DNA from: Sulfurimonas sp.
GTDB lineage: Bacteria > Campylobacterota > Campylobacteria > Campylobacterales > Sulfurimonadaceae
Length of the DNA stretch: 64,000 bases
Assembly: GCF_029027405.1 (NCBI RefSeq)
Contig: NZ_CP093396.1
Coordinates: 1,674,001 to 1,738,000 of the forward strand
Reading direction: 5' to 3'
Shown: one piece after another, positions 1-64,000 of the stretch
Layout of the letters: every line of letters starts with the position of its first letter
Position numbering within the stretch: position 1 is the stretch's first letter
Made by a program: the position numbers and the translations under genes
Notes under the pieces: model-generated
The model's database searches: none
The model's input: only the letters and a program-made list of their open reading frames with translations
What the model was told of the DNA's origin: nothing

Positions 1-795
1 GGAAGTATAGGCGTAGTTACTCTAAATATGGCAAGACTTGGTTTTTTATATAAAGGTGATAAAGAATCTCTTATGATTAGAATAGACCAACTTATGAATC
101 ATGCTAAAAATACTTTAGAAAAAAAACGAGTTTTTATTCAAGAGATGTATGATAGAGGTTTATTTCCTTATACTCAAAGATATTTACCTGGATTTAACAA
201 CCATTTCTCAACTATTGGAGTAAATGGAATGAATGAAATGATAAGAAACTTTACCTCAGATGCTTACGATATTTCTTCACAAAAAGGTATAGAGTTTGCA
301 ACAGATGTTTTAAACCATATGAGAGAGAGAATGGTTGAGTTTCAAGAAGCATCTGGAAATCTTTACAACCTTGAAGCAACACCAGCCGAAGGAACAACTT
401 ATAGGTTTGCAAAAGAAGATAAGAAAAGATATGGTGACAGCATCCTTCAAGCAGGAATGGATGACAATATTTACTATACAAACTCATCGCAAATTCCTGT
501 TGATTTAACTTCTGATCCATTTGAAGCACTAGACCTTCAGGATAATTTACAAACAAAATATACAGGAGGAACAGTCTTGCATCTATACATGCAAGAAAAG
601 GTAAGCTCAACTGAGGCATGTAGAAAGTTAGTTAAAAATGTTATATCTAACTTTAGGCTTCCATATATAACGATAACACCTCTGTTTTCTGTATGTCCAA
701 AACATGGTTATATTTCAGGAGAACATGAATATTGTCCAAAATGTGATGATGAAATCATAAATAAATTTAACAAAGAGGAAGAAAAAGTATCATGA
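1..795 (+). CDS. nrdD: Anaerobic ribonucleoside-triphosphate reductase NrdD, C-terminal part (5' end outside window)
   Basis: This is the C-terminal part of a class III ribonucleotide reductase, which makes deoxynucleotides without oxygen using a glycyl radical. The reading frame is open from base 1 and runs through SIGVVTLNMARLGF, a conserved stretch of the NrdD barrel, so the first ATG at 28 is internal. Near the end, CPKHG followed by CPKCDDE forms the usual zinc-binding cysteine/histidine pair. The protein stops about 20 residues later without the glycyl-radical loop that normally ends NrdD. That loop is on the next gene, which starts in the ATGA overlap. The enzyme should therefore work only as a two-chain complex with that small protein, activated by NrdG. 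Confidence 0.9.
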   Translation, partial: GSIGVVTLNMARLGFLYKGDKESLMIRIDQLMNHAKNTLEKKRVFIQEMYDRGLFPYTQRYLPGFNNHFSTIGVNGMNEMIRNFTSDAYDISSQKGIEFATDVLNHMRERMVEFQEASGNLYNLEATPAEGTTYRFAKEDKKRYGDSILQAGMDDNIYYTNSSQIPVDLTSDPFEALDLQDNLQTKYTGGTVLHLYMQEKVSSTEACRKLVKNVISNFRLPYITITPLFSVCPKHGYISGEHEYCPKCDDEIINKFNKEEEKVS

Positions 796-944
796 GTAAA
801 AATGAAATATTAGTAAATTTAAAAGAGAAAAGACAAAAGTGCATAGTTTATACAAGAGTAATGGGTTATCATAGACCTGTAGAGAGTTTTAACATAGGAA
901 AAACAGGTGAACATAGGCAAAGAAAACAATTTACTGAGTGCTAA
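792..944 (+). CDS. Separate glycyl-radical domain of NrdD (50 aa)
   Basis: This 50-residue gene starts at an ATG overlapping the nrdD stop (ATGA), so translation is probably coupled. It contains RVMGYHRPVESFNIGK, which matches the glycyl-radical loop (RVxGY) and following helix that normally end NrdD in the same chain. The candidate radical glycine codon is 864-866. In single-chain NrdD this loop lies shortly after the zinc cysteines. Here the stop, the new start and a roughly 40-residue linker intervene. I infer it docks into the NrdD barrel and carries the radical made by NrdG. A frameshifted nrdD is less likely, because the small gene has its own start and a conserved-looking linker. The nrdG start lies inside its 3' end. 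Confidence 0.8.
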   Translation: MSKNEILVNLKEKRQKCIVYTRVMGYHRPVESFNIGKTGEHRQRKQFTEC

Positions 945-1608
945 AGTCATATACGACTTAACAAAGTTCACGCATCTAGACTATGAAAACCATCTATCTT
1001 GTATAGTTTGGTTTAGTTCTTGTAATATGAGATGTGATTATTGCTACAACAAAGAAATAGTTTTTAGTAAAAATGGAGATTATTCTTACAACGATGTGTT
1101 AGAGTTTCTTAGTACTAGAATAAATCTATTAGATGCTGTTGTTTTATCTGGTGGGGAAGCAACTTCACACTCGTTAGTAGAATTTTGTAAAGAGATAAAA
1201 AAACTCGGATTTAAAATTAAACTAGATACTAATGGAACTAATTTTTTAGAAATAAAAAAACTTATAGAACTAGAGCTTTTAGATTATATAGCACTTGACT
1301 ATAAAGCACCAAAAAATAAATTTACCAAAATCACTCATTCAAATAAATATGATGAATTTTCAAAAACACTAGACTTAATTATAGATGCTTCAATAAGTTT
1401 TGAAACTAGAACAACTCTGCATAATGACTTGTTAAATGAAAATGACATAAATAAAATTATAGATGATTTAGTACAAAGAAAGTATCTGGGAAAATATTAT
1501 ATTCAAAGATTTTTAGAGACTGATATAAATATAGGGAATCTTAGCGAAGCATCTATGGAATTTGATAAATCACTTCTATCAGATAAGATAAAAGTGATTT
1601 GGAGATAA
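907..1608 (+). CDS. nrdG: Anaerobic ribonucleotide reductase activating protein NrdG (radical SAM)
   Basis: This is a radical SAM activase that cleaves S-adenosylmethionine to put the radical on the NrdD glycine. FSSCNMRCDYCYN carries the C-x3-C-x2-C iron-sulfur motif, followed by LSGGEAT (SAM-binding GGE). At 233 aa it has the normal length for NrdG-like activases of this lineage. The start is a GTG at 907 with AGGAA six bases upstream, lying inside the 3' end of the glycyl-radical gene (38-base overlap). No ATG is available nearby in frame. The three genes thus form a tightly coupled unit. The substrate is inferred from this position. Confidence 0.88.
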   Translation: MNIGKENNLLSAKVIYDLTKFTHLDYENHLSCIVWFSSCNMRCDYCYNKEIVFSKNGDYSYNDVLEFLSTRINLLDAVVLSGGEATSHSLVEFCKEIKKLGFKIKLDTNGTNFLEIKKLIELELLDYIALDYKAPKNKFTKITHSNKYDEFSKTLDLIIDASISFETRTTLHNDLLNENDINKIIDDLVQRKYLGKYYIQRFLETDINIGNLSEASMEFDKSLLSDKIKVIWR

Positions 1609-1610
1609 TG

Positions 1611-2738
1611 CTAAAGTGACTCTAACTCTTCAAAAAGTTCTTTTGCCATTATCTCATAGTTACGCTTATGCTTAAGAAGTTTAGCTTGACCAGAGTGTCC
1701 CATATCAGCAATTTCTCCTTCACTCATAGCAATACTTTTCTCTATTGTAGCGGTGATTGAATCTACTTCAAAAGAACAAAACAGAGCATCTTCATCAGAT
1801 AATATTGTACGGTTTTTAGGGTTATCTGTTAATATAGTAGGAATAGCGCAAGTATAATAATCCATAACTTTTGCAGGTATAACGGTATTATAAACCGAAA
1901 TATCTGGAAGTAAAGCAATACCAATGTCACAATCATCAACTTGAACTAAAAGTTCATCTAAATTACCTGCTTCTCTAACAGTAACCTTTCCAACTAAACT
2001 TGGGTAGTTATTTAAAACTGTTTGAGCATACTTTGGATTAAAAGTTGAGATATTCAAATGCCATTCTTGAGATTTGACTCTTGAAAATGCAACTAAGACT
2101 TGTGCAAAATTTCTTAAACCATCAAGTGTACCAACATAGATAAAGTTACGATCAGCTCCATCAGAAATACGGTGAGAAGTAATTCTATTTGGACAAAGTC
2201 CTGCTGGAAGAGGGTAACTTCTTACGCCACTATCAGCATAAAATACTTCTTCCATATCTTTAGATGTTGGCATAAAAAGGTCACACTCTGACAAAAGGCG
2301 TTGTTTGTTAAATTTTTCAAAATAACCACCAACAGTTTTTAAAAGACTTGCCTTATTCTTCTCTTTATTTGCAGCGAGGGCTTCTTCTGTTTTAGGAAAA
2401 GATGCTCTATATCCGAGTTTAAAACCAAACTTAGAACGATTTTTAAGAGTATCACTTAAAACATCAAGCATATTTCTTACAAAAACATAACTAAAAGAGT
2501 TTAACTCTATATCTTTAGACTCTAAATAATCACAAATATTCTTTGTATATTGTTGAGGAACAATATAATCAGTTCCTTTTTTTTGAAAACTATTTTTATA
2601 CTTAGTTAAATAAACAACATGAACATCAAGATACTCTTTTAAGTAACCGTTAAATAGCGCACTAATTGATCCATGGTCAGTATACTCATGCTGATCTGTT
2701 ATATATAATAGTTTTTTCTTTTTATTTTCGTTTGACAT
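1611..2738 (-). CDS. GT-B fold glycosyltransferase-like protein
   Basis: This 375-residue protein looks like a GT-B glycosyltransferase of the GT4 type. It has an N-terminal Rossmann half beginning KKLLYITDQHE, a middle segment with FIYVGTLDGLRNF typical of the start of the nucleotide-sugar domain, and a C-terminal DIGIALLP...VIPAKVMDYYTCAIPTI stretch that resembles the donor-binding EX7E region. Donor and acceptor cannot be told from the sequence. Its start overlaps the 3' end of the upstream mqo gene by 17 bases, so the two are probably cotranscribed, although no functional link is obvious. It faces nrdG convergently with a two-base gap. Confidence 0.65.
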   Translation of the reverse strand: MSNENKKKKLLYITDQHEYTDHGSISALFNGYLKEYLDVHVVYLTKYKNSFQKKGTDYIVPQQYTKNICDYLESKDIELNSFSYVFVRNMLDVLSDTLKNRSKFGFKLGYRASFPKTEEALAANKEKNKASLLKTVGGYFEKFNKQRLLSECDLFMPTSKDMEEVFYADSGVRSYPLPAGLCPNRITSHRISDGADRNFIYVGTLDGLRNFAQVLVAFSRVKSQEWHLNISTFNPKYAQTVLNNYPSLVGKVTVREAGNLDELLVQVDDCDIGIALLPDISVYNTVIPAKVMDYYTCAIPTILTDNPKNRTILSDEDALFCSFEVDSITATIEKSIAMSEGEIADMGHSGQAKLLKHKRNYEIMAKELFEELESL

Positions 2739-4098
2739 TTTTATCTCCTTTGGTAGGTTCTTTATCTACTAATTCATCTTCAAATTGTTTTTTATTGAAT
2801 TTTAAATTTAAATGCTCACAAATCACTTCAACATCACGAACTGCATTTCCTAAACAAGATGTAGCACCTGGAGATGGAGTCATATTAAATATAATTCCTT
2901 CTCCTGTATTTATAGATGCTTCACCAAGCATAATTTTTTGCTTCTTTTTGTCAAGAATCTGAGGTCTAACCCCACCAAAACCTTTAGCATAAGAAATATC
3001 ATCTTCAGTAAGTGAAGGAACAATTTTTCTAGCGTCTTGAACAAATAGTTTTTTATTAATAAAAGGAACTTCAAACATAAAGTTTTTAAGTACATAGTTG
3101 CGAATATCACTATCTTTAAGTAAATCATAAAAGATTTTAATGATATTATGGTCAAATCTTAATGTTTTGATAAAATCAAGATAAGTACCTGATCTAAAAC
3201 GCTCTAGTTTTGGAAGCATTAGCGCAGTCGGTCCAAATCTAGTAAAGCCATTTACTAAGATATCAGGGTCACCATGAAGTGCAGCAAACGGAAGCTTAGG
3301 GTTTTGAACCATATAAACTTTTCCGTTTAATATTTTGCGGTCAGCAAGATAAAAACTACCTGCCATTGGAAGACAACCAAAATCATGACCATGTCCCATC
3401 TTATGTGCTAAGAAAAGACTGTGAGCACCTGCATTTACAACAACAAAGTCAGCAGTAAAATGACTCATTGTAGTTTGAATATGGTAAGTGCTTCCGATTT
3501 TTTGAATATTTTCCACTTCATTATTAAAGAAAATATCTGTAACTTTGTCTTTAATTTTTATTGTTTCATCTATAAAAGAATCACTCAAACCTTTAAAATC
3601 ACAAGTAGTATATTCACCTTTTGCGCCCATTCCTACAATATCTTCAGGACGCTCTTGTCCATTTTTATCATAAATGATTGCAGGCTCCATTTCTGCTAGT
3701 TGTTCTTTGTTATAAAGCTCCAAATATGGATAAAGACTTTTAAACTCTTTAAAACGGTTTTTTATATACGCAACTTCTTCAAATCCTACACCAATAGCTA
3801 GTTTTTGGTGAGCAAACATTACCTTGTCTTCAAGCTTATACTGAAGACAATATTTCTCAACCATTTTAGCAGTTTTCTTAACAGCAGCAGCTTTTTCAAG
3901 TGTATAATTTGTTTCTATATCTCCACAATGAATGGTCTGTGAATTTGCAGAACCATTTGAGTTTAACGAAGCAAGCGAGCCGTATTTTTCAAGTAAACAG
4001 ATTTTACTAGCATCTGTATATCTACCTAATTCATAAAATAGAGCAGCGCCTGAAACACCGCCTCCTACAACAATTACATTATAATGGTGTTGTGTCAT
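2722..4098 (-). CDS. mqo: Malate:quinone oxidoreductase-like FAD enzyme
   Basis: The protein is a 458-residue FAD-dependent oxidoreductase. The N-terminal dinucleotide fold VIVVGGGVSGAALFYELG and the following LLEKYGSLASLNSNGSANSQTIHCG match the short malate:quinone oxidoreductases of Campylobacterota, which are shorter than the enterobacterial enzyme. A C-terminal segment with GFGGVRPQILD and NMTPSPGATSCLGNA is the expected substrate/FAD closure. It would oxidise malate to oxaloacetate at the inner membrane and reduce quinone. It is transcribed leftward, divergent from the sirohaem reductase, and overlaps the glycosyltransferase gene. Another member of the FAD-dependent DAO superfamily is possible but less likely. 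Confidence 0.78.
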   Translation of the reverse strand: MTQHHYNVIVVGGGVSGAALFYELGRYTDASKICLLEKYGSLASLNSNGSANSQTIHCGDIETNYTLEKAAAVKKTAKMVEKYCLQYKLEDKVMFAHQKLAIGVGFEEVAYIKNRFKEFKSLYPYLELYNKEQLAEMEPAIIYDKNGQERPEDIVGMGAKGEYTTCDFKGLSDSFIDETIKIKDKVTDIFFNNEVENIQKIGSTYHIQTTMSHFTADFVVVNAGAHSLFLAHKMGHGHDFGCLPMAGSFYLADRKILNGKVYMVQNPKLPFAALHGDPDILVNGFTRFGPTALMLPKLERFRSGTYLDFIKTLRFDHNIIKIFYDLLKDSDIRNYVLKNFMFEVPFINKKLFVQDARKIVPSLTEDDISYAKGFGGVRPQILDKKKQKIMLGEASINTGEGIIFNMTPSPGATSCLGNAVRDVEVICEHLNLKFNKKQFEDELVDKEPTKGDKNVKRK

Positions 4099-4210
4099 TG
4101 ATTCCTCTTATTCTTTGTTGGATTTTGTATTAGAGAAAATTATACATCAATAATTATTAAACCTATATATAATTTATTGAAATACTTCATCAAATTTTTA
4201 TCAAATTTTA

Positions 4211-4255
4211 TATAATAATTTGCTAAAATAGGCTCAATAAAAATTGGAGCCTATT
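4211..4255 (+). promoter_or_regulatory. Candidate -10 box and 5'-UTR hairpin covering the ribosome-binding site
   Basis: TATAAT lies at 4211-4216. Bases 4227-4235 (AATAGGCTC) are perfectly complementary to 4247-4255 (GAGCCTATT), giving a 9-bp stem with an 11-base loop. The GGAG at 4246-4249, the only Shine-Dalgarno-like sequence before the ATG at 4259, is mostly within the downstream arm. If transcription starts about seven bases after the -10 box, the hairpin sits near the 5' end of the mRNA and could limit translation of the reductase. No convincing -35 box was found. Confidence 0.4.
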
Positions 4256-4258
4256 TAA

Positions 4259-5971
4259 ATGCAAAATGAAGATTTAAATTCTAAGTTAAACAAAAGAGAA
4301 AGATATAAAGCAAGACTTAGACCTTATGATTACTTTAGTGAATTTGAAAGCCTTGACTTTGAAAATCTTGGTGAGGGAGATAGATTTTTTCTTCAAGATT
4401 TTGGAATATTTACAACAGATTTTTTAGAAGATGAATTTACTATGCGTATCCGTGTCCCTGCTGGTCGTCTTAGTGCGCAAGAATTTTCATATATTGCTGA
4501 TGTTGTTGATGAGTATGATTTAACTATCATTATCACAGCAAGAGGAGGTTTACAACTTCACGAACTTGAATGTGATAATGTTTTAGAAATCTGGAAAAAA
4601 CTCAATACAAATGGTCTTACTACATGGCAAAGCTTTGGTGATAATATCCGAAATATTGTCACAAATGTTTATGATGGGCGAGGAAAATATTGCGAAATAG
4701 AAACTTACCCTATTATTATGCAGATGCAAGATTATATAGTAAAAAATCCTCGTTATGTTGGTATGTTACCTCGTCGAGTTTCCATTGGAGTTTCTGGTAA
4801 TCGTGCAAGTGTTACTTCATTTTTTGCCAATGACCTTTACTTCGCACTAGCACTAAAAGATGGAGTATATGGTTTTAATGTTTACATGGGTGGTAAAAAT
4901 ACAGAGATAGCTAAAGATGCAGATATATTTTTACTTAAAGAAGAAGTTTTTGACTTTTTCAAGGCTTTTGTTGAAGCTTTTTATCTTCATGGCTCTCGTT
5001 TTTCTCGTTCAAAAACTCGTTTATTTTATATGATTGAAAATATTGGTTTAAAGACTTTAAAACAACATATAGAAAAAGAGTATGGCAAAACTTTTGAGAG
5101 TGCTGGTAAAATTCAACTTGAAAAAGTTGTATTTTCTCAACATGAACAACTTCGAGATGGAACTTACGCATATTGTTATCAAACAGATTTTGCACGCCTA
5201 GATGCTAAAGAGATGAAACAAATTTCAAAACTTTCATTAGAAAAAAACTTAGACATTAGACTTGGAATTGATCAAAACATATATCTTCTTGGACTCCCTG
5301 ATAAAACTACACCTTTTCCTTCACCTGCACAAAGTGCTACTATCATAACATGTGCTGGTAGTTTATGCCCATACTCTTTTTGGAGCATAAAAAATGAAAC
5401 TAAATACTTACCACTAGAAAAAATTTCAGAGCATAGTATAAGTGTTGGTTTTTCTGGCTGTATAAAAGGATGTGGGAGACATCGTCATACGGATATAGGT
5501 TTAGTTGGACTAAAAACAAATAACTTTGGTAATACAGATGGCGGGGCAAGAGTATTTGTTGGTGCTGTTCATACAGATGGTTTAAGTATTAGTAGAATGC
5601 TTTTTTCTATGGTACCACTTGTACATCTTCATAAAACTTTAGATTTAATCATAGAGTTATATGAACTAAGCGGATATAAAAATTTCGAAGAGTTCTCAGA
5701 TGCCATCTTAAATAAATTCTCAGAAGAATTTTTAGCGCTCTGGCTATTAGCAAATTTAACAACAAATAAAGCTATAAAATTAGAGCCGACAGACAGTGGT
5801 TTTGAGTATGAAAAAAATCTTTTAAAAGAAACTTTTAGTGAGGTTGATTTTATAGAATCGATTGAAGAAAAATTTGCTCCATCTGTAAGTGCTTTAGCTA
5901 AAAAGCTATGGACAGTTGCGGGTGCTGACCCAGTTTATAAACCAAAACTAAACAGAGTTAACTTTCGTTAA
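4259..5971 (+). CDS. Sirohaem nitrite/sulfite reductase family protein
   Basis: This 570-residue protein belongs to the nitrite/sulfite reductase haemoprotein family, which does six-electron reduction at a sirohaem-[4Fe-4S] centre. Two ferredoxin-like halves are visible: the first contains TARGGLQLHEL, and the second repeat holds the cluster ligands. The ligands are C365 and C370 in TCAGSLCP, and C401 and C405 in SGCIKGCGRH, the latter followed by the typical TDIGLVG. The first pair is spaced C-x4-C, whereas the family norm I know is C-x5-C. Whether the substrate is nitrite or sulfite cannot be decided. The gene stands alone, divergent from mqo, with no obvious electron-donor subunit beside it. 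Confidence 0.8.
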   Translation: MQNEDLNSKLNKRERYKARLRPYDYFSEFESLDFENLGEGDRFFLQDFGIFTTDFLEDEFTMRIRVPAGRLSAQEFSYIADVVDEYDLTIIITARGGLQLHELECDNVLEIWKKLNTNGLTTWQSFGDNIRNIVTNVYDGRGKYCEIETYPIIMQMQDYIVKNPRYVGMLPRRVSIGVSGNRASVTSFFANDLYFALALKDGVYGFNVYMGGKNTEIAKDADIFLLKEEVFDFFKAFVEAFYLHGSRFSRSKTRLFYMIENIGLKTLKQHIEKEYGKTFESAGKIQLEKVVFSQHEQLRDGTYAYCYQTDFARLDAKEMKQISKLSLEKNLDIRLGIDQNIYLLGLPDKTTPFPSPAQSATIITCAGSLCPYSFWSIKNETKYLPLEKISEHSISVGFSGCIKGCGRHRHTDIGLVGLKTNNFGNTDGGARVFVGAVHTDGLSISRMLFSMVPLVHLHKTLDLIIELYELSGYKNFEEFSDAILNKFSEEFLALWLLANLTTNKAIKLEPTDSGFEYEKNLLKETFSEVDFIESIEEKFAPSVSALAKKLWTVAGADPVYKPKLNRVNFR

Positions 5972-5991
5972 TTCTGTTTTAGTTTAAAACT

Positions 5992-6654
<663 letters not shown>

Positions 6655-6684
6655 TTAATTTATGCAAGTATAGAATAATTTTCT

Positions 6685-6777
6685 TTAAAATATTTTATAT
6701 CCTATACCTTTTAGATTAATTATAAGTTTTTTTGATGTTTTTACCCGTAGTCTTGAACTACTTAAAGTTCTAAGCAT
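6685..6777 (-). pseudogene. Remnant of a response-regulator gene 3' end (about 30 codons)
   Basis: On the minus strand this stretch reads MLRTLSSSRLRVKTSKKLI and continues NLKGIGYKIF before a stop. The intact response regulator at 9971-10636 ends RLRTFIKRLRVKTSKKLI then NLKGVGYKIS. An in-frame stop lies five codons upstream, and no receiver domain is present. It is therefore an orphaned winged-helix tail, either left when the island 6.8-9.97 kb was inserted at the end of the response-regulator gene, or the relic of a paralogue. It lies in the 5' region of adk. Confidence 0.75.
6701..6754 (+). repeat. Direct repeat, left copy of response-regulator tail
   Basis: These 54 bases align without gaps to 9987-10040 with four mismatches by eye. 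The shared core includes an uninterrupted run from TATAAG through ACCCGTA. Beyond it the similarity continues only at protein level. The copy is in the same orientation as the intact gene, so the mazEF and restriction-modification genes sit between direct repeats 3286 bases apart. Confidence 0.8.
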
Positions 6778-6830
6778 CGCGAACAATATCTAAAATATAA
6801 AAGGAGGGTTTAAGATTTCCAAAAGATATA

Positions 6831-7016
6831 ATGAAAGAGTTACATTTAACTATTGGTGATAAAATGAAAATTTTAATTGAAAATAAAAAAATTATATTAG
6901 AGCCAATAAGAGAAGAAAGAATAAAATATAATATTAATGATTTAGTTAAACAATTACCAAGTAACTACAAAACTTATGAAGAATTTGATAATAAAATTGG
7001 ACTAGAAGAGTGGTAA
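6831..7016 (+). CDS. MazE-like antitoxin, apparently N-terminally truncated
   Basis: The 61-residue product continues a MazE/AbrB fold: in-frame codons upstream of the ATG encode GLRFPKDI, and the product then reads MKELHLTIGDKMKILIENKK. This matches the MazE pattern GNSLxxRIPKxIxxxLxLxxGD. The conserved start of the fold (xxWGNS) is missing: a stop codon at 6798-6800 precedes KEGLRFPK, and foreign sequence lies beyond. Only the ATG at 6831, without a nearby Shine-Dalgarno sequence, could start translation. The acidic C-terminus that would cover the toxin is intact. The protein may thus still neutralise MazF but lacks part of the DNA-binding dimer. It overlaps the toxin gene by seven bases. 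Confidence 0.65.
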   Translation: MKELHLTIGDKMKILIENKKIILEPIREERIKYNINDLVKQLPSNYKTYEEFDNKIGLEEW

Positions 7017-7342
7017 AATATATTCCTGCACAAGGAGATATTGTAGCTTTAAATTTTGACCCACAAAGTGGACATGAACAAAAAGGCAGAATACCTGCAA
7101 TAATTATAAGTAATAAAATATTTAACCAACATTTAGGTTTAGCATTTGCTTGTCCAATCACAAATACAAAAAGAGACTTTCCTTTTCATATTGAAGTGAA
7201 AAGTGAAAATATCACAGGTTTTATTATGGGAGAACAAATGAAATCAATAGATTATAATTCAAAAAATATAAAATTTATTGAAAAAGCAAATCAAAAAACT
7301 ATAAATCATATATTAGGTATAATAGATAGTATCATACAATGA
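7010..7342 (+). CDS. MazF/PemK-family endoribonuclease toxin
   Basis: This 110-residue protein is a MazF/ChpB-type toxin that cleaves RNA. AQGDIVALNFDPQSGHEQKG at residues 7-26 is the family's N-terminal signature, with the conserved basic segment and proline in RIPAIIIS next. VKSENITGFIMGEQMKSID corresponds to the second conserved block. The start is GTG at 7010 and overlaps the mazE stop, the usual coupled arrangement. The length is normal, so the toxin looks intact although its antitoxin is shortened. It lies inside the segment bounded by response-regulator tails. Confidence 0.85.
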   Translation: MVKYIPAQGDIVALNFDPQSGHEQKGRIPAIIISNKIFNQHLGLAFACPITNTKRDFPFHIEVKSENITGFIMGEQMKSIDYNSKNIKFIEKANQKTINHILGIIDSIIQ

Positions 7343-7350
7343 TGCGTACA

Positions 7351-7381
7351 ACAAATCAAAGGATAGAACAAGATTATAATG
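7351..7381 (+). repeat. Imperfect direct repeat after mazF
   Basis: ACAAATC, eight bases, GAACAAG, two bases and TATAATG follow nine bases after the mazF stop. The same order (ACAAATC, nine bases, GAACAAG, two bases, TATACTG) occurs at 9926-9957 just after the restriction-modification gene. No arm-to-arm complementarity of the kind expected for an integron attC site was found. Confidence 0.4.
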
Positions 7382-7550
7382 GCGAAAATATCTTCTTATC
7401 CAATTAATATTAAATTTTAGATAAAATGCAAATATATAAATTTCTTAATTGGTAATGATTAGTCTATATAAAAACATTACAAAATGACATGCTTTTAAAT
7501 AAAATTTAATTTTTATGTTAAAATTTACAAAATAAGAATAGGATATTAAA

Positions 7551-9917
7551 ATGGCGAATGAGAGAATTACAGAAGATATAGTAAGAGAACATTTTAAGAA
7601 TGATATTTTAAATATAGAAAATGAAATATTCATAGAAGAACAAAAATCAAAACATAGATCTAACTTATTTGATAATGCATCAAAAAAAGGAACAAGTAAT
7701 AAAGGATATCCAGAATTTATAATTTCATTTAAAAAATATCTTAATTTTATTATAATAATTGAATGTAAAGCAGATACAGATAAACATGAAAGTGATAATA
7801 GAAATTTGCCAGTAGAGTATTCAGTTGATGGTATTTTACATTATATGAAATGCGTAAGAAAAAAAAATAAAGATATTGATATACTAGGAATAGCCGTTTC
7901 AGGATTAAATCAAAATGAATTAAAGGTATCCAACTTTCTATTTAAGCATAATTCTAATATTGAAGAATTACAAGACAAACACTTATTATCATTTAATTCT
8001 TATTTTAAACTATATGATATGCACGACTTTTCAATAAATTTACAAAATTTAAAAATTATTGAAAAAGCTGTTGAATATAATGGAAAATTAGAAAACTACT
8101 CAATTCCCACTACGGAAAGAGCAACATTAATAAGTGGTATATTACTAGCACTACAAAACAAACGATTTAGAGATAGCTATCAACAAAGTAGTGATGTCGT
8201 AGATTTAGTTAATTTTATATTAACATCTTGTGAAATTATTTTAAAATCGAATAAAATTGAAGAAGAACGAAGAGAAAGTATATTAAGAGTATATTCAACA
8301 ATAAAAAATCATAAAATTACTACTGCTAAAACAATAAAAGATAAAAAAACAAAAAAGAATATTCCTAATACATTGATTAGTGATTTAGTATATGAAATAA
8401 AACAAGATATTTATCCTTTAGTAAATTACGATAATTCTGGGTTTGATGTACTAGGAAAATTTTATACAGAATTTATTAAATACTCAGGTTCTGATGGTAA
8501 AACTGGTTTAGTTCTTACTCCAGCACATATAACCGATTTATTTTGTGATTTGATTGATTTAAATGTGGATGATGTTGTATATGATTGCTGTTGTGGTACA
8601 GGTGGTTTTTTAGTTGCCTCAATGAAAAGAATGATTAGTTTAGCAGGAAATGATGCTGAAAAAATAATTTATATTAGAGAAAATCAATTAATTGGGACAG
8701 AAGAAAGAGCTGATATGTTTACATTTGCTTGTTCTAATATGATGATGAGAGGTGATGGGAAATCGCATATTTATAATGAAGATTGCTACAATGATAAACA
8801 TAAACAAAGAATTAAGAAATTAAAACCTACCGTTGTTATGTTAAACCCTCCCTACTCTGTTGGAGCAGATGGTCAATTAGATTTTATTTTAAATGCTATG
8901 GAAAGTTTACCAAAAGGAGGGAGATGTATAGCAATTGTTCAAATGAGTTGTGCATTAGATACTCCAGCTGTTTTAAAAAAACATAGACAATTATTAGAAT
9001 TGCATACCTTAGAATCTGTAATAACAACACCTATAGATTTATTTTATCCATCGGCAAGTGTCCCAACTTGTATAATGGTATTTAAGGCATATGAAAAACA
9101 CAATAATAATAAACCATCTTGGTTTGGAGCATTTAATGATGATGGTTTTATAAAAAGAAAAAAACAGGGTAGAATTGATATTGGATGCTACAAGGAAAAA
9201 CATAATCATTTACTATCTAAATATAGATATTATGAAGAAGCAAATTTTTCTGTTTTAAAAAATGTTTCGGATAAACAAGAGTGGTGTGCTGAAAGCTACA
9301 TGAATATTGATTATGATAATAATAATGAAGATGAATTTATAAATACAATCAAAGAATATCTAAGTTCACTATTTCTTTTTAGTAAGATTAATTCAATTAG
9401 CGAGAAAAGTTTATCTAACAGTAAAACTAATACAACAAACAAAAAATACTTACCATTTTTATTAACAGATTTATTCAATATTGAAAAAGGCGAACGATTA
9501 AATAAAGAAGAAAGAGTTTTGGGAGAAATTCCTCTATTAACATCTACTTCAATGCAAAATGGTGTTTCAAATTTTATTAGCTATGATGAATTTAAAGATA
9601 GTAAAAAAATATTTAAAGATAAAATAACTATTGATATGCTTTGTAATGTATTTTATCATAATTATGAATATTTCAGTGATGACAATATACATACATTAAT
9701 ATTTGCAGACAAATATAAAAATAATGATAATATTTATACTTGTATTTTTATTGCAACATTATTAAAAAAATTAATTATAAAATTTGCTTATGGAAGACAA
9801 GTGAGATTAAAAAGATTAGATGGTGAGAAAATATTACTGCCAGTAACTAATAATAATATAGATTGGGAATATATGAAAAATTATATAAAATCATTGTCAT
9901 ATTCAAGTAATTTATAA
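7551..9917 (+). CDS. Single-chain restriction-modification enzyme (nuclease, N6-adenine methylase, half specificity domain)
   Basis: The 788-residue protein combines three parts. Residues about 50-75 hold a PD-(D/E)xK nuclease site: PE at 54-55 and ECK at 71-73. Residues about 290-560 form an N6-adenine methylase with motif I YDCCCGTGGF at 344-353 and motif IV NPPYS at 432-436. The last 150 residues (YLPFLLTDLFNIEKGERL, then GEIPLLTSTS) resemble one target-recognition half of a type I specificity subunit. This architecture fits a type IIG or type IIB-like enzyme that cuts and methylates by itself; no separate S gene is nearby. The start ATG is preceded by AGGATATTAAA. The gene is more AT-rich than its neighbours, suggesting transfer. 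Confidence 0.78.
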   Translation: MANERITEDIVREHFKNDILNIENEIFIEEQKSKHRSNLFDNASKKGTSNKGYPEFIISFKKYLNFIIIIECKADTDKHESDNRNLPVEYSVDGILHYMKCVRKKNKDIDILGIAVSGLNQNELKVSNFLFKHNSNIEELQDKHLLSFNSYFKLYDMHDFSINLQNLKIIEKAVEYNGKLENYSIPTTERATLISGILLALQNKRFRDSYQQSSDVVDLVNFILTSCEIILKSNKIEEERRESILRVYSTIKNHKITTAKTIKDKKTKKNIPNTLISDLVYEIKQDIYPLVNYDNSGFDVLGKFYTEFIKYSGSDGKTGLVLTPAHITDLFCDLIDLNVDDVVYDCCCGTGGFLVASMKRMISLAGNDAEKIIYIRENQLIGTEERADMFTFACSNMMMRGDGKSHIYNEDCYNDKHKQRIKKLKPTVVMLNPPYSVGADGQLDFILNAMESLPKGGRCIAIVQMSCALDTPAVLKKHRQLLELHTLESVITTPIDLFYPSASVPTCIMVFKAYEKHNNNKPSWFGAFNDDGFIKRKKQGRIDIGCYKEKHNHLLSKYRYYEEANFSVLKNVSDKQEWCAESYMNIDYDNNNEDEFINTIKEYLSSLFLFSKINSISEKSLSNSKTNTTNKKYLPFLLTDLFNIEKGERLNKEERVLGEIPLLTSTSMQNGVSNFISYDEFKDSKKIFKDKITIDMLCNVFYHNYEYFSDDNIHTLIFADKYKNNDNIYTCIFIATLLKKLIIKFAYGRQVRLKRLDGEKILLPVTNNNIDWEYMKNYIKSLSYSSNL

Positions 9918-9925
9918 AACAGATA

Positions 9926-9957
9926 ACAAATCGTAAAAATCGAACAAGGCTATACTG
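9926..9957 (+). repeat. Imperfect direct repeat after the restriction-modification gene
   Basis: This is the second copy of the ACAAATC...GAACAAG...TATA-C/A-TG pattern found after mazF at 7351-7381. It lies between the methylase stop and the tail of the response regulator, so the methylase gene is bracketed by the two copies. Confidence 0.4.
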
Positions 9958-9970
9958 AGTTTTTCTCTCT

Positions 9971-10636
9971 TTAACTTATCTTATAACCTACTCCTTTTAG
10001 ATTTATTATAAGTTTTTTTGATGTTTTTACCCGTAATCTTTTAATAAAAGTTCTAAGTCTATCATCACTAACCTCTTCATTCCATATTTCTCTTTTTATT
10101 GCTTTATCATCTAGTATATTGTCTTCAGTATTTAAAATAAGTGTAAAAAATTTAACTTCATTTTTTGAAAGTGCTATAAATTTGGAGTTTTTATAAAGAG
10201 ATTTACTTGTTTTGTTAAAGTTAAAATCGTCACTTAGCTCTACAAGTTTATCTTCAAATTCATTAGATATAAAACTTATATAATCAAGTATCTCATCAGG
10301 ATCATAAGGTTTTAAAAAATACTTTATAACTCCCACATCAATAGCTTCAAAAAGTTTCTCTTTCTCACTAAAGGCACTAAGTATAATGATAGGGATACTT
10401 TTATCTATCTTTTTTAATTCTCTCGCCATATCTAAGCCTGACATATGGGGCATATTTATATCGGTAATTACTATATCCGGTGAAATTTGCAGAAATTTTT
10501 CTATGCCCTCTTTACCATTAGATGCCAATGTAAAGCTATAAAAACTATCTCCTATTGCATTTTTCAAAAGTTTTGCAATATTTTCTTCATCTTCAACAAA
10601 TAAAACACGCAATTTTTTTAAACTTTTATTTTTCAT
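9971..10636 (-). CDS. OmpR-type response regulator
   Basis: The protein has a receiver domain (residues about 8-125) with the acidic pair in VEDEEN, phosphoacceptor D59 in PDIVITDINMP and K109 in YFLKPYD. It ends in a winged-helix DNA-binding domain with DDRLRTFIKRLRVKTSKK. At 221 residues it is standard length. Its partner is the PAS histidine kinase three bases upstream on the same strand. The last codons are duplicated at 6685-6777. Target genes are unknown. Confidence 0.9.
   Translation of the reverse strand: MKNKSLKKLRVLFVEDEENIAKLLKNAIGDSFYSFTLASNGKEGIEKFLQISPDIVITDINMPHMSGLDMARELKKIDKSIPIIILSAFSEKEKLFEAIDVGVIKYFLKPYDPDEILDYISFISNEFEDKLVELSDDFNFNKTSKSLYKNSKFIALSKNEVKFFTLILNTEDNILDDKAIKREIWNEEVSDDRLRTFIKRLRVKTSKKLIINLKGVGYKIS
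9987..10040 (+). repeat. Direct repeat, right copy, inside the response-regulator 3' end
   Basis: This segment of the intact response-regulator gene matches 6701-6754 at 50 of 54 positions by eye. It marks the right border of the inserted mazEF/restriction-modification segment. Confidence 0.8.
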
Positions 10637-10639
10637 AGG

Positions 10640-11845
10640 TTAAGACTTTATCAAAGGAATTTTGATACTAAAAGTTGTTAAACCTTTTTTAGAACTAACA
10701 CCCATGTAACCCTCTAAACCTTGTTCACAAATCATCTTTGACATAAATAGACCAAGTCCTGTTCCACTACTTTGATGTTTTGTAGTAAAGTATGGTTCAA
10801 AAATTTTTTCTATATTTTCTTTCTCAATTCCACCAGCATTATCCTGAATCTCAATATAAGCAAAATCATTATCTTTTTTTGTTTTTATATTTATCTCTCG
10901 GATTAAAATACCTTTACTAATAAAAGCATCTGTTGAATTTTTTATAAGGTTTATAATAACTTGAGTTAATTCATTTGAGATGCCAAGAACTTCTAAGTCT
11001 ATAAAGTCAGTGTTTACACTTATCATCTCTGCTTTTAATATTTTTTTTAAAAGGCTCAAAGATTCATTTATACTATCACTTACATTAAATGGATGCTTCT
11101 CTTTATGAGGTCTAAAAAAGTTTGTAAAATCATCTATAGTTTTTGACATATTATTTATAATAGATTTACTTTCTCTATAATACTCCAAAAATTCTTCTTC
11201 ATCATTATTTAGAGCTGATTTTTTCATATTAAAGTTACTTAGATTTAACTCTGTTAAGGGCTGTCGCCATTGATGTGCGATGTTTGCGAGCATCTGACCA
11301 AGAGATGCTAGCCTTGATTGCCAAAACATCACCTTTTGCTTCTCTTCATTTTTACTGATTTCTTTTTTAACGCGATTTTCAAGTGTTTTGTTTAACTCTT
11401 CTAGTTCTCTCGTTTTTTCTTGAACACGATTTTCAAGTGTTTTGTTTAACTCTTCAAGTTCTTTTTCTTTTTTTTGCAACTCTTCTTTGTAAAAAACTTC
11501 TTGCGTAACATCATAACGGATAGCTATAAACTCTGCTATATTGTCATCTTCATCCAAGATAGGGATAACAGTAGTATTTACATAAAAAGTTGAGCCATCT
11601 TTTGCTATATTTTTTACAGTATCTTTATGTATTTTTTTAGCTTTTATTGTGTCCCATAGAATTTTAAATGTTGATACATCTACATCTGGATGCCTTACAA
11701 TATTGTGGTTTTGACCAATCAACTCTTCTTGTGTGTATCCAGAAATCTTACAAAATTCATCATTAACAAAAGTAATTATTCCTTCCATATCAGTTTTAGA
11801 AATTATATTGCTCTTCTCTATGGCTTCTTTATACTGCTTTAACAT
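10640..11845 (-). CDS. PAS-domain sensor histidine kinase
   Basis: This 401-residue kinase seems to be soluble, since no membrane segment is visible. An N-terminal PAS domain (residues about 8-115, with FCKISGYTQEELIGQNHNIVRHPD) resembles aerotaxis/redox PAS domains. A coiled coil with a duplicated 18-residue unit (ELEELNKTLENRV twice, about 129-159) follows. The H-box NIAHQWRQPL carries H191 and is the form common in Campylobacterota. The ATPase domain shows INLIKNSTDAF (N box), DNAGGIE, FEPYFTTK and GTGLGLFMSKMI. It would phosphorylate the adjacent response regulator. Its start codon is only 15 bases from the start of the divergent FliK-like gene. Confidence 0.9.
   Translation of the reverse strand: MLKQYKEAIEKSNIISKTDMEGIITFVNDEFCKISGYTQEELIGQNHNIVRHPDVDVSTFKILWDTIKAKKIHKDTVKNIAKDGSTFYVNTTVIPILDEDDNIAEFIAIRYDVTQEVFYKEELQKKEKELEELNKTLENRVQEKTRELEELNKTLENRVKKEISKNEEKQKVMFWQSRLASLGQMLANIAHQWRQPLTELNLSNFNMKKSALNNDEEEFLEYYRESKSIINNMSKTIDDFTNFFRPHKEKHPFNVSDSINESLSLLKKILKAEMISVNTDFIDLEVLGISNELTQVIINLIKNSTDAFISKGILIREINIKTKKDNDFAYIEIQDNAGGIEKENIEKIFEPYFTTKHQSSGTGLGLFMSKMICEQGLEGYMGVSSKKGLTTFSIKIPLIKS
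11373..11462 (-). repeat. 54-bp tandem duplication in the kinase coiled coil
   Basis: Bases 11373-11408 and 11427-11462 match at 35 of 36 positions at a period of 54. The unit encodes 18 residues of the coiled coil between PAS and kinase domains. The number of heptads, and so the signalling register, may vary between strains. Confidence 0.85.
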
Positions 11846-11860
11846 AATGCCATTATATAG

Positions 11861-13450
11861 ATGCTATACTTAAATATGATTAATATCTCAAATAACAAGC
11901 ACCTTGATATTATATTACCAAATACAAACAAGGCTTTAAAAGAGGTTTTAAAAAGTGCCTCGCCAAAAGAGTTAGAAGTCTTAACTCAAAGTAAAGACCT
12001 AAAATCAGTCATAAACTCCCTGCTTCAAGAAAGTTCCAAAAACTCAGCATCTGATAAAACAATTTTAAATTTAGTTAAAAACAATCCAACTTTAAAAAAT
12101 CTAGGAACTATCTCTTCAACTATAAAAGACTTACTAAATTCTTTAAAATCAACTCCACAAAATCAAACAACAGAAAAAACTCCACTTCCAATAGAGAAAG
12201 TTTTAAAAGAGTTTCTTATAGATATAAAACAATTAAGTGAAAGTGTCTTAAAAACTAAAATCACAAACTCTGGTATTTTTTTAGAATCAAAACTTAAAAA
12301 TGTACAAAACCCTCAAGTCCAACTAAAAGAAACTCTAAACTCTTTACTAAAAAGTGTTGAGAAAAGTTCTATCTATCCTGTAAAAGTTTTAGATAAATAT
12401 ATAAAAGAAATTTTAAATAGTCTGGTTATAAAAAATACTACAAATAAATCTTTAACTACTAATACACCAGATGATAAACAAGTCTTAAGTAAAGTTGCAA
12501 AAATAGTAGAAAAAATCATCCAAACAATGCAAACAAACCTAAAAAATGAAGATATCACTACTACAAAAGAATTTTCAAAAATCTTAGAAAAGCTTCAACA
12601 TACAATAGAACCAAAGGTTTTAACACCAGAAAATTTTAAAGTAGCATCTATACAAGAGAGCATTGTACAACTTTTACCACAACTAACAAAAAGCCAAGTT
12701 CCAGAAGCTAAAGGTCTTTTTGATGCTCTAACAAAAATTTTAAAAATCCTACCAAATACCTCACTAGAACAACTAACACAAACAAAAATACCACAAGAGA
12801 TAAAAAGTGCCATAGAACCACTAAAAAGTGCTATTGCCAATACTGACACGCTATTTTCAAAAGACACCAAAGCTTTGTTAAACAAACTAACAACTCTTGA
12901 TACTCCACAAAAACTCAGCTCAACTCAAAATGTAAAAGAGATAATTGCCAATGACTTAAAATCTGTTTTACTAAAAACAGGTGAAGAAATAGCAAAATCT
13001 CCTATAACAAACCAAAGTGAAGTTTTAAAACATATAGATAAACTATCTCTGCAGATTGATTATCATCAATTAGTTTCTCATCTAAACAATTCATCTTCTT
13101 TATATTTGCCCTTTTCATGGGATGCTTTAGAGGAAGGGACTTTAGATATAAGAAAAGATGAAGATGATAAATTTTACTGTGATATAGAGTTGAAACTAAA
13201 AGAGTATGGGGAGTTAAGTTTGCGTTTGGTTTTGTATGAAAAAAACCAAATCAACATCAAAATACACTCTGATAATATAGAGTTTCAAAAAATCATAAAA
13301 GAGAATATCCCAACTCTTCGCTCAGGTTTGATAGATGCTAACATAACACCAAGAGAAATTCGTATACTAGATGCTAGTAAAAGAACACCTATATCGCCTT
13401 ATGAGAGCCAAACAAAAGCTATAAATGTAGGGTTTGAGGTAAAAGCATGA
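11861..13450 (+). CDS. FliK-like flagellar hook-length control protein
   Basis: This 529-residue protein has a long, lysine/serine/leucine-rich N-terminal part without globular motifs. Its C-terminal domain (about residues 410-510: LPFSWDALEEGTLDIRK, then YGELSLRLVLYEKNQINIKI) fits the Flg_hook domain of FliK. FliK is exported and measures hook length, then acts on FlhB. The next gene is a free FlhB-C-terminal-like protein overlapping by four bases, which supports this role. The start is uncertain: ATG at 11861 and ATG at 11876 both lack a Shine-Dalgarno sequence. A TATACT lies at 11865-11870, so a nearly leaderless mRNA starting at 11876 is possible. Confidence 0.7.
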   Translation: MLYLNMINISNNKHLDIILPNTNKALKEVLKSASPKELEVLTQSKDLKSVINSLLQESSKNSASDKTILNLVKNNPTLKNLGTISSTIKDLLNSLKSTPQNQTTEKTPLPIEKVLKEFLIDIKQLSESVLKTKITNSGIFLESKLKNVQNPQVQLKETLNSLLKSVEKSSIYPVKVLDKYIKEILNSLVIKNTTNKSLTTNTPDDKQVLSKVAKIVEKIIQTMQTNLKNEDITTTKEFSKILEKLQHTIEPKVLTPENFKVASIQESIVQLLPQLTKSQVPEAKGLFDALTKILKILPNTSLEQLTQTKIPQEIKSAIEPLKSAIANTDTLFSKDTKALLNKLTTLDTPQKLSSTQNVKEIIANDLKSVLLKTGEEIAKSPITNQSEVLKHIDKLSLQIDYHQLVSHLNNSSSLYLPFSWDALEEGTLDIRKDEDDKFYCDIELKLKEYGELSLRLVLYEKNQINIKIHSDNIEFQKIIKENIPTLRSGLIDANITPREIRILDASKRTPISPYESQTKAINVGFEVKA

Positions 13451-13695
13451 GAAAAGCAGCCGCACTTAGATATAACAAAGACAAAGAATCCGCACCTCGT
13501 GTTATAGCAAAAGGAAAAGGTGAAACTGCACAAAACATCATAAAAATTGCCGAGCTTCACAACTTACCAATCAAAAAAGATGAAGACCTCATCGAGCTTC
13601 TCTCAAAAGTAGAACTAGACAAAGAAGTCCCAGCAGAACTGTATAAAGCAGTAGCAGAGGTTTTTAGTTTTATTTATAAGGTATCAAAGAAGTAG
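13447..13695 (+). CDS. FlhB C-terminal-domain-like protein (FlhX type)
   Basis: The 82-residue protein begins RKAAALRYNKDKESAPRVIAKG and matches the cytoplasmic domain of the flagellar export switch FlhB after its autocleavage site, without the membrane part. Such stand-alone copies are known as FlhX or FhlB2 and can substitute for the cleaved FlhB fragment. It overlaps the FliK-like gene by four bases, and FliK acts on this FlhB domain, so the pairing makes sense functionally. The membrane-bound FlhB is presumably encoded elsewhere. Confidence 0.85.
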   Translation: MRKAAALRYNKDKESAPRVIAKGKGETAQNIIKIAELHNLPIKKDEDLIELLSKVELDKEVPAELYKAVAEVFSFIYKVSKK

Positions 13696-13760
13696 TAAAA
13701 TAATTCATATTAATCATACATTTTATTTGATAATTTAAGTGCAAGCTTTTAATTTTTAAG

Positions 13761-14092
13761 TTAGCTTCTATCTTTCCAGTAGTTTGGCTTTCTGTTGAGT
13801 TGCATAACAGCTAAAATAATAATTTTATTATCTCTTTGATAGTAAATTATTTCAAATGGAAATCTATTTGTTAAACATCTTCTTATATTTCCATCTAATT
13901 TTTGCCAAGCAATTGGGAATTTTAAAATTCTTTAAATTGTTTTGTAAACTTCATATGCAAATTTTGAACCAAGGTCTTCTTTACACTCTTGATAATAATC
14001 AACAGAAGTATTTAATTCTAGTTCAGCATCTGGATGAAAAGAATATGTAATTTATAAATTAAGTCTTTGAAAGATTTTTTAAAAAACTTCAT
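13761..14092 (-). pseudogene. Broken RelE/ParE-family toxin gene
   Basis: On the minus strand a RelE/ParE-like toxin can be read in one frame from ITYSFHPDAELELNTSVDYY to NRKPNYWKDRS and a stop. It is broken twice. An in-frame TAA at 13932-13934 interrupts KTI*RILKFP, where CAA (Gln) is expected. The N-terminal codons from the ATG at 14090-14092 (MKFFKKSFKD) are in another frame, explained by loss of one A from the A-run near 14051-14053. The putative start overlaps the antitoxin 3' end. The toxin is surely inactive. Confidence 0.85.
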
Positions 14093-14285
14093 CTCCATCA
14101 ACAAGAGATACTCTGTTAGTTTCAATATCAATTTTTCTTTTATTTACTTCTTCTATCCATAGTGGATCTATCGAAGTGTTTGCAGGAACGATACTTGCTA
14201 ATATTTTATCAACAATTTCAGTTTTTAAATCTATTGGTAAAATATCTATCTCATCGAAAAGTTGTTCTTGTTTGAAAGCCATCAT
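14079..14285 (-). CDS. Addiction-module antitoxin partner of the broken toxin
   Basis: The 68-residue product (MMAFKQEQLFDEIDILPIDL..., ending NRVSLVDGDEVF) fits the short 'putative addiction module component' antitoxin family: an LP-x-x-x-K helix, a central W in PLWIEEV, and an acidic end. ATG 14285 is preferred over the longer upstream frame because GGAG lies six bases before it. The gene is intact while its toxin is broken, so it persists as an orphan antitoxin; it could still protect against a related toxin. Confidence 0.75.
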   Translation of the reverse strand: MMAFKQEQLFDEIDILPIDLKTEIVDKILASIVPANTSIDPLWIEEVNKRKIDIETNRVSLVDGDEVF

Positions 14286-14339
14286 AATTAACTCCAATTT
14301 TAAATACACACCATTATATCAAAATAATGTATATCTTGA

Positions 14340-14371
14340 GAAATAGAAAGCCGCGCTTGGCTTTCTATTTC
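14340..14371. repeat. Perfect 13-bp inverted repeat with 6-base loop
   Basis: GAAATAGAAAGCC (14340-14352) pairs exactly with GGCTTTCTATTTC (14359-14371) around GCGCTT. It lies between the antitoxin promoter and the end of the membrane-protein gene. No clear T-run follows on either strand, so it may be a weak terminator for the leftward membrane-protein transcript or another structured element. Confidence 0.6.
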
Positions 14372-14405
14372 TATCCTATTACTTGTTATATTTACGGTGT
14401 TATTT

Positions 14406-14753
14406 TTATACATCTTGAAGTATGTTTCCTAGTGAGCCAATTAAAATGATTAATCCAGTATAAAATAAAATATTAAATATTGATTTCCAATTTCTAGACT
14501 TTTTTGATAATGAAAAAAGCCCAATAATAATTAATGGTAAAGCAAATACTTTACCAAGAATAAATCCTATTGAAGCTTGACTAACAATAAAAGCAAAATA
14601 TAGATTTACAAAAATTATTAACATTGTAATAATTGCAAATATGCTATTTGGTTTAGAATTTTCTGTAACTTTTTTTTCTTGTTTTGAATAAATTATCATA
14701 GGGATAATACCAAAAACAATGACGATTACTAAAAAAATACTGATTTCTAACAT
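14406..14753 (-). CDS. Small four-helix membrane protein, unknown
   Basis: I do not recognise this 115-residue protein. It has about four hydrophobic segments (MLEISIFLVIVIVFGIIPMI; SIFAIITMLIIFVNLYFAFIV; FILGKVFALPLIIIGLFSL; and one at the C-terminus), separated by short lysine-rich loops. AAAGGA lies eight bases before the ATG. It sits between the decayed toxin pair and the displaced polA tail, among accessory genes. Confidence 0.6.
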   Translation of the reverse strand: MLEISIFLVIVIVFGIIPMIIYSKQEKKVTENSKPNSIFAIITMLIIFVNLYFAFIVSQASIGFILGKVFALPLIIIGLFSLSKKSRNWKSIFNILFYTGLIILIGSLGNILQDV

Positions 14754-14830
14754 GCTTTAAATCCTTTTATAATGAACATAACTATTTATTTAACATCATT
14801 ATATAGATTAAACTCAAAATAGATAATTAT

Positions 14831-14917
14831 CTACTTCAACTCACCCCAATTATCACCAATGTTCATACTAGCTTTAAGTGGAATACTTAACTCATAGGTA
14901 TTTTCCATTATGTTTTG
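14831..14917 (-). repeat. Displaced copy of the polA 3' end (28 codons plus stop)
   Basis: This stretch encodes QNIMENTYELSIPLKASMNI and the rest of the DNA polymerase I C-terminus, ending GELK and a TAG. It matches 15487-15573, the end of the intact polA, with four differences in 87 bases. Three are synonymous (GAG/GAA, TTG/CTG, AAG/AAA); one is Thr for Ile. It has no start and follows the brnA stop codon directly. Confidence 0.92.
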
Positions 14918-15142
14918 TTAGACTTCAGCCCTTGTTAGTTCAATAAGCTCTTTGTCTTTGAATAGTAAATTGTTTACAACTTGAGTAACAGTTGTATTTC
15001 GCTCATTAGCAATTTTATTTATAAAATCTTCAAGTTCTGAATCTAAATATATTGGTAAGTGAAAATTTGCATTTTCTTTATAAAACTTTCCTCTTGTACC
15101 TTTTGAAAAATCATATTCTTTTTGCATTTGCTTATCCTTCAT
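14918..15142 (-). CDS. brnA: BrnA-family antitoxin
   Basis: This 74-residue protein carries a ribbon-helix-helix-like region, FHLPIYLDSELEDFINKIAN then VTQVVNNLL, in line with BrnA antitoxins, which bind BrnT and repress the operon. Its start overlaps the brnT stop by 11 bases. Its stop codon abuts the displaced polA tail with no spacer, which places the left junction of the inserted unit exactly here. Confidence 0.85.
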   Translation of the reverse strand: MKDKQMQKEYDFSKGTRGKFYKENANFHLPIYLDSELEDFINKIANERNTTVTQVVNNLLFKDKELIELTRAEV

Positions 15143-15425
15143 TATAAAATTTTATTTCATTTTTTGTTGCTTTTCTTGCACTTATAATTCTTATATTATA
15201 AGTCTTTTCATTTACTGAAATATAAGTATGAATAACAACAAGTGTTCTGGTTTTCATATCTAATCCAATAGTGGCCCATCGTTCTTCATCTTCACTATGG
15301 CTTTCATCAAAAAGGGAGATTGACTTCTTGTCTTTAAAAATTGAGGTTGCATCTTCAAAGCTAATGTTATGTTTAGATAAATTACTTTTTGCTTTTGTTG
15401 GATCCCATTCAAAATTATAATTCAT
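15132..15425 (-). CDS. brnT: BrnT-family ribonuclease toxin
   Basis: The product MNYNFEWDPTKAKSNLSKHN continues with ISFEDATSIF and ends with an ISARKATKNEIKFY stretch, all typical of BrnT, a RelE-fold ribonuclease. The ATG at 15425 is chosen because AAGG lies six bases upstream; the longer frame to 15458 has no such site. This gives 97 residues, a usual length. A TATAAAAT-like -10 sequence lies just upstream. With brnA it forms a complete toxin-antitoxin pair inserted between polA and a second polA tail. Confidence 0.87.
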   Translation of the reverse strand: MNYNFEWDPTKAKSNLSKHNISFEDATSIFKDKKSISLFDESHSEDEERWATIGLDMKTRTLVVIHTYISVNEKTYNIRIISARKATKNEIKFYNEG

Positions 15426-15486
15426 TGAAAGCCTTGTATATTTTATATATTGTATCAAAAATAAAAAAATATTACGAAAAACAACT

Positions 15487-15573
15487 CTATTTCAGTTCAC
15501 CCCAATTATCACCAATGTTCATACTAGCTTTAAGTGGAATACTTAACTCATAGATATTTTCCATTATGTTTTG
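15487..15573 (-). repeat. Intact polA 3' end, second copy of the 87-bp repeat
   Basis: This is the working end of polA. It matches 14831-14917 at a distance of 656 bases, so the brnTA pair is enclosed by direct repeats. Confidence 0.92.
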
Positions 15574-18204
15574 AAACTTCTCTCCTAGCATCTGTGCCTG
15601 AGGGGCATCTACTTCAAAGATAAGTTCATCATGAATTTGTAAAAGCATCTTGGCATCTAAGCCTTCCTTTTTTATAACTTTTGCTATCTCATTCATAGCA
15701 AGTTTGATTAAGTCACTTGCACTTCCTTGAAACACACTATTAACCGACTCTCTATCATAAGCTGCTCTAAACATAGGAGATGCTGTTTCATAGTCAAAGT
15801 ATCTTCTTCTTTTGAGTAAGGTTTCAATATAGCCCATCTCTTTAGAGTTATCTACGATTGAGCGAAAGTATGTTTTAACAGTTGGAAAAGACTCGAAATA
15901 TTTTTCAATAATCTCTTTAGCTTCTTTTGTTGTTATACCAAGAGTTTGTGATAGTTTTTTTTGCCCCATTCCATACAGAAGTCCAAAGTTTACAGTTTTA
16001 GCAACTGCTCTTTTTTTAGGAGCTTCGTCTTCTCCAAAAAGAGCAATAGCCGTTTGTAAGTGAATGTCTTTATCTGCTTTAAAAGCATCTACTAACACAC
16101 TATCTTGTGAGTAGTGAGCCAGAAGTCTTAACTCTATTTGTGAATAGTCAATTCCTATAAGCTTCTTACCCTCAGATGCCACAAACGCTTCTCTTATCTT
16201 TAAACCCTGAGCAGTTCTAGCAGGGATATTTTGAAGATTTGGATTTTTAGAACTTAGTCTTCCTGTTGCCGTTCCTGTTTGGACAAAAGAAGTATGAATC
16301 CTAGAGTCTTTATCTAAAGCTGATAGTTTTAAAAGTGGCTCTATATAAGTAGAGTAAAGTTTATATGTTTCTCTATACTCTAAAAGAGAAGTAATTATCT
16401 CATGTTTATCTTTTAGCGAACTTAGTACCTTCTCATCAGTAGAGTAACCTGTTTTTGTTTTTTTACCAACAGGAAGTCCTAGATGCTCAAAAAGTATAAC
16501 ACCTAGTTGTTTTGTTGAATTTATATTAAACTCACTTCCAGCTAAAGCATAAATATCTTTGGTCAACTTAGATAGCGTAACTTTAACCTCTTTTAAAAAC
16601 TCTTCTAAAAAAGAAGAATCAACTCGTATGCCATCTTTTTCCATATCTAGTAAAGTGTTTATAAAAGGAACTTCTACTTTTTTTGAGTAGTCTATCAGAT
16701 GCGAAGCATCTTGGAGTTCTAGTTTTTCATTTAAAAGATAAAACAGTTTTAGTGTAATATACGCATCTTCAGCCGCATATTTAGTAGCATCCTCTAGCTC
16801 TACACTTGCAAAAGTTTCACCTTTTTTAACTGTATCTTTAAAAGCTACCATTTTATGATTTAAAAGTTTATCTGAGAGTTTGTCAAGACCTAAAGCACTT
16901 TCTGAGTTTATGAGCCATGCAAGTATCATACTATCTGCATAAACATCTAAGTCATTCTCATTTAAAAACCTAGTTACAAAATGAAGGTCAAACTTTATGT
17001 TATGCCCAACTACTTTAGAATTAAATATCTTTCTCATAGCAGATGCCACAACCTCTTTAGAAATTTGTTCAGGTACTCCTAGGTAGAAGTGAGCGAATGG
17101 CACATAAAAAGCTTCTTCATCATTAAAACAAAAACTAAAACCAACTAAAGAGTTTTTATCATAGTCAAGCCCTGTTGTTTCAGTATCAAAAGCGACAATA
17201 GTCTCTGGAGTTAAACTATCTAAGATTTTTTGCAACTGTGACACTTCACTTACAAGAGTTGCTTTGAACTCTAAGTTTTTACTCTGTGTTTCTTGTGCTA
17301 CTTCTGCTTTTACTTGCGTTTTAACTTCATCACTCACCATATTTTTAGCATGGATTACTCTAAGAACAGCATTTTGTTCATACTTTACAAGTTCATCATA
17401 AATATTTAAAAATGGATTCTCAACATCCATTTTATACTCTTCAAAATCAATAGAATCTAAAACATCATTTTTAAGCGTTACAAGCTCTTTTGACATATAG
17501 GCTGACTCATGTGACTCTTTAAGCTTCTTTTGCACTCCTGGTGGTTTAATCTCATCTATATGAGTATATATAGAGTCAAGTGTCTTATACAGAACTAAAA
17601 GTTTTTCAGCTCCAACCTTTCCTATGCCTTTTACACCTGGGACATTATCTGCACTATCTCCTAAAATTGACTGATAATCTATAAACTGCTTTGGCGTTAT
17701 ACCGTACTTTAAAAAACAAGCATCTTCATCCATATTTTTTCTTTTTATAGCATCTATAACCACTACTTTGTCATCTTCTATGAGTTGGTAAAGATCTTTA
17801 TCGTGAGAAACCACCCTAACTTTATACTCTTTTTCTTTTGCAAGTTTTACAACTGTTGCTATCATGTCATCGGCTTCGAAGCCTACTTTACCTAAGGTCT
17901 TGTAACCCATTTTTTCTATCCACTCTATAGCAACTGGAAGTTGCATACTTAACTCTTCTGGCGGTGGCTTACGATTTGCTTTATAATTTGGGTCTATCTC
18001 ATTTCTAAAAGTAGGACCCTTAGTATCTATTGCAAAGATAATATAGTCACTATCATGCTGTTTTTGTAAAGTTGATATAAAATTTGTAAAACCTGTTAGG
18101 AGTCCTGTTGGAAAGCCATCTTTATTTTTAAGATGCTGAGGAAGTGCATAAAAACTACGAAAGAAAAAACCAAAAGTATCTATAACTGTAACTACCTTAG
18201 ACAT
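15487..18204 (-). CDS. polA: DNA polymerase I
   Basis: The 905-residue protein has all three DNA polymerase I domains. The 5' nuclease is at the N-terminus (VIDTFGFFFRSFYAL, GFEADDMIATV, SILGDSADNVPGVKGIG). A 3'-5' exonuclease with an intact DTETTGLD motif follows. The polymerase has RLSSKNPNLQNIP, IGIDYSQIELRLLAHYS and QIHDELIFEV. It fills gaps and removes primers in replication and repair. The HDOD gene ends directly before its start. The last 28 codons have a duplicate downstream, beyond the brnTA genes, so the present C-terminus may have been reconstituted during an insertion. Confidence 0.97.
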   Translation of the reverse strand: MSKVVTVIDTFGFFFRSFYALPQHLKNKDGFPTGLLTGFTNFISTLQKQHDSDYIIFAIDTKGPTFRNEIDPNYKANRKPPPEELSMQLPVAIEWIEKMGYKTLGKVGFEADDMIATVVKLAKEKEYKVRVVSHDKDLYQLIEDDKVVVIDAIKRKNMDEDACFLKYGITPKQFIDYQSILGDSADNVPGVKGIGKVGAEKLLVLYKTLDSIYTHIDEIKPPGVQKKLKESHESAYMSKELVTLKNDVLDSIDFEEYKMDVENPFLNIYDELVKYEQNAVLRVIHAKNMVSDEVKTQVKAEVAQETQSKNLEFKATLVSEVSQLQKILDSLTPETIVAFDTETTGLDYDKNSLVGFSFCFNDEEAFYVPFAHFYLGVPEQISKEVVASAMRKIFNSKVVGHNIKFDLHFVTRFLNENDLDVYADSMILAWLINSESALGLDKLSDKLLNHKMVAFKDTVKKGETFASVELEDATKYAAEDAYITLKLFYLLNEKLELQDASHLIDYSKKVEVPFINTLLDMEKDGIRVDSSFLEEFLKEVKVTLSKLTKDIYALAGSEFNINSTKQLGVILFEHLGLPVGKKTKTGYSTDEKVLSSLKDKHEIITSLLEYRETYKLYSTYIEPLLKLSALDKDSRIHTSFVQTGTATGRLSSKNPNLQNIPARTAQGLKIREAFVASEGKKLIGIDYSQIELRLLAHYSQDSVLVDAFKADKDIHLQTAIALFGEDEAPKKRAVAKTVNFGLLYGMGQKKLSQTLGITTKEAKEIIEKYFESFPTVKTYFRSIVDNSKEMGYIETLLKRRRYFDYETASPMFRAAYDRESVNSVFQGSASDLIKLAMNEIAKVIKKEGLDAKMLLQIHDELIFEVDAPQAQMLGEKFQNIMENIYELSIPLKASMNIGDNWGELK

Positions 18205-19014
18205 CTATAATACATCCAACATATCATCAATAGCATCTTCTAAAAGTTCATGATTATATCCAGCATCACTTGCTTTTTTAAGTCCAAAGTTTATAGAAAC
18301 CTCAGAAAATGGCTTATTTACAGGAACTACTGTTTTTATAATATGCAGTGCTGTTGCATATTCCTTTATAGACTCGGGTGCAAATGTAGGGGCATCTGAG
18401 TATCTAATCATCTCAATAAAATCACTATCAAATCCCCAATGCTTAAATATAATTGCTGTGACTTCAGCACAACTCATATCAACATAAGATTTCTCAACAA
18501 TAGCGATGTTATTAGTTGTTCCTATCTCAGATGCAAAACTTATAGTTTCATCATCTTCAATAACATCACTAGCTATTAGTATCTTTCCTGTTTCTTGAAG
18601 AAGTGTTGCAAAATAGAGTTTGTCTGCTTTGATTTTATCTAAACGATTATACCAATTAAAAATAAGTGCAGATTGTTGTGTTGATATATCTGCAAACTGT
18701 TGAGATGTGATGCCATAAGGTTGCATATCAACATTTAAAAGCTTTCGAACAGAATTTCCCAAAGCAATAGAACGGGTCATACTCATGCCAAAAAGGCTTA
18801 CTGCTTGAGATGCATTTTTTATATCTTTTGAAAAACCATAAAAAGGAGAGTTCGCAGCTTTTAAAAGGTTTGCTATTATCATAGGGTCATGCTCAATTGC
18901 TTTTGCCATATCAGCTATTCCAGCTTCTTCATCTGCGTAAACTTTATTTATATCTATTATGGTTTTTGAAAGTGGAGGCAGTGATTTTATACTATCGAGA
19001 ATTGAGCTTTTCAT
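18205..19014 (-). CDS. HDOD-domain protein
   Basis: The 269-residue protein is a stand-alone HDOD (HD-related output) domain: SLPPLSKTIIDINKVYADEEAGIADMAKAIEHDPM, then LLKAANSPFYGF and SLFGMSMTRSIALGNSVR. HDOD proteins act in signal transduction and lack the catalytic HD metal site. It lies directly upstream of polA on the same strand with no gap, but no functional link to replication is evident. Confidence 0.8.
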   Translation of the reverse strand: MKSSILDSIKSLPPLSKTIIDINKVYADEEAGIADMAKAIEHDPMIIANLLKAANSPFYGFSKDIKNASQAVSLFGMSMTRSIALGNSVRKLLNVDMQPYGITSQQFADISTQQSALIFNWYNRLDKIKADKLYFATLLQETGKILIASDVIEDDETISFASEIGTTNNIAIVEKSYVDMSCAEVTAIIFKHWGFDSDFIEMIRYSDAPTFAPESIKEYATALHIIKTVVPVNKPFSEVSINFGLKKASDAGYNHELLEDAIDDMLDVL

Positions 19015-19069
19015 AAATAAATCCTATTTTAATTTAAACTTATTATATCAGGTTACAAATAAATACTCT

Positions 19070-19780
19070 TTAAGTATGACACTCTGTTAATGTTTTTTCA
19101 GGTCTTGTAATGTAGTCGTAACCATTATAAATTGTATAAACACCATATATAACCACAGCAATAGATGCCAAAGACATCATCATATTTCTAAAACTTGTTG
19201 CAGAAGTAAGAGAGGTTAAAAAACCCAAGCCAAACATAGCAGGAACTGTGCTTAGTCCAAATACCGCCATAACTAATGCACCATAGACTGGACTTGCTGT
19301 ACTAGCCGCAGTTATAGCGAAAAAGTAAACAAAACCACAAGGAAGTAAGCCGTTTAACATTCCAAGTAAAAAGAAACTTAGATTTGATTTGGAGTTTAGT
19401 ACGCTTTTAAAAGCTTTTTTATAAATAGAAGAAGATGAAAAAGAATGCTCTATAAGAGTTAAGAACTTTATTTTTCCCATCAAGGACAAACCAGCTAAAA
19501 CCATTGCAATTCCCGCAAAAATTAGTAAAGCTCCATTTGCATTATTACTAAAAGTAACTACTCCACCTATGGCACCAAAAATTGCACCTAAAATAGAGTA
19601 TGTAAAAACTCTACCAAAAGAGTAGAGTAGATGTGCTACACTTTTTGTCACTTTAGAGCTTTGTGGTTCTATCTTTATGGTTGAGTATGCCAAAACTATA
19701 CCACCACACATTCCGATGCAATGACCAAAAGAACCTAAAAATGCTATACTCATAATAGTTAATATATTTACAGTTTCCAT
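19070..19780 (-). CDS. Six-helix membrane protein of the UreH/TauE-like family
   Basis: This 236-residue membrane protein has the cysteine-bearing motifs GHCIGMCGG in the first helix and LLPCGFVY in a later one, as in the 'UreH-like/DsbD_2' or 'sulfite exporter TauE/SafE' group. In Campylobacterota such proteins are linked with copper handling and cytochrome oxidase maturation. The NosL-like gene seven bases upstream supports a copper role. This is inferred from motifs and context; transport has not been shown. Confidence 0.7.
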   Translation of the reverse strand: METVNILTIMSIAFLGSFGHCIGMCGGIVLAYSTIKIEPQSSKVTKSVAHLLYSFGRVFTYSILGAIFGAIGGVVTFSNNANGALLIFAGIAMVLAGLSLMGKIKFLTLIEHSFSSSSIYKKAFKSVLNSKSNLSFFLLGMLNGLLPCGFVYFFAITAASTASPVYGALVMAVFGLSTVPAMFGLGFLTSLTSATSFRNMMMSLASIAVVIYGVYTIYNGYDYITRPEKTLTECHT

Positions 19781-19787
19781 ATTTGTT

Positions 19788-20297
19788 CTATTTGTTCCCT
19801 AGAAGTTGTTTTCTTATATGAGGATTATTAAGAGTTTCTCCTCTTAACATTCTTAACCTCATTGTATCAAAATTCACATATCCGAAAGCTTTTTTTTCAT
19901 AAGCACCAAAACCATACCCCATTGGTGTTTTATCTATTAAGGAGTAAAATGCATCTCTTGCATCTACCCACTGCTTTGTATCTTTACTCATAACCCAGAT
20001 TATAGCTTCATCTTTAAACTCTTTATCTTCAAGCCATTTTACAAAACCGCCATGGTCATGAAAAAACCAAGTTTGTGCTGATGGCGATATAACTTGAGAA
20101 ATATACTCCATATTATCAATAAGCATTCCGCAGTCACTATCTTGATATTTGTTTATTTGCATCTTAATAGGTAGTTTTTTTGTATTGTTTTTTATAGTAA
20201 CTATCATCTTATTTTGTGAGGCTAAAGATAAAAAAACTGTAACAATAATAGAAACAAAAACAGATATTATAAGAAAAGGTAACAATTTTTTCATCAT
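19788..20297 (-). CDS. NosL-like copper-binding protein
   Basis: The product begins with a basic residue pair and one hydrophobic helix (LLPFLIISVFVSIIVTVFL), which could be a signal anchor. It then shows DCGMLI, FFHDHGGFVKWL, WVDARDAFY and TPMGYGFGAYEKK. These match the NosL family, which binds Cu(I) through the CGM cysteine and methionine. The ATG at 20297 is chosen because GGAG lies nine bases upstream; the longer form starts with GTG at 20312. No nos genes are in this window, so it probably serves copper delivery with the adjacent membrane protein. Confidence 0.7.
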   Translation of the reverse strand: MMKKLLPFLIISVFVSIIVTVFLSLASQNKMIVTIKNNTKKLPIKMQINKYQDSDCGMLIDNMEYISQVISPSAQTWFFHDHGGFVKWLEDKEFKDEAIIWVMSKDTKQWVDARDAFYSLIDKTPMGYGFGAYEKKAFGYVNFDTMRLRMLRGETLNNPHIRKQLLGNK

Positions 20298-20316
20298 TTT
20301 TACAAACTCCACATAT

Positions 20317-20334
20317 TATTTGATTAATCAAATA
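20317..20334. promoter_or_regulatory. 18-bp perfect palindrome upstream of the NosL-like gene
   Basis: TATTTGATTAATCAAATA reads the same on both strands and lies 20 bases before the chosen start, next to AT-rich -10-like sequence. It can be read as TTTGA-N4-TCAAA, a five-four-five layout like CRP/FNR-family sites, but the G is one position off the canonical FNR half-site. It is a candidate operator. Confidence 0.4.
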
Positions 20335-20434
20335 TAAAATGATATTTCAACTACTTTATAGAACTAATATAGTGTTATAAACTATTTTAGACGAGCATTA
20401 ATACACATTAATTATCAAAAAAAAATATAATTAA

Positions 20435-20908
20435 TTAAATTCTTCTTTTACCTTTGCCTAAATCATCATAAACAAGAAATCTTGCTAAATCATCTTGCAT
20501 TTCACTATCAAGATTATCCCAAATTGTTTTTTTACTTTTATATCTTGTTTGATTTTCATGTTGACTCCAGTCCATATCTCTTATAAGATAGTGATAACGA
20601 ACTATCTGTTTCGTATAGTCACTTAAAAAAAACCAATTTTTTATAAGTTGATAAGAGGTTTCCTCATGGTCTGTAAAACTATACTCAAAAAAAGGCACCT
20701 CATCATCATGCTTATCATATGCTACAAATGGTTTTCCAATATCGTGAAGAAATGCTCCACCAATAAGCTTATAGTCTTTTGCCTTTAAAGCATAGTATAC
20801 AACTCTTAAGGTGTGTAAAAAAACACCGTGTTGGTGCCATTTATTTTGTCTAAAGAGTAACGAAATTAAAAAAGTTTTTGATAACATTTTATTTTTTATA
20901 TTTTTCAT
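20435..20908 (-). CDS. HD-domain protein
   Basis: The 157-residue protein has the HD phosphohydrolase motifs: HQHGVFLHTLRVVYYAL, LIGGAFLHDIGKP (the HD pair) and IVRYHYLIRDM. It probably hydrolyses a nucleotide or phosphate ester, but the substrate cannot be told. It stands alone between the tyrosine recombinase and the NosL-like gene. A 16-bp palindrome containing TATAAT lies upstream. Confidence 0.7.
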   Translation of the reverse strand: MKNIKNKMLSKTFLISLLFRQNKWHQHGVFLHTLRVVYYALKAKDYKLIGGAFLHDIGKPFVAYDKHDDEVPFFEYSFTDHEETSYQLIKNWFFLSDYTKQIVRYHYLIRDMDWSQHENQTRYKSKKTIWDNLDSEMQDDLARFLVYDDLGKGKRRI

Positions 20909-20934
20909 AATTGATATTCATTCTTATTTTCTTA

Positions 20935-20950
20935 GTTATAATATTATAAC
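20935..20950. promoter_or_regulatory. Palindrome GTTATAATATTATAAC with -10-like core
   Basis: This perfect 16-bp palindrome includes TATAAT on the minus strand, 27 bases before the start of the HD-domain gene, so it may combine promoter and operator. AT-rich palindromes arise by chance, so confidence is low. Confidence 0.3.
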
Positions 20951-20962
20951 AAAAAAAATACT

Positions 20963-21796
20963 TTATGCCAACGGATGGCAAACTTCCACAGTTTCCTTTA
21001 AGTCTTGCTTTTGAACATGCGTATATATTTGTGTTGTCATCAGTGATACATGACCTAACAACTCCTGTACAACTCTTAAATCTGCTCCACCTCGTATAAG
21101 TGATGTAGCATACGAATGACGAATAACATGAGGTGAAACTTGTAAATATTTTTTAGTTATCTTATAAGCAGATATACGGCTTAAACTATCTCCTTTATAA
21201 TTACACCAAATATACTCACTATCTGACTCTCTTTTTTCCATATATACTCTAATAGCATCTACTGCTACTTTAGCAACGGGAACTACACGCTCCTTTTCAC
21301 CCTTTGCATGTCTTATATGTAACCAACCTTCTTCTATGTCTTCACCTCTCAAAGCCAAACACTCACTAATTCTTGTTCCACTAGCAAACAAGAACAATAT
21401 TAAAGCATAATCACGAAGCCCTAGCCAACTACTTCTGTCTATGTATTTTAAAGCATTTTGTATATCTTTATATGATAAAAATTTAGGAAGAAGTTTTGGT
21501 ATTTTCGCAAATCTATATTTTATTTGCTCATCTTTAAACTGACTTTTATAACAAAAATCAAAAAAAGCATTTAGTGTAGATAGTTTTCTATTTAGGGTTC
21601 TTTTATTCTTATACTTTGCAAGAACACTTAGAACACTATCTTGATTTAGCTTTATTAAAGAAGCGCAAGTCGCTTCTTCAATTTGTAACAAGTCACTTCG
21701 GTAAGCTTCTACAGTTTTTTTACTAAGTGCTCTTGTTACGCTAATGTATTCTAAAAAAGCTTCTAGCTCATTACTCAAATGAGATATACTCATCAT
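20963..21796 (-). CDS. Tyrosine recombinase, XerC/D-like
   Basis: The 277-residue protein has an N-terminal SAM-like DNA-binding domain (LEAFLEYISVTRALSKKTVEAY) and a catalytic domain with the expected residues: R in SGTRISECLAL, K in HAKGEKERVV, HVIRHSYATSL, LLGHVSLMTTQIYTHV with the nucleophilic tyrosine. It is complete. It may be a chromosomal Xer-type enzyme; the Campylobacterota dimer-resolution enzyme XerH is longer, so the role is open. Its start overlaps the BamB-like gene by 26 bases. Confidence 0.82.
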   Translation of the reverse strand: MMSISHLSNELEAFLEYISVTRALSKKTVEAYRSDLLQIEEATCASLIKLNQDSVLSVLAKYKNKRTLNRKLSTLNAFFDFCYKSQFKDEQIKYRFAKIPKLLPKFLSYKDIQNALKYIDRSSWLGLRDYALILFLFASGTRISECLALRGEDIEEGWLHIRHAKGEKERVVPVAKVAVDAIRVYMEKRESDSEYIWCNYKGDSLSRISAYKITKKYLQVSPHVIRHSYATSLIRGGADLRVVQELLGHVSLMTTQIYTHVQKQDLKETVEVCHPLA

Positions 21797-22760
21797 CTAT
21801 GTAAAATATTTTATCTGCTACAAAAATATATCCATCTTCAATATCAACTTCATAAACATCATACTTTAGTAAATCTTTTGATAATTCAATAATATAACCT
21901 TCTTTTTCTAAAGCATATATTTTATCTTTATGCATAATTAAGCCTAAAAAATGAGCAAATGGAAATTTAACTTTTGCATTAACTTGTAAATCTGGTGTTA
22001 AAGAGATTATCTCACCTTGTTTTGTAGTTATATAAATATATATATCATCATAAGCTATGTTTCTTATCTCATAACTAACTCTTATCTCTTTTTCTGCCAT
22101 AGAAAGTATTTTATTTCCAGTTGATGCTATTAGTTTTGAGTCAACTACTTTAAAATCAATAATATTATTAAAATTATCTTCAGAAGAGACTATAACAGTT
22201 CTTAGTTTCTTTTTTAGTTTTACATTTACAATTACAATTTTCCCATCTAAAGTCAAAAATACAACTAAGTCCTTCATAAAGTAAGGGTTTACTATTTTTG
22301 CATTTACAACTACGGGTGGAGAGCCTTGAATTTTTACAAGAAGAGAGTTTTGTGAGATAGAATACAGAGCCATCTCATTATCAGCGAATAAAACAGCTAA
22401 AATATCATTTTTAGCACTCGCTGCAGCAATAGTCTTTTTGAGATTAAAAGTTTTTTTCATAGATGCGTCTTCTATGTAGTTAATAGTAAGTTCTCCATCA
22501 ATACTTGAACTAACAATCCAACCATCACTACTACCAAGAAGTCTATGTGATTCTTCAACCTTAGTTTCAATCACACCATCTTTCAAAAGAACTTTTCTAC
22601 TCTCAAGCATCGCAACATCAGAAGAAACATCAACAATTCTTTCTTTTTTTGTTCCGTAAAATTTCCAATCATCTTTTACTATTTTTGGCTCATACACTTC
22701 TTTTGAACTACATGCTCCAAAAATAAAAGCAATTAAAAATAGTAATAATATATTTTTCAA
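21771..22760 (-). CDS. BamB-like outer-membrane lipoprotein
   Basis: The 329-residue product starts with a lipoprotein signal, MKNILLLFLIAFIFGAC, with the lipobox cysteine followed by SSK. The rest is repetitive beta sequence of the PQQ/beta-propeller kind (for example DGWIVSSSIDGELTINYI, then VFLTLDGKIVIVNVKLKK). The upstream neighbour is a YfgM-like protein, reproducing the yfgM-bamB gene order of gammaproteobacteria, so I infer a BamB-like role in outer-membrane protein assembly. Sequence similarity to BamB itself is weak by eye. Confidence 0.55.
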   Translation of the reverse strand: MKNILLLFLIAFIFGACSSKEVYEPKIVKDDWKFYGTKKERIVDVSSDVAMLESRKVLLKDGVIETKVEESHRLLGSSDGWIVSSSIDGELTINYIEDASMKKTFNLKKTIAAASAKNDILAVLFADNEMALYSISQNSLLVKIQGSPPVVVNAKIVNPYFMKDLVVFLTLDGKIVIVNVKLKKKLRTVIVSSEDNFNNIIDFKVVDSKLIASTGNKILSMAEKEIRVSYEIRNIAYDDIYIYITTKQGEIISLTPDLQVNAKVKFPFAHFLGLIMHKDKIYALEKEGYIIELSKDLLKYDVYEVDIEDGYIFVADKIFYIDDEYISFE

Positions 22761-22764
22761 AATC

Positions 22765-23361
22765 TTACTTTACTCCATAATGAAGCAGAGCAGATGCAAT
22801 CTTTGCAAATGATGATTGAAGTGGAACTTTTTCTAGTATTTCATGTGCTTCATCAATTTTAGATTCACTCAAAAGTATGATTGCACTTTGAACTAAAGCT
22901 AAATCTTTATATATCGCGTCTTGCTTTGAAGAGTACTCATTTAAAGATTTTACATCTTTATTGTTTTGTGCTAATTCATAAGAAGCTAAATCACCAAGCA
23001 TAAATGCTGAAGAATTTTTAATCTCTTTTAAAGTTATAAAATCTTCATTTGCAACAGCATTTGAATAAATCCAAACATCGTATAAATTTGGAGATACATT
23101 TTTAAGAGTTAACAGTGCTTCAGAATTTGTAGAATCTATATTTAAAGTAGTTAAAGCTTCATTTGCGGAAGTTACTTTACTTTGTTTATTTAAGTCATAA
23201 GCTATATTAGCTCCAACCAAAACTATCACTACAACTACTGCGACTATCATTTTATATTTATATTTTTTTACAAATCTTTCAGTAATAACTGCTTTTTCAA
23301 AAAACTTTTCTTCAGAATTCAACTCTTCTTTTACCATATTTATATCATTTTTTAAACTCAA
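22765..23361 (-). CDS. YfgM-like membrane-anchored TPR protein
   Basis: The 198-residue protein has a cytoplasmic N-terminus, one transmembrane helix (MIVAVVVVIVLVGANIAYDL) and a periplasmic helical domain with TPR-like repeats (SAFMLGDLASYELAQNNKD, AIILLSESKIDEAHEILEK). This is the YfgM/TPR_21 architecture, linked with the Sec translocon and periplasmic chaperones. It lies four bases before the BamB-like gene. Confidence 0.6.
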   Translation of the reverse strand: MSLKNDINMVKEELNSEEKFFEKAVITERFVKKYKYKMIVAVVVVIVLVGANIAYDLNKQSKVTSANEALTTLNIDSTNSEALLTLKNVSPNLYDVWIYSNAVANEDFITLKEIKNSSAFMLGDLASYELAQNNKDVKSLNEYSSKQDAIYKDLALVQSAIILLSESKIDEAHEILEKVPLQSSFAKIASALLHYGVK

Positions 23362-23479
23362 AAATATTCCTTATTTCAAATAATTTCAAATAATACCCTT
23401 AAGTTTGTTAAAGTTTCATCAAACACATAGAATAATTTTGATACAATTATTTAAAATTAAGTAAGATTAGGAACTATAG

Positions 23480-23770
23480 ATGCAAGTAGACGACGCATTA
23501 CTAACAAAACTAGAAAAACTATCTTTTTTAAAAGTTTCAGATAACAAAAGAGAATCAATAATTACGCAACTTTCAGAAATAATGAGTTTTGTAGATAACT
23601 TAAGCGAGTTAGACACTGATGGTGTTGATGATAAGTTCGCTATGAACAATAACGCAACATTTACAAGAGAAGACTTAATATCTTGTAAAACTAGCGTAAA
23701 TGACGACATTATAAAAAATGCACCTCTTAGTGGTGACCACTTTTTTATAGTACCAAAAATCATAGAATAA
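23480..23770 (+). CDS. gatC: Aspartyl/glutamyl-tRNA amidotransferase subunit C
   Basis: The 96-residue protein matches GatC: LLTKLEKLSFLKVSDNKR, ITQLSEIMSFVDNLSELDTDGV and the C-terminal EDLISCK...DIIKNAPLSGDHFFIVPKIIE. GatC stabilises GatA in the GatCAB complex that converts Glu-tRNA(Gln) to Gln-tRNA(Gln). It lies 19 bases before pilT; gatA and gatB are not in the window. Confidence 0.93.
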   Translation: MQVDDALLTKLEKLSFLKVSDNKRESIITQLSEIMSFVDNLSELDTDGVDDKFAMNNNATFTREDLISCKTSVNDDIIKNAPLSGDHFFIVPKIIE

Positions 23771-23789
23771 GATATTAGGAGTAATTCAG

Positions 23790-24872
23790 ATGAGTGAAAA
23801 AATGAAAAAAGCAGTTGACATAAAAAAACTCCTAAAGAGTGTTTTAGCCTACGGTTCGAGTGATTTACACCTTGTTGTTGGAAGTGAACCACAAATTAGA
23901 ATAGATAAAGAACTACGCCCACTTAATCTTGCTGTATTAAGTGCAAAAGATATTGAAGGAATGGCTTACGCACTTATAGAAGATAAACAAAAGAAAATTT
24001 TTGAAGATATAAACGAACTTGATTTTTCATTTGAGTTACAAGATATAGGTCGTTTTCGTGCTAATTACTACCGTACTATTGGTGGGATTGCTTGTGCTTT
24101 TCGTATGATTCCTATTGATATACCAACGCTTGATGAATATGGAAATCCTCCAATTTTTAAAGAACTTATAAAAAAAGAAAAAGGTCTTATTCTGGTTACT
24201 GGTCCAACAGGAAGTGGTAAATCAACCACATTAGCATCTATGCTTCATGAGATAAATATGACAGAAAGAAGACATGTTATTACAGTTGAAGACCCAGTTG
24301 AGTTTGTTCATAAAAATATAAAATCTCTTTTCTCACAAAGAGATGTCGGGAATGATACTGCTTCATTTGCATCTGCACTTAAATTTGCCCTGAGACAAGA
24401 TCCAGATATCATACTAATTGGGGAAATGCGAGATGCTGAAACTATTGGAGCAGCATTAACAGCGGCAGAGACAGGTCACTTGGTGTTTGGAACACTCCAT
24501 ACTAACTCTGCACCTGGAACTATTAACCGTATTATAGATGTTTTTGATGGAGAAGAGCAAGCTCAAATTAGAGCGCAATTAGCTTCTTCACTTGTAGCAG
24601 TTGTCTCTCAAACATTAATACCTCGTGTTGGTGGTGGTAAAGTTGCAACACAAGAGATTTTAATAACAAACCCTGCTATCCAAAATCAGATTAGAGAAGA
24701 CAAGGTTCATCAACTATACTCTCAAATGCAACTAAATCAAAATGAGACTCACATGTCTACGCAAACGCAAGAATTAATAGAGTTACTTCAAAAAAGAACA
24801 ATTACAAAAGAAAATGCTATTAAAAATTCAAACAGACCTGAAGAGCTTATTAAAATGATAGAAGGGTTATAG
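23790..24872 (+). CDS. pilT: PilT-like type IV pilus retraction ATPase
   Basis: The 360-residue hexameric ATPase shows GPTGSGKSTTLASM (Walker A), VITVEDPVEFVH (Asp box), LRQDPDIILIGEMRDAETI (Walker B) and AAETGHLVFGTLHTNSA (His box). The N-terminal PAS-like domain contains GSSDLHLVVGSEPQIRID. These are the PilT subgroup features, so it would retract pili in twitching or DNA uptake. No pilin genes are nearby. Confidence 0.92.
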   Translation: MSEKMKKAVDIKKLLKSVLAYGSSDLHLVVGSEPQIRIDKELRPLNLAVLSAKDIEGMAYALIEDKQKKIFEDINELDFSFELQDIGRFRANYYRTIGGIACAFRMIPIDIPTLDEYGNPPIFKELIKKEKGLILVTGPTGSGKSTTLASMLHEINMTERRHVITVEDPVEFVHKNIKSLFSQRDVGNDTASFASALKFALRQDPDIILIGEMRDAETIGAALTAAETGHLVFGTLHTNSAPGTINRIIDVFDGEEQAQIRAQLASSLVAVVSQTLIPRVGGGKVATQEILITNPAIQNQIREDKVHQLYSQMQLNQNETHMSTQTQELIELLQKRTITKENAIKNSNRPEELIKMIEGL

Positions 24873-24876
24873 CACT

Positions 24877-24937
24877 TAATATTAAATATTACTTAAACAT
24901 ACAACTTAATACATAATTAACACTTTTCCCTTATAAT
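24877..24937 (+). promoter_or_regulatory. Candidate promoter and operator of the TonB-reductase operon
   Basis: A perfect 7-1-7 palindrome, TAATATTAAATATTA, lies at 24877-24891, and TATAAT lies at 24932-24937, 38 bases before the receptor ATG. No good -35 box was found, common for this phylum. The 7-1-7 geometry recalls Fur sites but the bases do not match the consensus well. The receptor has AAGGGAAAG as ribosome-binding site. Confidence 0.4.
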
Positions 24938-24974
24938 CCACCCGAAGAATTTTAACTATACTCAAGGGAAAGAT

Positions 24975-27194
24975 ATGAAAAAAAGAGTTTATCTATCGGT
25001 TATCTGTGCGCTTGCAATTAATGTAGCGGCTTCAGATTTAGGAACAATACAGGTTGAATCATCAACAATTGATGATAAATTTGATACAAAAAAGTTCAAT
25101 GTATCAAGTACAGCAACAATGAGTGCTAAAGAAGTTGAGTCTTTCCATGCAGAAAATATTGCTGATGTTTTAAACACTATTCCAGGTGTTACTGTAAGAA
25201 AAAATGAGGGTGATTCGAACAAGATTCACATTAGAGGTATCGCAACTGAGATGTATATGGGAGAAAAACCTGGTGTAGCAATCGTAATCGATGGTGTACC
25301 TGTTCAAGAGAGAGCTGGAAGTGTTAATATTGATATTGATAATATTGAATCAATCAAAGTATTAAAAGGTGGAGCTTCATATCTATATGGTAATGATGCT
25401 ATTGCTGGTGCAATTATTATTACTACAACAAGACCTAAAAATAAGAACCAAGGTTTCGCTACTGCAGAAATAGGAAGTTATGGATATCAAAAATATTTAG
25501 CTTCATATAATATGGGTAAAGAAAATTTTGCAGCAAATGTTCAAGCAAGTTATAAAAAGAGTGATGGTTACTGGGAAGATTCAGATTACTCTATTAAATC
25601 TATAAATAGTAAATTTCAATACTATATAGATGATAGTAGTGATTTAACAATTGGTGCAGATAAGACCTTAAGATATGAAAATGATACAGGGTCAATAACA
25701 TATGCTACTTATAATGGAACTACTGGTGTATATACAAATAATGTCAATGATAATCCAAAAAGTGTTGGTCAAGTTGGTTATTCAACTAAAAATGACATTG
25801 ATTTAACAAAATTATTTTTAACATACTCTAAAAATTTTGATAATGGCTCAAACTTAATGGCTCAAATCTATCACTATGAAGATAGAACTATTAATGATAG
25901 TAGCCCAATTGACAGTAATGGCGATGGTATAAGAGATGAGCATAAATCAAAAGTCGATAAAAGTACAATTCAAAGAGGTTTAAAATCTGAGTATAGAATG
26001 GATGGTACTACATTGGCTTCTATGCTAGGAGTTGATATAGCTAGAAATGAAGAAACATCAAAAAGTAAATATAGAATTGAATATACAGATACAAGACCTC
26101 CTTTCACTGTTCATCCTATTGATGAAGTTACTCGTAATACAGAAGGTAAAGAAGATATCAATGCAATATATGGTGAGTTTAAGTATGTATTTACAAAAGA
26201 TTTTACTACTACACTAAATGCCAGATATGATAATATAAATTATGATTATAAAAATATATTAACTTCTAATGATTGGAGGACTAATTTTAATGAGAGTTCA
26301 TATAGAATTGGTGCTACTTATAAACTTGCAGATAAACAAGTGTTGTATGCTAGTGTATCAACAGGATTTAGAGTGCCAACACTGTCGCAATTATATGCAG
26401 GTGATATGTCAACATCATCTTACCCTGGAACATACGCCAATAACACAGATATTGATACTGAAAAAACATATAACTATGAAATTGGACTTAGACAAAAAAG
26501 TGGTTTACTATCTTATGAATTATCTATTTTTCAACTTGACAGAAAAAATGTTATCGGTAGAAGTAGTGGTAACTACGCATCTACCAAAGGTGTGGATGTA
26601 TATTATGACAACATGGCTGATGTTCAAAACAGAGGATTAGAGCTTAGTATAAAAAGTGATAAACAAAAAGATTTTTCATTTTTACTTAACTACACATACT
26701 TACATTCTGAATATACTAGATATGACAGATATACACATATTCTAAATGAGGGTGGCACTGCAAACGGTACTGACCAAAATGGTGATGGTGATTTTAGAGA
26801 TGATTATGTTGAAGGTGTTTATAATCTGGCTGGTAACAGAGTACCAAGAACATCAGAACATACAATCTTCCTGGAGGCTAATTATAGACCATTGAAAGGT
26901 TTACTGCTTACAGCTGACATAAACTATAGATCAAACCAAAATGCAGATGAGATGAATGAAATAAAAGTTGATGGATATTCGATTGTTAATCTAAGAGCTA
27001 AATATAATCTTAAAGTATCAGGTTTAGATATAGAAATATTTGCAAAAGTTGAAAATATTTTTGATAAACAATATTATATGATGCCTCGTGTTACTGGTGA
27101 TAGAAATGATGATGGACTATACGATGTAAGAGATATGGGATTGACTGTTAACCCTGGTAGAACTTTACTTGCTGGTCTTTCTGCAAAATTCTAA
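24975..27194 (+). CDS. TonB-dependent outer-membrane receptor
   Basis: The 739-residue protein has a signal peptide (MKKRVYLSVICALAINVAA), a plug domain (IADVLNTIPGVTVRKNEGDS, KIHIRGI, VAIVIDGVP, IESIKVLKGGASYLYGNDAIAGAI) and a barrel ending in LLAGLSAKF. It imports a substrate through the outer membrane using TonB energy. Three acidic loops with D-x-N-x-D-G (DSNGDGIRDE, DQNGDGDFRDD, DRNDDGLYDV) resemble calcium-binding loops and lie in the barrel part. The substrate cannot be named. It is the first gene of the operon that ends in tonB and includes exbB and exbD. Confidence 0.93.
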   Translation: MKKRVYLSVICALAINVAASDLGTIQVESSTIDDKFDTKKFNVSSTATMSAKEVESFHAENIADVLNTIPGVTVRKNEGDSNKIHIRGIATEMYMGEKPGVAIVIDGVPVQERAGSVNIDIDNIESIKVLKGGASYLYGNDAIAGAIIITTTRPKNKNQGFATAEIGSYGYQKYLASYNMGKENFAANVQASYKKSDGYWEDSDYSIKSINSKFQYYIDDSSDLTIGADKTLRYENDTGSITYATYNGTTGVYTNNVNDNPKSVGQVGYSTKNDIDLTKLFLTYSKNFDNGSNLMAQIYHYEDRTINDSSPIDSNGDGIRDEHKSKVDKSTIQRGLKSEYRMDGTTLASMLGVDIARNEETSKSKYRIEYTDTRPPFTVHPIDEVTRNTEGKEDINAIYGEFKYVFTKDFTTTLNARYDNINYDYKNILTSNDWRTNFNESSYRIGATYKLADKQVLYASVSTGFRVPTLSQLYAGDMSTSSYPGTYANNTDIDTEKTYNYEIGLRQKSGLLSYELSIFQLDRKNVIGRSSGNYASTKGVDVYYDNMADVQNRGLELSIKSDKQKDFSFLLNYTYLHSEYTRYDRYTHILNEGGTANGTDQNGDGDFRDDYVEGVYNLAGNRVPRTSEHTIFLEANYRPLKGLLLTADINYRSNQNADEMNEIKVDGYSIVNLRAKYNLKVSGLDIEIFAKVENIFDKQYYMMPRVTGDRNDDGLYDVRDMGLTVNPGRTLLAGLSAKF

Positions 27195-27218
27195 TAATAA
27201 ATAATATAGGTAAATATA

Positions 27219-27662
27219 ATGAACATAGAACTAATAAAAGATATTGTTGACTACGGTGTTATCGGCCTTCTAGGAGTTATGAGTTTCATGACTTTTTGGT
27301 TTTGGGTTGAAAGGATTCTTTTTTTTAGAGGAGTAGATGTAAACAGCTTCGAGACAAAAGAAGAGCTTGAAATTGAACTTACTAACAATATCAACATTAT
27401 CTCAACTTTTGGTTCTAATGCACCATATATTGGACTACTTGGTACAGTATTTGGAATTATCATAACTTTTTACTCTATGGGACAAGGCAGTGACTTGGAT
27501 GCCAAGACAATAATGACATCTTTAGCTCTTGCTCTAAAAGCTACTGCTATGGGACTTATAGTAGCAATTCCAGCCATAGTGTTTTATAACCATTTAGCTA
27601 GAAAAATTGAAGTTGTTCTAGCTTATTGGGATATAAAAGAAAAGAGAAAACTTGCAAATTAA
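27219..27662 (+). CDS. exbB: ExbB, TonB-system proton channel subunit
   Basis: The 147-residue protein has three membrane helices; the conserved block is NAPYIGLLGTVFGIIITFYSMG followed by SLALALKATAMGLIVAIPAIVFYN. This short ExbB is usual for Campylobacterota. With ExbD it harvests the proton gradient to drive TonB. It is 24 bases after the receptor and overlaps exbD by 11 bases. Confidence 0.92.
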   Translation: MNIELIKDIVDYGVIGLLGVMSFMTFWFWVERILFFRGVDVNSFETKEELEIELTNNINIISTFGSNAPYIGLLGTVFGIIITFYSMGQGSDLDAKTIMTSLALALKATAMGLIVAIPAIVFYNHLARKIEVVLAYWDIKEKRKLAN

Positions 27663-28032
27663 AAAATTTGATTCAATAAATGTAGTCCCGTTTATTGATA
27701 TTATGCTTGTACTTCTTGTAATAGTCCTTACTACTGCTACATTCGTAGCAAAAGGGATTATTCCCGTTGACCTTCCAAATTCAAAAACTGCAACAAAACA
27801 AAATAACAAAAAGAATCTTACTATTACAATAAAAAAGAATGGTGATATTTTATTTGACAAAGTGAAGGTCTTAAAAAAAGACATTATTTTAAAACTTTCA
27901 AAATATGATATAGAAATACCTGTTCATATCAACTGTGACAAAAATGCAAAGTTTGACCTGTTTGTTTCAGTTCTAGATTCCCTAGAAGAAAAAGAGTTTA
28001 AAAATCTTGGAATAATTACCAAGAAGAATTAA
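27652..28032 (+). CDS. exbD: ExbD, TonB-system subunit
   Basis: The 126-residue protein has one N-terminal helix with the proton-path aspartate (VVPFIDIMLVLLVIVLTTATF) and a periplasmic domain. The start is TTG at 27652, inside the exbB end, with AGAGAAAA upstream; no ATG is available close by. It completes the ExbB-ExbD-TonB motor encoded by this operon. Confidence 0.9.
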   Translation: MQIKKFDSINVVPFIDIMLVLLVIVLTTATFVAKGIIPVDLPNSKTATKQNNKKNLTITIKKNGDILFDKVKVLKKDIILKLSKYDIEIPVHINCDKNAKFDLFVSVLDSLEEKEFKNLGIITKKN

Positions 28033-28045
28033 GAAGAAAAATCAG

Positions 28046-28705
28046 ATGGAATATACAGCTTTTATATCAATATTTATCATTGGTCTCTCTTATGGAGCAA
28101 CAGCATGTATGTTCTCATGTATGCCGTTTCTAAGTCCTATTCTTATTAGTAATTCTAACAATACAAAGCAAGCACTAGGCATAATTGTGCCTTTTAGTCT
28201 TGGAAGAATATTTAGCTATACACTTATAGCAATTGTGGCGTATTTGAGTTCTGTATGGGTAAAGCAGATGCTAAATGACAATTATATTTTTAGCATTGTA
28301 TTGGGTGCTAGTACTATCTCTATGGGAGTATATCTATTTTACAAGAGCTTTAAATCAACTCGCTTTTGTGGACACACTACACCATTAATAAAAAAACCAA
28401 AGTTAAATAAACTTGGTTTTTTTACTATAGGTGCAACTATGTCCATAAATCCATGTGCTCCGATAATGGCACTCTTAGCAGTAGCAGCAAATAGTAGTAA
28501 TATTTACAACTCTATAGGACTAGGTCTGTTCTTTGGAGTCGGTGCTGTTATATTTTCAATTATATTTTATGGTTTTATAGTCTCAAAATTGATTAAGGGA
28601 TTGATGCTTCAATTCTCTTCTTACAAGCTTTTGATGGAGCGAATAGCAGCACTTCTACTAGTTACAGTAGGAATATTAGTATTAAACGGTGTTTTAGTAC
28701 TTTAA
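28046..28705 (+). CDS. DsbD/CcdA-like six-helix membrane protein
   Basis: The 219-residue membrane protein has cysteine motifs ACMFSCMPFLSP near its N-terminus and NPCAPIMALLAV in a middle helix, as in the DsbD/CcdA transmembrane domain that carries electrons from cytoplasmic thioredoxin to the periplasm. Metal-transport relatives share this fold. Position between exbD and the polyferredoxins suggests thiol reduction or metal handling for the operon's periplasmic domains. It follows exbD by 13 bases. Confidence 0.7.
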   Translation: MEYTAFISIFIIGLSYGATACMFSCMPFLSPILISNSNNTKQALGIIVPFSLGRIFSYTLIAIVAYLSSVWVKQMLNDNYIFSIVLGASTISMGVYLFYKSFKSTRFCGHTTPLIKKPKLNKLGFFTIGATMSINPCAPIMALLAVAANSSNIYNSIGLGLFFGVGAVIFSIIFYGFIVSKLIKGLMLQFSSYKLLMERIAALLLVTVGILVLNGVLVL

Positions 28706-28717
28706 AAAAGGTAAATA

Positions 28718-31099
28718 ATGGTAGATTTTATAAAACGAGACAAAGATGATATTTATTCTAAGCCGATAATAGGTTTTTTATTTAAAAACCAAAAGTTTTT
28801 AATGACTCTAAAAATAATAGTCTTAGCTCTATTTTTATATGCTATATACTATGGTTACACTCATACAGGTAAAGACAACTTGTTTACTTGGGCTGTATTT
28901 TGGGGTATCTTTTGGTCTCTGTTTATGGTTATTACTCTGCCTACTTTAGGAAGAGTTTTCTGTGGCATCTGCCCTCATGGTTTTATAGGAAAATACATTA
29001 CAAAATTTGGTTTGAAAAAAACTATGCCAAAATGGATGCAAAACCAGTATATAGGTCTTTTACTTCTTGTTATTGGATGGTGGGGAATTTACTATATGTT
29101 CCCTGGAATCTACAGAACAGCTATAGGAACTGCTGTTATGTTTAGTGTTATGACTCTAATCTCTTTTGTAGTATATTTTTTGTATAAAGATATGAGTTAC
29201 TGTAAATATGTTTGTCCTATTGGAACACTAACTAGAGCCTACTCAAAACTATCATTTACATGGTTGGGAACTTATAAAAGTGCTTGTAATGAATGTAAAA
29301 CATTTGAGTGTGCAACTGCTTGTCCTTATAACTTAAAACCATTTACATTTGATAAAAGAAATTCTATGACTGAGTGTACCCTATGTATGGATTGTAGCTC
29401 TGCATGTGAAGCGGTTAGTTTCAAAGTCAAAAAACCATCATTTTCTTTATTCTCAAAATTTCAACCTTTAAAAGCAGAAGTATGGGCATTTATTCTTATA
29501 CTTGCTGCTATTCCAATTACTATGTCATTTCACCATGGAATCGGACGAAGTAATGCTGCGGGGGATATGATTTGGTCAAAAACAGCAGAGTTCTTCAAAA
29601 GTTTTATTAGTTTTGGTTCAGTAGACCCTATCGGTTTATTTGCATTTCTTTATGCGATGCTATTTACTATTGTAGCGGCTCTTGTTGGTATGTTTATAGC
29701 ATCTAAGATTCTTCAAAAAGATTTCTCCAAAATACTTTATGATCTTGGATACTCTTATGCTCCACTATTTATATTAGGTTCTATCGCTCACTCGTTAGAG
29801 GCATTTTTCATAAGAGGATATGAAAAAATAGTAGAAGGATTTGCTCAAGGTTTTGGATTTAGCGTTGATGTATCATCTCTGGCAAATAGAGGAGATAGTT
29901 GGCTACATATGTTTGGCATATTCAAATGGATTGCAATAGCTTGGGCATTAATCATACTTTATAAAAGAATGAAACTACTAGATGTTCATAAGATGAGAAA
30001 GATTGTAGCCTACCCTTTTGCGGCATCTTTAATCATTTTCTTCCTAAGTATTAATATGTACAGATCACATATCTTAGATACATATGGCAGAGCTTCAGGC
30101 GGGCATGGTAATCATAGTACAAAAGTATTTCAAAGTACTTCAACTCCAGAAGACTTTAAAAGAAGAGCCACTCAAAGTTATAAAAAACCAACAGCATTTG
30201 ATACCGTATATTTTTCAGATACTAATCCTGCAGCCAAAAAGAAAAAATATGGGGGAGGACATAATCATGGTCGCGATAGAAATAAAGTAGCATCGAAAAA
30301 AATGTGGCCTATCTTTGAAGACAATTCTGGAAAAAAGAACTGCTTGGGTAACATAGATGCTGATCTTTATGTTCTAGATGCTAACTTAATAACAACAAAA
30401 CTAACTGGGTCAAAAGATAGAGGCTGCAAATCTGTTAGTTTTAAAATGCCTAATAATGGATACTACAACCTCTACTATAATAGTAGAACACTCCAAGATA
30501 ACACTCTTTATATTCAAACAGCAAAGTATGAGAAAATGAGATTTAATCATAGTAACGATGCTATTTATGACGAAGAAAAAATGTCAGCTCACACAATTTT
30601 TGAAGTACCTTTTGATATTTTAAGACTAAGAGAAGACGGAGAGACATTTTATTATCGTCTATATTCAGGCGACAAAATAAGACTAAAAGTTATGCTCAAC
30701 TCTAAAGCAATTCAAAATGCATCTCTTACACTGTCAACTAAAACAGGTTGGTCAAAAACTATTAAAACAGATAAAGATGGAGTAGCAGTTTTCACACTTC
30801 TTAAAGATTATTTTCCCAAATGGAATAAGTTTGACAGAAGACATAAGAACCAATTTTTACTCACTGCAAATTACACAGAAAATTCTAAAGGTACACATAA
30901 TGATAAAGAGTATGGTTCTATAAACTACGAATCGACATATACATCTATTTACTATCCAGCAGAGAGTGCTTATAGATCTTACGCTTACGGTCTGTTTGCT
31001 GCAACTGCTACAGCTATACTATCTGGGTTTGCTATATACTGGTTTAGAAAAAGAAGACAAAAACCTTTTAAAGAGGTGAGATTTTATGAAAAAAATTAG
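28718..31099 (+). CDS. NosR/NapH-like membrane polyferredoxin fused to a periplasmic DUF4198-like domain
   Basis: The 793-residue protein is mosaic. Residues 30-175 hold membrane helices with CGICP (82-86) and CKYVCP (162-167), the C-x-x-(x)-C-P motifs of NosR/NapH. Two [4Fe-4S] sites follow: C190/193/198/202 and C220/223/226/230. More helices (about 255-450) lead to two His-rich stretches, GGHGNHS (461-467) and GGGHNHGRD (512-520). A beta domain at about 545-745 resembles DUF4198, found in nickel-uptake components. The protein ends with a helix at 755-777. It probably passes electrons across the inner membrane to a metal-binding periplasmic domain. The last assignment is inference. Confidence 0.72.
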   Translation: MVDFIKRDKDDIYSKPIIGFLFKNQKFLMTLKIIVLALFLYAIYYGYTHTGKDNLFTWAVFWGIFWSLFMVITLPTLGRVFCGICPHGFIGKYITKFGLKKTMPKWMQNQYIGLLLLVIGWWGIYYMFPGIYRTAIGTAVMFSVMTLISFVVYFLYKDMSYCKYVCPIGTLTRAYSKLSFTWLGTYKSACNECKTFECATACPYNLKPFTFDKRNSMTECTLCMDCSSACEAVSFKVKKPSFSLFSKFQPLKAEVWAFILILAAIPITMSFHHGIGRSNAAGDMIWSKTAEFFKSFISFGSVDPIGLFAFLYAMLFTIVAALVGMFIASKILQKDFSKILYDLGYSYAPLFILGSIAHSLEAFFIRGYEKIVEGFAQGFGFSVDVSSLANRGDSWLHMFGIFKWIAIAWALIILYKRMKLLDVHKMRKIVAYPFAASLIIFFLSINMYRSHILDTYGRASGGHGNHSTKVFQSTSTPEDFKRRATQSYKKPTAFDTVYFSDTNPAAKKKKYGGGHNHGRDRNKVASKKMWPIFEDNSGKKNCLGNIDADLYVLDANLITTKLTGSKDRGCKSVSFKMPNNGYYNLYYNSRTLQDNTLYIQTAKYEKMRFNHSNDAIYDEEKMSAHTIFEVPFDILRLREDGETFYYRLYSGDKIRLKVMLNSKAIQNASLTLSTKTGWSKTIKTDKDGVAVFTLLKDYFPKWNKFDRRHKNQFLLTANYTENSKGTHNDKEYGSINYESTYTSIYYPAESAYRSYAYGLFAATATAILSGFAIYWFRKRRQKPFKEVRFYEKN

Positions 31100-32066
31100 A
31101 GACTTTATAAACAAAGCAGATATTCGAAAATTTCGTTTTTGGCTGCAACTGTTTTTCTTTGTCATCTTTATATACGGCGGTTACTTTTCTATTAATTTGG
31201 GAAATAGTATTCCTGTATTTTCATGTGGTTACGATAGAGAAGTTGGAGGTATGTGTTACTTTCTGCCTCTGCAACATCAACTGGCTCGTCCTTTGGATGT
31301 ACTCTTTAGCGTAGCAAGCATCTCAGTTCTTATAGGTTTTATAACTTTTTTACTATGGTTTATAGTATTTAATAAGGCTTGGTGTGGTTATGCTTGTCCT
31401 CTTGGAACTATGCAAGACTGGTTAACGGGTCTTAGAAAAAAGATGGGTATCAGGTACAGTACTTATACGCAAGCACAATTTAGTAAACTAAAAAAGATAA
31501 AGTACATTATGCTCGCACTTGTAATTTTAGCACCTATGGCTGTTGGTATAGGACTTCTTGGCGGTGAGTGGAGAACAGCATTTTGTGAGATTTGTCCGGG
31601 AAGAATGATAACACCTCTTTTTGTAGGCGATGTGTCTCAATGGAGTTTAGACTTCTCAACAAAAAGTGCGATGATTCTTACTTCACTAGGGTTAGTATTT
31701 ACTGGTCTATTTGTAGTTGGTTCGTTTGTTAAAAAAAGATTCTTCTGTTTTTTCTGTCCTATGAGTGCCATGCACTACATCTTTAGTGATGCGGCACTTT
31801 TAAAGCTTAAAAAAGATGGTGACAAGTGTACAAAATGTGGTGACTGCTACACAGTTTGCGATATGCAAATAAAAGATATTGCTGATGATGTAACAAGTAC
31901 GAATATCTTAAGAGATGACTGTATTTTATGTATGAAGTGTGTGGCTGCTTGTCCAGAAGATGATGCCCTGCATGTTGACTTTATAAATTACCCGATATTT
32001 AAATCTACTAAAGGTGGCTTTGCTAAAAGAATGCAAATGGATAAGTGGGAGAAAAAAGATGACTAA
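31086..32066 (+). CDS. NapH-like membrane ferredoxin
   Basis: The 326-residue protein has four helices and the NapH/NosR cysteine motifs CGYACP (100-105), CEICP (167-171) and CFFCP (221-225). Two classical [4Fe-4S] ferredoxin sites follow at C248/251/254/258 and C279/282/285/289. Such proteins move electrons between quinol and other carriers on the cytoplasmic side. It overlaps both neighbours (14 and 8 bases). It is a likely donor or acceptor for the double-cubane protein encoded next, or partner of the preceding polyferredoxin. No napG or napA is present, so it is not nitrate reductase. Confidence 0.82.
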   Translation: MKKIRDFINKADIRKFRFWLQLFFFVIFIYGGYFSINLGNSIPVFSCGYDREVGGMCYFLPLQHQLARPLDVLFSVASISVLIGFITFLLWFIVFNKAWCGYACPLGTMQDWLTGLRKKMGIRYSTYTQAQFSKLKKIKYIMLALVILAPMAVGIGLLGGEWRTAFCEICPGRMITPLFVGDVSQWSLDFSTKSAMILTSLGLVFTGLFVVGSFVKKRFFCFFCPMSAMHYIFSDAALLKLKKDGDKCTKCGDCYTVCDMQIKDIADDVTSTNILRDDCILCMKCVAACPEDDALHVDFINYPIFKSTKGGFAKRMQMDKWEKKDD

Positions 32067-33336
32067 AAATATGAGAGAACATACGATAGAGACTCCAAAA
32101 GAAAAACAAAACCGTCACAAAGCTATGGAAGCTATCTCAGTTTTAGACAAAATAAAACATGAGTTTAAAGAACCTCCAAAGTCTATGGATTATTTTTACA
32201 ATCTTTTTGAGAGTGTACATTGCAAACATGAGCCTCTACATAGTGACAAAGTAAAAGTTGGTACTATGTGTATCCAAGTACCATCTGAAATCATCTACGC
32301 TCTAGATGCTGTTCCACTTAGGCTATGTAACGGTTTTTATACTAATGATGAGATAGGAAGTGACCTGCTTCCTTCTAAAGCATGTCCTTTAGTTAAAGCA
32401 ACTGTAGGACAGTTTGCATCTGATAATTTCTCCGATAAACCAGATGTGGTTATATCTCCTACAACTTGTGATCAAAAAGCAAAATCTGGTGCTATTATAG
32501 AAGAGATGGGATTTTCAGTCTATGATATGGAGTTTCCTAGAACAAAAGAGAGTGAAGAGAGCCGTGAGTATTGGAGACGCAGTGTTAGAAAATTTACAAA
32601 AGAGTTGTCAAATAATTTAGGTAAAAAACTAACTAAAAAGAAGTTAAAAGAGTCCATACAAAAAGTCGGTTTCGCTCAGCATCTCTATCACAGACTAAAT
32701 GTTTTAAGAAAAAATATAAATGTTCCTATATCTGGAGTAGATATGTTCATGATTACTAATGCTTTTTTCTTCGATAAAATAGATAACTGGATAGAAGCCA
32801 TCGAAGCAGTTGCAAAAGAGTGTGAGCAGAGAGTAGAAGATGAAATCAGTATGGCACATAAGAGAAGTCCAAGAATTGTCTATACAGGTTCCCCTCCTAT
32901 ATTTCCAAACCTTAAAGTCCCTCTTCTTATAGAGCAATCAGATGCTATTATCGTTGCAGATGAGACATGTTCATCAAACAGAATGTTTAACGATATGGTG
33001 AGTGTTGATGAGTGGTTTGTAAATGACATGGTTGATGGTATTGCAGACAGATATCTAAAAGGGTGTACATGTCCGATATTTACAAAAAATGAAGATAGAA
33101 AAAGAAGAATTATTGATTTAGTAAAAGATTATAAGGCAGATGGTGTTGTTTATCAGGCTTTTGCAGGATGCCAAGTATATGAGATGGAACAAAGATCTGT
33201 TTTAGAAGCTATGGAGAAAGAAGGAATCCCTATCATTTACCTTGAGAGTGATTATTCTCCTAGTCATTTAGGACAGCTGACAACTAGAATCGAAGCATTT
33301 GTAGAATCACTAAAAAACAGAAGAAGGAAGCGTTAA
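32059..33336 (+). CDS. Double-cubane-cluster-type protein (2-hydroxyacyl-CoA dehydratase D / BcrC family)
   Basis: The product (425 residues from the ATG at 32059, which has GGGAG ahead; a longer frame from 32014 is inside napH) belongs to the HgdB/BcrC/YjiM family. It is a single chain, not an alpha/beta pair, as in double-cubane cluster proteins that do ATP-driven low-potential reductions. Ten cysteines are present, including C71 (GTMC), C90, C109 (KACPL), C137 (TTCDQ), C304 (DETCSS), C336/C338 (GCTCP) and C371 (AGCQ), more than the three ligands of a simple dehydratase cluster. Its activator is encoded immediately downstream. Substrate unknown. Confidence 0.82.
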   Translation: MTKNMREHTIETPKEKQNRHKAMEAISVLDKIKHEFKEPPKSMDYFYNLFESVHCKHEPLHSDKVKVGTMCIQVPSEIIYALDAVPLRLCNGFYTNDEIGSDLLPSKACPLVKATVGQFASDNFSDKPDVVISPTTCDQKAKSGAIIEEMGFSVYDMEFPRTKESEESREYWRRSVRKFTKELSNNLGKKLTKKKLKESIQKVGFAQHLYHRLNVLRKNINVPISGVDMFMITNAFFFDKIDNWIEAIEAVAKECEQRVEDEISMAHKRSPRIVYTGSPPIFPNLKVPLLIEQSDAIIVADETCSSNRMFNDMVSVDEWFVNDMVDGIADRYLKGCTCPIFTKNEDRKRRIIDLVKDYKADGVVYQAFAGCQVYEMEQRSVLEAMEKEGIPIIYLESDYSPSHLGQLTTRIEAFVESLKNRRRKR

Positions 33337-34145
33337 TGCAGTATTTTGCAGGGATAGATATAGGTTCAACTGCTATTAAAGTTGCACTTGTAGATGAGAA
33401 TAAGAAGTTAGTGGGACATAGAATAAGTGCCAGTGGAAGCATGTTCTATAAATATGCGAAGCAAAGTTTAAAAGAGATGCTTATTGAACTTAATATAGAT
33501 GAAGAAGATTTAGTTTATACCGTGTCAACAGGATATGGGAGAAAACTATTTAAAGAAGCCGATGAAAATATAAGTGAAATCACTGCAAATGCAATTGGTG
33601 CTAGAGCGGCTACGGCAGATAAGTGTGAAATAAAAACCATTATTAATATTGGTGGACAAGATTCTAAAGCAATTTCACTAGATAGTGAAGGAAATGTAGT
33701 AAATTTTGCCATGAATGACAGATGTGCAGCCGGAACTGGAAAATTTTTAGATGTTGTTGCCATGAATTTGGAACTTGAAGTTGACGAGTTAGGTGATTAT
33801 CACTTTAAATCAAAGGGTACACCACTAGCTATTAATAGTACTTGTGCAGTCTTTGCTGAGTCAGAGATTATAGGACTTTTAGGAAATGACAATAGTGTAG
33901 AAGATATAGTTGCTGGAGTTCACTACTCTATAGCAAAAAGAATCATCAAACTAGTAAAGAGAGTCGGTATAAAAGAGAATATCTATTTTGATGGTGGTCC
34001 AGCTCTTAACGGTGGTTTAGTTCATGCTATTGAGAATGAGCTTGGAAAAGAGATCTTCATTCCTGAGTTTCCACAAATAACTACATCATATGGAGCGGCA
34101 ATTTTGGCACATGAGTCTCATACATATGAAAACGAGGTAGACTAA
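33336..34145 (+). CDS. ATP-dependent activator (BadF/BadG/BcrA/YjiL family)
   Basis: The 269-residue protein is an ASKHA-fold ATPase with GIDIGSTAIKVAL (1-17), STGYGRKLF, NIGGQDSKAI and NDRCAAGTGKFLD. C130 and C170 (in INSTCAVFAESEII) are the two cysteines that bind a [4Fe-4S] cluster between the subunits of the dimer. It would inject one low-potential electron into the partner protein at the cost of ATP. It overlaps the upstream gene by one base (TAATG), so the two are surely partners. Confidence 0.9.
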   Translation: MQYFAGIDIGSTAIKVALVDENKKLVGHRISASGSMFYKYAKQSLKEMLIELNIDEEDLVYTVSTGYGRKLFKEADENISEITANAIGARAATADKCEIKTIINIGGQDSKAISLDSEGNVVNFAMNDRCAAGTGKFLDVVAMNLELEVDELGDYHFKSKGTPLAINSTCAVFAESEIIGLLGNDNSVEDIVAGVHYSIAKRIIKLVKRVGIKENIYFDGGPALNGGLVHAIENELGKEIFIPEFPQITTSYGAAILAHESHTYENEVD

Positions 34146-34148
34146 TTA

Positions 34149-37100
34149 ATGTTTGAAAGAGTATTAAACTTTTTTATTGATAACTATAAAATTAACTATA
34201 TTCTATTTTTTCTACTATTTGGAGTTGGAATCTTTGCATATACTCAGATTCCAAAAGAGATATCTCCTACTATAGAGCCTAACTCGGTAACCATAAGAGG
34301 CTCATATAGCGGTGCATCTGTAGATACACTAAATAAAATGGCTGTACAAGAAATCGAAGAGGAAGTAAAAAATATTGTCGGGGTTGAAAGTGTAACATCA
34401 GTAGTATCCCCAGGAAGATTTTCAATAATTTTAGAGCTTGTAAAGGGTGCAGAAAAAACAGAAGTTATCACAAAAGTTGAAGATGGCATATCTTTAATAA
34501 GAGAAAACCTTCCAAGTGATATGGATGAACCTGTAATAAGAGGAGTTGCACACTCAAGAAGTATCATGCATGTATCTATGATATCTCACGAAATACATAG
34601 AAACCAACTAAAAGCACTCTCAAAAAAGTTTAAAAGCAGACTTCTTTCAATCGAAAATGTTTCAGATGTAACTATATTCGGAGATTCTGAACTCTTTTAT
34701 GAAGTGTTAATAGATGAGAAAAAAGTAAATGCTTATAATATTTCTCTTGATGAAGTACTGCGTGTATTTTCAGAAGTATCATATATATTTCCTCTTGGTA
34801 AAATAGAAAACCTCAAACAGCAGTACTATATCTCTGCTCACAATGACAAAAGACAGTCTTATGAGCTTGAAAGTACTATCTTAAACATAGATAATCAACG
34901 CATCGAACTAAAAGACATAGCTAAAATAACTAAGAGATATGAAGATGCATCTACACTTGCAAGTATGAATGGGAATAACTCTATCACACTTGCCGTTTCA
35001 CAAAATCCAAAAGGTGATGCAGTTAAAATAGCCGAAGATATCAAAACACTCATATCCAAGATGAAAGTAAAAGGTGTTAACTTCGATGTCAGAATGGATA
35101 AATCAACTGTTATAAAAGATAGACTAAATATTGTTATCTCTAACATCCTACTTGGTGTGATTCTGATTACTGTACTAACTGCAATACTTATAAATATCCG
35201 TATTGCTTTTATTATCGCTTTGGGTATTCCAACATCTTTTGTTATGGGTGCTATTTACTTCTACTTTACAGGGCACAGTATCAATGTCAACTCTCTTGTT
35301 GGTGTGCTTATTGCCATTGGTATTATCGTCGATGATGCTATTGTTGTGAGTGAAAATATACAACAGTACATAGAAAAAGGTTATTCCCCAAGAGAAGCTG
35401 CGTTTTTGGGTACAAAAGAGATGGCTAAACCTGTGACTATTGCATCTATAACAACTCTCTTTTCTTTTATACCTCTACTGATGCTAAGTGGAAGACTTGG
35501 AGAGATAATACAGCTTATACCAATAGCATTCTCCGCTCTTGTTATAGCTTCACTTATAGAGTCGTTTATATTTTTACCTATTCACGCTTCACACACTCTC
35601 TCGGCAAAATCAAGGACTCTCTCGTGGGACAGAGTAAATGCACTCTACCTAAGAGTTCTCATACAACTTGTAAAGTATCAAAAGACTTTCTTACTTACAT
35701 TTGTAATAATCGTACCTACCCTGATTTACTACGGTATAAAAAGTTCAAAGTATCAAATGTTTCAGCCATTTGATTCTTCATCAATTAATATAACTTTTAA
35801 GGCTAAGCCTACAACTACTTTAGAAGAATCACTAGAGATTATTCAGACTTTAGAAAAAAGTATTTTAAAAGAGAAAGATAGATTTTTTCTAAAACATGTA
35901 AGTTCTACTGCCGGATATAGAAGAAGTGCGACAGGTTCTGCTGAGATGTATCCTTATGTAGGATATATCTCTCTTGAACTGCATAAAATGGAACCTTCAA
36001 ACTTTGTAGACAAATATATTACTCCGTACCTTAGTTTCTATTATGACCCTACTGACAGAGTAAGAGATAAATCTTCACAAGCAATATCTAAAGACCTTAG
36101 AACTTGGCTCAAAGAGCAAAAATACAAAAAAAGCTTTAACCTAAGCAACCTAATGGTTGTTGAGAGAAAAATGGGACATACAAAAGCTGATATACGCATC
36201 GGTATCATCAGTGAAGATTATCAAAAGGCTATAAAGACCATACGAGAAATAGAAAACAGTTTCTCTAAAATAGACGGTATAAAGTACTTTGGAGACAATG
36301 TTAAAACAGGACTTGATGAGATAAAGATAAAACTAAATTCTTACGGTGAAGATTTAGGTATTACAGAGAGTTCTCTTGGTAAATATATATCCGGTCTATA
36401 CCTCACAAGAAAAGTTGGTACTATCTTTGACGGGAACGAACTTGTAGATGTAAAAGTAAAATCATTCAATATTGAAGATGACTTGGAGAGTTTTAAAAGA
36501 CTGGAGATTCCTCTTAAAGATGGTGTCTTTGTAAAGTTAAAAGATATATGTGAGTTTGAAAAAGTTGAGTCTCTGGAGAGACTTGTTAAAGATGATGGCG
36601 AAACTAACTTTTATGTCTTTGCTAATGTAAATCCTTCCATAGTAACAGCAACAGAGGTTTTACAAATGATATCTCCAACTATCAAAAAGCTAAAAGAAGT
36701 AAAGGGTATAAAACTCAAATTTAAAGGTGAGAGAGAGCAAAAAAGAGTTATGCAGACTGAAATGATTTTAGCATCTGGACTTGCTGTTATACTTATATTT
36801 ATATCTATACTCTACCTTTTTAACTCTATAAGAGAGACTATGATAGTTATGTCTGTTATTCCTTTTTCTCTTCTTGGTGTCTATGCAGGGCATTTTATTA
36901 TGGGTTTAAATATTTCACTACCATCTCTCATCGGTGCATTAGGATTAGCCGGAGTTATTGTCAATGACGGTATTATTATGATGGCAACTATAAAAAAGGC
37001 AAAGACTAAAGATGATATATTTCTTCTTGCTCCAAGAAGGCTGAGACCTATTATGCTAACTTCTATCACAACTATTATAGGTCTATCATCTCTGATATTT

Positions 37101-37238
37101 TTTGCAACAGCACAAGCTGTAACATTTCAGCCTTTGGCAGTTACCATAGGTTTTGGACTTTTGTGGGGGACTATACTAAATCTTTTTTATCTCCCGACAA
37201 TGTATAACTTTTTCCATAAGTACAGGGCAGATTCATGA
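34149..37238 (+). CDS. RND-family transporter
   Basis: The 1029-residue inner-membrane protein has the RND layout: one N-terminal helix, two large periplasmic domains, and two sets of helices. The TM4 proton-relay pair is in IAIGIIVDDAIVVSENI, and LGLAGVIVNDGIIMM is the corresponding TM10 part. It is close to the HAE/AcrB group. It lies three bases after the activator gene and overlaps tonB by four. No adaptor or outer-membrane factor is in this operon; candidates are in the convergent operon (38954-40183 and 43055-43852). Its substrate may be the product or intermediate of the reductive system. Confidence 0.9.
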   Translation: MFERVLNFFIDNYKINYILFFLLFGVGIFAYTQIPKEISPTIEPNSVTIRGSYSGASVDTLNKMAVQEIEEEVKNIVGVESVTSVVSPGRFSIILELVKGAEKTEVITKVEDGISLIRENLPSDMDEPVIRGVAHSRSIMHVSMISHEIHRNQLKALSKKFKSRLLSIENVSDVTIFGDSELFYEVLIDEKKVNAYNISLDEVLRVFSEVSYIFPLGKIENLKQQYYISAHNDKRQSYELESTILNIDNQRIELKDIAKITKRYEDASTLASMNGNNSITLAVSQNPKGDAVKIAEDIKTLISKMKVKGVNFDVRMDKSTVIKDRLNIVISNILLGVILITVLTAILINIRIAFIIALGIPTSFVMGAIYFYFTGHSINVNSLVGVLIAIGIIVDDAIVVSENIQQYIEKGYSPREAAFLGTKEMAKPVTIASITTLFSFIPLLMLSGRLGEIIQLIPIAFSALVIASLIESFIFLPIHASHTLSAKSRTLSWDRVNALYLRVLIQLVKYQKTFLLTFVIIVPTLIYYGIKSSKYQMFQPFDSSSINITFKAKPTTTLEESLEIIQTLEKSILKEKDRFFLKHVSSTAGYRRSATGSAEMYPYVGYISLELHKMEPSNFVDKYITPYLSFYYDPTDRVRDKSSQAISKDLRTWLKEQKYKKSFNLSNLMVVERKMGHTKADIRIGIISEDYQKAIKTIREIENSFSKIDGIKYFGDNVKTGLDEIKIKLNSYGEDLGITESSLGKYISGLYLTRKVGTIFDGNELVDVKVKSFNIEDDLESFKRLEIPLKDGVFVKLKDICEFEKVESLERLVKDDGETNFYVFANVNPSIVTATEVLQMISPTIKKLKEVKGIKLKFKGEREQKRVMQTEMILASGLAVILIFISILYLFNSIRETMIVMSVIPFSLLGVYAGHFIMGLNISLPSLIGALGLAGVIVNDGIIMMATIKKAKTKDDIFLLAPRRLRPIMLTSITTIIGLSSLIFFATAQAVTFQPLAVTIGFGLLWGTILNLFYLPTMYNFFHKYRADS

Positions 37239-37924
37239 ACAGATATATCTCATCATTTATAATCAGTTCTATTTTTTATTTAACCATAATTACAGGACTA
37301 ATTTATTTTGTAAGTATTGATGACAGTTGCAAAGCAGATGTAAACATAAAGGCAACTAAAAGAGTCTGCTTCTCTATCGTAACACAACCGGAGACTTCTA
37401 AGCCAAAAATAGAAAAAAAAACTAAGCCAAAGAAAAAACCAAAATCAAAACCAAAATCAAAACCAAAACCGAAACCAAAACCGAAACCAAAGATGTTACC
37501 TGTTTCGGTTAAAGAAGAGCTTATTCCGGAACTAATACCAGAGCCTATAGTAGAGGGAACAGAAGTAGTTGAAGAAGAAACTAAAGAGGTTGTTGAGCCT
37601 ATCACAGAGGCTCAAAACAAAATCAATCATGAAGTTGTTCAGGCAAAACAAGATCTGTTTATTAGTCATTTAATCCATAAAATAAATAGTAATAAGTCCT
37701 ATCCAAATATGGCTAGAAGAAGAGGGATAGAGGGTCTTGTAAATGTTAAGTTCAAGATACTATCAGATGGTAATGTAGAAGACATTAAAATAGTTTCAGG
37801 AAGAAGTATCTTTAAAAAATCAACGATAGAGGCAATTTCTAGAAGTTTTCCTGTTATCGTAAAAGATTCACTATTTGACTTCCCAAGAGAATTCAAAATA
37901 AATATTTCATATATTTTAAAATAA
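37235..37924 (+). CDS. tonB: TonB
   Basis: The 229-residue protein has an N-terminal anchor helix, a lysine/proline-rich linker (KPKSKPKPKPKPK around 65-85), an acidic stretch with EPIVEGTEVVEEETKEVVEP, and a C-terminal TonB domain (SYPNMARRRGIEGLVNVKF, then DIKIVSGRSIFKKSTIEAI). It couples ExbBD to the receptor encoded 10 kb upstream. It overlaps the RND stop in an ATGA. It ends the operon; the next gene faces it. Confidence 0.9.
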   Translation: MNRYISSFIISSIFYLTIITGLIYFVSIDDSCKADVNIKATKRVCFSIVTQPETSKPKIEKKTKPKKKPKSKPKSKPKPKPKPKPKMLPVSVKEELIPELIPEPIVEGTEVVEEETKEVVEPITEAQNKINHEVVQAKQDLFISHLIHKINSNKSYPNMARRRGIEGLVNVKFKILSDGNVEDIKIVSGRSIFKKSTIEAISRSFPVIVKDSLFDFPREFKINISYILK

Positions 37925-37956
37925 TAAGCTTAAACCTAATAAGAGCTTTTGTCGTC

Positions 37957-38964
37957 TTAAAATATTTTTCTAAACTTAATCATCTTAAACCGTTCACCTA
38001 AAAAATTTGGCATTATCAGCATCTTCGCTTTTTGGAGTTCTTGTTCATAAATCTTTTCATCAGCATTGTCCTTTAGAATCTCTAGTAGGTTTAAAATACC
38101 CATATCTATAAGAGCGACCATTTGAGCCTTTAGCTCTATAAACTCTACTCCAGCTTCTTCATAAGCATCTTTAACATGCTCAAATGTAACATCATAAGTA
38201 ATATCAGATTTTTTAAATAACTCTTCTCGTTTTATATCTTCTTGGAAAAATGGTATTACATTATGGTTTTCATAAACTCTCAATGAAAAGTCAGGTCGAG
38301 CTTGCATCTCTCCATAATCAAAGCTCATAAACTCAAACTTTTTACAAGATTTAGCCATACTTAAAGCGAACTCTTCATAACCAAGGGCAATTTCACCTCT
38401 TGATTTGTTATACTTTTGTGCTTTTTGTTTTACCCATTCATTATCTACATCAAACTCTATTTCATGCCCATCAACTCTTGCTGTTTTACCTTTATAAAAA
38501 AGCTCACAAGAAAAAGCATCAAATATTTCATTTGCTATAAAAAAAGCATTTTCACATTTCAACTCATCTAAAGATTTATAATGAGTAAGAGAAACAACAT
38601 CTCCAAAAGAGCTTTGAAAATAGTTTCTCTGCTGCTCTTGAAGGTCATCAAACCTTTCTATGATGACAAACTTCAGAGTATTTAGAAGTTTCGGTCTAAG
38701 AGTAAATATAAACTCAATAACATCTGCTAAAAAGTATCCATGATGAGCACCAATCTCACAAATAACACTATTTTTATGCAAAAAGCCTTCATCAACTAAA
38801 GAGATAATATGTTTTGCTATTGTTCCACCAAAAAATTTACTTGTACTTACAGCAGTATAAAAGTCACCTTTTTTTCCAATATTTTTATATTTAGTATAAT
38901 AACCATCTTTGCCATAGAGCCATTCATTCATATACTCACTGAAAAGAGTACTATTATTTTTCAT
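37957..38964 (-). CDS. MidA/NDUFAF7-family SAM-dependent methyltransferase
   Basis: The 335-residue protein matches the DUF185/MidA group: FSEYMNEWLYGKDGYYTK, GDFYTAVSTSKFFGGTIA, VICEIGAHHGYFLADV (SAM motif I), FFIANEIFDAF and MSFDYGE. Relatives methylate an arginine of a complex I subunit. It overlaps the tolC gene by 11 bases at the end of a leftward operon and converges on tonB. Confidence 0.78.
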   Translation of the reverse strand: MKNNSTLFSEYMNEWLYGKDGYYTKYKNIGKKGDFYTAVSTSKFFGGTIAKHIISLVDEGFLHKNSVICEIGAHHGYFLADVIEFIFTLRPKLLNTLKFVIIERFDDLQEQQRNYFQSSFGDVVSLTHYKSLDELKCENAFFIANEIFDAFSCELFYKGKTARVDGHEIEFDVDNEWVKQKAQKYNKSRGEIALGYEEFALSMAKSCKKFEFMSFDYGEMQARPDFSLRVYENHNVIPFFQEDIKREELFKKSDITYDVTFEHVKDAYEEAGVEFIELKAQMVALIDMGILNLLEILKDNADEKIYEQELQKAKMLIMPNFLGERFKMIKFRKIF

Positions 38965-40183
38965 TTTTGTACATCTCGTATAGTGTTAATAGTTCAAGTT
39001 GTTTATCTATTTCAAAAATTTGAGCATCTATGTTTTGAATATTTACAGAATTTTCAAGTAGTGAAACATCATAATGAGTCTTATACCCTGCACTATACAT
39101 ATCTTTTGTTTCTAAAAGCAGCTTTTTATATATATCAGCATTTTCTTTACTTAGAGTTTTTTTCTTTTGAAAATTTTGAATATTTTGCGTAACTTGTTCA
39201 AAAATAGCTACCAATTCTCTTTTTGTATCTTTAATCATTACTTTTGATTTTAGATACTCAACTTTTGACACTTCTATATCATTAAAAGTATTTATATCAA
39301 GTGGCATTGTTGCACGAAGACCATAGTTATAATAATCTGTATTTCCTGAGGTCGTAGCTCCTGTATTTCCAAACTGCTGATTTTGGGTTTTATCAAAATT
39401 ATATCCAGCAATAAAATTAACCCGTGGTAAATATTTTGAGATAGTTACATTTTTATTGTATCTATTTTTCTCTATATCGCTTTGCGACATACTTAAAACT
39501 ATGTTATACTTTAAAAAATTCTCTTTTGTAAGTTCTTTTAGATGAGGAACGAATGCACTTGCATAATCCATATCACTTATAGCATTGAACTTTGAGATAA
39601 GTCTTTCTTGATTTGTCTCTATGTCATAAAGAGCTTGAATAACAAAGTTTCTCTCAATCACAGCATTATCTAAAAAACCTGAATCAAGTTGTCCATTTAA
39701 ATATTGCTCTTTTTTTTGTGCCAGTGAAATTTCAGAGTTTTTAATTTGAAGATTTTGTCTTTTTACTTTTAAATCCATCTGCTTTATCTGCATTAAAAGA
39801 GAAATAGCATCTTTAACAAGCTTTCTTTTTGCAACATCAACAGAGTAGTTGGAGTATTTTTGAGAAGCTTGTGCAAACTTTATACCATAGTAAATTCCAC
39901 CACTTGCAAAAATAGCTTGATCCATCTTTATGTTAGCTTGCTCTGCAGTTTGCTCGTTCTGATAAGGGGTACTCTTGGAATAGCTATAGTTTAGATTAAT
40001 TGGTGAAATCCAAGAATCACGAAGCTTAGAACTCTCTGCTTCAACTTTATCATAATCATAACCAAACTGCTCTTTTTTATTTTTTGATATATACTTATCT
40101 AGAGCTTCATTGTTTTCGTTTTCACCGTAAGCTAGACTACAAAGAGCTAACAGCACGATTAAGGGAGTTAAAACCTTCATCAA
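38954..40183 (-). CDS. TolC-family outer-membrane efflux protein
   Basis: The 409-residue protein begins with a signal peptide, MKVLTPLIVLLALCSLAYG, and continues with long amphipathic helices and two repeats typical of TolC-type outer-membrane factors (ISLAQKKEQYLNGQLDSGFL; YDVSLLENSVNIQNIDAQIF). Its start lies 47 bases inside argD, and the signal peptide is encoded within this overlap, so the overlap is real. It can pair with the HlyD-like adaptor of the same operon and possibly with the RND pump next door. Confidence 0.82.
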   Translation of the reverse strand: MMKVLTPLIVLLALCSLAYGENENNEALDKYISKNKKEQFGYDYDKVEAESSKLRDSWISPINLNYSYSKSTPYQNEQTAEQANIKMDQAIFASGGIYYGIKFAQASQKYSNYSVDVAKRKLVKDAISLLMQIKQMDLKVKRQNLQIKNSEISLAQKKEQYLNGQLDSGFLDNAVIERNFVIQALYDIETNQERLISKFNAISDMDYASAFVPHLKELTKENFLKYNIVLSMSQSDIEKNRYNKNVTISKYLPRVNFIAGYNFDKTQNQQFGNTGATTSGNTDYYNYGLRATMPLDINTFNDIEVSKVEYLKSKVMIKDTKRELVAIFEQVTQNIQNFQKKKTLSKENADIYKKLLLETKDMYSAGYKTHYDVSLLENSVNIQNIDAQIFEIDKQLELLTLYEMYKNEK

Positions 40184-41321
40184 TTTCCTCTTTTGTTATT
40201 GTAAGTGGTGGTAAAAATCTTAGTGTATTTTTTCCAGCTTTGAGAACCATTACACCTTCATCTTTTGCATTTGACAAAATAGTAGATAAAATATCTCCAT
40301 CTTTTGCACGAAGACCACACATCAGACCAATTCCAACTTTTTTTGTAAATAATTTTTTATTATTATTAAAAAAAGCATCTAATTTTTCATTGAAATACTC
40401 TATTGTTTTATCAAGGGTTCCTTTACTTTTTAGCTCATTTAGTATATCTATAACACTGCAAGCCGCACTAGAACTAAGGTAGTTACCACCAAAAGTTGAA
40501 CCATGATCACCAGCACTCAAAACATCTTTTAATGAAGTCATTACTACACCGATAGGAACACCTCCACCAAGACCTTTTGCTAAAGTAATAATATCGGGTT
40601 TAATGTCGTAAACTTGTGAAGCTAAAAACTCACCTGTTCTATATACACCTGTTTGTACTTCATCAACAATAAGAAGAACATTTTTAGATTTTAAAAGTTT
40701 TGCTAAGGCTTGAACCTCTTTTTTGTCTTGTGGTTGAACTCCGCCCTCACCTTGAACAAGTTCTATCATTACAGCAGTTGTGTGATTATCAAGCAAGCCT
40801 TCTATATCACTTATAGTATCTGCATATACAAAACCATCAGGAAAAGGTCCAAAATAGTTATGCATTTCTGCTTGACCTGTTGCTTTTACTGTTGTAATTG
40901 TTCTACCATGGAAAGAATGTTGTAAAGTTATAATTTTGTATCTCTTTACTTCACCATTAATTTCACCATATTTTCTAGCTATTTTAATTGCACCTTCATT
41001 TGCTTCTGCTCCACTATTTCCAAAAAAGCATTGCATCTCATAACCACTAGTATTTACGATTTTTTGTGCAACCTTAGCTTGTGGTGCAATATTATAAAGA
41101 TTAGAAGTATGTGTAAGATTTGATATTTGCTTACAAATAGCTTCATTTACAAGTTTATTTGCATGACCAACACTAACAACACCGATACCAGATGTGAAAT
41201 CAATATATTTTTTTCCATTTGAATCTACTAAAGTTGCATTTTCACCACTTACAAACTCTACATCTGCTCTTGCATATGTAGGTAAAACATATTTTTTATC
41301 TAACTCTTGTGTATTACTCAT
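40137..41321 (-). CDS. argD: Acetylornithine aminotransferase (class III)
   Basis: The 394-residue PLP enzyme shows the class III aminotransferase features: FTSGIGVVSVGHANKLV, GAEANEGAIKIARKYG, IELVQGEGGVQPQ, LLIVDEVQTGVYRTGEF and the PLP lysine in ITLAKGLGGGVPIG. It best fits ArgD in arginine synthesis; succinyldiaminopimelate aminotransferase activity is also common in this family. It sits in an operon with unrelated efflux genes and overlaps the upstream oxidoreductase by four bases. Confidence 0.85.
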   Translation of the reverse strand: MSNTQELDKKYVLPTYARADVEFVSGENATLVDSNGKKYIDFTSGIGVVSVGHANKLVNEAICKQISNLTHTSNLYNIAPQAKVAQKIVNTSGYEMQCFFGNSGAEANEGAIKIARKYGEINGEVKRYKIITLQHSFHGRTITTVKATGQAEMHNYFGPFPDGFVYADTISDIEGLLDNHTTAVMIELVQGEGGVQPQDKKEVQALAKLLKSKNVLLIVDEVQTGVYRTGEFLASQVYDIKPDIITLAKGLGGGVPIGVVMTSLKDVLSAGDHGSTFGGNYLSSSAACSVIDILNELKSKGTLDKTIEYFNEKLDAFFNNNKKLFTKKVGIGLMCGLRAKDGDILSTILSNAKDEGVMVLKAGKNTLRFLPPLTITKEEIDEGFNSLNRAVSSL

Positions 41322-43054
41322 CTATTTACCTCTACTCTATTTTCTTGATATATAGCATTTTTACCTTCGTACGAATGCTTTGAAGATGTTAAGTTATTAA
41401 CACCTTTTGTTCCGCTAAAAATTAAAACACAATCTTCTCTTAAATCATCTTCAACTTTAACCCTTAGCTCTACACTTCCACTTACAGAAGATATAAAAAC
41501 TTTTTCATTTTCCACAAAACCTAATGAACTATGAAGATATACACTATTATCTCTATGAAACTGTGAGTTTAAGCTTAGTGGGCTTTTTGAAGTTATAAGA
41601 TGTAGTTTAGTACTTTTAGGAATATCGCAATCTACTTCATCTAAAAATAAAAACTTACTATCTTCTGTGTCAAAACCATCTTTATATGGAATTTTTTCTC
41701 TGCCTTTAACTTCATAAAGTCCATCTTCACCTTCTTGTGCAAAACTTTTAAAATAATTTATATAAAATTCTTCTGATTCTAACTTTATATTATATATTGT
41801 ACAAAAATAAGAACTTAAATCATACTCACTTATCCCAACATTTGTTTCTTTTTGCTTTGGCATAAAATTTATTGAATTATGAGAATAAGAAGTTCTTACA
41901 TCATCTTTATATAAAAAACTTTTTGCTGGAATAATAAGGTCTGCTATTTGACTTGTTTCATTTTCATACAAACCAAAATAAATAACATTTTTAGTTTTGG
42001 AAATAGATTTTTTAACCCTAAAACTATCTGGCATCTGGGAGAGAGGATTTGCACCTTGAATAAAAACAGTTTCAAAGTCAGAAAACTCCGTATCAACTTT
42101 TGATACTCTCTTAGCATCTGTGAAAAAAGGTGAAGTTATTTTTTCTTTTGAAGATCCTAAATAAGCTACTCCACTTCCTTCTTTACCAAAAAGACCAAGC
42201 ATAACCCCAAAGGCATCTATCGCTCTAATTACATCAGCTCCATCAACATACTTTTGAATTCCAACACCACAAATAATAGATACTTTTTTTCCTTCAACTA
42301 ACTCTAAAACTTTTTCTATTTGGGATAAATTTACATCCATTTCATTTAAAGTTGGAACTATTCTAATACTTTGAGTAAGTTCATGATAATCTTCATATTC
42401 ACTTGCAAATTTTTCTAAATACTCTTCATTATGAGTATCATAGATATATAAAAACCTACTAAGTAACATAGCTAAAAATAAATCTCTATGAGGTTTTATC
42501 TGTATATGTAAGTCCGCCATTTTTGCTATTTTTGTTTTAATAGGATCAATTACAATAATAGTTTTATTTTTTATAATAGGAAGAAGATGACTAGAAGTTG
42601 TATGCGGATTTCTTCCCCAAAATATAATTACTTCAGATTTTTCTATCTCACTAAAAGGCATATTTTTATTGCTACCTCGACCTTCTATGATTCCTGCTTC
42701 ACCAGCACCATCACATAAGCTTCCATTAGTTAAAGTTGCTCCAAATGAAGCAAAAAAGTGTTCAGCTGTATCTTGGAGTAGAGAAAAATTTCCACTACCT
42801 TTATAATGTAAAACTTCATTTGGGTTTGATTCTTTTAACATCAACTCTAGATGCTCTAAAGCTTCTTCAATAGTAATCTCTTTACCTTTGTATCTAGGAG
42901 TAGAAATGAAATCATTTTTTTCAAAATGATTCATATGTGGACATAAAAAACCATTAGTATGACCTTTTTTTAAAGCTTTTAGCTTTCCATCTTCATAAAA
43001 AATCAAACAAGCATCATAACAATCAAGAGGACATGCCGTAGTGTTTTCTAGCAT
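41318..43054 (-). CDS. Molybdopterin oxidoreductase, DMSO-reductase family
   Basis: The 578-residue protein starts with ACPLDCYDAC and FLCPHM, a four-cysteine site for an N-terminal [4Fe-4S] cluster, followed by NGSLCDGAGEAG, VIIFWGRNPHTT and IIVIDPIKTKIAK (cofactor-binding). GVGIQKYVDGADVIRAIDA and FIQGANPLSQMPD are further family motifs. It is short and lacks a Tat signal, so it appears cytoplasmic, like formate-dehydrogenase-type members. The substrate is unknown and no partner subunits are adjacent. Confidence 0.75.
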   Translation of the reverse strand: MLENTTACPLDCYDACLIFYEDGKLKALKKGHTNGFLCPHMNHFEKNDFISTPRYKGKEITIEEALEHLELMLKESNPNEVLHYKGSGNFSLLQDTAEHFFASFGATLTNGSLCDGAGEAGIIEGRGSNKNMPFSEIEKSEVIIFWGRNPHTTSSHLLPIIKNKTIIVIDPIKTKIAKMADLHIQIKPHRDLFLAMLLSRFLYIYDTHNEEYLEKFASEYEDYHELTQSIRIVPTLNEMDVNLSQIEKVLELVEGKKVSIICGVGIQKYVDGADVIRAIDAFGVMLGLFGKEGSGVAYLGSSKEKITSPFFTDAKRVSKVDTEFSDFETVFIQGANPLSQMPDSFRVKKSISKTKNVIYFGLYENETSQIADLIIPAKSFLYKDDVRTSYSHNSINFMPKQKETNVGISEYDLSSYFCTIYNIKLESEEFYINYFKSFAQEGEDGLYEVKGREKIPYKDGFDTEDSKFLFLDEVDCDIPKSTKLHLITSKSPLSLNSQFHRDNSVYLHSSLGFVENEKVFISSVSGSVELRVKVEDDLREDCVLIFSGTKGVNNLTSSKHSYEGKNAIYQENRVEVNR

Positions 43055-43852
43055 CTACTTATCTTTTAGTTCTACGGTAACGAGCTTTGAGAAAAGTTTT
43101 GGAGATTTAATAATTACTTGTGCCATATATTTTGAAATATTCTTTGAATCTGCAATATTTAATGTTCTTGAAACTTTATATGAAGTTTTTTCTCCATTAA
43201 TATAAACAATTTTATTTTTTGCACTCGCAACATCTACTTCATCAAGATATATAGTCAATTTTGCTCTTGAAGTATCGGCGACTTTTGCAAGAGGAGTAGA
43301 TATGCCAACAACCTGCCCTACTTTTACTAGAATTTCATATAAAACAAATCCTTTGTTACTTATGTTTTTATCTTTAACACTTCTTTTTAGATGAGCTTTT
43401 CTAAGTTTTAAGTCTGCGATTTGTACATTTAAATTTTGTATCTCTTTTTGTGTATTTAGGTATGAATTTTCACTAGAAACTAGCTCATGATACTCTCTAT
43501 CTTTTTCAACAACTGACTTAAACTTTAAGCCTTCAATTCGTTTATAGTTTTCTCTTTTTCTAGTTAAAGATTTATCTAAGTTTTTTAAAACATCTGCATT
43601 TACTTTTACTATCTCATTTAGATATGTAAGTTTTTCCTCTATAAAAATTAATTCTTTTGAATCAAGTTCAGAATCTATGCGTATGTATGCTTTTGAAGAT
43701 AGCTTTTTACCTATTTTGTCTTCATCTATAAAAAGCACTAAACCAGAAACATTTGAAGCTATATCTCTTAGTTCGTAAGGTTCAACTTTGGCATAATATA
43801 CTTTAGAATAAGAGAGAGTAAACATTAAAAAAAGAGTTATTAAAATTTTCAC
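43055..43852 (-). CDS. HlyD-like periplasmic adaptor protein
   Basis: The 265-residue protein has an N-terminal signal (MKILITLFLMFTLSYSKVYY), a split lipoyl-like fold (YELRDIASNVSGLVLFI and GFVLYEILVKVGQVV) around a coiled coil (about residues 70-155), and a beta-barrel end. This is the membrane-fusion adaptor plan, though short. It heads the leftward operon that ends with tolC, and no inner-membrane pump gene lies between, so it may use the RND protein at 34149-37238. Confidence 0.7.
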   Translation of the reverse strand: MKILITLFLMFTLSYSKVYYAKVEPYELRDIASNVSGLVLFIDEDKIGKKLSSKAYIRIDSELDSKELIFIEEKLTYLNEIVKVNADVLKNLDKSLTRKRENYKRIEGLKFKSVVEKDREYHELVSSENSYLNTQKEIQNLNVQIADLKLRKAHLKRSVKDKNISNKGFVLYEILVKVGQVVGISTPLAKVADTSRAKLTIYLDEVDVASAKNKIVYINGEKTSYKVSRTLNIADSKNISKYMAQVIIKSPKLFSKLVTVELKDK

Positions 43853-43955
43853 TATATAATTACCTTTATTAAAAACAATATCTTTATTTTAGCATTTAAT
43901 TGTTAATACTACTTATTTTTGGTACTATTAAAGTAGATTTAATAAAAGGGTACTT

Positions 43956-44903
43956 ATGTCAGTTTTAGATAATGTAGACGCATCCACAAACTTAGCAAAA
44001 AACAATGAGCTTCAACTTTTGGTATTTAGAATTAGTCATAGCGATGAATCTGCTTATTATGCAATCAATGTTTTTAAGACAAGAGAAGTAGTTGAATCTA
44101 GAAATCATTTTTTAACCCAGATACCTTCAGCACATCCTCTTTTAGAAGGATCAATAATACTTCGTGGTCTTCAAATGCCTGTGCTAAATCTTCCAGCATG
44201 GCTTGGTAAAAGTCTTACAAAAGAAGAACTAGCCTTATCTAATATACTTATTTGTGATTTCAATGGTATTGTTATTGGACTTAGAATTATGTCAGCTTTT
44301 AGAGTTATAAAGAAAAACTGGAATGAAATGCACGCTCCAGACGCTTACAGACTAAGAGATGATGGGGTAGTAATGAATGATACAAAACTAGATGATGGTT
44401 CACTTTGCCTTATACTTGATTATGAAAAATTACTAGCAGATGTCATTCCTCAGGCAATGGTTAACGTTTTTGAGTCTCCTACAAATTTACACAATATTAA
44501 TATACCACTTAAGCTACAACATGGTGAAGTTTTAATAGCAGAAGACTCAAAAACTGCACAAAAACATTTACAACAAATTTTCAAAAATTCGAATATCAAT
44601 ATTAAGATGTTTGATAATGGAAAATTATTAGTTGATTACATTAAAGAAATGCCTGATTGTTCTATTATTCCAGCTATTATTACAGATATTGAAATGCCAG
44701 AAATGTCTGGGTTCACAGTGTTAAAAACTTTAAGAGAATTTGCAGGAACTAAGCTTACACCAATTATAGTAAATAGTTCTATGACAGGTCATAACAATAA
44801 AAGAGAAGCTGAAGTTTTAGGTGCTAGTGGCTTTATAGACAAAACAAAAAGTCATGATGTCATTCCACTCATCGTAAAAACTATGAATGCAGTTGATCAG
44901 TAG
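43956..44903 (+). CDS. cheV: CheV-type chemotaxis coupling protein
   Basis: The 315-residue protein has a CheW domain (about 15-165: LLVFRISHSDESAYYAINVFK, ITQIPSAHPLLEGSI-like HFLTQIPSAHPLL, ILRGLQMPVLNLP) and a receiver domain (about 190-312) with phosphoacceptor in IITDIEMPEMSGF and VNSSM, IDKTKSHD. CheV couples receptors to CheA and is tuned by phosphorylation. AAGGG lies five bases upstream of the ATG. It is monocistronic, followed by a strong hairpin. Confidence 0.92.
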   Translation: MSVLDNVDASTNLAKNNELQLLVFRISHSDESAYYAINVFKTREVVESRNHFLTQIPSAHPLLEGSIILRGLQMPVLNLPAWLGKSLTKEELALSNILICDFNGIVIGLRIMSAFRVIKKNWNEMHAPDAYRLRDDGVVMNDTKLDDGSLCLILDYEKLLADVIPQAMVNVFESPTNLHNINIPLKLQHGEVLIAEDSKTAQKHLQQIFKNSNINIKMFDNGKLLVDYIKEMPDCSIIPAIITDIEMPEMSGFTVLKTLREFAGTKLTPIIVNSSMTGHNNKREAEVLGASGFIDKTKSHDVIPLIVKTMNAVDQ

Positions 44904-44924
44904 GCTTAAAGAAGCCTATTGATC
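44895..44924. terminator. Bidirectional terminator between cheV and oadB
   Basis: GATCAGTAGGCTT and AAGCCTATTGATC form a 13-bp stem (one G-T pair) with an AAAG loop. The cheV stop is within the stem. T-rich sequence follows on the plus strand. It separates convergent transcripts. Confidence 0.75.
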
Positions 44925-44932
44925 GGGATATT

Positions 44933-46258
44933 TTATTGAAATAGTGAGATAAGAACACCAGCTGCAACTGCTGAACCAATTACACCTGCAACATTTGGAC
45001 CCATAGCATGCATAAGTAGCATGTTTGTACGGTCGTACTCCATACCAACTTTATTTGATACACGAGCTGCCATCGGAACTGCTGAGACACCAGCTGAACC
45101 AATAAGAGGATTAATTTTATTTCCTGGAAACTTATTCATAATCTTAGCCATTATAACACCCGCCGCTGTACCAACAGAAAACGCTACGATTCCAAGAGCT
45201 AAAATAGCTAAAGTATCTGGAACTAAAAACTGGTCTGCTGCTAGTTTTGAACCAACTCCAAGACCTAAGAATATAGTTACTGTATTTATAAGTGAATTTT
45301 GAAGAGTATCATTAAGACGCTCAACAACACCAGACTCTTTTAAAAAGTTACCAAACATAAATGCACCGATTAGAGGAGTAGACGCTGGTAAGACTAAAAT
45401 AGCTAAAACTAGAACCATAATTGGGAAAACCAACTTTTCTAAACGAGAAACATGACGAAGTGTAGTCATTTTTATTCTTCTCTCTGCATCAGTTGTTAAT
45501 GCTCTCATAATTGGAGGTTGAATAATCGGAACCATCGCCATGTAAGAGTAAGATGCAACTGCTATAGCTCCAAGAAGTTCAGGTGCAAGTTTAGACGCTA
45601 TAAAGATAGATGTCGGACCATCTGCTCCACCAATAATTGAAATAGCCGAAGCTTGTTGAAGAGTAAAATCAACTATACCATACTGAGTTAAAGCGACTGC
45701 TCCAACTAGTGTTCCAAAAATACCAAACTGTGCAGCTCCACCAAGAAGTGCAGTTTTAGGGTTTGAGAGAAGAGGACCAAAGTCTGTCATCGCTCCAACA
45801 CCCATAAAGATGATTATCGGAAACATCTCATTTGCTAAACCCATATTGTATATCACACCCAAAAATCCATGAGCACCTGCAATATTTGCAACTGGGATAT
45901 TGGCTAATAAACCACCAAAAGCGATAGGCAGGAGTAAAAGAGGCTCAAAACCTTTTTTAATCGCTAGATAAAAAAGACCAAAAGTAATAAGAATCATCAT
46001 AACTCTACCCCAAGACTTATGAAAATCACTCATCTTATCACCATGAGAGTTTAACTCATTTGGATCTGGGTTAATTAATGCATTTATACCTGTTGACTCT
46101 AAAAATCCACCCACCATTTCAGTAAACGATTGTGATTTATAAGTCTCTTCTTTATGCATTGAATTCTCAGCACTAGAAGCACCCTGAGTACTAGCAAAAA
46201 CACTACTAAAGCTAAAAAGCATTAGTAGCGTTAATAGTTTTATAACAAAAGATTTCAT
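44933..46258 (-). CDS. oadB: Sodium-pumping oxaloacetate decarboxylase subunit beta
   Basis: The 441-residue membrane protein matches the beta subunit of sodium-translocating decarboxylases: [58 protein letters not shown] and [19 protein letters not shown]. The decarboxylation energy exports sodium. A 90-residue N-terminal extension with its own hydrophobic segment ([23 protein letters not shown]) precedes the core. It follows oadA by four bases in the order G-A-B. Confidence 0.92.
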
Positions 46259-46262
46259 ATGC

Positions 46263-48065
46263 CTATCCTATTACTGCTACGACTTGACCTTCCACTACCT
46301 TGTCGTTTGTCGCAACATTGATAGATTTAACAACACCGCTACGAGTTGCAACTACATCAATTTCCATTTTCATAGATTCTAAAATTAGAAGTACATCGCC
46401 TTCTTGAACACTTTGACCTGGATTTGCTACTAATTTCCAAACGCTACCTGGAAGAAGTGCTTTTATAGAAACTTCATCTCCAGATGCTGTTGCAGGAGCA
46501 GCTGGTGCAGATGCTGTTGCACTTTCACCATTTACTGCTGTGACTTGAATATTTGCATCACCTTCTGCAACTTGAACACTAAACTTTTGACCATCTACTA
46601 CTACTGTATAATTTCCATTACCCATATTTGAACTTCCTTCACAATCTGTTTTCATTTCTGATATTTTACGAACATTTAACTCACCTTCACCTTTTAAGAA
46701 AGCTATACCCTTCTCTTGACATGCAGCTGCGATAAATATATTCTCTTCTGTAATTTCTAACTCTTCTTCTTTAAGTTTATTTATCCAATTTTCTAATGAT
46801 TTTGAATAATCAGCATTTGCTAAATCAAGAGCATTATCAGTTGTTGGAACTAAATTCAACTTCTCAGAAGCAATTTTTACAATTTCTGGATCTGGAGCAA
46901 CTGGTGTTTTACCAAAATAACCAAGAACCATTCTTCCATATCCTGGAGCTATTGCTTTCCATGGACCTTGCATAACATTGTTAAGTGCTTGTTGGAAGTA
47001 AAATTGAGAAACTGGAGTTACACTTGTTCCGTAACCACCTTTTTTAACAACTTCTTGCATCGCGGCTATAACTTCTGGAAACTTATCCAAGATGTCATTA
47101 TCACGCATCATTTGAGTATTTGCAGTTAATGCACCACCTGGCATTGGAGAAAATGGAATTATTGGAGAAACCATAGTAGCTTCAGGAGGCATAAAATAAT
47201 CACTAAGACAGTACTGTAACTCTTTTTCATAAGTTAAAATTTTATCAATCTCTAAGCCACCAAGGTCATAGTTCATTCCCTTAGTTGCATGAAGCATAGT
47301 TAATATATCTGGTTGACTTGTACCACCACTCACAGGAGCAGCGGCCATATCTATACCATCTATACCAGCTTCAAGAGCAGCCATATAAGCAGAAACACTT
47401 ACACCAGCAGTTTCATGAGTGTGCAGACGAAGATGAGTTCCCTCAGGAACTAAACCTCTTGCCATTTTAATAGTATCAAAAACTTTTTGAGGGTTTGAAG
47501 TTCCAGAAGCATCTTTAAAACAGATACTACTATAAGGGATACCACTATCTAAAATTTCACGAAGAGTTTTTTCATAAAAATCTACAGTATGAGCACCATG
47601 ACATCCTGGAGGTAAGTCCATCATTGTAACAACTACTTCATGCTTCAATCCATGGTGAGCAATTCTTTCACCTGAATACTTTAAGTTTTCTACATCATTT
47701 AAAGCATCGAAGTTTCTAATTGTAGTTGTACCATGCTTTTTAAATAATTTAGCATGCAAGTCAATTAGTTCTTTTGAACCTGTTTCAAGCATAACAGTAT
47801 TTACACCACGAGATAGAGTTTGAAGGTTTGCATCTGGACCAACAATCTTACGAAATTTATCCATCATTTCAAATGCATCTTCTCTTAGATAAAAATAGAG
47901 TGACTGAAATCTAGCTCCACCGCCAAATTCATAGTGAGTTATTCCTGCAGTCTTTGCAGCTTCAACAGCTGGAAAGAAATCGTTCATTAAAACACGACCA
48001 CCAAAAACCGATTGGAAACCATCTCTAAAAGTGGTGTCCATTACATCTATAAATTTTTTAGCCAT
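46263..48065 (-). CDS. oadA: Oxaloacetate decarboxylase subunit alpha (biotin protein)
   Basis: The 600-residue protein has a carboxyltransferase barrel ([43 protein letters not shown]), an Ala/Pro linker around 520-530, and a C-terminal biotin domain with the target lysine in LESMKMEID. It transfers CO2 from oxaloacetate to biotin and on to OadB. It could also be a pyruvate carboxylase subunit B, but the oadG and oadB neighbours decide for the decarboxylase. Confidence 0.93.
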
Positions 48066-48073
48066 TATAATCC

Positions 48074-48304
48074 TTAACCTTGTCTATGATGAGAAATTGC
48101 AGCTGTGATTGCTGCAATTATCTTTTTATTATCTGGTTTTGACTCCACTACTGGATCTAAACTTGCCTGTGGTTCTGGAAAATATTTATTTACTATTTTT
48201 GACATTGCATTCATCAAAAATATTAAAACAATAAGGAAAAGTAATACTGTTCCCATTCCCAAACCCATAAACTTAAAGCCCTCTAGTATGAGGTTAGTTT
48301 CCAT
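48074..48304 (-). CDS. oadG: Oxaloacetate decarboxylase subunit gamma
   Basis: This 76-residue protein has one helix (GLGMGTVLLFLIVLIFLMNAM) and a C-terminal cytoplasmic tail ending in HHRQG, typical for OadG, which holds the alpha and beta subunits together. ATG 48304 is chosen because AAAGG lies seven bases upstream; the longer frame begins with TTG and lacks such a site. It is the first gene of oadGAB. Confidence 0.88.
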   Translation of the reverse strand: METNLILEGFKFMGLGMGTVLLFLIVLIFLMNAMSKIVNKYFPEPQASLDPVVESKPDNKKIIAAITAAISHHRQG

Positions 48305-48429
48305 AAAATTACCTTTTGTAAATTTTGCCAAAGTATAGTATAAAGAAGTTTAAAGTTTTCTAGTCTTGTTTAAAAATTGTTACCTTTTGAGTATATACTT
48401 TCACTTAAATTATACAAGGAAGATTACTT

Positions 48430-48720
48430 ATGATAAAAAACAGTGTTAAGAAATTTGGACAAATCAACTCTATTGAAGGGTATTCATACCTGATTTTACT
48501 ATTTATTGCGATGCCAATGAAGTATTATTTTGGATACCCAATTGCAGTAAAAATTGCAGGTATGCTTCATGGTATTTTATTTATATTATTTTGCCTTTTA
48601 CTACTTCTAGCATATAAAGATACAAAATGGTCGTTTAATGAAAATATTATATTTTTTATAGCTTCACTTATCCCTTTTGGAACATTTTTTACAAAAAATA
48701 GAATAAAAGCTTATGAGTAA
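48430..48720 (+). CDS. DUF3817-type membrane protein
   Basis: The 96-residue protein has three helices and the pattern NSIEGYSYLILLFIAMPMKY followed by GMLHGILFILFCLLLLLAY and LIPFGTFF, as in the DUF3817 family. No function is known. It is divergent from oadG. Confidence 0.7.
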   Translation: MIKNSVKKFGQINSIEGYSYLILLFIAMPMKYYFGYPIAVKIAGMLHGILFILFCLLLLLAYKDTKWSFNENIIFFIASLIPFGTFFTKNRIKAYE

Positions 48721-48767
48721 GTAAAGTATTATTTTGATAAAATGTTAAACATTAAATCGGAGAAATT

Positions 48768-49064
48768 ATGATATTTGGAATGAATGAACAAGATTTTGTT
48801 GCATATGTGGTTTTTGGAATTACACTTAACTTTCTTTTTTCTATACTATTTGGAATATATCTAAGCAAAAATATTGGTATGCAAGAGATGATAGAATCAA
48901 AAGGGGATAAAGAACAATCCTTATTAGTAAGTTTGAGTCTATTTTTACCTTATGCAAAAATGCTAATAACACTTTACAGAGTAACTATACTTCAACTTTA
49001 TTTTTTAAATAAAGGGTATTCACATAAAGAATTTTGGGTTTATATGACTCATAATGAAAGTTAA
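48768..49064 (+). CDS. Small membrane protein, unknown
   Basis: I do not recognise this 98-residue protein. It has one clear N-terminal membrane helix (VAYVVFGITLNFLFSILFGIYLS) and a weaker hydrophobic segment near LSLFLPYAKMLITLYRV. GGAGAAATT precedes the ATG. It follows the DUF3817 gene by 47 bases and may be cotranscribed. Confidence 0.6.
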   Translation: MIFGMNEQDFVAYVVFGITLNFLFSILFGIYLSKNIGMQEMIESKGDKEQSLLVSLSLFLPYAKMLITLYRVTILQLYFLNKGYSHKEFWVYMTHNES

Positions 49065-49072
49065 ATTTTCAA

Positions 49073-49567
49073 CTACAGTTCTGGCACACAACTTGTGAAT
49101 ATATTTGTACCCCATAAACCTTTTTTTTGCATCTTAGCTTTTCTTTGTGCCGCTGTATAATAATCTTGAAACTCTTCATCTTTAAAAATTGGTTTTTTTA
49201 TGGCTAAACCTTCTTTTAATAATAATTCAGAAAGAGTTATTTGTCCTTTCGCATAAACAACACATCCATCCTCTTTATTTTGAATATGATATAGTTGTTT
49301 GTCTTTTAAAATAAAATTTACAAAATACTCTTTCTTTGGATATCTTTTATAAAAAGCATCTATACTTTTTTGACAGATAGAGTTTCTTTTTGACTTATAA
49401 TATAATGTTTCTAAAGCTAATACACCATATGCCTGACATTCAAATGTATAATTTTCTATACCAAACTTTTGTTTTTCGTTTGACATGATATTTTCAAGCC
49501 TAGCTAATACCAATTCATTAGCATCTAAGCTCAAGATAATGTAAAAGTAGATAAATAATTTTAACAT
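49073..49567 (-). CDS. Thermonuclease (SNase)-like secreted protein
   Basis: The 164-residue protein has a short signal peptide (MLKLFIYFYIILSLDANE) and ends with LLKEGLAIKKPIF and YYTAAQRKAKMQKKGLWG, the typical close of staphylococcal-nuclease-like proteins. The N-terminal part lacks the Arg/Asp active-site pattern that I can recognise, so it may be a degenerate, non-catalytic member. Confidence 0.55.
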   Translation of the reverse strand: MLKLFIYFYIILSLDANELVLARLENIMSNEKQKFGIENYTFECQAYGVLALETLYYKSKRNSICQKSIDAFYKRYPKKEYFVNFILKDKQLYHIQNKEDGCVVYAKGQITLSELLLKEGLAIKKPIFKDEEFQDYYTAAQRKAKMQKKGLWGTNIFTSCVPEL

Positions 49568-49615
49568 GATATAATTATAGCAAGCTATAAATAAATATAA
49601 AAGGAATGTAGAGTT

Positions 49616-49780
49616 TTGGATGATTTTAAATTAAAATTGATTCTTAGTCTGTTAGTTGGAGTTATATTCTCATTTGTATTTATACTCCTCTCATTTGCCT
49701 TGCCTTTAGACAACAAAAAGGTATTTAAAAAAACACCTAAAAATACTTTAGAAAAAGTTTCTCACTCAGTTAAACAATAA
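49616..49780 (+). CDS. Single-helix membrane peptide with TTG start, unknown
   Basis: This 54-codon frame begins TTGGATGATTTTAAA and encodes one helix (LILSLLVGVIFSFVFILLSFAL) and a lysine-rich tail ending VSHSVKQ. AAGGA lies 11 bases upstream. It fills an otherwise empty gap exactly, which supports it, but it is short and unrecognised. Confidence 0.45.
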   Translation: MDDFKLKLILSLLVGVIFSFVFILLSFALPLDNKKVFKKTPKNTLEKVSHSVKQ

Positions 49781-49781
49781 T

Positions 49782-50261
49782 TTAAAAAGAGCTTTTTATC
49801 TCTATTAAGCGTAATGTTTCGTGTGCACGCTTTGGTTTTAATCTAATTGCACAATAGACTAAAGCCTCAACACATAAACTAAGATACTCTAAATCTGTAC
49901 TTGTCATCATATCTTTCAATATCTTACCTGCATCAAGAATACGAAGATTTCTAACAACACCTAAATTTTTATGAGTTAATTCTCGTAATGATGTAAAATC
50001 AAGTTTTCTTGATATCTCCTTGTTTGCTTGTAATGCTTCTAAATATTGTAAATATATTACTTTTGATGTTAATATTTGAGTTACATAATCTTCTACTAGC
50101 TGATTTACCAAGTCAAAATCCAGACCTAGTTCTTCCATCGCTTCATCAGGAAAATATTGATAATTTTCTATTTGTAAATCTATAAAATTTTTTTGTAAAA
50201 AAATTTTTGTATCCTCTTGTTCTTTTAGTGCAATTGTATTGTTCATAATAAAATATATCAT
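49782..50261 (-). CDS. Conserved-looking cytoplasmic protein, unknown
   Basis: I do not recognise this 159-residue, mostly helical acidic protein (for example YFPDEAMEELGLDFDLVNQLVEDYV and a C-terminal LEYLSLCVEALVYCAIRLKPKRAHETLRLI, given here in part). No signal or membrane segment is seen. The start could also be the ATG at 50246. It lies after htpG, behind a terminator. Confidence 0.6.
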   Translation of the reverse strand: MIYFIMNNTIALKEQEDTKIFLQKNFIDLQIENYQYFPDEAMEELGLDFDLVNQLVEDYVTQILTSKVIYLQYLEALQANKEISRKLDFTSLRELTHKNLGVVRNLRILDAGKILKDMMTSTDLEYLSLCVEALVYCAIRLKPKRAHETLRLIEIKSSF

Positions 50262-50313
50262 ATTTATATCTTTTTATTACTATGCTTGCCTATTTAATAT
50301 AAATTAATTTAAC

Positions 50314-50332
50314 GAGTGCTACAAAAGCACTC
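50314..50332 (-). terminator. Terminator hairpin after htpG
   Basis: GAGTGCT and AGCACTC form a 7-bp stem around a 5-base loop, 12 bases after the htpG stop on the minus strand. The trailing sequence is AT-rich rather than a clean T-run. Confidence 0.55.
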
Positions 50333-50343
50333 ATCAAAAATAA

Positions 50344-52236
50344 TTATAAGGCTTTAGAAATAATTCTATTTAGTCTTGAAATAAAATCTGCTGTATCATC
50401 AAGTTCTTTTCCATCAAACAATTTTGCTTGGTCAAGAAGTACATGCGCAGCATCATTTACTAAATTTTGGTCAACCGAATCTTTTAGTTTTTTAAGTAGT
50501 TCATGATTTGGATTTATTTGTAAAATCGGAGCAGGTTCTGGCATATCTGAATCTTGTCCCATTTGCTTCATCATTTGAGCCATCATATAAGCTTGATCTT
50601 CTTTATCTTCTTTTAGTTTTACAGGAGAATCAACTAAATCTGATGTAGTCTCAACAGATTTAACACTATCACCTAGTGCATCTTTGAGCTCTTTTGCTAA
50701 ACCTTCATAAGTTTTTGCTACTTCTTCTTCAGCTTTTTTCTCTTCTTCACTCTCTTCAAACTTAGCATCTGCTACTGCTACTAATTTATAATCTTTATAC
50801 TCTGTAACCATAGGAAAGATGATAGTATCAACTTCTTCATTTAAAACTAAAACATCAAGACCTTTTGCTTTAAATCTCTCTAATGCAGGAGAAGATTTTA
50901 ACATTGCTAAAGAAGCTTTACCAGTGATATAATAAATTTCTTTTTTCTCATCATCGATATTTTTTACAAAATCTTCTATCATTACAGTTTCTTGAGAGTT
51001 CATAGTGCTAAACTGCATAAGTTCTAAAATCTTTTCACGATTTTCATAATCATTATAAAGACCTTCTTTTAAAACATTACCGAATTCTCCATAAAAAGTA
51101 TTGTATTTTTCTTTATTTTTTTTAGCCATTTTTGCTAATTCTGAAAGAACTTTTTTTACAGATGTTTTTTTGATTTTGTCCATTGTTGGATTTGATTGTA
51201 AAATTTCACGAGATACATTAAGTGGCAAATCTTTAGAATCAATTACACCTCTTAAAAATCTTAAGTAAGTTGGCATCAATTCTTTTTCATCATCAGTAAT
51301 AAATACACGGTTAATATATAGTTTAATCCCTGTTTTATAATCAACTCTAAAAAGGTCCATAGGAGCTTTTGATGGGATATAAAATAGTGTAGTATATTCA
51401 ACTGCACCCTCGGCTTTATTATGTATCCAACTTAAAGGCTCTTCAGATGAATGTGCGATAGAACTATAAAAATCTTTATACTCATCTTTAGTAATATCTT
51501 TTTTAGGAATTGTCCAAAGAGCACTTGCTTTATTTATTTGCTCATTTACTATATCTGTTCTACTTGGCTCAAGTTCTTTGTCATCATCATCTTTTACAGC
51601 AGGAACAAAATTTTCTTTATCCATAAAAATAGCAAAAGGAATATGATTTGAGTATTTTTGAATAATACTTTCAACTCTATAAGTTTCTAAAAATTCACTC
51701 TCATCATCTTTTAGATGCATTACAATAGTTGTACCATGCCCATCTTGAGTTGTATTTTCTAACTCAAAAGAACCATCCCCTGTACTTGTCCATAAAAATG
51801 CTTGGGTCTCACCCGTTTTCTTAGTTGTAACTTCCACTTTATCTGCAACCATAAAACAAGCATAAAAACCAACACCAAACTGACCAATAAGATTTGAATC
51901 TTCTTTTTGATCACCAGTAAGGTTTTCTAAAAATGCTTTTGTACCTGACTTTGCAATAGTACCAAGATTGTCCATCAAATCTTGCTCATTCATTCCAATA
52001 CCAGAATCTTTGATTGTTAAAGTTTTAGCTTCTTTGTTTACAACTATGTCTATGCGAGGTGCGAAAACCACATCTTTGTATTTATCATCTGTTAAAACTA
52101 ACAAATTTAGTTTATCTAGTGCATCTGAAGCATTTGAAACTAACTCACGAAGAAAAATTTCTTTGTTTGAATATAGTGAGTGAATCATTAGATGTAATAT
52201 TTGATTTGCTTCTGTTTGAAACTGATGTTTTGCCAT
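50344..52236 (-). CDS. htpG: Chaperone HtpG (Hsp90)
   Basis: The 630-residue protein is bacterial Hsp90. The ATP site shows LRELVSNASDALDK, IKDSGIGMN, GTIAKSG and IGQFGVGFYACFMVA; LRGVIDSKDLPLNVSRE is the middle-domain catalytic loop. It is full length. It assists folding and repair of proteins under stress. The upstream region holds iterated TTTAGTC/GACTAAA elements that could be regulatory. Confidence 0.97.
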   Translation of the reverse strand: MAKHQFQTEANQILHLMIHSLYSNKEIFLRELVSNASDALDKLNLLVLTDDKYKDVVFAPRIDIVVNKEAKTLTIKDSGIGMNEQDLMDNLGTIAKSGTKAFLENLTGDQKEDSNLIGQFGVGFYACFMVADKVEVTTKKTGETQAFLWTSTGDGSFELENTTQDGHGTTIVMHLKDDESEFLETYRVESIIQKYSNHIPFAIFMDKENFVPAVKDDDDKELEPSRTDIVNEQINKASALWTIPKKDITKDEYKDFYSSIAHSSEEPLSWIHNKAEGAVEYTTLFYIPSKAPMDLFRVDYKTGIKLYINRVFITDDEKELMPTYLRFLRGVIDSKDLPLNVSREILQSNPTMDKIKKTSVKKVLSELAKMAKKNKEKYNTFYGEFGNVLKEGLYNDYENREKILELMQFSTMNSQETVMIEDFVKNIDDEKKEIYYITGKASLAMLKSSPALERFKAKGLDVLVLNEEVDTIIFPMVTEYKDYKLVAVADAKFEESEEEKKAEEEVAKTYEGLAKELKDALGDSVKSVETTSDLVDSPVKLKEDKEDQAYMMAQMMKQMGQDSDMPEPAPILQINPNHELLKKLKDSVDQNLVNDAAHVLLDQAKLFDGKELDDTADFISRLNRIISKAL

Positions 52237-52304
52237 TTTAGTTATCCTATTTAATAATATTTTGTAAGTTTAGCGAAAATTAGTTAATAAATACAAGTTC
52301 TATC

Positions 52305-52342
52305 AATAAACTTTAGTCACTAAGACTAAATAAACTTTAGTC
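52305..52342. promoter_or_regulatory. Iterated 7-bp elements upstream of htpG
   Basis: TTTAGTC (52312-52318), GACTAAA (52324-52330) and TTTAGTC (52336-52342) alternate in orientation with 5-base spacers, a strict 12-base period. The direct copies extend to AATAAACTTTAGTC (14 bases). The cluster lies between htpG and the divergent small membrane gene and may be an operator or a pair of alternative hairpins. Confidence 0.4.
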
Positions 52343-52377
52343 CTATTTCTATTTGTGTAAATTTGATATACTTTCAT

Positions 52378-52704
52378 ATGAATGATTTTATAGATATGAT
52401 AGAGCCGACTCCAAAACTGCACTCAAAAAAGTGTAAACTTATTTCAATGCTGTTGAGAATCTTTTTACAATATGGCATCTATATAATAGGTTCACTAGTT
52501 TGGCTAAAATATGACTACTTTATTAGCATCGCTACTTTTCTTTTAAGTTTCATAATTATGGGAATAGTCCGCTCAAAAATAAGAAATAGCGTAATACCGA
52601 TTAAACAAAGAGAGTATCAATACAATGACAAAGGCATAGCGGATTGGTACACTGCAAAAGAGATATGCAATGATGAACTTGAGAGCAAGATAGAAAAAAT
52701 CTAA
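52378..52704 (+). CDS. Small membrane protein, unknown
   Basis: This 108-residue protein (ATG 52378, MNDFIDMIEPTPKLHSKK) has two membrane helices (LLRIFLQYGIYIIGSLVWL; YFISIATFLLSFIIMGIV) and a soluble C-terminus with YNDKGIADWYTAKEI. A longer frame from a TTG at 52363 exists but is less likely. I cannot name a family. It overlaps the AEC transporter end by four bases on the opposite strand. Confidence 0.6.
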   Translation: MNDFIDMIEPTPKLHSKKCKLISMLLRIFLQYGIYIIGSLVWLKYDYFISIATFLLSFIIMGIVRSKIRNSVIPIKQREYQYNDKGIADWYTAKEICNDELESKIEKI

Positions 52705-53600
52705 GTTATATAATTATGCAAAATCCAAGTAGTCAAGAAAGATATTAATATTCCATATCCAACAATAGCAGAGCTAAGTCTTGGAGCTAAACCAGCCATA
52801 GATGCCACCGCACCTGCTGTTATCATAGGTCCCATACCTGCTTCCATAATAGAAACTAAGGCAGCTTTTCCTTGCCATGAAAATATCATAACCACGCCAA
52901 TAGCAATGAGTGGAGAAAGAATTAGTTTTACACTCAAAGCACCAATAAAAGGTTTCACATCTTCAGGTGGAAGTTTAAATCTAAGTTGCAAACCAACAGC
53001 AACAAGAGCTAAAGGAACTATCGTACTTGCTAAAGATTCTAAAACACTTACTACAACTGGGTTAAATGTTCTTCCTATAAAAAACATTGATATTATAAGA
53101 AACAAAAATGGAGGAAAAGTAATAATTTTTCTTGCAATAACTTTAACATCTACACTCTCTTCACTAGAATAATAAGCAGCGATAAAAGTACCATAGGTTG
53201 CAAGTGCAATAAACGAGCCTAACTGGTCATACATAACAACATAAGGCAAAGCACTATCACCAAGATATGCTTGAATAACAGGAATACCAACAAAAGAAGT
53301 ATTACCTAAAACTGCTACAAGCATTAAAGCACCTGTAACTTCTTTAGAAAAGTTCATTATTTTACATAAAGATAAAACTGCAACAGCACTAATCCCCATA
53401 ACAATCCACGCAATAATAACAGGAATAATAATCTCAAAAGAAAAAGTAAGTTGAGGAACTTTAAGTAAAACCAAGGCTGGTAAAGAAATATATAAAATAA
53501 ATTGATTTAAAATTATAGGTGTGTCTTTTGGAAAAATATCTTGCTTATTTATAATATAACCTATCAACATTGCTATAAAAATTAACGCAAAATTTTCCAT
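52701..53600 (-). CDS. AEC-family (auxin efflux carrier) transporter
   Basis: The 299-residue, ten-helix membrane protein matches the AEC family: MLIGYIINKQDIFPKDTPII, LNQFILYISLPALVLLKVP, LGNTSFVGIPVIQAYLGDSA and the C-terminal SIMEAGMGPMITAGAVASMAGL. Bacterial members carry malate or other acids; the substrate here is unknown. Confidence 0.85.
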   Translation of the reverse strand: MENFALIFIAMLIGYIINKQDIFPKDTPIILNQFILYISLPALVLLKVPQLTFSFEIIIPVIIAWIVMGISAVAVLSLCKIMNFSKEVTGALMLVAVLGNTSFVGIPVIQAYLGDSALPYVVMYDQLGSFIALATYGTFIAAYYSSEESVDVKVIARKIITFPPFLFLIISMFFIGRTFNPVVVSVLESLASTIVPLALVAVGLQLRFKLPPEDVKPFIGALSVKLILSPLIAIGVVMIFSWQGKAALVSIMEAGMGPMITAGAVASMAGLAPRLSSAIVGYGILISFLTTWILHNYIT

Positions 53601-53683
53601 ACTTTTCCTTCTGGTTGAATTATAGCAAAGTTTATTATAACTTCATCAAGCTATAATTATAAAAATTAAACTTAAGATTATTT

Positions 53684-55639
53684 ATGGCACTAATAGACCT
53701 ACAAAACATCTCAAAACATTACTCCGCTCAAAAGATACTCACAGAAGTAAACTTTCATATTGATGAGGGTGAGCGTATCGTTATTATTGGTAAAAACGGT
53801 AGTGGCAAATCAACCTTGATGAAAATTATAAATGGAACATTAAATCAAGATAGTGGAAACAGAATCACTAAAAATAATTTAGAAATAAAAATGCTAGACC
53901 AAAGACCTAACTTTAAAGATGGACAAAGTGTTCGAGAAGCTGTTGAAGATGGACTTAAAGAGTTAAACGATGCAAAAAATAAATACAATGAACTCTCGTT
54001 AAAATTAGCCGATGATTTTGACAATAAAAAACTTCTTGATGAGCATGAAAATTTATCTCGCTACATAGAGCATCATAATGCTTGGAATTTAGATGATAAA
54101 GTAGAGAGAATTATTAATCATTTTGATTTAAAACAGTATGAAGACAAACCCTTAGTTCTTCTGAGTGGCGGAGAACAAAGACGAGTTGCTCTTGCTTCTT
54201 TACTCTTACAAAAACCTGATATCCTACTTCTTGATGAACCTACAAATCACTTAGATGTATATATGGTTGAATTTTTGGAAGAGTTGATTTTAAAAGAAAA
54301 ATTTACTCTTATTTTTATATCTCATGATAGATATTTTATAGATAGAATTGCTACTAAAAGTATAGAAGTTGAAGATTGTACTTTACGCGAATACAAAGGT
54401 GGTTATAGTGATTACCTAACACAAAAAGCAGAACATATAAGAACTCTTCAAAAACAACATGATAATCTTCTTGACATTTTAAAAAGAGAAAATGCTTGGT
54501 TTGCGAGAGGAGTGAGAGCAAGGCTTAAAAGGAATGAAGGTAGAAAAGACAGACTTATGAGTCTTAGAGAAGATGCTAAAACTAACCCTGCAAAAATAAG
54601 AAAGATGTCTATTGAACTTCAACGAGAAGATAAACATTTTAACCGAGACAAAAGCATAAACAAGCAAAAAATGCTATTTGAAGTAGAAAACTTATATCTA
54701 ACTTTAGGAAGCAAAGAACTTTTAAAAGACTTCACAACTCGCATACTTCAAAAAGATGTTATAGCCATAGTTGGACCAAATGGAAGTGGTAAATCAACAC
54801 TACTTAGAGCTCTACTTGGACGGCTTGAGCCAACAAGTGGAAAAATAAAACAAGGTGAGTTTAACATCGGTTACTTTGACCAACATAGAGAGATGCTAGA
54901 TGATGATAAAAATATTATGGAAACATTTTGTCCTCATGGAGGGGATAGAGTGATTGTACGGGGTAAAGATATGCATGTATATGGTTATCTTAAAAACTTT
55001 TTATTTCCTAGAGAATTTTTAGAAAAAAAAGTTGGTATTTTAAGTGGTGGTGAAAAAAATCGTATAGCTTTAGCCCTTCTTTTCACAAAAGATGTAGATA
55101 TTCTCATACTTGATGAGCCTACAAATGATTTAGATATTCCAACTATAAATATTTTAGAAGAACAATTAACCAACTTTAGCGGTGCGGTCATTATAGTAAG
55201 TCATGATAGATATTTTGTAGATAAAATTGCAAAAAAATTATTTATTTTTAAAAGCAATAAACATATAGAAGAGTCTTATAAGCAGTATTCAGAATACTTA
55301 GAGATTGAAAAAGAAGTTCAAGAACTCGCTATTATGGAACGTGAAAGCAGTAAAACTCAAGAAATTAAAATCATAAACCTAAAACCTAAAACCTTAAAAC
55401 TTACATTTAAAGAAAAAATGGCTCTTGATAGTTTACCGGCAGAAATAGATGCTCTTGAAGAAAAAATAGAGAAAATGAATGAATGCTTAGCAAATCCAAA
55501 ATGTTATGAAGATATTGGAATTACTCAGTTAGCTCTGGAATTAAAAGAGTTAGAAGAAACTTATGAGTTAAAAATTGAAACCCTTTTAACAATAGAAGAA
55601 AAAGAAGAACAGATAGAGTCTAAAACTCTATCTTTTTGA
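53684..55639 (+). CDS. ABC-F family ATPase (Uup-like)
   Basis: The 651-residue protein has two ATP-binding cassettes without membrane parts. Walker A motifs are GKNGSGKST and GPNGSGKST; the signatures are [16 protein letters not shown] and [25 protein letters not shown] and [11 protein letters not shown] are the Walker B boxes. A C-terminal coiled coil (about 575-645) resembles Uup. ABC-F proteins act on ribosomes or branched DNA. It overlaps the DAHP synthase end by 12 bases convergently. Confidence 0.9.
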
Positions 55640-56977
55640 TTCTTTTAAAGTATCTGCGATTAAAAATGCCAATTCTAAAGACTGGTCAGCATTTAGTCTT
55701 GGGTCACAGTGAGTATGGTAACGAGAACTTAAATCTTCTTCAGTTACTGTAAATGAACCACCAATACACTCAGTAACATTTTTACCTGTCATCTCTAAAT
55801 GCACGCCACCAGCGATAGTTCCCTCAGCCTTATGAACTTGGAAAAACTGTTTCATCTCTGTTAGTATTGCATCTACTGGACGAGTTTTGTAGTTATTTGA
55901 AGATTTTATAGTATTGCCATGCATCGGGTCACAAGACCAAACAACTTTCATGCCTTCTTTTTCAACTGCTCGTATAAGTTTTGGCATACCTTCGCCAACT
56001 TTATTTGCACCCATTCTAACTATAACATTTAAACGACCAGCTTCATTATTTGGATTTAATATTTGACAAAGTTTAATTAAATCCTCTGGATCCATAGTTG
56101 GTCCGGCTTTTACACCAATCGGATTTTGAACACCGCGTAAGTACTCAACATGAGCGCCATCTAATTGACGAGTTCTATCTCCTATCCATAACATATGAGC
56201 AGAAGTGTCATACCAGTCACCGCTAATAGAATCTCTTCTAGTAAAAGCCTCTTCGTATGGAAGTAAAAGTGCTTCATGTGATGTATAAAAATCTGTTTCT
56301 CTTAAATTTCTGTAAGTTTTAGATGTGATTCCACAAGCTTGCATAAATTTTAAAGAGTTTTCTATTTCTTGAGCAAGTTTTTCATACTGAGCACTTACTT
56401 CACTTTTATGTGCAAAATCTAAGTTCCAACTGTGCACTTGGTGTAGGTCAGCTAATCCACCCGTTGCAAAAGCACGAAGTAAATTTTGAGTAGCAGATGC
56501 TTGATTATAAGCTTTAATCATACGCTCTGGGTCTGGAACACGAGCTTCCTTTGTAAACTCTACAGCATTTATAATATCACCACGATAAGAGTCAAGTTCA
56601 ACACCATCAAATGTTTCTGTATTTGATGAACGAGGCTTTGCAAACTGACCACCAAGACGACCAACTTTTATAACTGGCACACCACCTGCATAAGTCATTA
56701 CCACAGCCATTTGCATTAAGGCCTTAAATGTATCTCTGATGTTATCTGCATGAAACTCACTAAAACTCTCTGCACAATCGCCACCTTGAAGTAAAAAAGC
56801 TTTACCTTGGGCTGCGTCACCTAACTGCTCTCTAAGTCTTTTAGCTTCTCCAGCAAAAACAAGAGGAGGATAGTTTTCCAATTCTTTTAAGACTCTATTT
56901 AAATCATCTTTGTTTGGATAAGTTGGTTGTTGTAAAATTGGCTTTTCTCTCCAACTTGTTGGGCTCCAAATACTCAT
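55628..56977 (-). CDS. Class II DAHP synthase
   Basis: The 449-residue enzyme is the class II (plant/AroAII-type) 3-deoxy-7-phosphoheptulonate synthase, the first step of aromatic amino-acid synthesis. Motifs are [56 protein letters not shown] and [11 protein letters not shown]. Campylobacter and Helicobacter use this class. It is monocistronic in appearance. Confidence 0.93.
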
Positions 56978-57119
56978 AGTAATACCTTAAATCATAATTT
57001 TTATTATTTTACATTAAAACACCTAAAATAGCTATAAATGCTATCCCTTAATATATAACAAAAGTTTTTTTTATGCTTATATTAGATATGATAGCACTAT
57101 TATTTACATAGGATATGCC

Positions 57120-58031
57120 TTGCAAAAAAATGAACTTATTTCTGTTTCAAATGAAATGTGTAAAAAATTACTATCAATTATAGACCAAGAAGAAGTTGCA
57201 ACAAAGGAAAAGGTTGCAGACTATCTTTTTGAGTCAGCACAAATAATAATGAATATAAAAGAAGAAGAAGTTAGTGAAAAAGGCTTTGCAAAAACTTTGT
57301 TCTTAGATGCTTATAAAGAAATTGCTACACAAAGTTTATCTTCATACGCTAGTAGTAATGTTAAAATACAAGAACTTACAAAGCTACATGAAGAAACCTT
57401 ATCAAAGTGTCAAGCACAACATATTGACTTGCCTGCACTTACAAGTAAATTTGATGAAATTCAAACTCTTATGAGCTATGAAGTACAAAAAGCCAATGAA
57501 ATCATTACAGAACTCACATCAAAAGTTAAACAACTAGAAGAAAAATCAAACTTGGATTCATTGACAAAGATCTACAATAGACGCGCTTTATCAACATACT
57601 TAAATAAAATTTGCTCAAATAAAGAACTGCCTTACAATTTTCATCTCCTAATGCTAGATATAGATGATTTTAAAGTTATAAATGACAAATATGGACATAT
57701 CGCTGGAGATAAAGTTTTAATCTTTGTATCTAACATTCTTAAAAAAACACTTAGAGAAGGCGATAAGGTATTTAGATATGGTGGAGAAGAGTTTATTATA
57801 GTATTGAATCGTATTGATGATAAACACTGCAAATTAATAACCAATAGATTACTTGAATTAATTAGAAATAATAAACTTATATATAAAAATGACAATCTAA
57901 GCATTACAATGAGTGCAGGAGTAACAAACTTTATCAGAGGGGACACTCCTAATAGTTTAATAGCACGAGCAGATAAGGCCCTTTACCAAGCCAAAAAAAA
58001 TGGTAAAAATCAAATGCATGGAATAAAATAG
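57120..58031 (+). CDS. GGDEF diguanylate cyclase
   Basis: The 303-residue protein has an unassigned helical N-terminal part (1-145) and a GGDEF domain (about 147-303) with LTKIYNRRAL, KVFRYGGEEFIIVL (active GGEEF) and the inhibitory-site RxxD (REGD) five residues before it. It would make cyclic di-GMP and be product-inhibited. The start is TTG at 57120 with AGGA seven bases ahead. It is followed by cvpA after two bases. Confidence 0.88.
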   Translation: MQKNELISVSNEMCKKLLSIIDQEEVATKEKVADYLFESAQIIMNIKEEEVSEKGFAKTLFLDAYKEIATQSLSSYASSNVKIQELTKLHEETLSKCQAQHIDLPALTSKFDEIQTLMSYEVQKANEIITELTSKVKQLEEKSNLDSLTKIYNRRALSTYLNKICSNKELPYNFHLLMLDIDDFKVINDKYGHIAGDKVLIFVSNILKKTLREGDKVFRYGGEEFIIVLNRIDDKHCKLITNRLLELIRNNKLIYKNDNLSITMSAGVTNFIRGDTPNSLIARADKALYQAKKNGKNQMHGIK

Positions 58032-58033
58032 AT

Positions 58034-58654
58034 ATGGAATTAAACTATTTTGATTTAGTAGCCTCCGTAATTATTCTTTTACTAGGTTTAAAGGGCATAC
58101 TCAACGGTTTTTTTAAAGAAGTCTTTGGATTAATTGGAATCATTGGTGGTATTTTTATAGCATCTAGAGTTGGTGATAATGTTGGTACTGCCTTAAGTAA
58201 TATGATTTTTAATTTTGAAAATAGCAGTGCCATAAGCTTTTTAGGGTTTTTATTTACACTAGCGGTTTTTTGGCTTTTTATGATTGGTGTTGGTTTAATC
58301 TTTAAAAAATTAAGTTTATTAAGTGGTCTTGGTGTATTTGATAGAATTTTAGGGTTTATATTTGGTGCAAGTAAATTTTTTCTTATCGCTGCTGTAATTG
58401 CTCATGCTGCTTATAATATAAAAGCGGTTAAAAGTGCTATTGACTCAAGTGTCGAATCTAGTATTTTATTTCCTGTTCTTGTTAGCACAGGAGAATTTAT
58501 AATGAAATTAGACCCTGTTGAAATAAGCGATGATATAAATAAATCAATTGATAAAGTCAGCGACAAGGTCAAAGAAAGTGCAAAAACATCAACAGAGAAA
58601 ATGGTTGAGAAAACAAAAAAAGAAATAAAATCAAAAATGAAAGGAAACGAATAA
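58034..58654 (+). CDS. cvpA: CvpA-family membrane protein
   Basis: The 206-residue protein has four helices in the CvpA pattern (NYFDLVASVIILLLGLKGIL, KEVFGLIGIIGGIFIASRVG, then GLIFKKLSLLSGLGVFDRILG) and a charged C-terminal tail. CvpA was linked with colicin V production and envelope maintenance. Its stop is two bases before the fur start. Confidence 0.85.
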   Translation: MELNYFDLVASVIILLLGLKGILNGFFKEVFGLIGIIGGIFIASRVGDNVGTALSNMIFNFENSSAISFLGFLFTLAVFWLFMIGVGLIFKKLSLLSGLGVFDRILGFIFGASKFFLIAAVIAHAAYNIKAVKSAIDSSVESSILFPVLVSTGEFIMKLDPVEISDDINKSIDKVSDKVKESAKTSTEKMVEKTKKEIKSKMKGNE

Positions 58655-58656
58655 TC

Positions 58657-59145
58657 ATGTCTAATGTAATAACAAATTTTGATGAAAAAACTATTGAGTA
58701 TGAACAACTTTTAATTGACTTTAAGGTACTTCTAAAGAAAAACTCTCTTAAATTCACTATACAAAGAGAAGTAATTTTAGAAACTCTTTATAACTCAGAT
58801 GAGCATCTTACTCCAGAATCTCTACATAAACTCATCCAAGAAAAATTTCCAAATTTAAAAACTGGAATAGCAACAGTTTATAGGACACTATCTCTTTTAG
58901 AAGATTCTGATATGGTTACTTCGCTATCTTTCGGTGCACAAGGTAAAAAGTATGAACTTGGTGCTAAAAATCATCATGATCACCTTATATGTACGGGATG
59001 TGGCAATATAACAGAATTTGTTGATGAACAGATAGAAAATAGACAAGAGCATATTGCTAATGAATTAAACTTTAAAATAACAGACCACTCAATGCAAATT
59101 TATGGTTATTGTAAATCATGTCAAGGAAAAAATATTGGCTTTTGA
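58657..59145 (+). CDS. fur: Ferric uptake regulator Fur
   Basis: The 162-residue regulator has a winged-helix domain ([41 protein letters not shown]) and a metal-binding dimer domain with [16 protein letters not shown] and YGYCKSCQ. Two CxxC pairs bind structural zinc. The N-terminal extension of about 20 residues is usual in Campylobacterota Fur. It overlaps lysS. It is a plausible regulator of the TonB operon in this window. Confidence 0.93.
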
Positions 59146-60646
59146 AAATAAATTTATACAACAAAGGATCGAGAAGGCAAAGCTTTTAAAAGATGCCGGT
59201 TTTAATCCATATGCAAACGATTCAAAAAGAAATACAACTATACAAAAATATCTAAATGTAAACTCTGATATCGGAGAAAAAGAAGATAAAAGAGATGACA
59301 AGCGTCATTATATTGTAAGCGGAAGAATAAAGTTTTTAAGAATTATGGGAAAAGCTAGTTTTGTAAAAATTGAAGATGAAAGTGGGATGCTTCAAGTATA
59401 TGTAGCTAGAGACAATCTTCCTGCAGATTTTTACAATACTATGTTTAAGAAAAATATTGAAGTTGGAGATATAATAGAGGTTAGCGGATACCCTTTTATA
59501 ACAGGGAAAGGTGAGCTATCTATTCATGCAATGGAGTTAAAACTTTTAACTAAAGCTATCGCACCTCTACCAGAAAAATTTCATGGAGTAACTGATAAAG
59601 AAATTAGATATAGAAAAAGATATTTAGATCTTATTATGAACTCTGAAGTTCGTAAAACTTTCCATACTCGTTCTCGTGTCATTTCTCTTACAAGACGATT
59701 TTTTGAAGATAAAGGATTTTTAGAAGTTGAAACTCCAATGATGCATCCAATCGCTGGCGGAGCTAATGCAAAACCATTTGTTACTCATCACAATGCACTT
59801 GGAATTGATAGATTTTTAAGAATTGCACCTGAACTTTATTTAAAACGACTTATTGTTGGTGGATTTGAAGCAGTATTTGAAATAAATAGAAACTTTAGAA
59901 ATGAAGGTATGGATGCTACTCATAATCCTGAATTTACATCTATTGAATTTTATTGGGCATATAAAACTTATAAAGATTTAATCGAGATTACTAAAGAGTA
60001 TTTTCAGTATCTTTTTGAGCACTTAAATCTTCCAACACTTCTACCTTATGGTGAACTAGAAGTAAACTTTGAGAACTTCCAAGAGATTCCTCTAATCGAG
60101 TCACTTACAACTATTGGTGGTGTCCCCCCTGAATCGTGTAAGGATAAAGAATCAATTATCTCCTACTTAAAGTCTAAAAACATAACTGTTAAACCAGGAA
60201 TGAACTTAGGTCAACTTCAGGGCGAATTATTTGATGAATTTGTTGAAGAAAAATTAATAGATCCAACATTTATTACAGAATATCCAGTTGAAATTTCTCC
60301 ACTTGCTAGAAGAAGTGATGACAACCCCGATATCACTGAAAGATTTGAACTTTTTATAGCAGGTCGTGAAATAGCAAATGCATTTAGTGAGTTAAATGAC
60401 CCAATTGATCAATATGAAAGATTTAAAGGTCAAGTAGATGCTAAAGATGCGGGAGATGATGAAGCACATGAGATGGATGAAGACTTCATAGACGCATTAA
60501 GCTATGGAATGGCACCAACAGCAGGTCAAGGAATAGGCATAGATAGACTTGTTATGCTTTTAACAAATCAACATTCAATTAGAGATGTTTTATTGTTTCC
60601 TGCAATGAAACCAATACACAATGAAGAAAAACAAGAAAAAGAATAA
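59135..60646 (+). CDS. lysS: Lysyl-tRNA synthetase, class II
   Basis: The 503-residue enzyme has the anticodon-binding OB fold ([20 protein letters not shown]) and class II core: [20 protein letters not shown] (motif 2) and [11 protein letters not shown] (motif 3). The start is placed at TTG 59135 because AAGGA lies six bases before it and the product then starts [14 protein letters not shown], as in homologues. An ATG at 59102 lies well inside fur. The overlap with fur is 11 bases, so it belongs to the cvpA-fur-lysS operon. Confidence 0.94.
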
Positions 60647-60651
60647 AATAT

Positions 60652-60894
60652 ATGAAATCTCCTAGTAGCTATGGCAGAATATTCTCAGAAAAAGATGAAC
60701 TAGCTGAATCTTCTCCTGATGAAATATTAGAATTAATTTATGAATTTAACTCAAAACCTTGTCAGTGTAACTGCTACTATAAATTAAAAACTAAAGTAAC
60801 ACTTCTTATAAACCATTTTATACCAAGATGTCCTTTTTATACCGTTTATTTTGCATTCCGTAGAACCGGTGTGCATCCTCCTTTTATATCCTAA
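60652..60894 (+). CDS. Hypothetical 80-aa cysteine-containing protein
   Basis: This frame starts five bases after lysS and encodes a protein with an acidic N-terminus (SEKDELAESSPDEILELIY) and a basic, cysteine-bearing C-terminus (PCQCNCYYKLKTKV, then FIPRCPFYTVYFAFRR). No family is recognised and no Shine-Dalgarno sequence is visible. It may be a small gene, a gene fragment or part of the metE leader. Confidence 0.35.
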   Translation: MKSPSSYGRIFSEKDELAESSPDEILELIYEFNSKPCQCNCYYKLKTKVTLLINHFIPRCPFYTVYFAFRRTGVHPPFIS

Positions 60895-60938
60895 AAACCA
60901 AGCAAACTAAAACTAAAAATATATATAAGGATACAATA

Positions 60939-63215
60939 ATGTCAAAAAATTACATCGTAGGATTTCCAAGAATTGGAGAACAAAGAGAATTAAAAAGAGT
61001 ATTAGAGAATTTTTGGGCTAAAAATTGCTCATTTATTGAAGTACAAAAAGTAGCAAGTGAACTTAAAAAAAGACACTGGAACTATCAAAAAGATTCTGGC
61101 ATAGATTTCATAAGCTCGAATGATTTTTCACTTTATGACAATATGCTAGATACTGCCATTATCTTAGGTGCAATTCCAAAAAGATTTAAAACTCTAAATA
61201 ATGAAGAACTGTATTTTTCCATGGCTAGAGGGAATAAAGATTGTGTTGCAATGGAGATGACAAAGTGGTTTAATACTAACTATCATTATATAGTGCCGGA
61301 ACTATCACTTGAAGATACTTATAAACTAAATGCTTCAAAGATTATCAATGAGTATGACGAAGCAAAAGAATTAGGTATAAAAACTAAGATAAATCTAATT
61401 GGACCGATAACATTTTTAGGTCTCTCTAAAAGAGTTGACAACGGTGACACTTATGAGTTGTTTAACAAAATCTTAGCAGTTTATGAAGACCTCTTAAAGG
61501 AAATTTCAAAACTTGATGAGTATATTACTATACAAATGGATGAACCAATATTTGTAAGAGATAATGAAATGAAAATATTAAGTCTTATCAAACCAACTTA
61601 TGACAGACTGGCAAATATTAGTAAAAATATAAATATAGTTGTAACTACATATTTTGAACACTCAAATGAAGCCACAAAAATTTTAGTTAATACTCCTATT
61701 TGGGGATTAGGACTTGATTTTTTGCATGGGGATGAAAATCTAAAATCTCTTGAATTAATTTCTAATAGTAAGAAGAAGCTAATTGCGGGTGTAGTTGATG
61801 GTAGAAATATTTGGAAAAATGATACTAAAAGCACAAACAAGCTTTTAGAGAGTATTGCTCAAAATGTAGATAAGAAAAATATTATAATTAGTTCGTCTTG
61901 TAGCCTTTTACATACCCCTTTTACACTAAAGTATGAAGAGAAACTTGATAAAGAAATTAAAAACTGGTTGAGTTATGCAGTAGAAAAACTTGATGAAATT
62001 TCACTTGTCACAAAACTATTTTTTGATGGTATAGATAGTTTAGATGCAACAAACAAAGACGCATTAGATTCAAATATAAGAGCTAATAAAAGTAGAAAAA
62101 CTTCTGCCCTTATTCATGACAAAGCTGTACAAGAGAGAGTAACCTACTATACTAAATTTCAAAGAGATGGCAGATATGAAGATAGAATCAAACTTCAAAA
62201 AGAGATTTTGGGATATAAAGATTTAGCTATTACAACTATAGGTTCATTCCCTCAAACACCTGAGGTGAGAAAAGCTAGAAGAGCGTTTAAAAATGCTGAT
62301 ATTTCTTATGAAAATTATGAAAAACAAATGAAGGATTACATAGATGATTGTATAGCTTTCCAAGAAGAGTGTGGCATAGAAGTTTTAGTCCATGGGGAAC
62401 CTGAAAGAAATGATATGGTTGAATACTTTGGAGAACAGCTACAAGGATATGGATTTTCTCAAAATGGTTGGGTACAGAGCTATGGCAGTAGATGTGTTAA
62501 ACCACCATTTATATATGGAGATATAAGTCGTCCAAAAGCTATGACCGTTGATTGGATAACATATGCACAAAGTAAAACTAAAAAAATAATGAAAGGGATG
62601 CTAACAGGTCCGGTAACCATTTTAAACTGGTCATTTGTAAGAGATGACATGCCTAAAGATGAAGTTTCAAAACAAATAGCAGTAGCTCTAAGTGATGAGA
62701 TAAATGATTTACAAAAAGCAGGAATAAAAATCATACAAGTTGATGAGGCAGCATTTAAAGAGGGTTACCCATTAAGAGATAAAAAGATAAAAATTTATGA
62801 AGCATGGGCTGTCAGAGATTTTAAAATATCTGTAAGTAGCGCAAAAGAAGAAACTCAAATCCATACTCACATGTGTTATAGCGAGTTTAATGATATCATC
62901 CAAACTATAGAAAATATGGATGCAGATGTCATCTCGATAGAAACTGCAAGAAGTGGAAATGAACTCTTAAAAATATTCAAAGAGGTTGGCTATAAGCAAG
63001 AAGTTGGTCCCGGAGTTTATGACATTCACTCTCCAAGAATACCAAGTATAAATACAATTGTCCATCAGATAAAACTATTACTTGAAGTTTTACCAAAAGA
63101 ACAACTTTGGATTAATCCAGATTGTGGTTTAAAAACTAGAAAATGGAGTGAAGTAAAACCAAGTTTAAAAAATATGGTTGAGGCAGTTAAAATAATTAGA
63201 GCTAATCTTAAATAG
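60939..63215 (+). CDS. metE: Cobalamin-independent methionine synthase
   Basis: The 758-residue enzyme transfers a methyl group from methyltetrahydrofolate to homocysteine with zinc. The N-terminal half starts YIVGFPRIGEQRELKR; the catalytic half has TTIGSFPQTPEVRKARR, VHGEPERNDMVEYFGE, HTHMCYSEF (zinc His and Cys) and NPDCGLKTRKW (zinc Cys). It is full length. AAGG precedes the ATG. No B12 or SAM riboswitch was recognised in the 290 bases upstream. Confidence 0.96.
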   Translation: MSKNYIVGFPRIGEQRELKRVLENFWAKNCSFIEVQKVASELKKRHWNYQKDSGIDFISSNDFSLYDNMLDTAIILGAIPKRFKTLNNEELYFSMARGNKDCVAMEMTKWFNTNYHYIVPELSLEDTYKLNASKIINEYDEAKELGIKTKINLIGPITFLGLSKRVDNGDTYELFNKILAVYEDLLKEISKLDEYITIQMDEPIFVRDNEMKILSLIKPTYDRLANISKNINIVVTTYFEHSNEATKILVNTPIWGLGLDFLHGDENLKSLELISNSKKKLIAGVVDGRNIWKNDTKSTNKLLESIAQNVDKKNIIISSSCSLLHTPFTLKYEEKLDKEIKNWLSYAVEKLDEISLVTKLFFDGIDSLDATNKDALDSNIRANKSRKTSALIHDKAVQERVTYYTKFQRDGRYEDRIKLQKEILGYKDLAITTIGSFPQTPEVRKARRAFKNADISYENYEKQMKDYIDDCIAFQEECGIEVLVHGEPERNDMVEYFGEQLQGYGFSQNGWVQSYGSRCVKPPFIYGDISRPKAMTVDWITYAQSKTKKIMKGMLTGPVTILNWSFVRDDMPKDEVSKQIAVALSDEINDLQKAGIKIIQVDEAAFKEGYPLRDKKIKIYEAWAVRDFKISVSSAKEETQIHTHMCYSEFNDIIQTIENMDADVISIETARSGNELLKIFKEVGYKQEVGPGVYDIHSPRIPSINTIVHQIKLLLEVLPKEQLWINPDCGLKTRKWSEVKPSLKNMVEAVKIIRANLK

Positions 63216-63284
63216 TTTTTATTCAGTCATTTATTATTAAATATTGAGTATAATCCAATCAAATATAATAAGGAATTTTATATC

Positions 63285-64000
63285 ATGAGTTTTTTAAAAG
63301 AGTACGATAGTGAAATTTACGATTTATGCGAAAAAGAGTTAGAACGCCAAACTGACCACTTAGAGATGATTGCATCTGAGAACTTTACACTTCCTGCAGT
63401 TATGGAAGCTATGGGTTCAGTTTTTACTAACAAATATGCTGAGGGTTACCCTGCTAAACGCTACTACGGTGGTTGTGAATATGCTGATGGTGTTGAGCAA
63501 CTAGCAATAGACAGAGCTTGTGAACTTTTTGGATGTAACTTTGCAAATGTTCAACCACACTCAGGAAGCCAAGCAAATGGTGCAGTTTATGCAGCACTTT
63601 TAAAAGCTGGTGATAAACTTCTTGGTATGGACTTAAGTCATGGTGGTCATTTAACACATGGTTCAAAACCTTCTTTTTCAGGTAAAAACTACTCTAGTTT
63701 TACTTATGGAGTTGAGCTTGATGGTCGTATTAACTATGAAAGAGTTATGGACATTGCCCAAATTGTAAAACCTAAAATCATCGTTTGTGGTGCATCTGCT
63801 TATGCTCGTGAAATTGACTTTAAAAAGTTTCGTGAAATAGCTGATGCTGTTGGTGCGATTTTATTTGCTGATATCGCACATATTGCTGGTCTTGTATGCG
63901 CAGGTGAACATCCAAGTCCTTTTCCTTATGCGGATGTTGTTACAACTACAACTCACAAAACTCTTGCTGGTCCAAGAGGTGGTATGATTATGACAAATGA
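63285..64000 (+). CDS. glyA: Serine hydroxymethyltransferase, N-terminal part (cut by window end)
   Basis: The frame is open to the window end. It encodes SHMT, which interconverts serine and glycine and supplies one-carbon units that metE can use. Motifs are [57 protein letters not shown] and the PLP-lysine segment [20 protein letters not shown] lies eleven bases before the ATG. Confidence 0.97.

Follow-up and report, generated by a model that had tools for sequence, protein, structure and literature searches.

The locus lies in a 64,000-nucleotide stretch of Sulfurimonas sp. contig NZ_CP093396.1 (the window), and consists of ten open reading frames which we assigned to families by HMM searches against Pfam and NCBIfam. 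All ten are on the forward strand and are preceded by two promoter elements:

24906-24923, + strand: direct repeat TTAATA-N5-TTAACAC, upstream of the whole operon; the same box stands at homologous modules
24932-24937, + strand: -10-like TATAAT, 3′ of the direct repeat
24975-27194, + strand: TonB-dependent receptor, 739 aa (HMM)
27219-27662, + strand: ExbB, 147 aa (TIGR02805, over cut-off)
27652-28032, + strand: ExbD, 126 aa, other start codons possible (HMM)
28046-28705, + strand: DsbD_2/CcdA-like membrane protein, 219 aa (HMM)
28718-31099, + strand: NosR/CcoG-like polyferredoxin with a predicted periplasmic DUF4198-type domain (HMM, fold model)
31086-32066, + strand: NapH-like polyferredoxin, 326 aa, four TM helices (HMM)
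32059-33336, + strand: clade-B double-cubane cluster protein (DCCP), HGD-D family (HMM NF040772)
33336-34145, + strand: ASKHA ATPase activator, 269 aa (CoA_E_activ, over cut-off)
34149-37238, + strand: RND permease, 1029 aa (HMM)
37235-37924, + strand: TonB, 229 aa (TonB_C HMM)

Four junctions are gaps of 24, 13, 12 and 3 bases and the remainder overlap by 1-14 bases; the ten-gene, same-strand operon described in an earlier sequence-only reading is thus real in its reading frames, strand and spacing. The upstream neighbour, pilT by sequence, stops at 24872; the 102 bases from there to the operon are the promoter region. The downstream neighbour (37957-38964) is on the opposite strand. Flanking genes, including those for an aldehyde dehydrogenase, TrkH and glycyl-tRNA synthetase, are unrelated to the module. 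Within the operon there is no MFP or TolC partner for the RND permease.

The double-cubane protein and its membrane partners

The DCCP matches NF040772 over its full length at 348.4 bits (cut-off 350), and members of its clade, clade B, score 314-370 bits; this is a separate DCCP clade with a support of 1.0. Six cysteines (C86, C105, C124, C152, C319 and C386, numbered from the GTG at 32014) are invariant: cysteine fills these columns in all 30 of the clade-B sequences, in 10 sequences taken for comparison (nine of them clade A) and also in the Carboxydothermus protein. From what is known of this family, we take them to be the ligands of the [8Fe-9S] cluster. Clade-B proteins have an additional invariant cysteine, C351, and a near-invariant one, C70. 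The window DCCP has no signal peptide. In the activator C130 and C170, the bridging cluster cysteines, are invariant.

The fifth gene had been labelled NosR-like, which suits its polyferredoxin part (aa 1 to about 465; Fer4_5, two CxnCP and two 4Fe-4S motifs), but the C-terminal third is a different, periplasmic domain with a predicted DUF4198/Zcp metal-binding fold. This domain (aa ~526-746; window 30293-30955) follows a His-rich linker and precedes a C-terminal TM segment. Against PF10670 it scores 19.3 bits (E 0.0013), missing the cut-off of 34, while its predicted model matches Zcp and 9gcb in Foldseek with prob 1.0 and a target TM of 0.58-0.67; the best match is Zcp (Zn/Cu/Co-bound; E 7.5e-10 to 8.7e-8), and 9gcb is a Ni-bound DUF4198 structure. 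A free N-terminal His chelate, exposed by signal cleavage, is absent, the domain being fused behind a membrane polyferredoxin. The FixG family model did not match this protein in Pfam or NCBIfam.

The NapH-like protein has two cytoplasmic 4Fe-4S sites and two CxnCP motifs. It also carries four extra cysteines (C47, C57, C167 and C170), invariant in 32/32 sequences and absent from the ordinary NapH of the window genome. Their predicted position on the extracytoplasmic face rests on a topology argument, because the AlphaFold model is of low confidence (pLDDT 58). The DsbD_2 protein has four invariant cysteines (C21-x3-C25, C108 and C137). For the receptor the best models are of siderophore/PqqU type, all below cut-off, and not of the NosA/OprC copper type (no TIGR01778 match at E 0.001); H85 and M95 are invariant, and H629 near-invariant, in its module orthologs.

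Conservation of the module in Campylobacterota

The gene set recurs in several families of Campylobacterota and the module is conserved in sulfur-oxidising members of the phylum; this recurrence is more than chance assembly. Across 298 Campylobacterota genomes, every clade-B DCCP copy (19/19) lies inside such a module and no ordinary, clade-A copy does (0/36). This supports the proposal that TonB uptake, the single-chain double-cubane protein and its activator form one functional unit: uptake and reductase genes, far from occurring independently as a rule, do the opposite, and where the exbBD-tonB genes are split off their promoters usually carry the same box as the module. Outside the phylum the search covered close relatives of the NosR-like protein only, and in plasmid searches the module turned up only in Sulfurovum mangrovi.

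Genes for the DCCP, NapH-like protein, DUF4198-like domain and TonB-dependent receptor are contiguous in one operon across families. Ten genes is the count for this genome; elsewhere the RND permease is optional, as ExbBD/TonB often are, being absent or displaced in many homologous loci. The suggestion that an RND pump handles the product is not borne out, this gene being missing so frequently. In variant loci the minimal clade-B set is the receptor, a DUF4198-like protein, NapH, DCCP and DsbD_2, the NosR part being absent, and at two such loci the activator copy is not adjacent. We rejected a strict tie to N2O reductase, as the module is present in several genomes (four) without nosZ.

A promoter box shared with copper genes

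The box upstream of the operon has the consensus direct repeat TTAACA-N5-TTAACA(C), placed before a -10 element. Of 21 DCCP modules 18 have it upstream, as do all 15 sister modules that lack a DCCP and 5 of the 6 exbB promoters that stand apart. Over 24 module-bearing genomes TTAACA-N5-TTAACAC gave 38 matches, in 22 of the 24, against 5 for the reversed pattern as control in the same genomes and 3 in 24 module-less genomes (those with no NosR-like match).

The off-module boxes that we fetched are intergenic and mostly lie 5′ of copper genes, namely eight TonB receptors that score best with the TonB-copper model (NosA/OprC-type), three NosL, PCuAC, and DsbD_2-ccoN, in which a DsbD_2 gene with the same box stands 5′ of ccoN in a relative. 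nosZ is present in one of these copper-gene loci. Of the roughly 18 off-module boxes, five lie before genes that we could not clearly connect to copper. The box also stands before some respiratory genes, and the regulon takes in nosZ-linked and cytochrome bd-like genes. In the window genome itself, the NosA-type receptor (TIGR01778 score 190, cut-off 472) has an 11/13 box upstream, and no box was found in the stretch that holds the start of nosZ. A survey of PCuAC in 60 relatives was a weak test, with only 6 having the gene and none in the window's genus; an exact box lies 5′ of one and a 12/13 box 5′ of another.

This suggests, from a cis-element common to copper genes and rare in module-less genomes, that the module belongs to a copper regulon, which is probably induced by low copper. 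Copper is what NosA/OprC-type receptors, NosL, PCuAC and ccoN have in common. A metal chelate had been one of two guesses at the substrate, and the regulon points to copper as the most likely metal by association. A PhoB/phosphate reading of the TTAACA repeat was discarded, as the window genome has no PF12849 phosphate-binding protein and the neighbours of the box are copper genes. A response regulator/kinase pair, a putative regulator of the box, adjoins two of the loci and has a distant counterpart (38%) in the window genome.

A proposed reductive route for copper and its known relatives

We propose, with our confidence evenly poised, a copper-regulon module for reductive metal acquisition, in which TonB-dependent uptake of copper or a copper chelate is followed by reductive release. 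The receptor, driven by the operon's own ExbB-ExbD-TonB, would carry a metal complex, chelated copper being the most likely, to the periplasm, where the DUF4198-type domain of the NosR/CcoG-like protein would hold the metal. The two polyferredoxins would act as a wire through the inner membrane: the cytoplasmic ATPase activator would load electrons onto the DCCP, from which they could pass to the cytoplasmic 4Fe-4S sites of NapH, the membrane CxnCP motifs and the outer-face four-cysteine site. The bound Cu(II)-ligand complex would thus be reduced to Cu(I), freed for cbb3 oxidase and N2O reductase. A role for DsbD_2 may be to keep outer-face thiols reduced or to move Cu(I); where present, the RND pump could export freed ligand. 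The sequence-only reading had electrons running from membrane ferredoxins to a cytoplasmic reduction; this is not supported, or is at best undecided, as the outer-face NapH cysteines and the periplasmic metal domain fit the reverse direction at least as well.

Reduction of Cu(II) needs no very low potential, and so copper chemistry alone leaves an ATP-driven DCCP unexplained. Tentatively, and as something we think rather unlikely, the module may be an ATP-driven electron pump spanning the inner membrane, in which a nitrogenase-like DCCP and its ATPase feed low-potential electrons by way of the NapH wire, with its outer-face cysteine site, to the periplasmic metal domain, stripping copper from strong ligands delivered by the dedicated TonB system. 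The double cubane of BzdN has been proposed as an electron-transfer/storage cofactor, and what stand-alone double-cubane proteins act on physiologically is not known (PMC11971306). If true, such a pump would give a stand-alone double-cubane protein its first physiological role and would be a novel mode of reductive metal acquisition.

It is doubtful, but worth weighing, that copper is taken up and the DCCP acts in the cytoplasm, either on the copper complex that has been imported or on the organic ligand of that complex, by reductive release from, or destruction of, a copper-binding metallophore, with the polyferredoxins feeding the activator. The regulon evidence is the same as for periplasmic release, the DCCP lacks a signal peptide and such proteins do reduce small molecules (PMC11971306); a hard-to-reduce ligand would account for ATP-driven low-potential electrons, and the residue could leave via the RND pump. 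However, HMM searches show among the operon genes no evident inner-membrane importer that could take an organic complex, and the invariant outer-face cysteines of NapH, with the conserved periplasmic metal domain, speak for periplasmic redox work.

We consider it unlikely that the cargo is another metal complex (nickel, iron or cobalt), under a common regulator that senses redox or respiratory state rather than copper. The solved DUF4198 protein favours nickel over copper and has NikR/TonB neighbours (PMC12537917), Fur-regulated DUF4198 genes of Caulobacter adjoin a ferric-reductase system (PMC3751524, PMC11870441), the module receptor resembles siderophore receptors, and respiratory genes are among those with the box. 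Yet among the genes under the box we recognised none for nickel or iron, copper is the property common to the NosA/OprC-type receptors, NosL, PCuAC and ccoN, and upstream of the receptor there is no convincing Fur box (best 10-12 of 19). That the DCCP is a copper-independent stand-in enzyme, acting for example on a nitrogen compound when copper enzymes fail, with uptake as a separate function of the same regulon, is most improbable: nosZ-linked and cytochrome bd-like genes are in the regulon and DCCPs reduce small N-containing molecules (PMC11971306), but the contiguity of the module across families goes beyond mere co-regulation and the module also occurs in nosZ-less genomes.

Periplasmic reductive release of copper has a close parallel in CrtA/CrpH of Bordetella pertussis, where a receptor for chelated copper is coupled to a putative periplasmic copper reductase (PMC12914433, PMC13038864). 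Both systems join a TonB-dependent receptor and an inner-membrane redox protein in one copper-linked operon, that of Bordetella serving heme-copper oxidases. In place of the PepSY_TM heme protein, however, our module has polyferredoxins that carry a DUF4198-like domain, together with a double-cubane protein and its ATPase activator, and none of the residues found invariant in the module receptor family evidently corresponds to H358, the essential barrel histidine of CrtA. CcoG (FixG), a polyferredoxin with an Ig-like periplasmic domain which reduces Cu(II) and not Fe(III) (PMC7558416), shares with the NosR-like protein two 4Fe-4S sites, a periplasmic C-terminal domain and a copper link; the NosR-like protein differs in its greater length, its DUF4198/Zcp-like C-terminal domain and its linkage to genes for TonB uptake. 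Denitrification NosR and NapH are similar in their Fer4_5 and NapH-type membrane ferredoxins, but here the NosR flavin domain is absent and NapH has its four extra outer-face cysteines. The Caulobacter DUF4198/DUF2271/PepSY/ApbE locus likewise pairs a DUF4198 protein with an inner-membrane reductase under metal-starvation control, whereas our module has no PepSY, DUF2271 or ApbE and carries a direct-repeat box in place of an evident Fur box.

Carboxydothermus DCCP (PDB 7yyl/6eno) and E. coli YjiM have the same HGD-D fold family, six cluster cysteines and ASKHA activator partner; the window protein differs in its separate clade, always found within a TonB/NapH/DUF4198 module; the ordinary DCCPs of Campylobacterota have only their activator beside them. 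One DCCP clade is in this way tied to copper handling, by strict neighbourhood and a shared promoter element, and many of the bacteria concerned encode N2O reductase; the box distribution suggests a copper regulon for Campylobacterota. The purpose of stand-alone DCCP enzymes becomes a testable question. Our findings suggest a possible new copper-scavenging route and a first physiological context for this enzyme family, which would widen reductive metal uptake from heme and flavin reductases to ATP-driven iron-sulfur chemistry.

The operon and its relatives

The ten ORFs described by the sequence-only reading are present on the plus strand at 24975-37924, almost without gaps, in a single-contig genome of 2.83 Mb, and our family assignments agree with those proposed. 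The operon begins 102 bases past the upstream gene and is followed by a convergent gene; the start of the double-cubane cluster protein (DCCP) at 32059 is compatible with ATG, with a GTG 45 bases upstream.

A search of genome contigs with the NosR-like protein as query gave 47 loci; those informatively named are from Campylobacterota (four are titled only 'bacterium'), and the nearest named homologous loci are labelled mostly as Sulfurimonas or related Campylobacterota. NosR-like, NapH-like and DCCP genes are contiguous in 23 of the 47, the typical order being TonB-dependent receptor, (ExbB, ExbD), DsbD_2, NosR-like, NapH-like, DCCP, activator, (RND), (ExbB, ExbD), TonB, where brackets mark optional genes. 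Many of these modules have no RND gene, and two (L045, L052) have no adjoining receptor and retain the promoter box described below. A DCCP-less sister module comprises a receptor and a short NosR-like protein (~475 aa, without the DUF4198 extension), often with TonB. In five variant loci (L148, L149, L151, L152, L205) the NosR-type membrane half is missing, and NapH, DCCP and DsbD_2 are encoded together with a DUF4198-like protein; NapH, DUF4198 and DsbD_2 are thus the steadier DCCP partners.

RND genes of the same subfamily also lie beside the DCCP-less NosR-like type (L154:2736-5879, L153:5372-8455), thus RND tracks the receptor/polyferredoxin pair and not DCCP specifically. In Sulfurovum mangrovi the module lies on a plasmid of 395 kb (L210, NZ_CP087125.1 347856-373178); its RND gene is followed by a second TonB receptor, and the first receptor is annotated in two pieces. 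Several of these loci encode nearby a small EF-hand-like protein (L160:17014-17421, L120:3624-3920, L155:10329-10991, L202:1987-2373) whose N-terminus resembles a signal sequence; the EF-hand is HMM-confirmed for L160 only.

Two clades of DCCP

Besides fragments, model NF040772 matches 36 copies strongly (430-510 bits) and 19 complete copies more weakly (314-370 bits, in 17 genomes) among the 298 genomes scanned. All 19 weaker copies lie within a few kb of NosR-like/DUF4198 matches or in annotated module loci; none of the 36 strong copies lies near such matches, including in genomes with both types (G209, G229, G241, G292), and in nine strong-type contexts examined only the protein's own activator is alongside. 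The DCCP tree splits into two clades with support 1.0; L205, entered in the comparison batch (label prefix A_), is placed inside the module-linked clade B. All six cluster cysteines are retained, and clade B adds an invariant C351 and a near-invariant C70. Small proteins of HMA-like (heavy-metal-associated) appearance are encoded near genes of the ordinary clade A (L198:80-361, L201:7874-8152).

The promoter box and its regulon

Module upstream regions share a direct repeat, TTAACA-N5-TTAACAC, ~9 bases ahead of a TATAAT-like -10 element, an arrangement that, judging from known regulators, fits an OmpR/PhoB-type activator. In the window these are:

24906-24923, upstream of the operon: box, TTAATACATAATTAACAC
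24932-24937: -10 element, TATAAT

The box scores at least 11/13 ahead of 18 of 21 DCCP modules and of all 15 sister modules, and in 5 of 6 promoters of separate exbB genes; for the reversed pattern the corresponding count is 4 of 42. Exact matches across 24 module-bearing genomes number 38, against 5 reversed, although some of the 38 are the module itself, as these genomes were picked for having the NosR-like family; 24 genomes with no NosR-like match, or with an ordinary NapH-type match only, hold 3. The independent evidence comes from the off-module matches.

The box is intergenic in all 17 off-module stretches examined. Behind it are eight TonB receptors (best model TonB-copper, all under its strict cut-off), three NosL genes, a PCuAC gene, and DsbD_2 followed by ccoN; ccoN also lies downstream of two of these receptors, as judged by sequence inspection, and nosZ downstream of one. 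The other clear site in the window's own genome is an 11/13 box upstream of a NosA-type receptor. Five boxes have no clear copper link, preceding DUF4405, a cytochrome bd-like/c550 fusion, DUF1104, an unannotated 582-aa protein and, in one case, no called gene. Overall, the box genes have copper import and cuproenzyme assembly in common, from which we infer the sign of regulation: the regulon is probably induced at low copper.

Around half of 30 nosZ loci have a box nearby, close to the start or on the divergent strand (the latter in L172, L175, L177, L178, L181, L182, L190). In L168, L185, L187 and L188 it shares the strand of nosZ and lies directly ahead of the start, sometimes adjoining the ribosome-binding site, where the same regulator could repress nosZ. 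An OmpR-type response regulator and short histidine kinase, encoded immediately upstream of the module in two loci (L160:3988-5491, with an 11/13 box ahead of the regulator gene; L158:9149-10649), are candidate regulators. The window's own genome has a related pair (G000:C1 ~1054638-1056112), followed by another ExbB/ExbD pair.

Protein anatomy and possible mechanism

The C-terminal domain of the NosR-like protein (aa 526-746) is predicted with pLDDT mostly ~75-94 (full-length mean 67.9); its top Foldseek matches are entries for Zcp with Zn, Cu or Co bound and for a DUF4198 protein with bound Ni, and PF10670 matches it weakly in sequence. NapH-like has 16 invariant cysteines, 12 shared with the genome's ordinary NapH; the extra C47, C57, C167 and C170 are in the two loops opposite the ferredoxin domain, and so would face outward provided that this domain is inside. 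DsbD_2 conserves C21, C25, C108 and C137.

The sequence-only interpretation is partly supported and can be sharpened: uptake and reductase genes belong together, as it had proposed, and the module's regulon is copper-related. For the chemistry, our best explanation among several is that the receptor and TonB would import a metal complex, most likely chelated copper, that the metal would be bound in the periplasm, and that a membrane wire through NapH would bring it electrons from DCCP, the ATP-driven source on the inside. The need for very low potential is hard to fit into this, so substantial weight stays with non-copper explanations and with DCCP as a cytoplasmic catalyst acting on an imported copper complex or its ligand.

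For our best explanation there are precedents: CcoG, a membrane polyferredoxin, is able to reduce Cu(II) (PMC7558416), CrtA/CrpH combines a receptor for chelated copper and a putative reductase (PMC12914433, PMC13038864), and BzdN suggests that an electron-transfer role is possible for a double cubane (PMC11971306).
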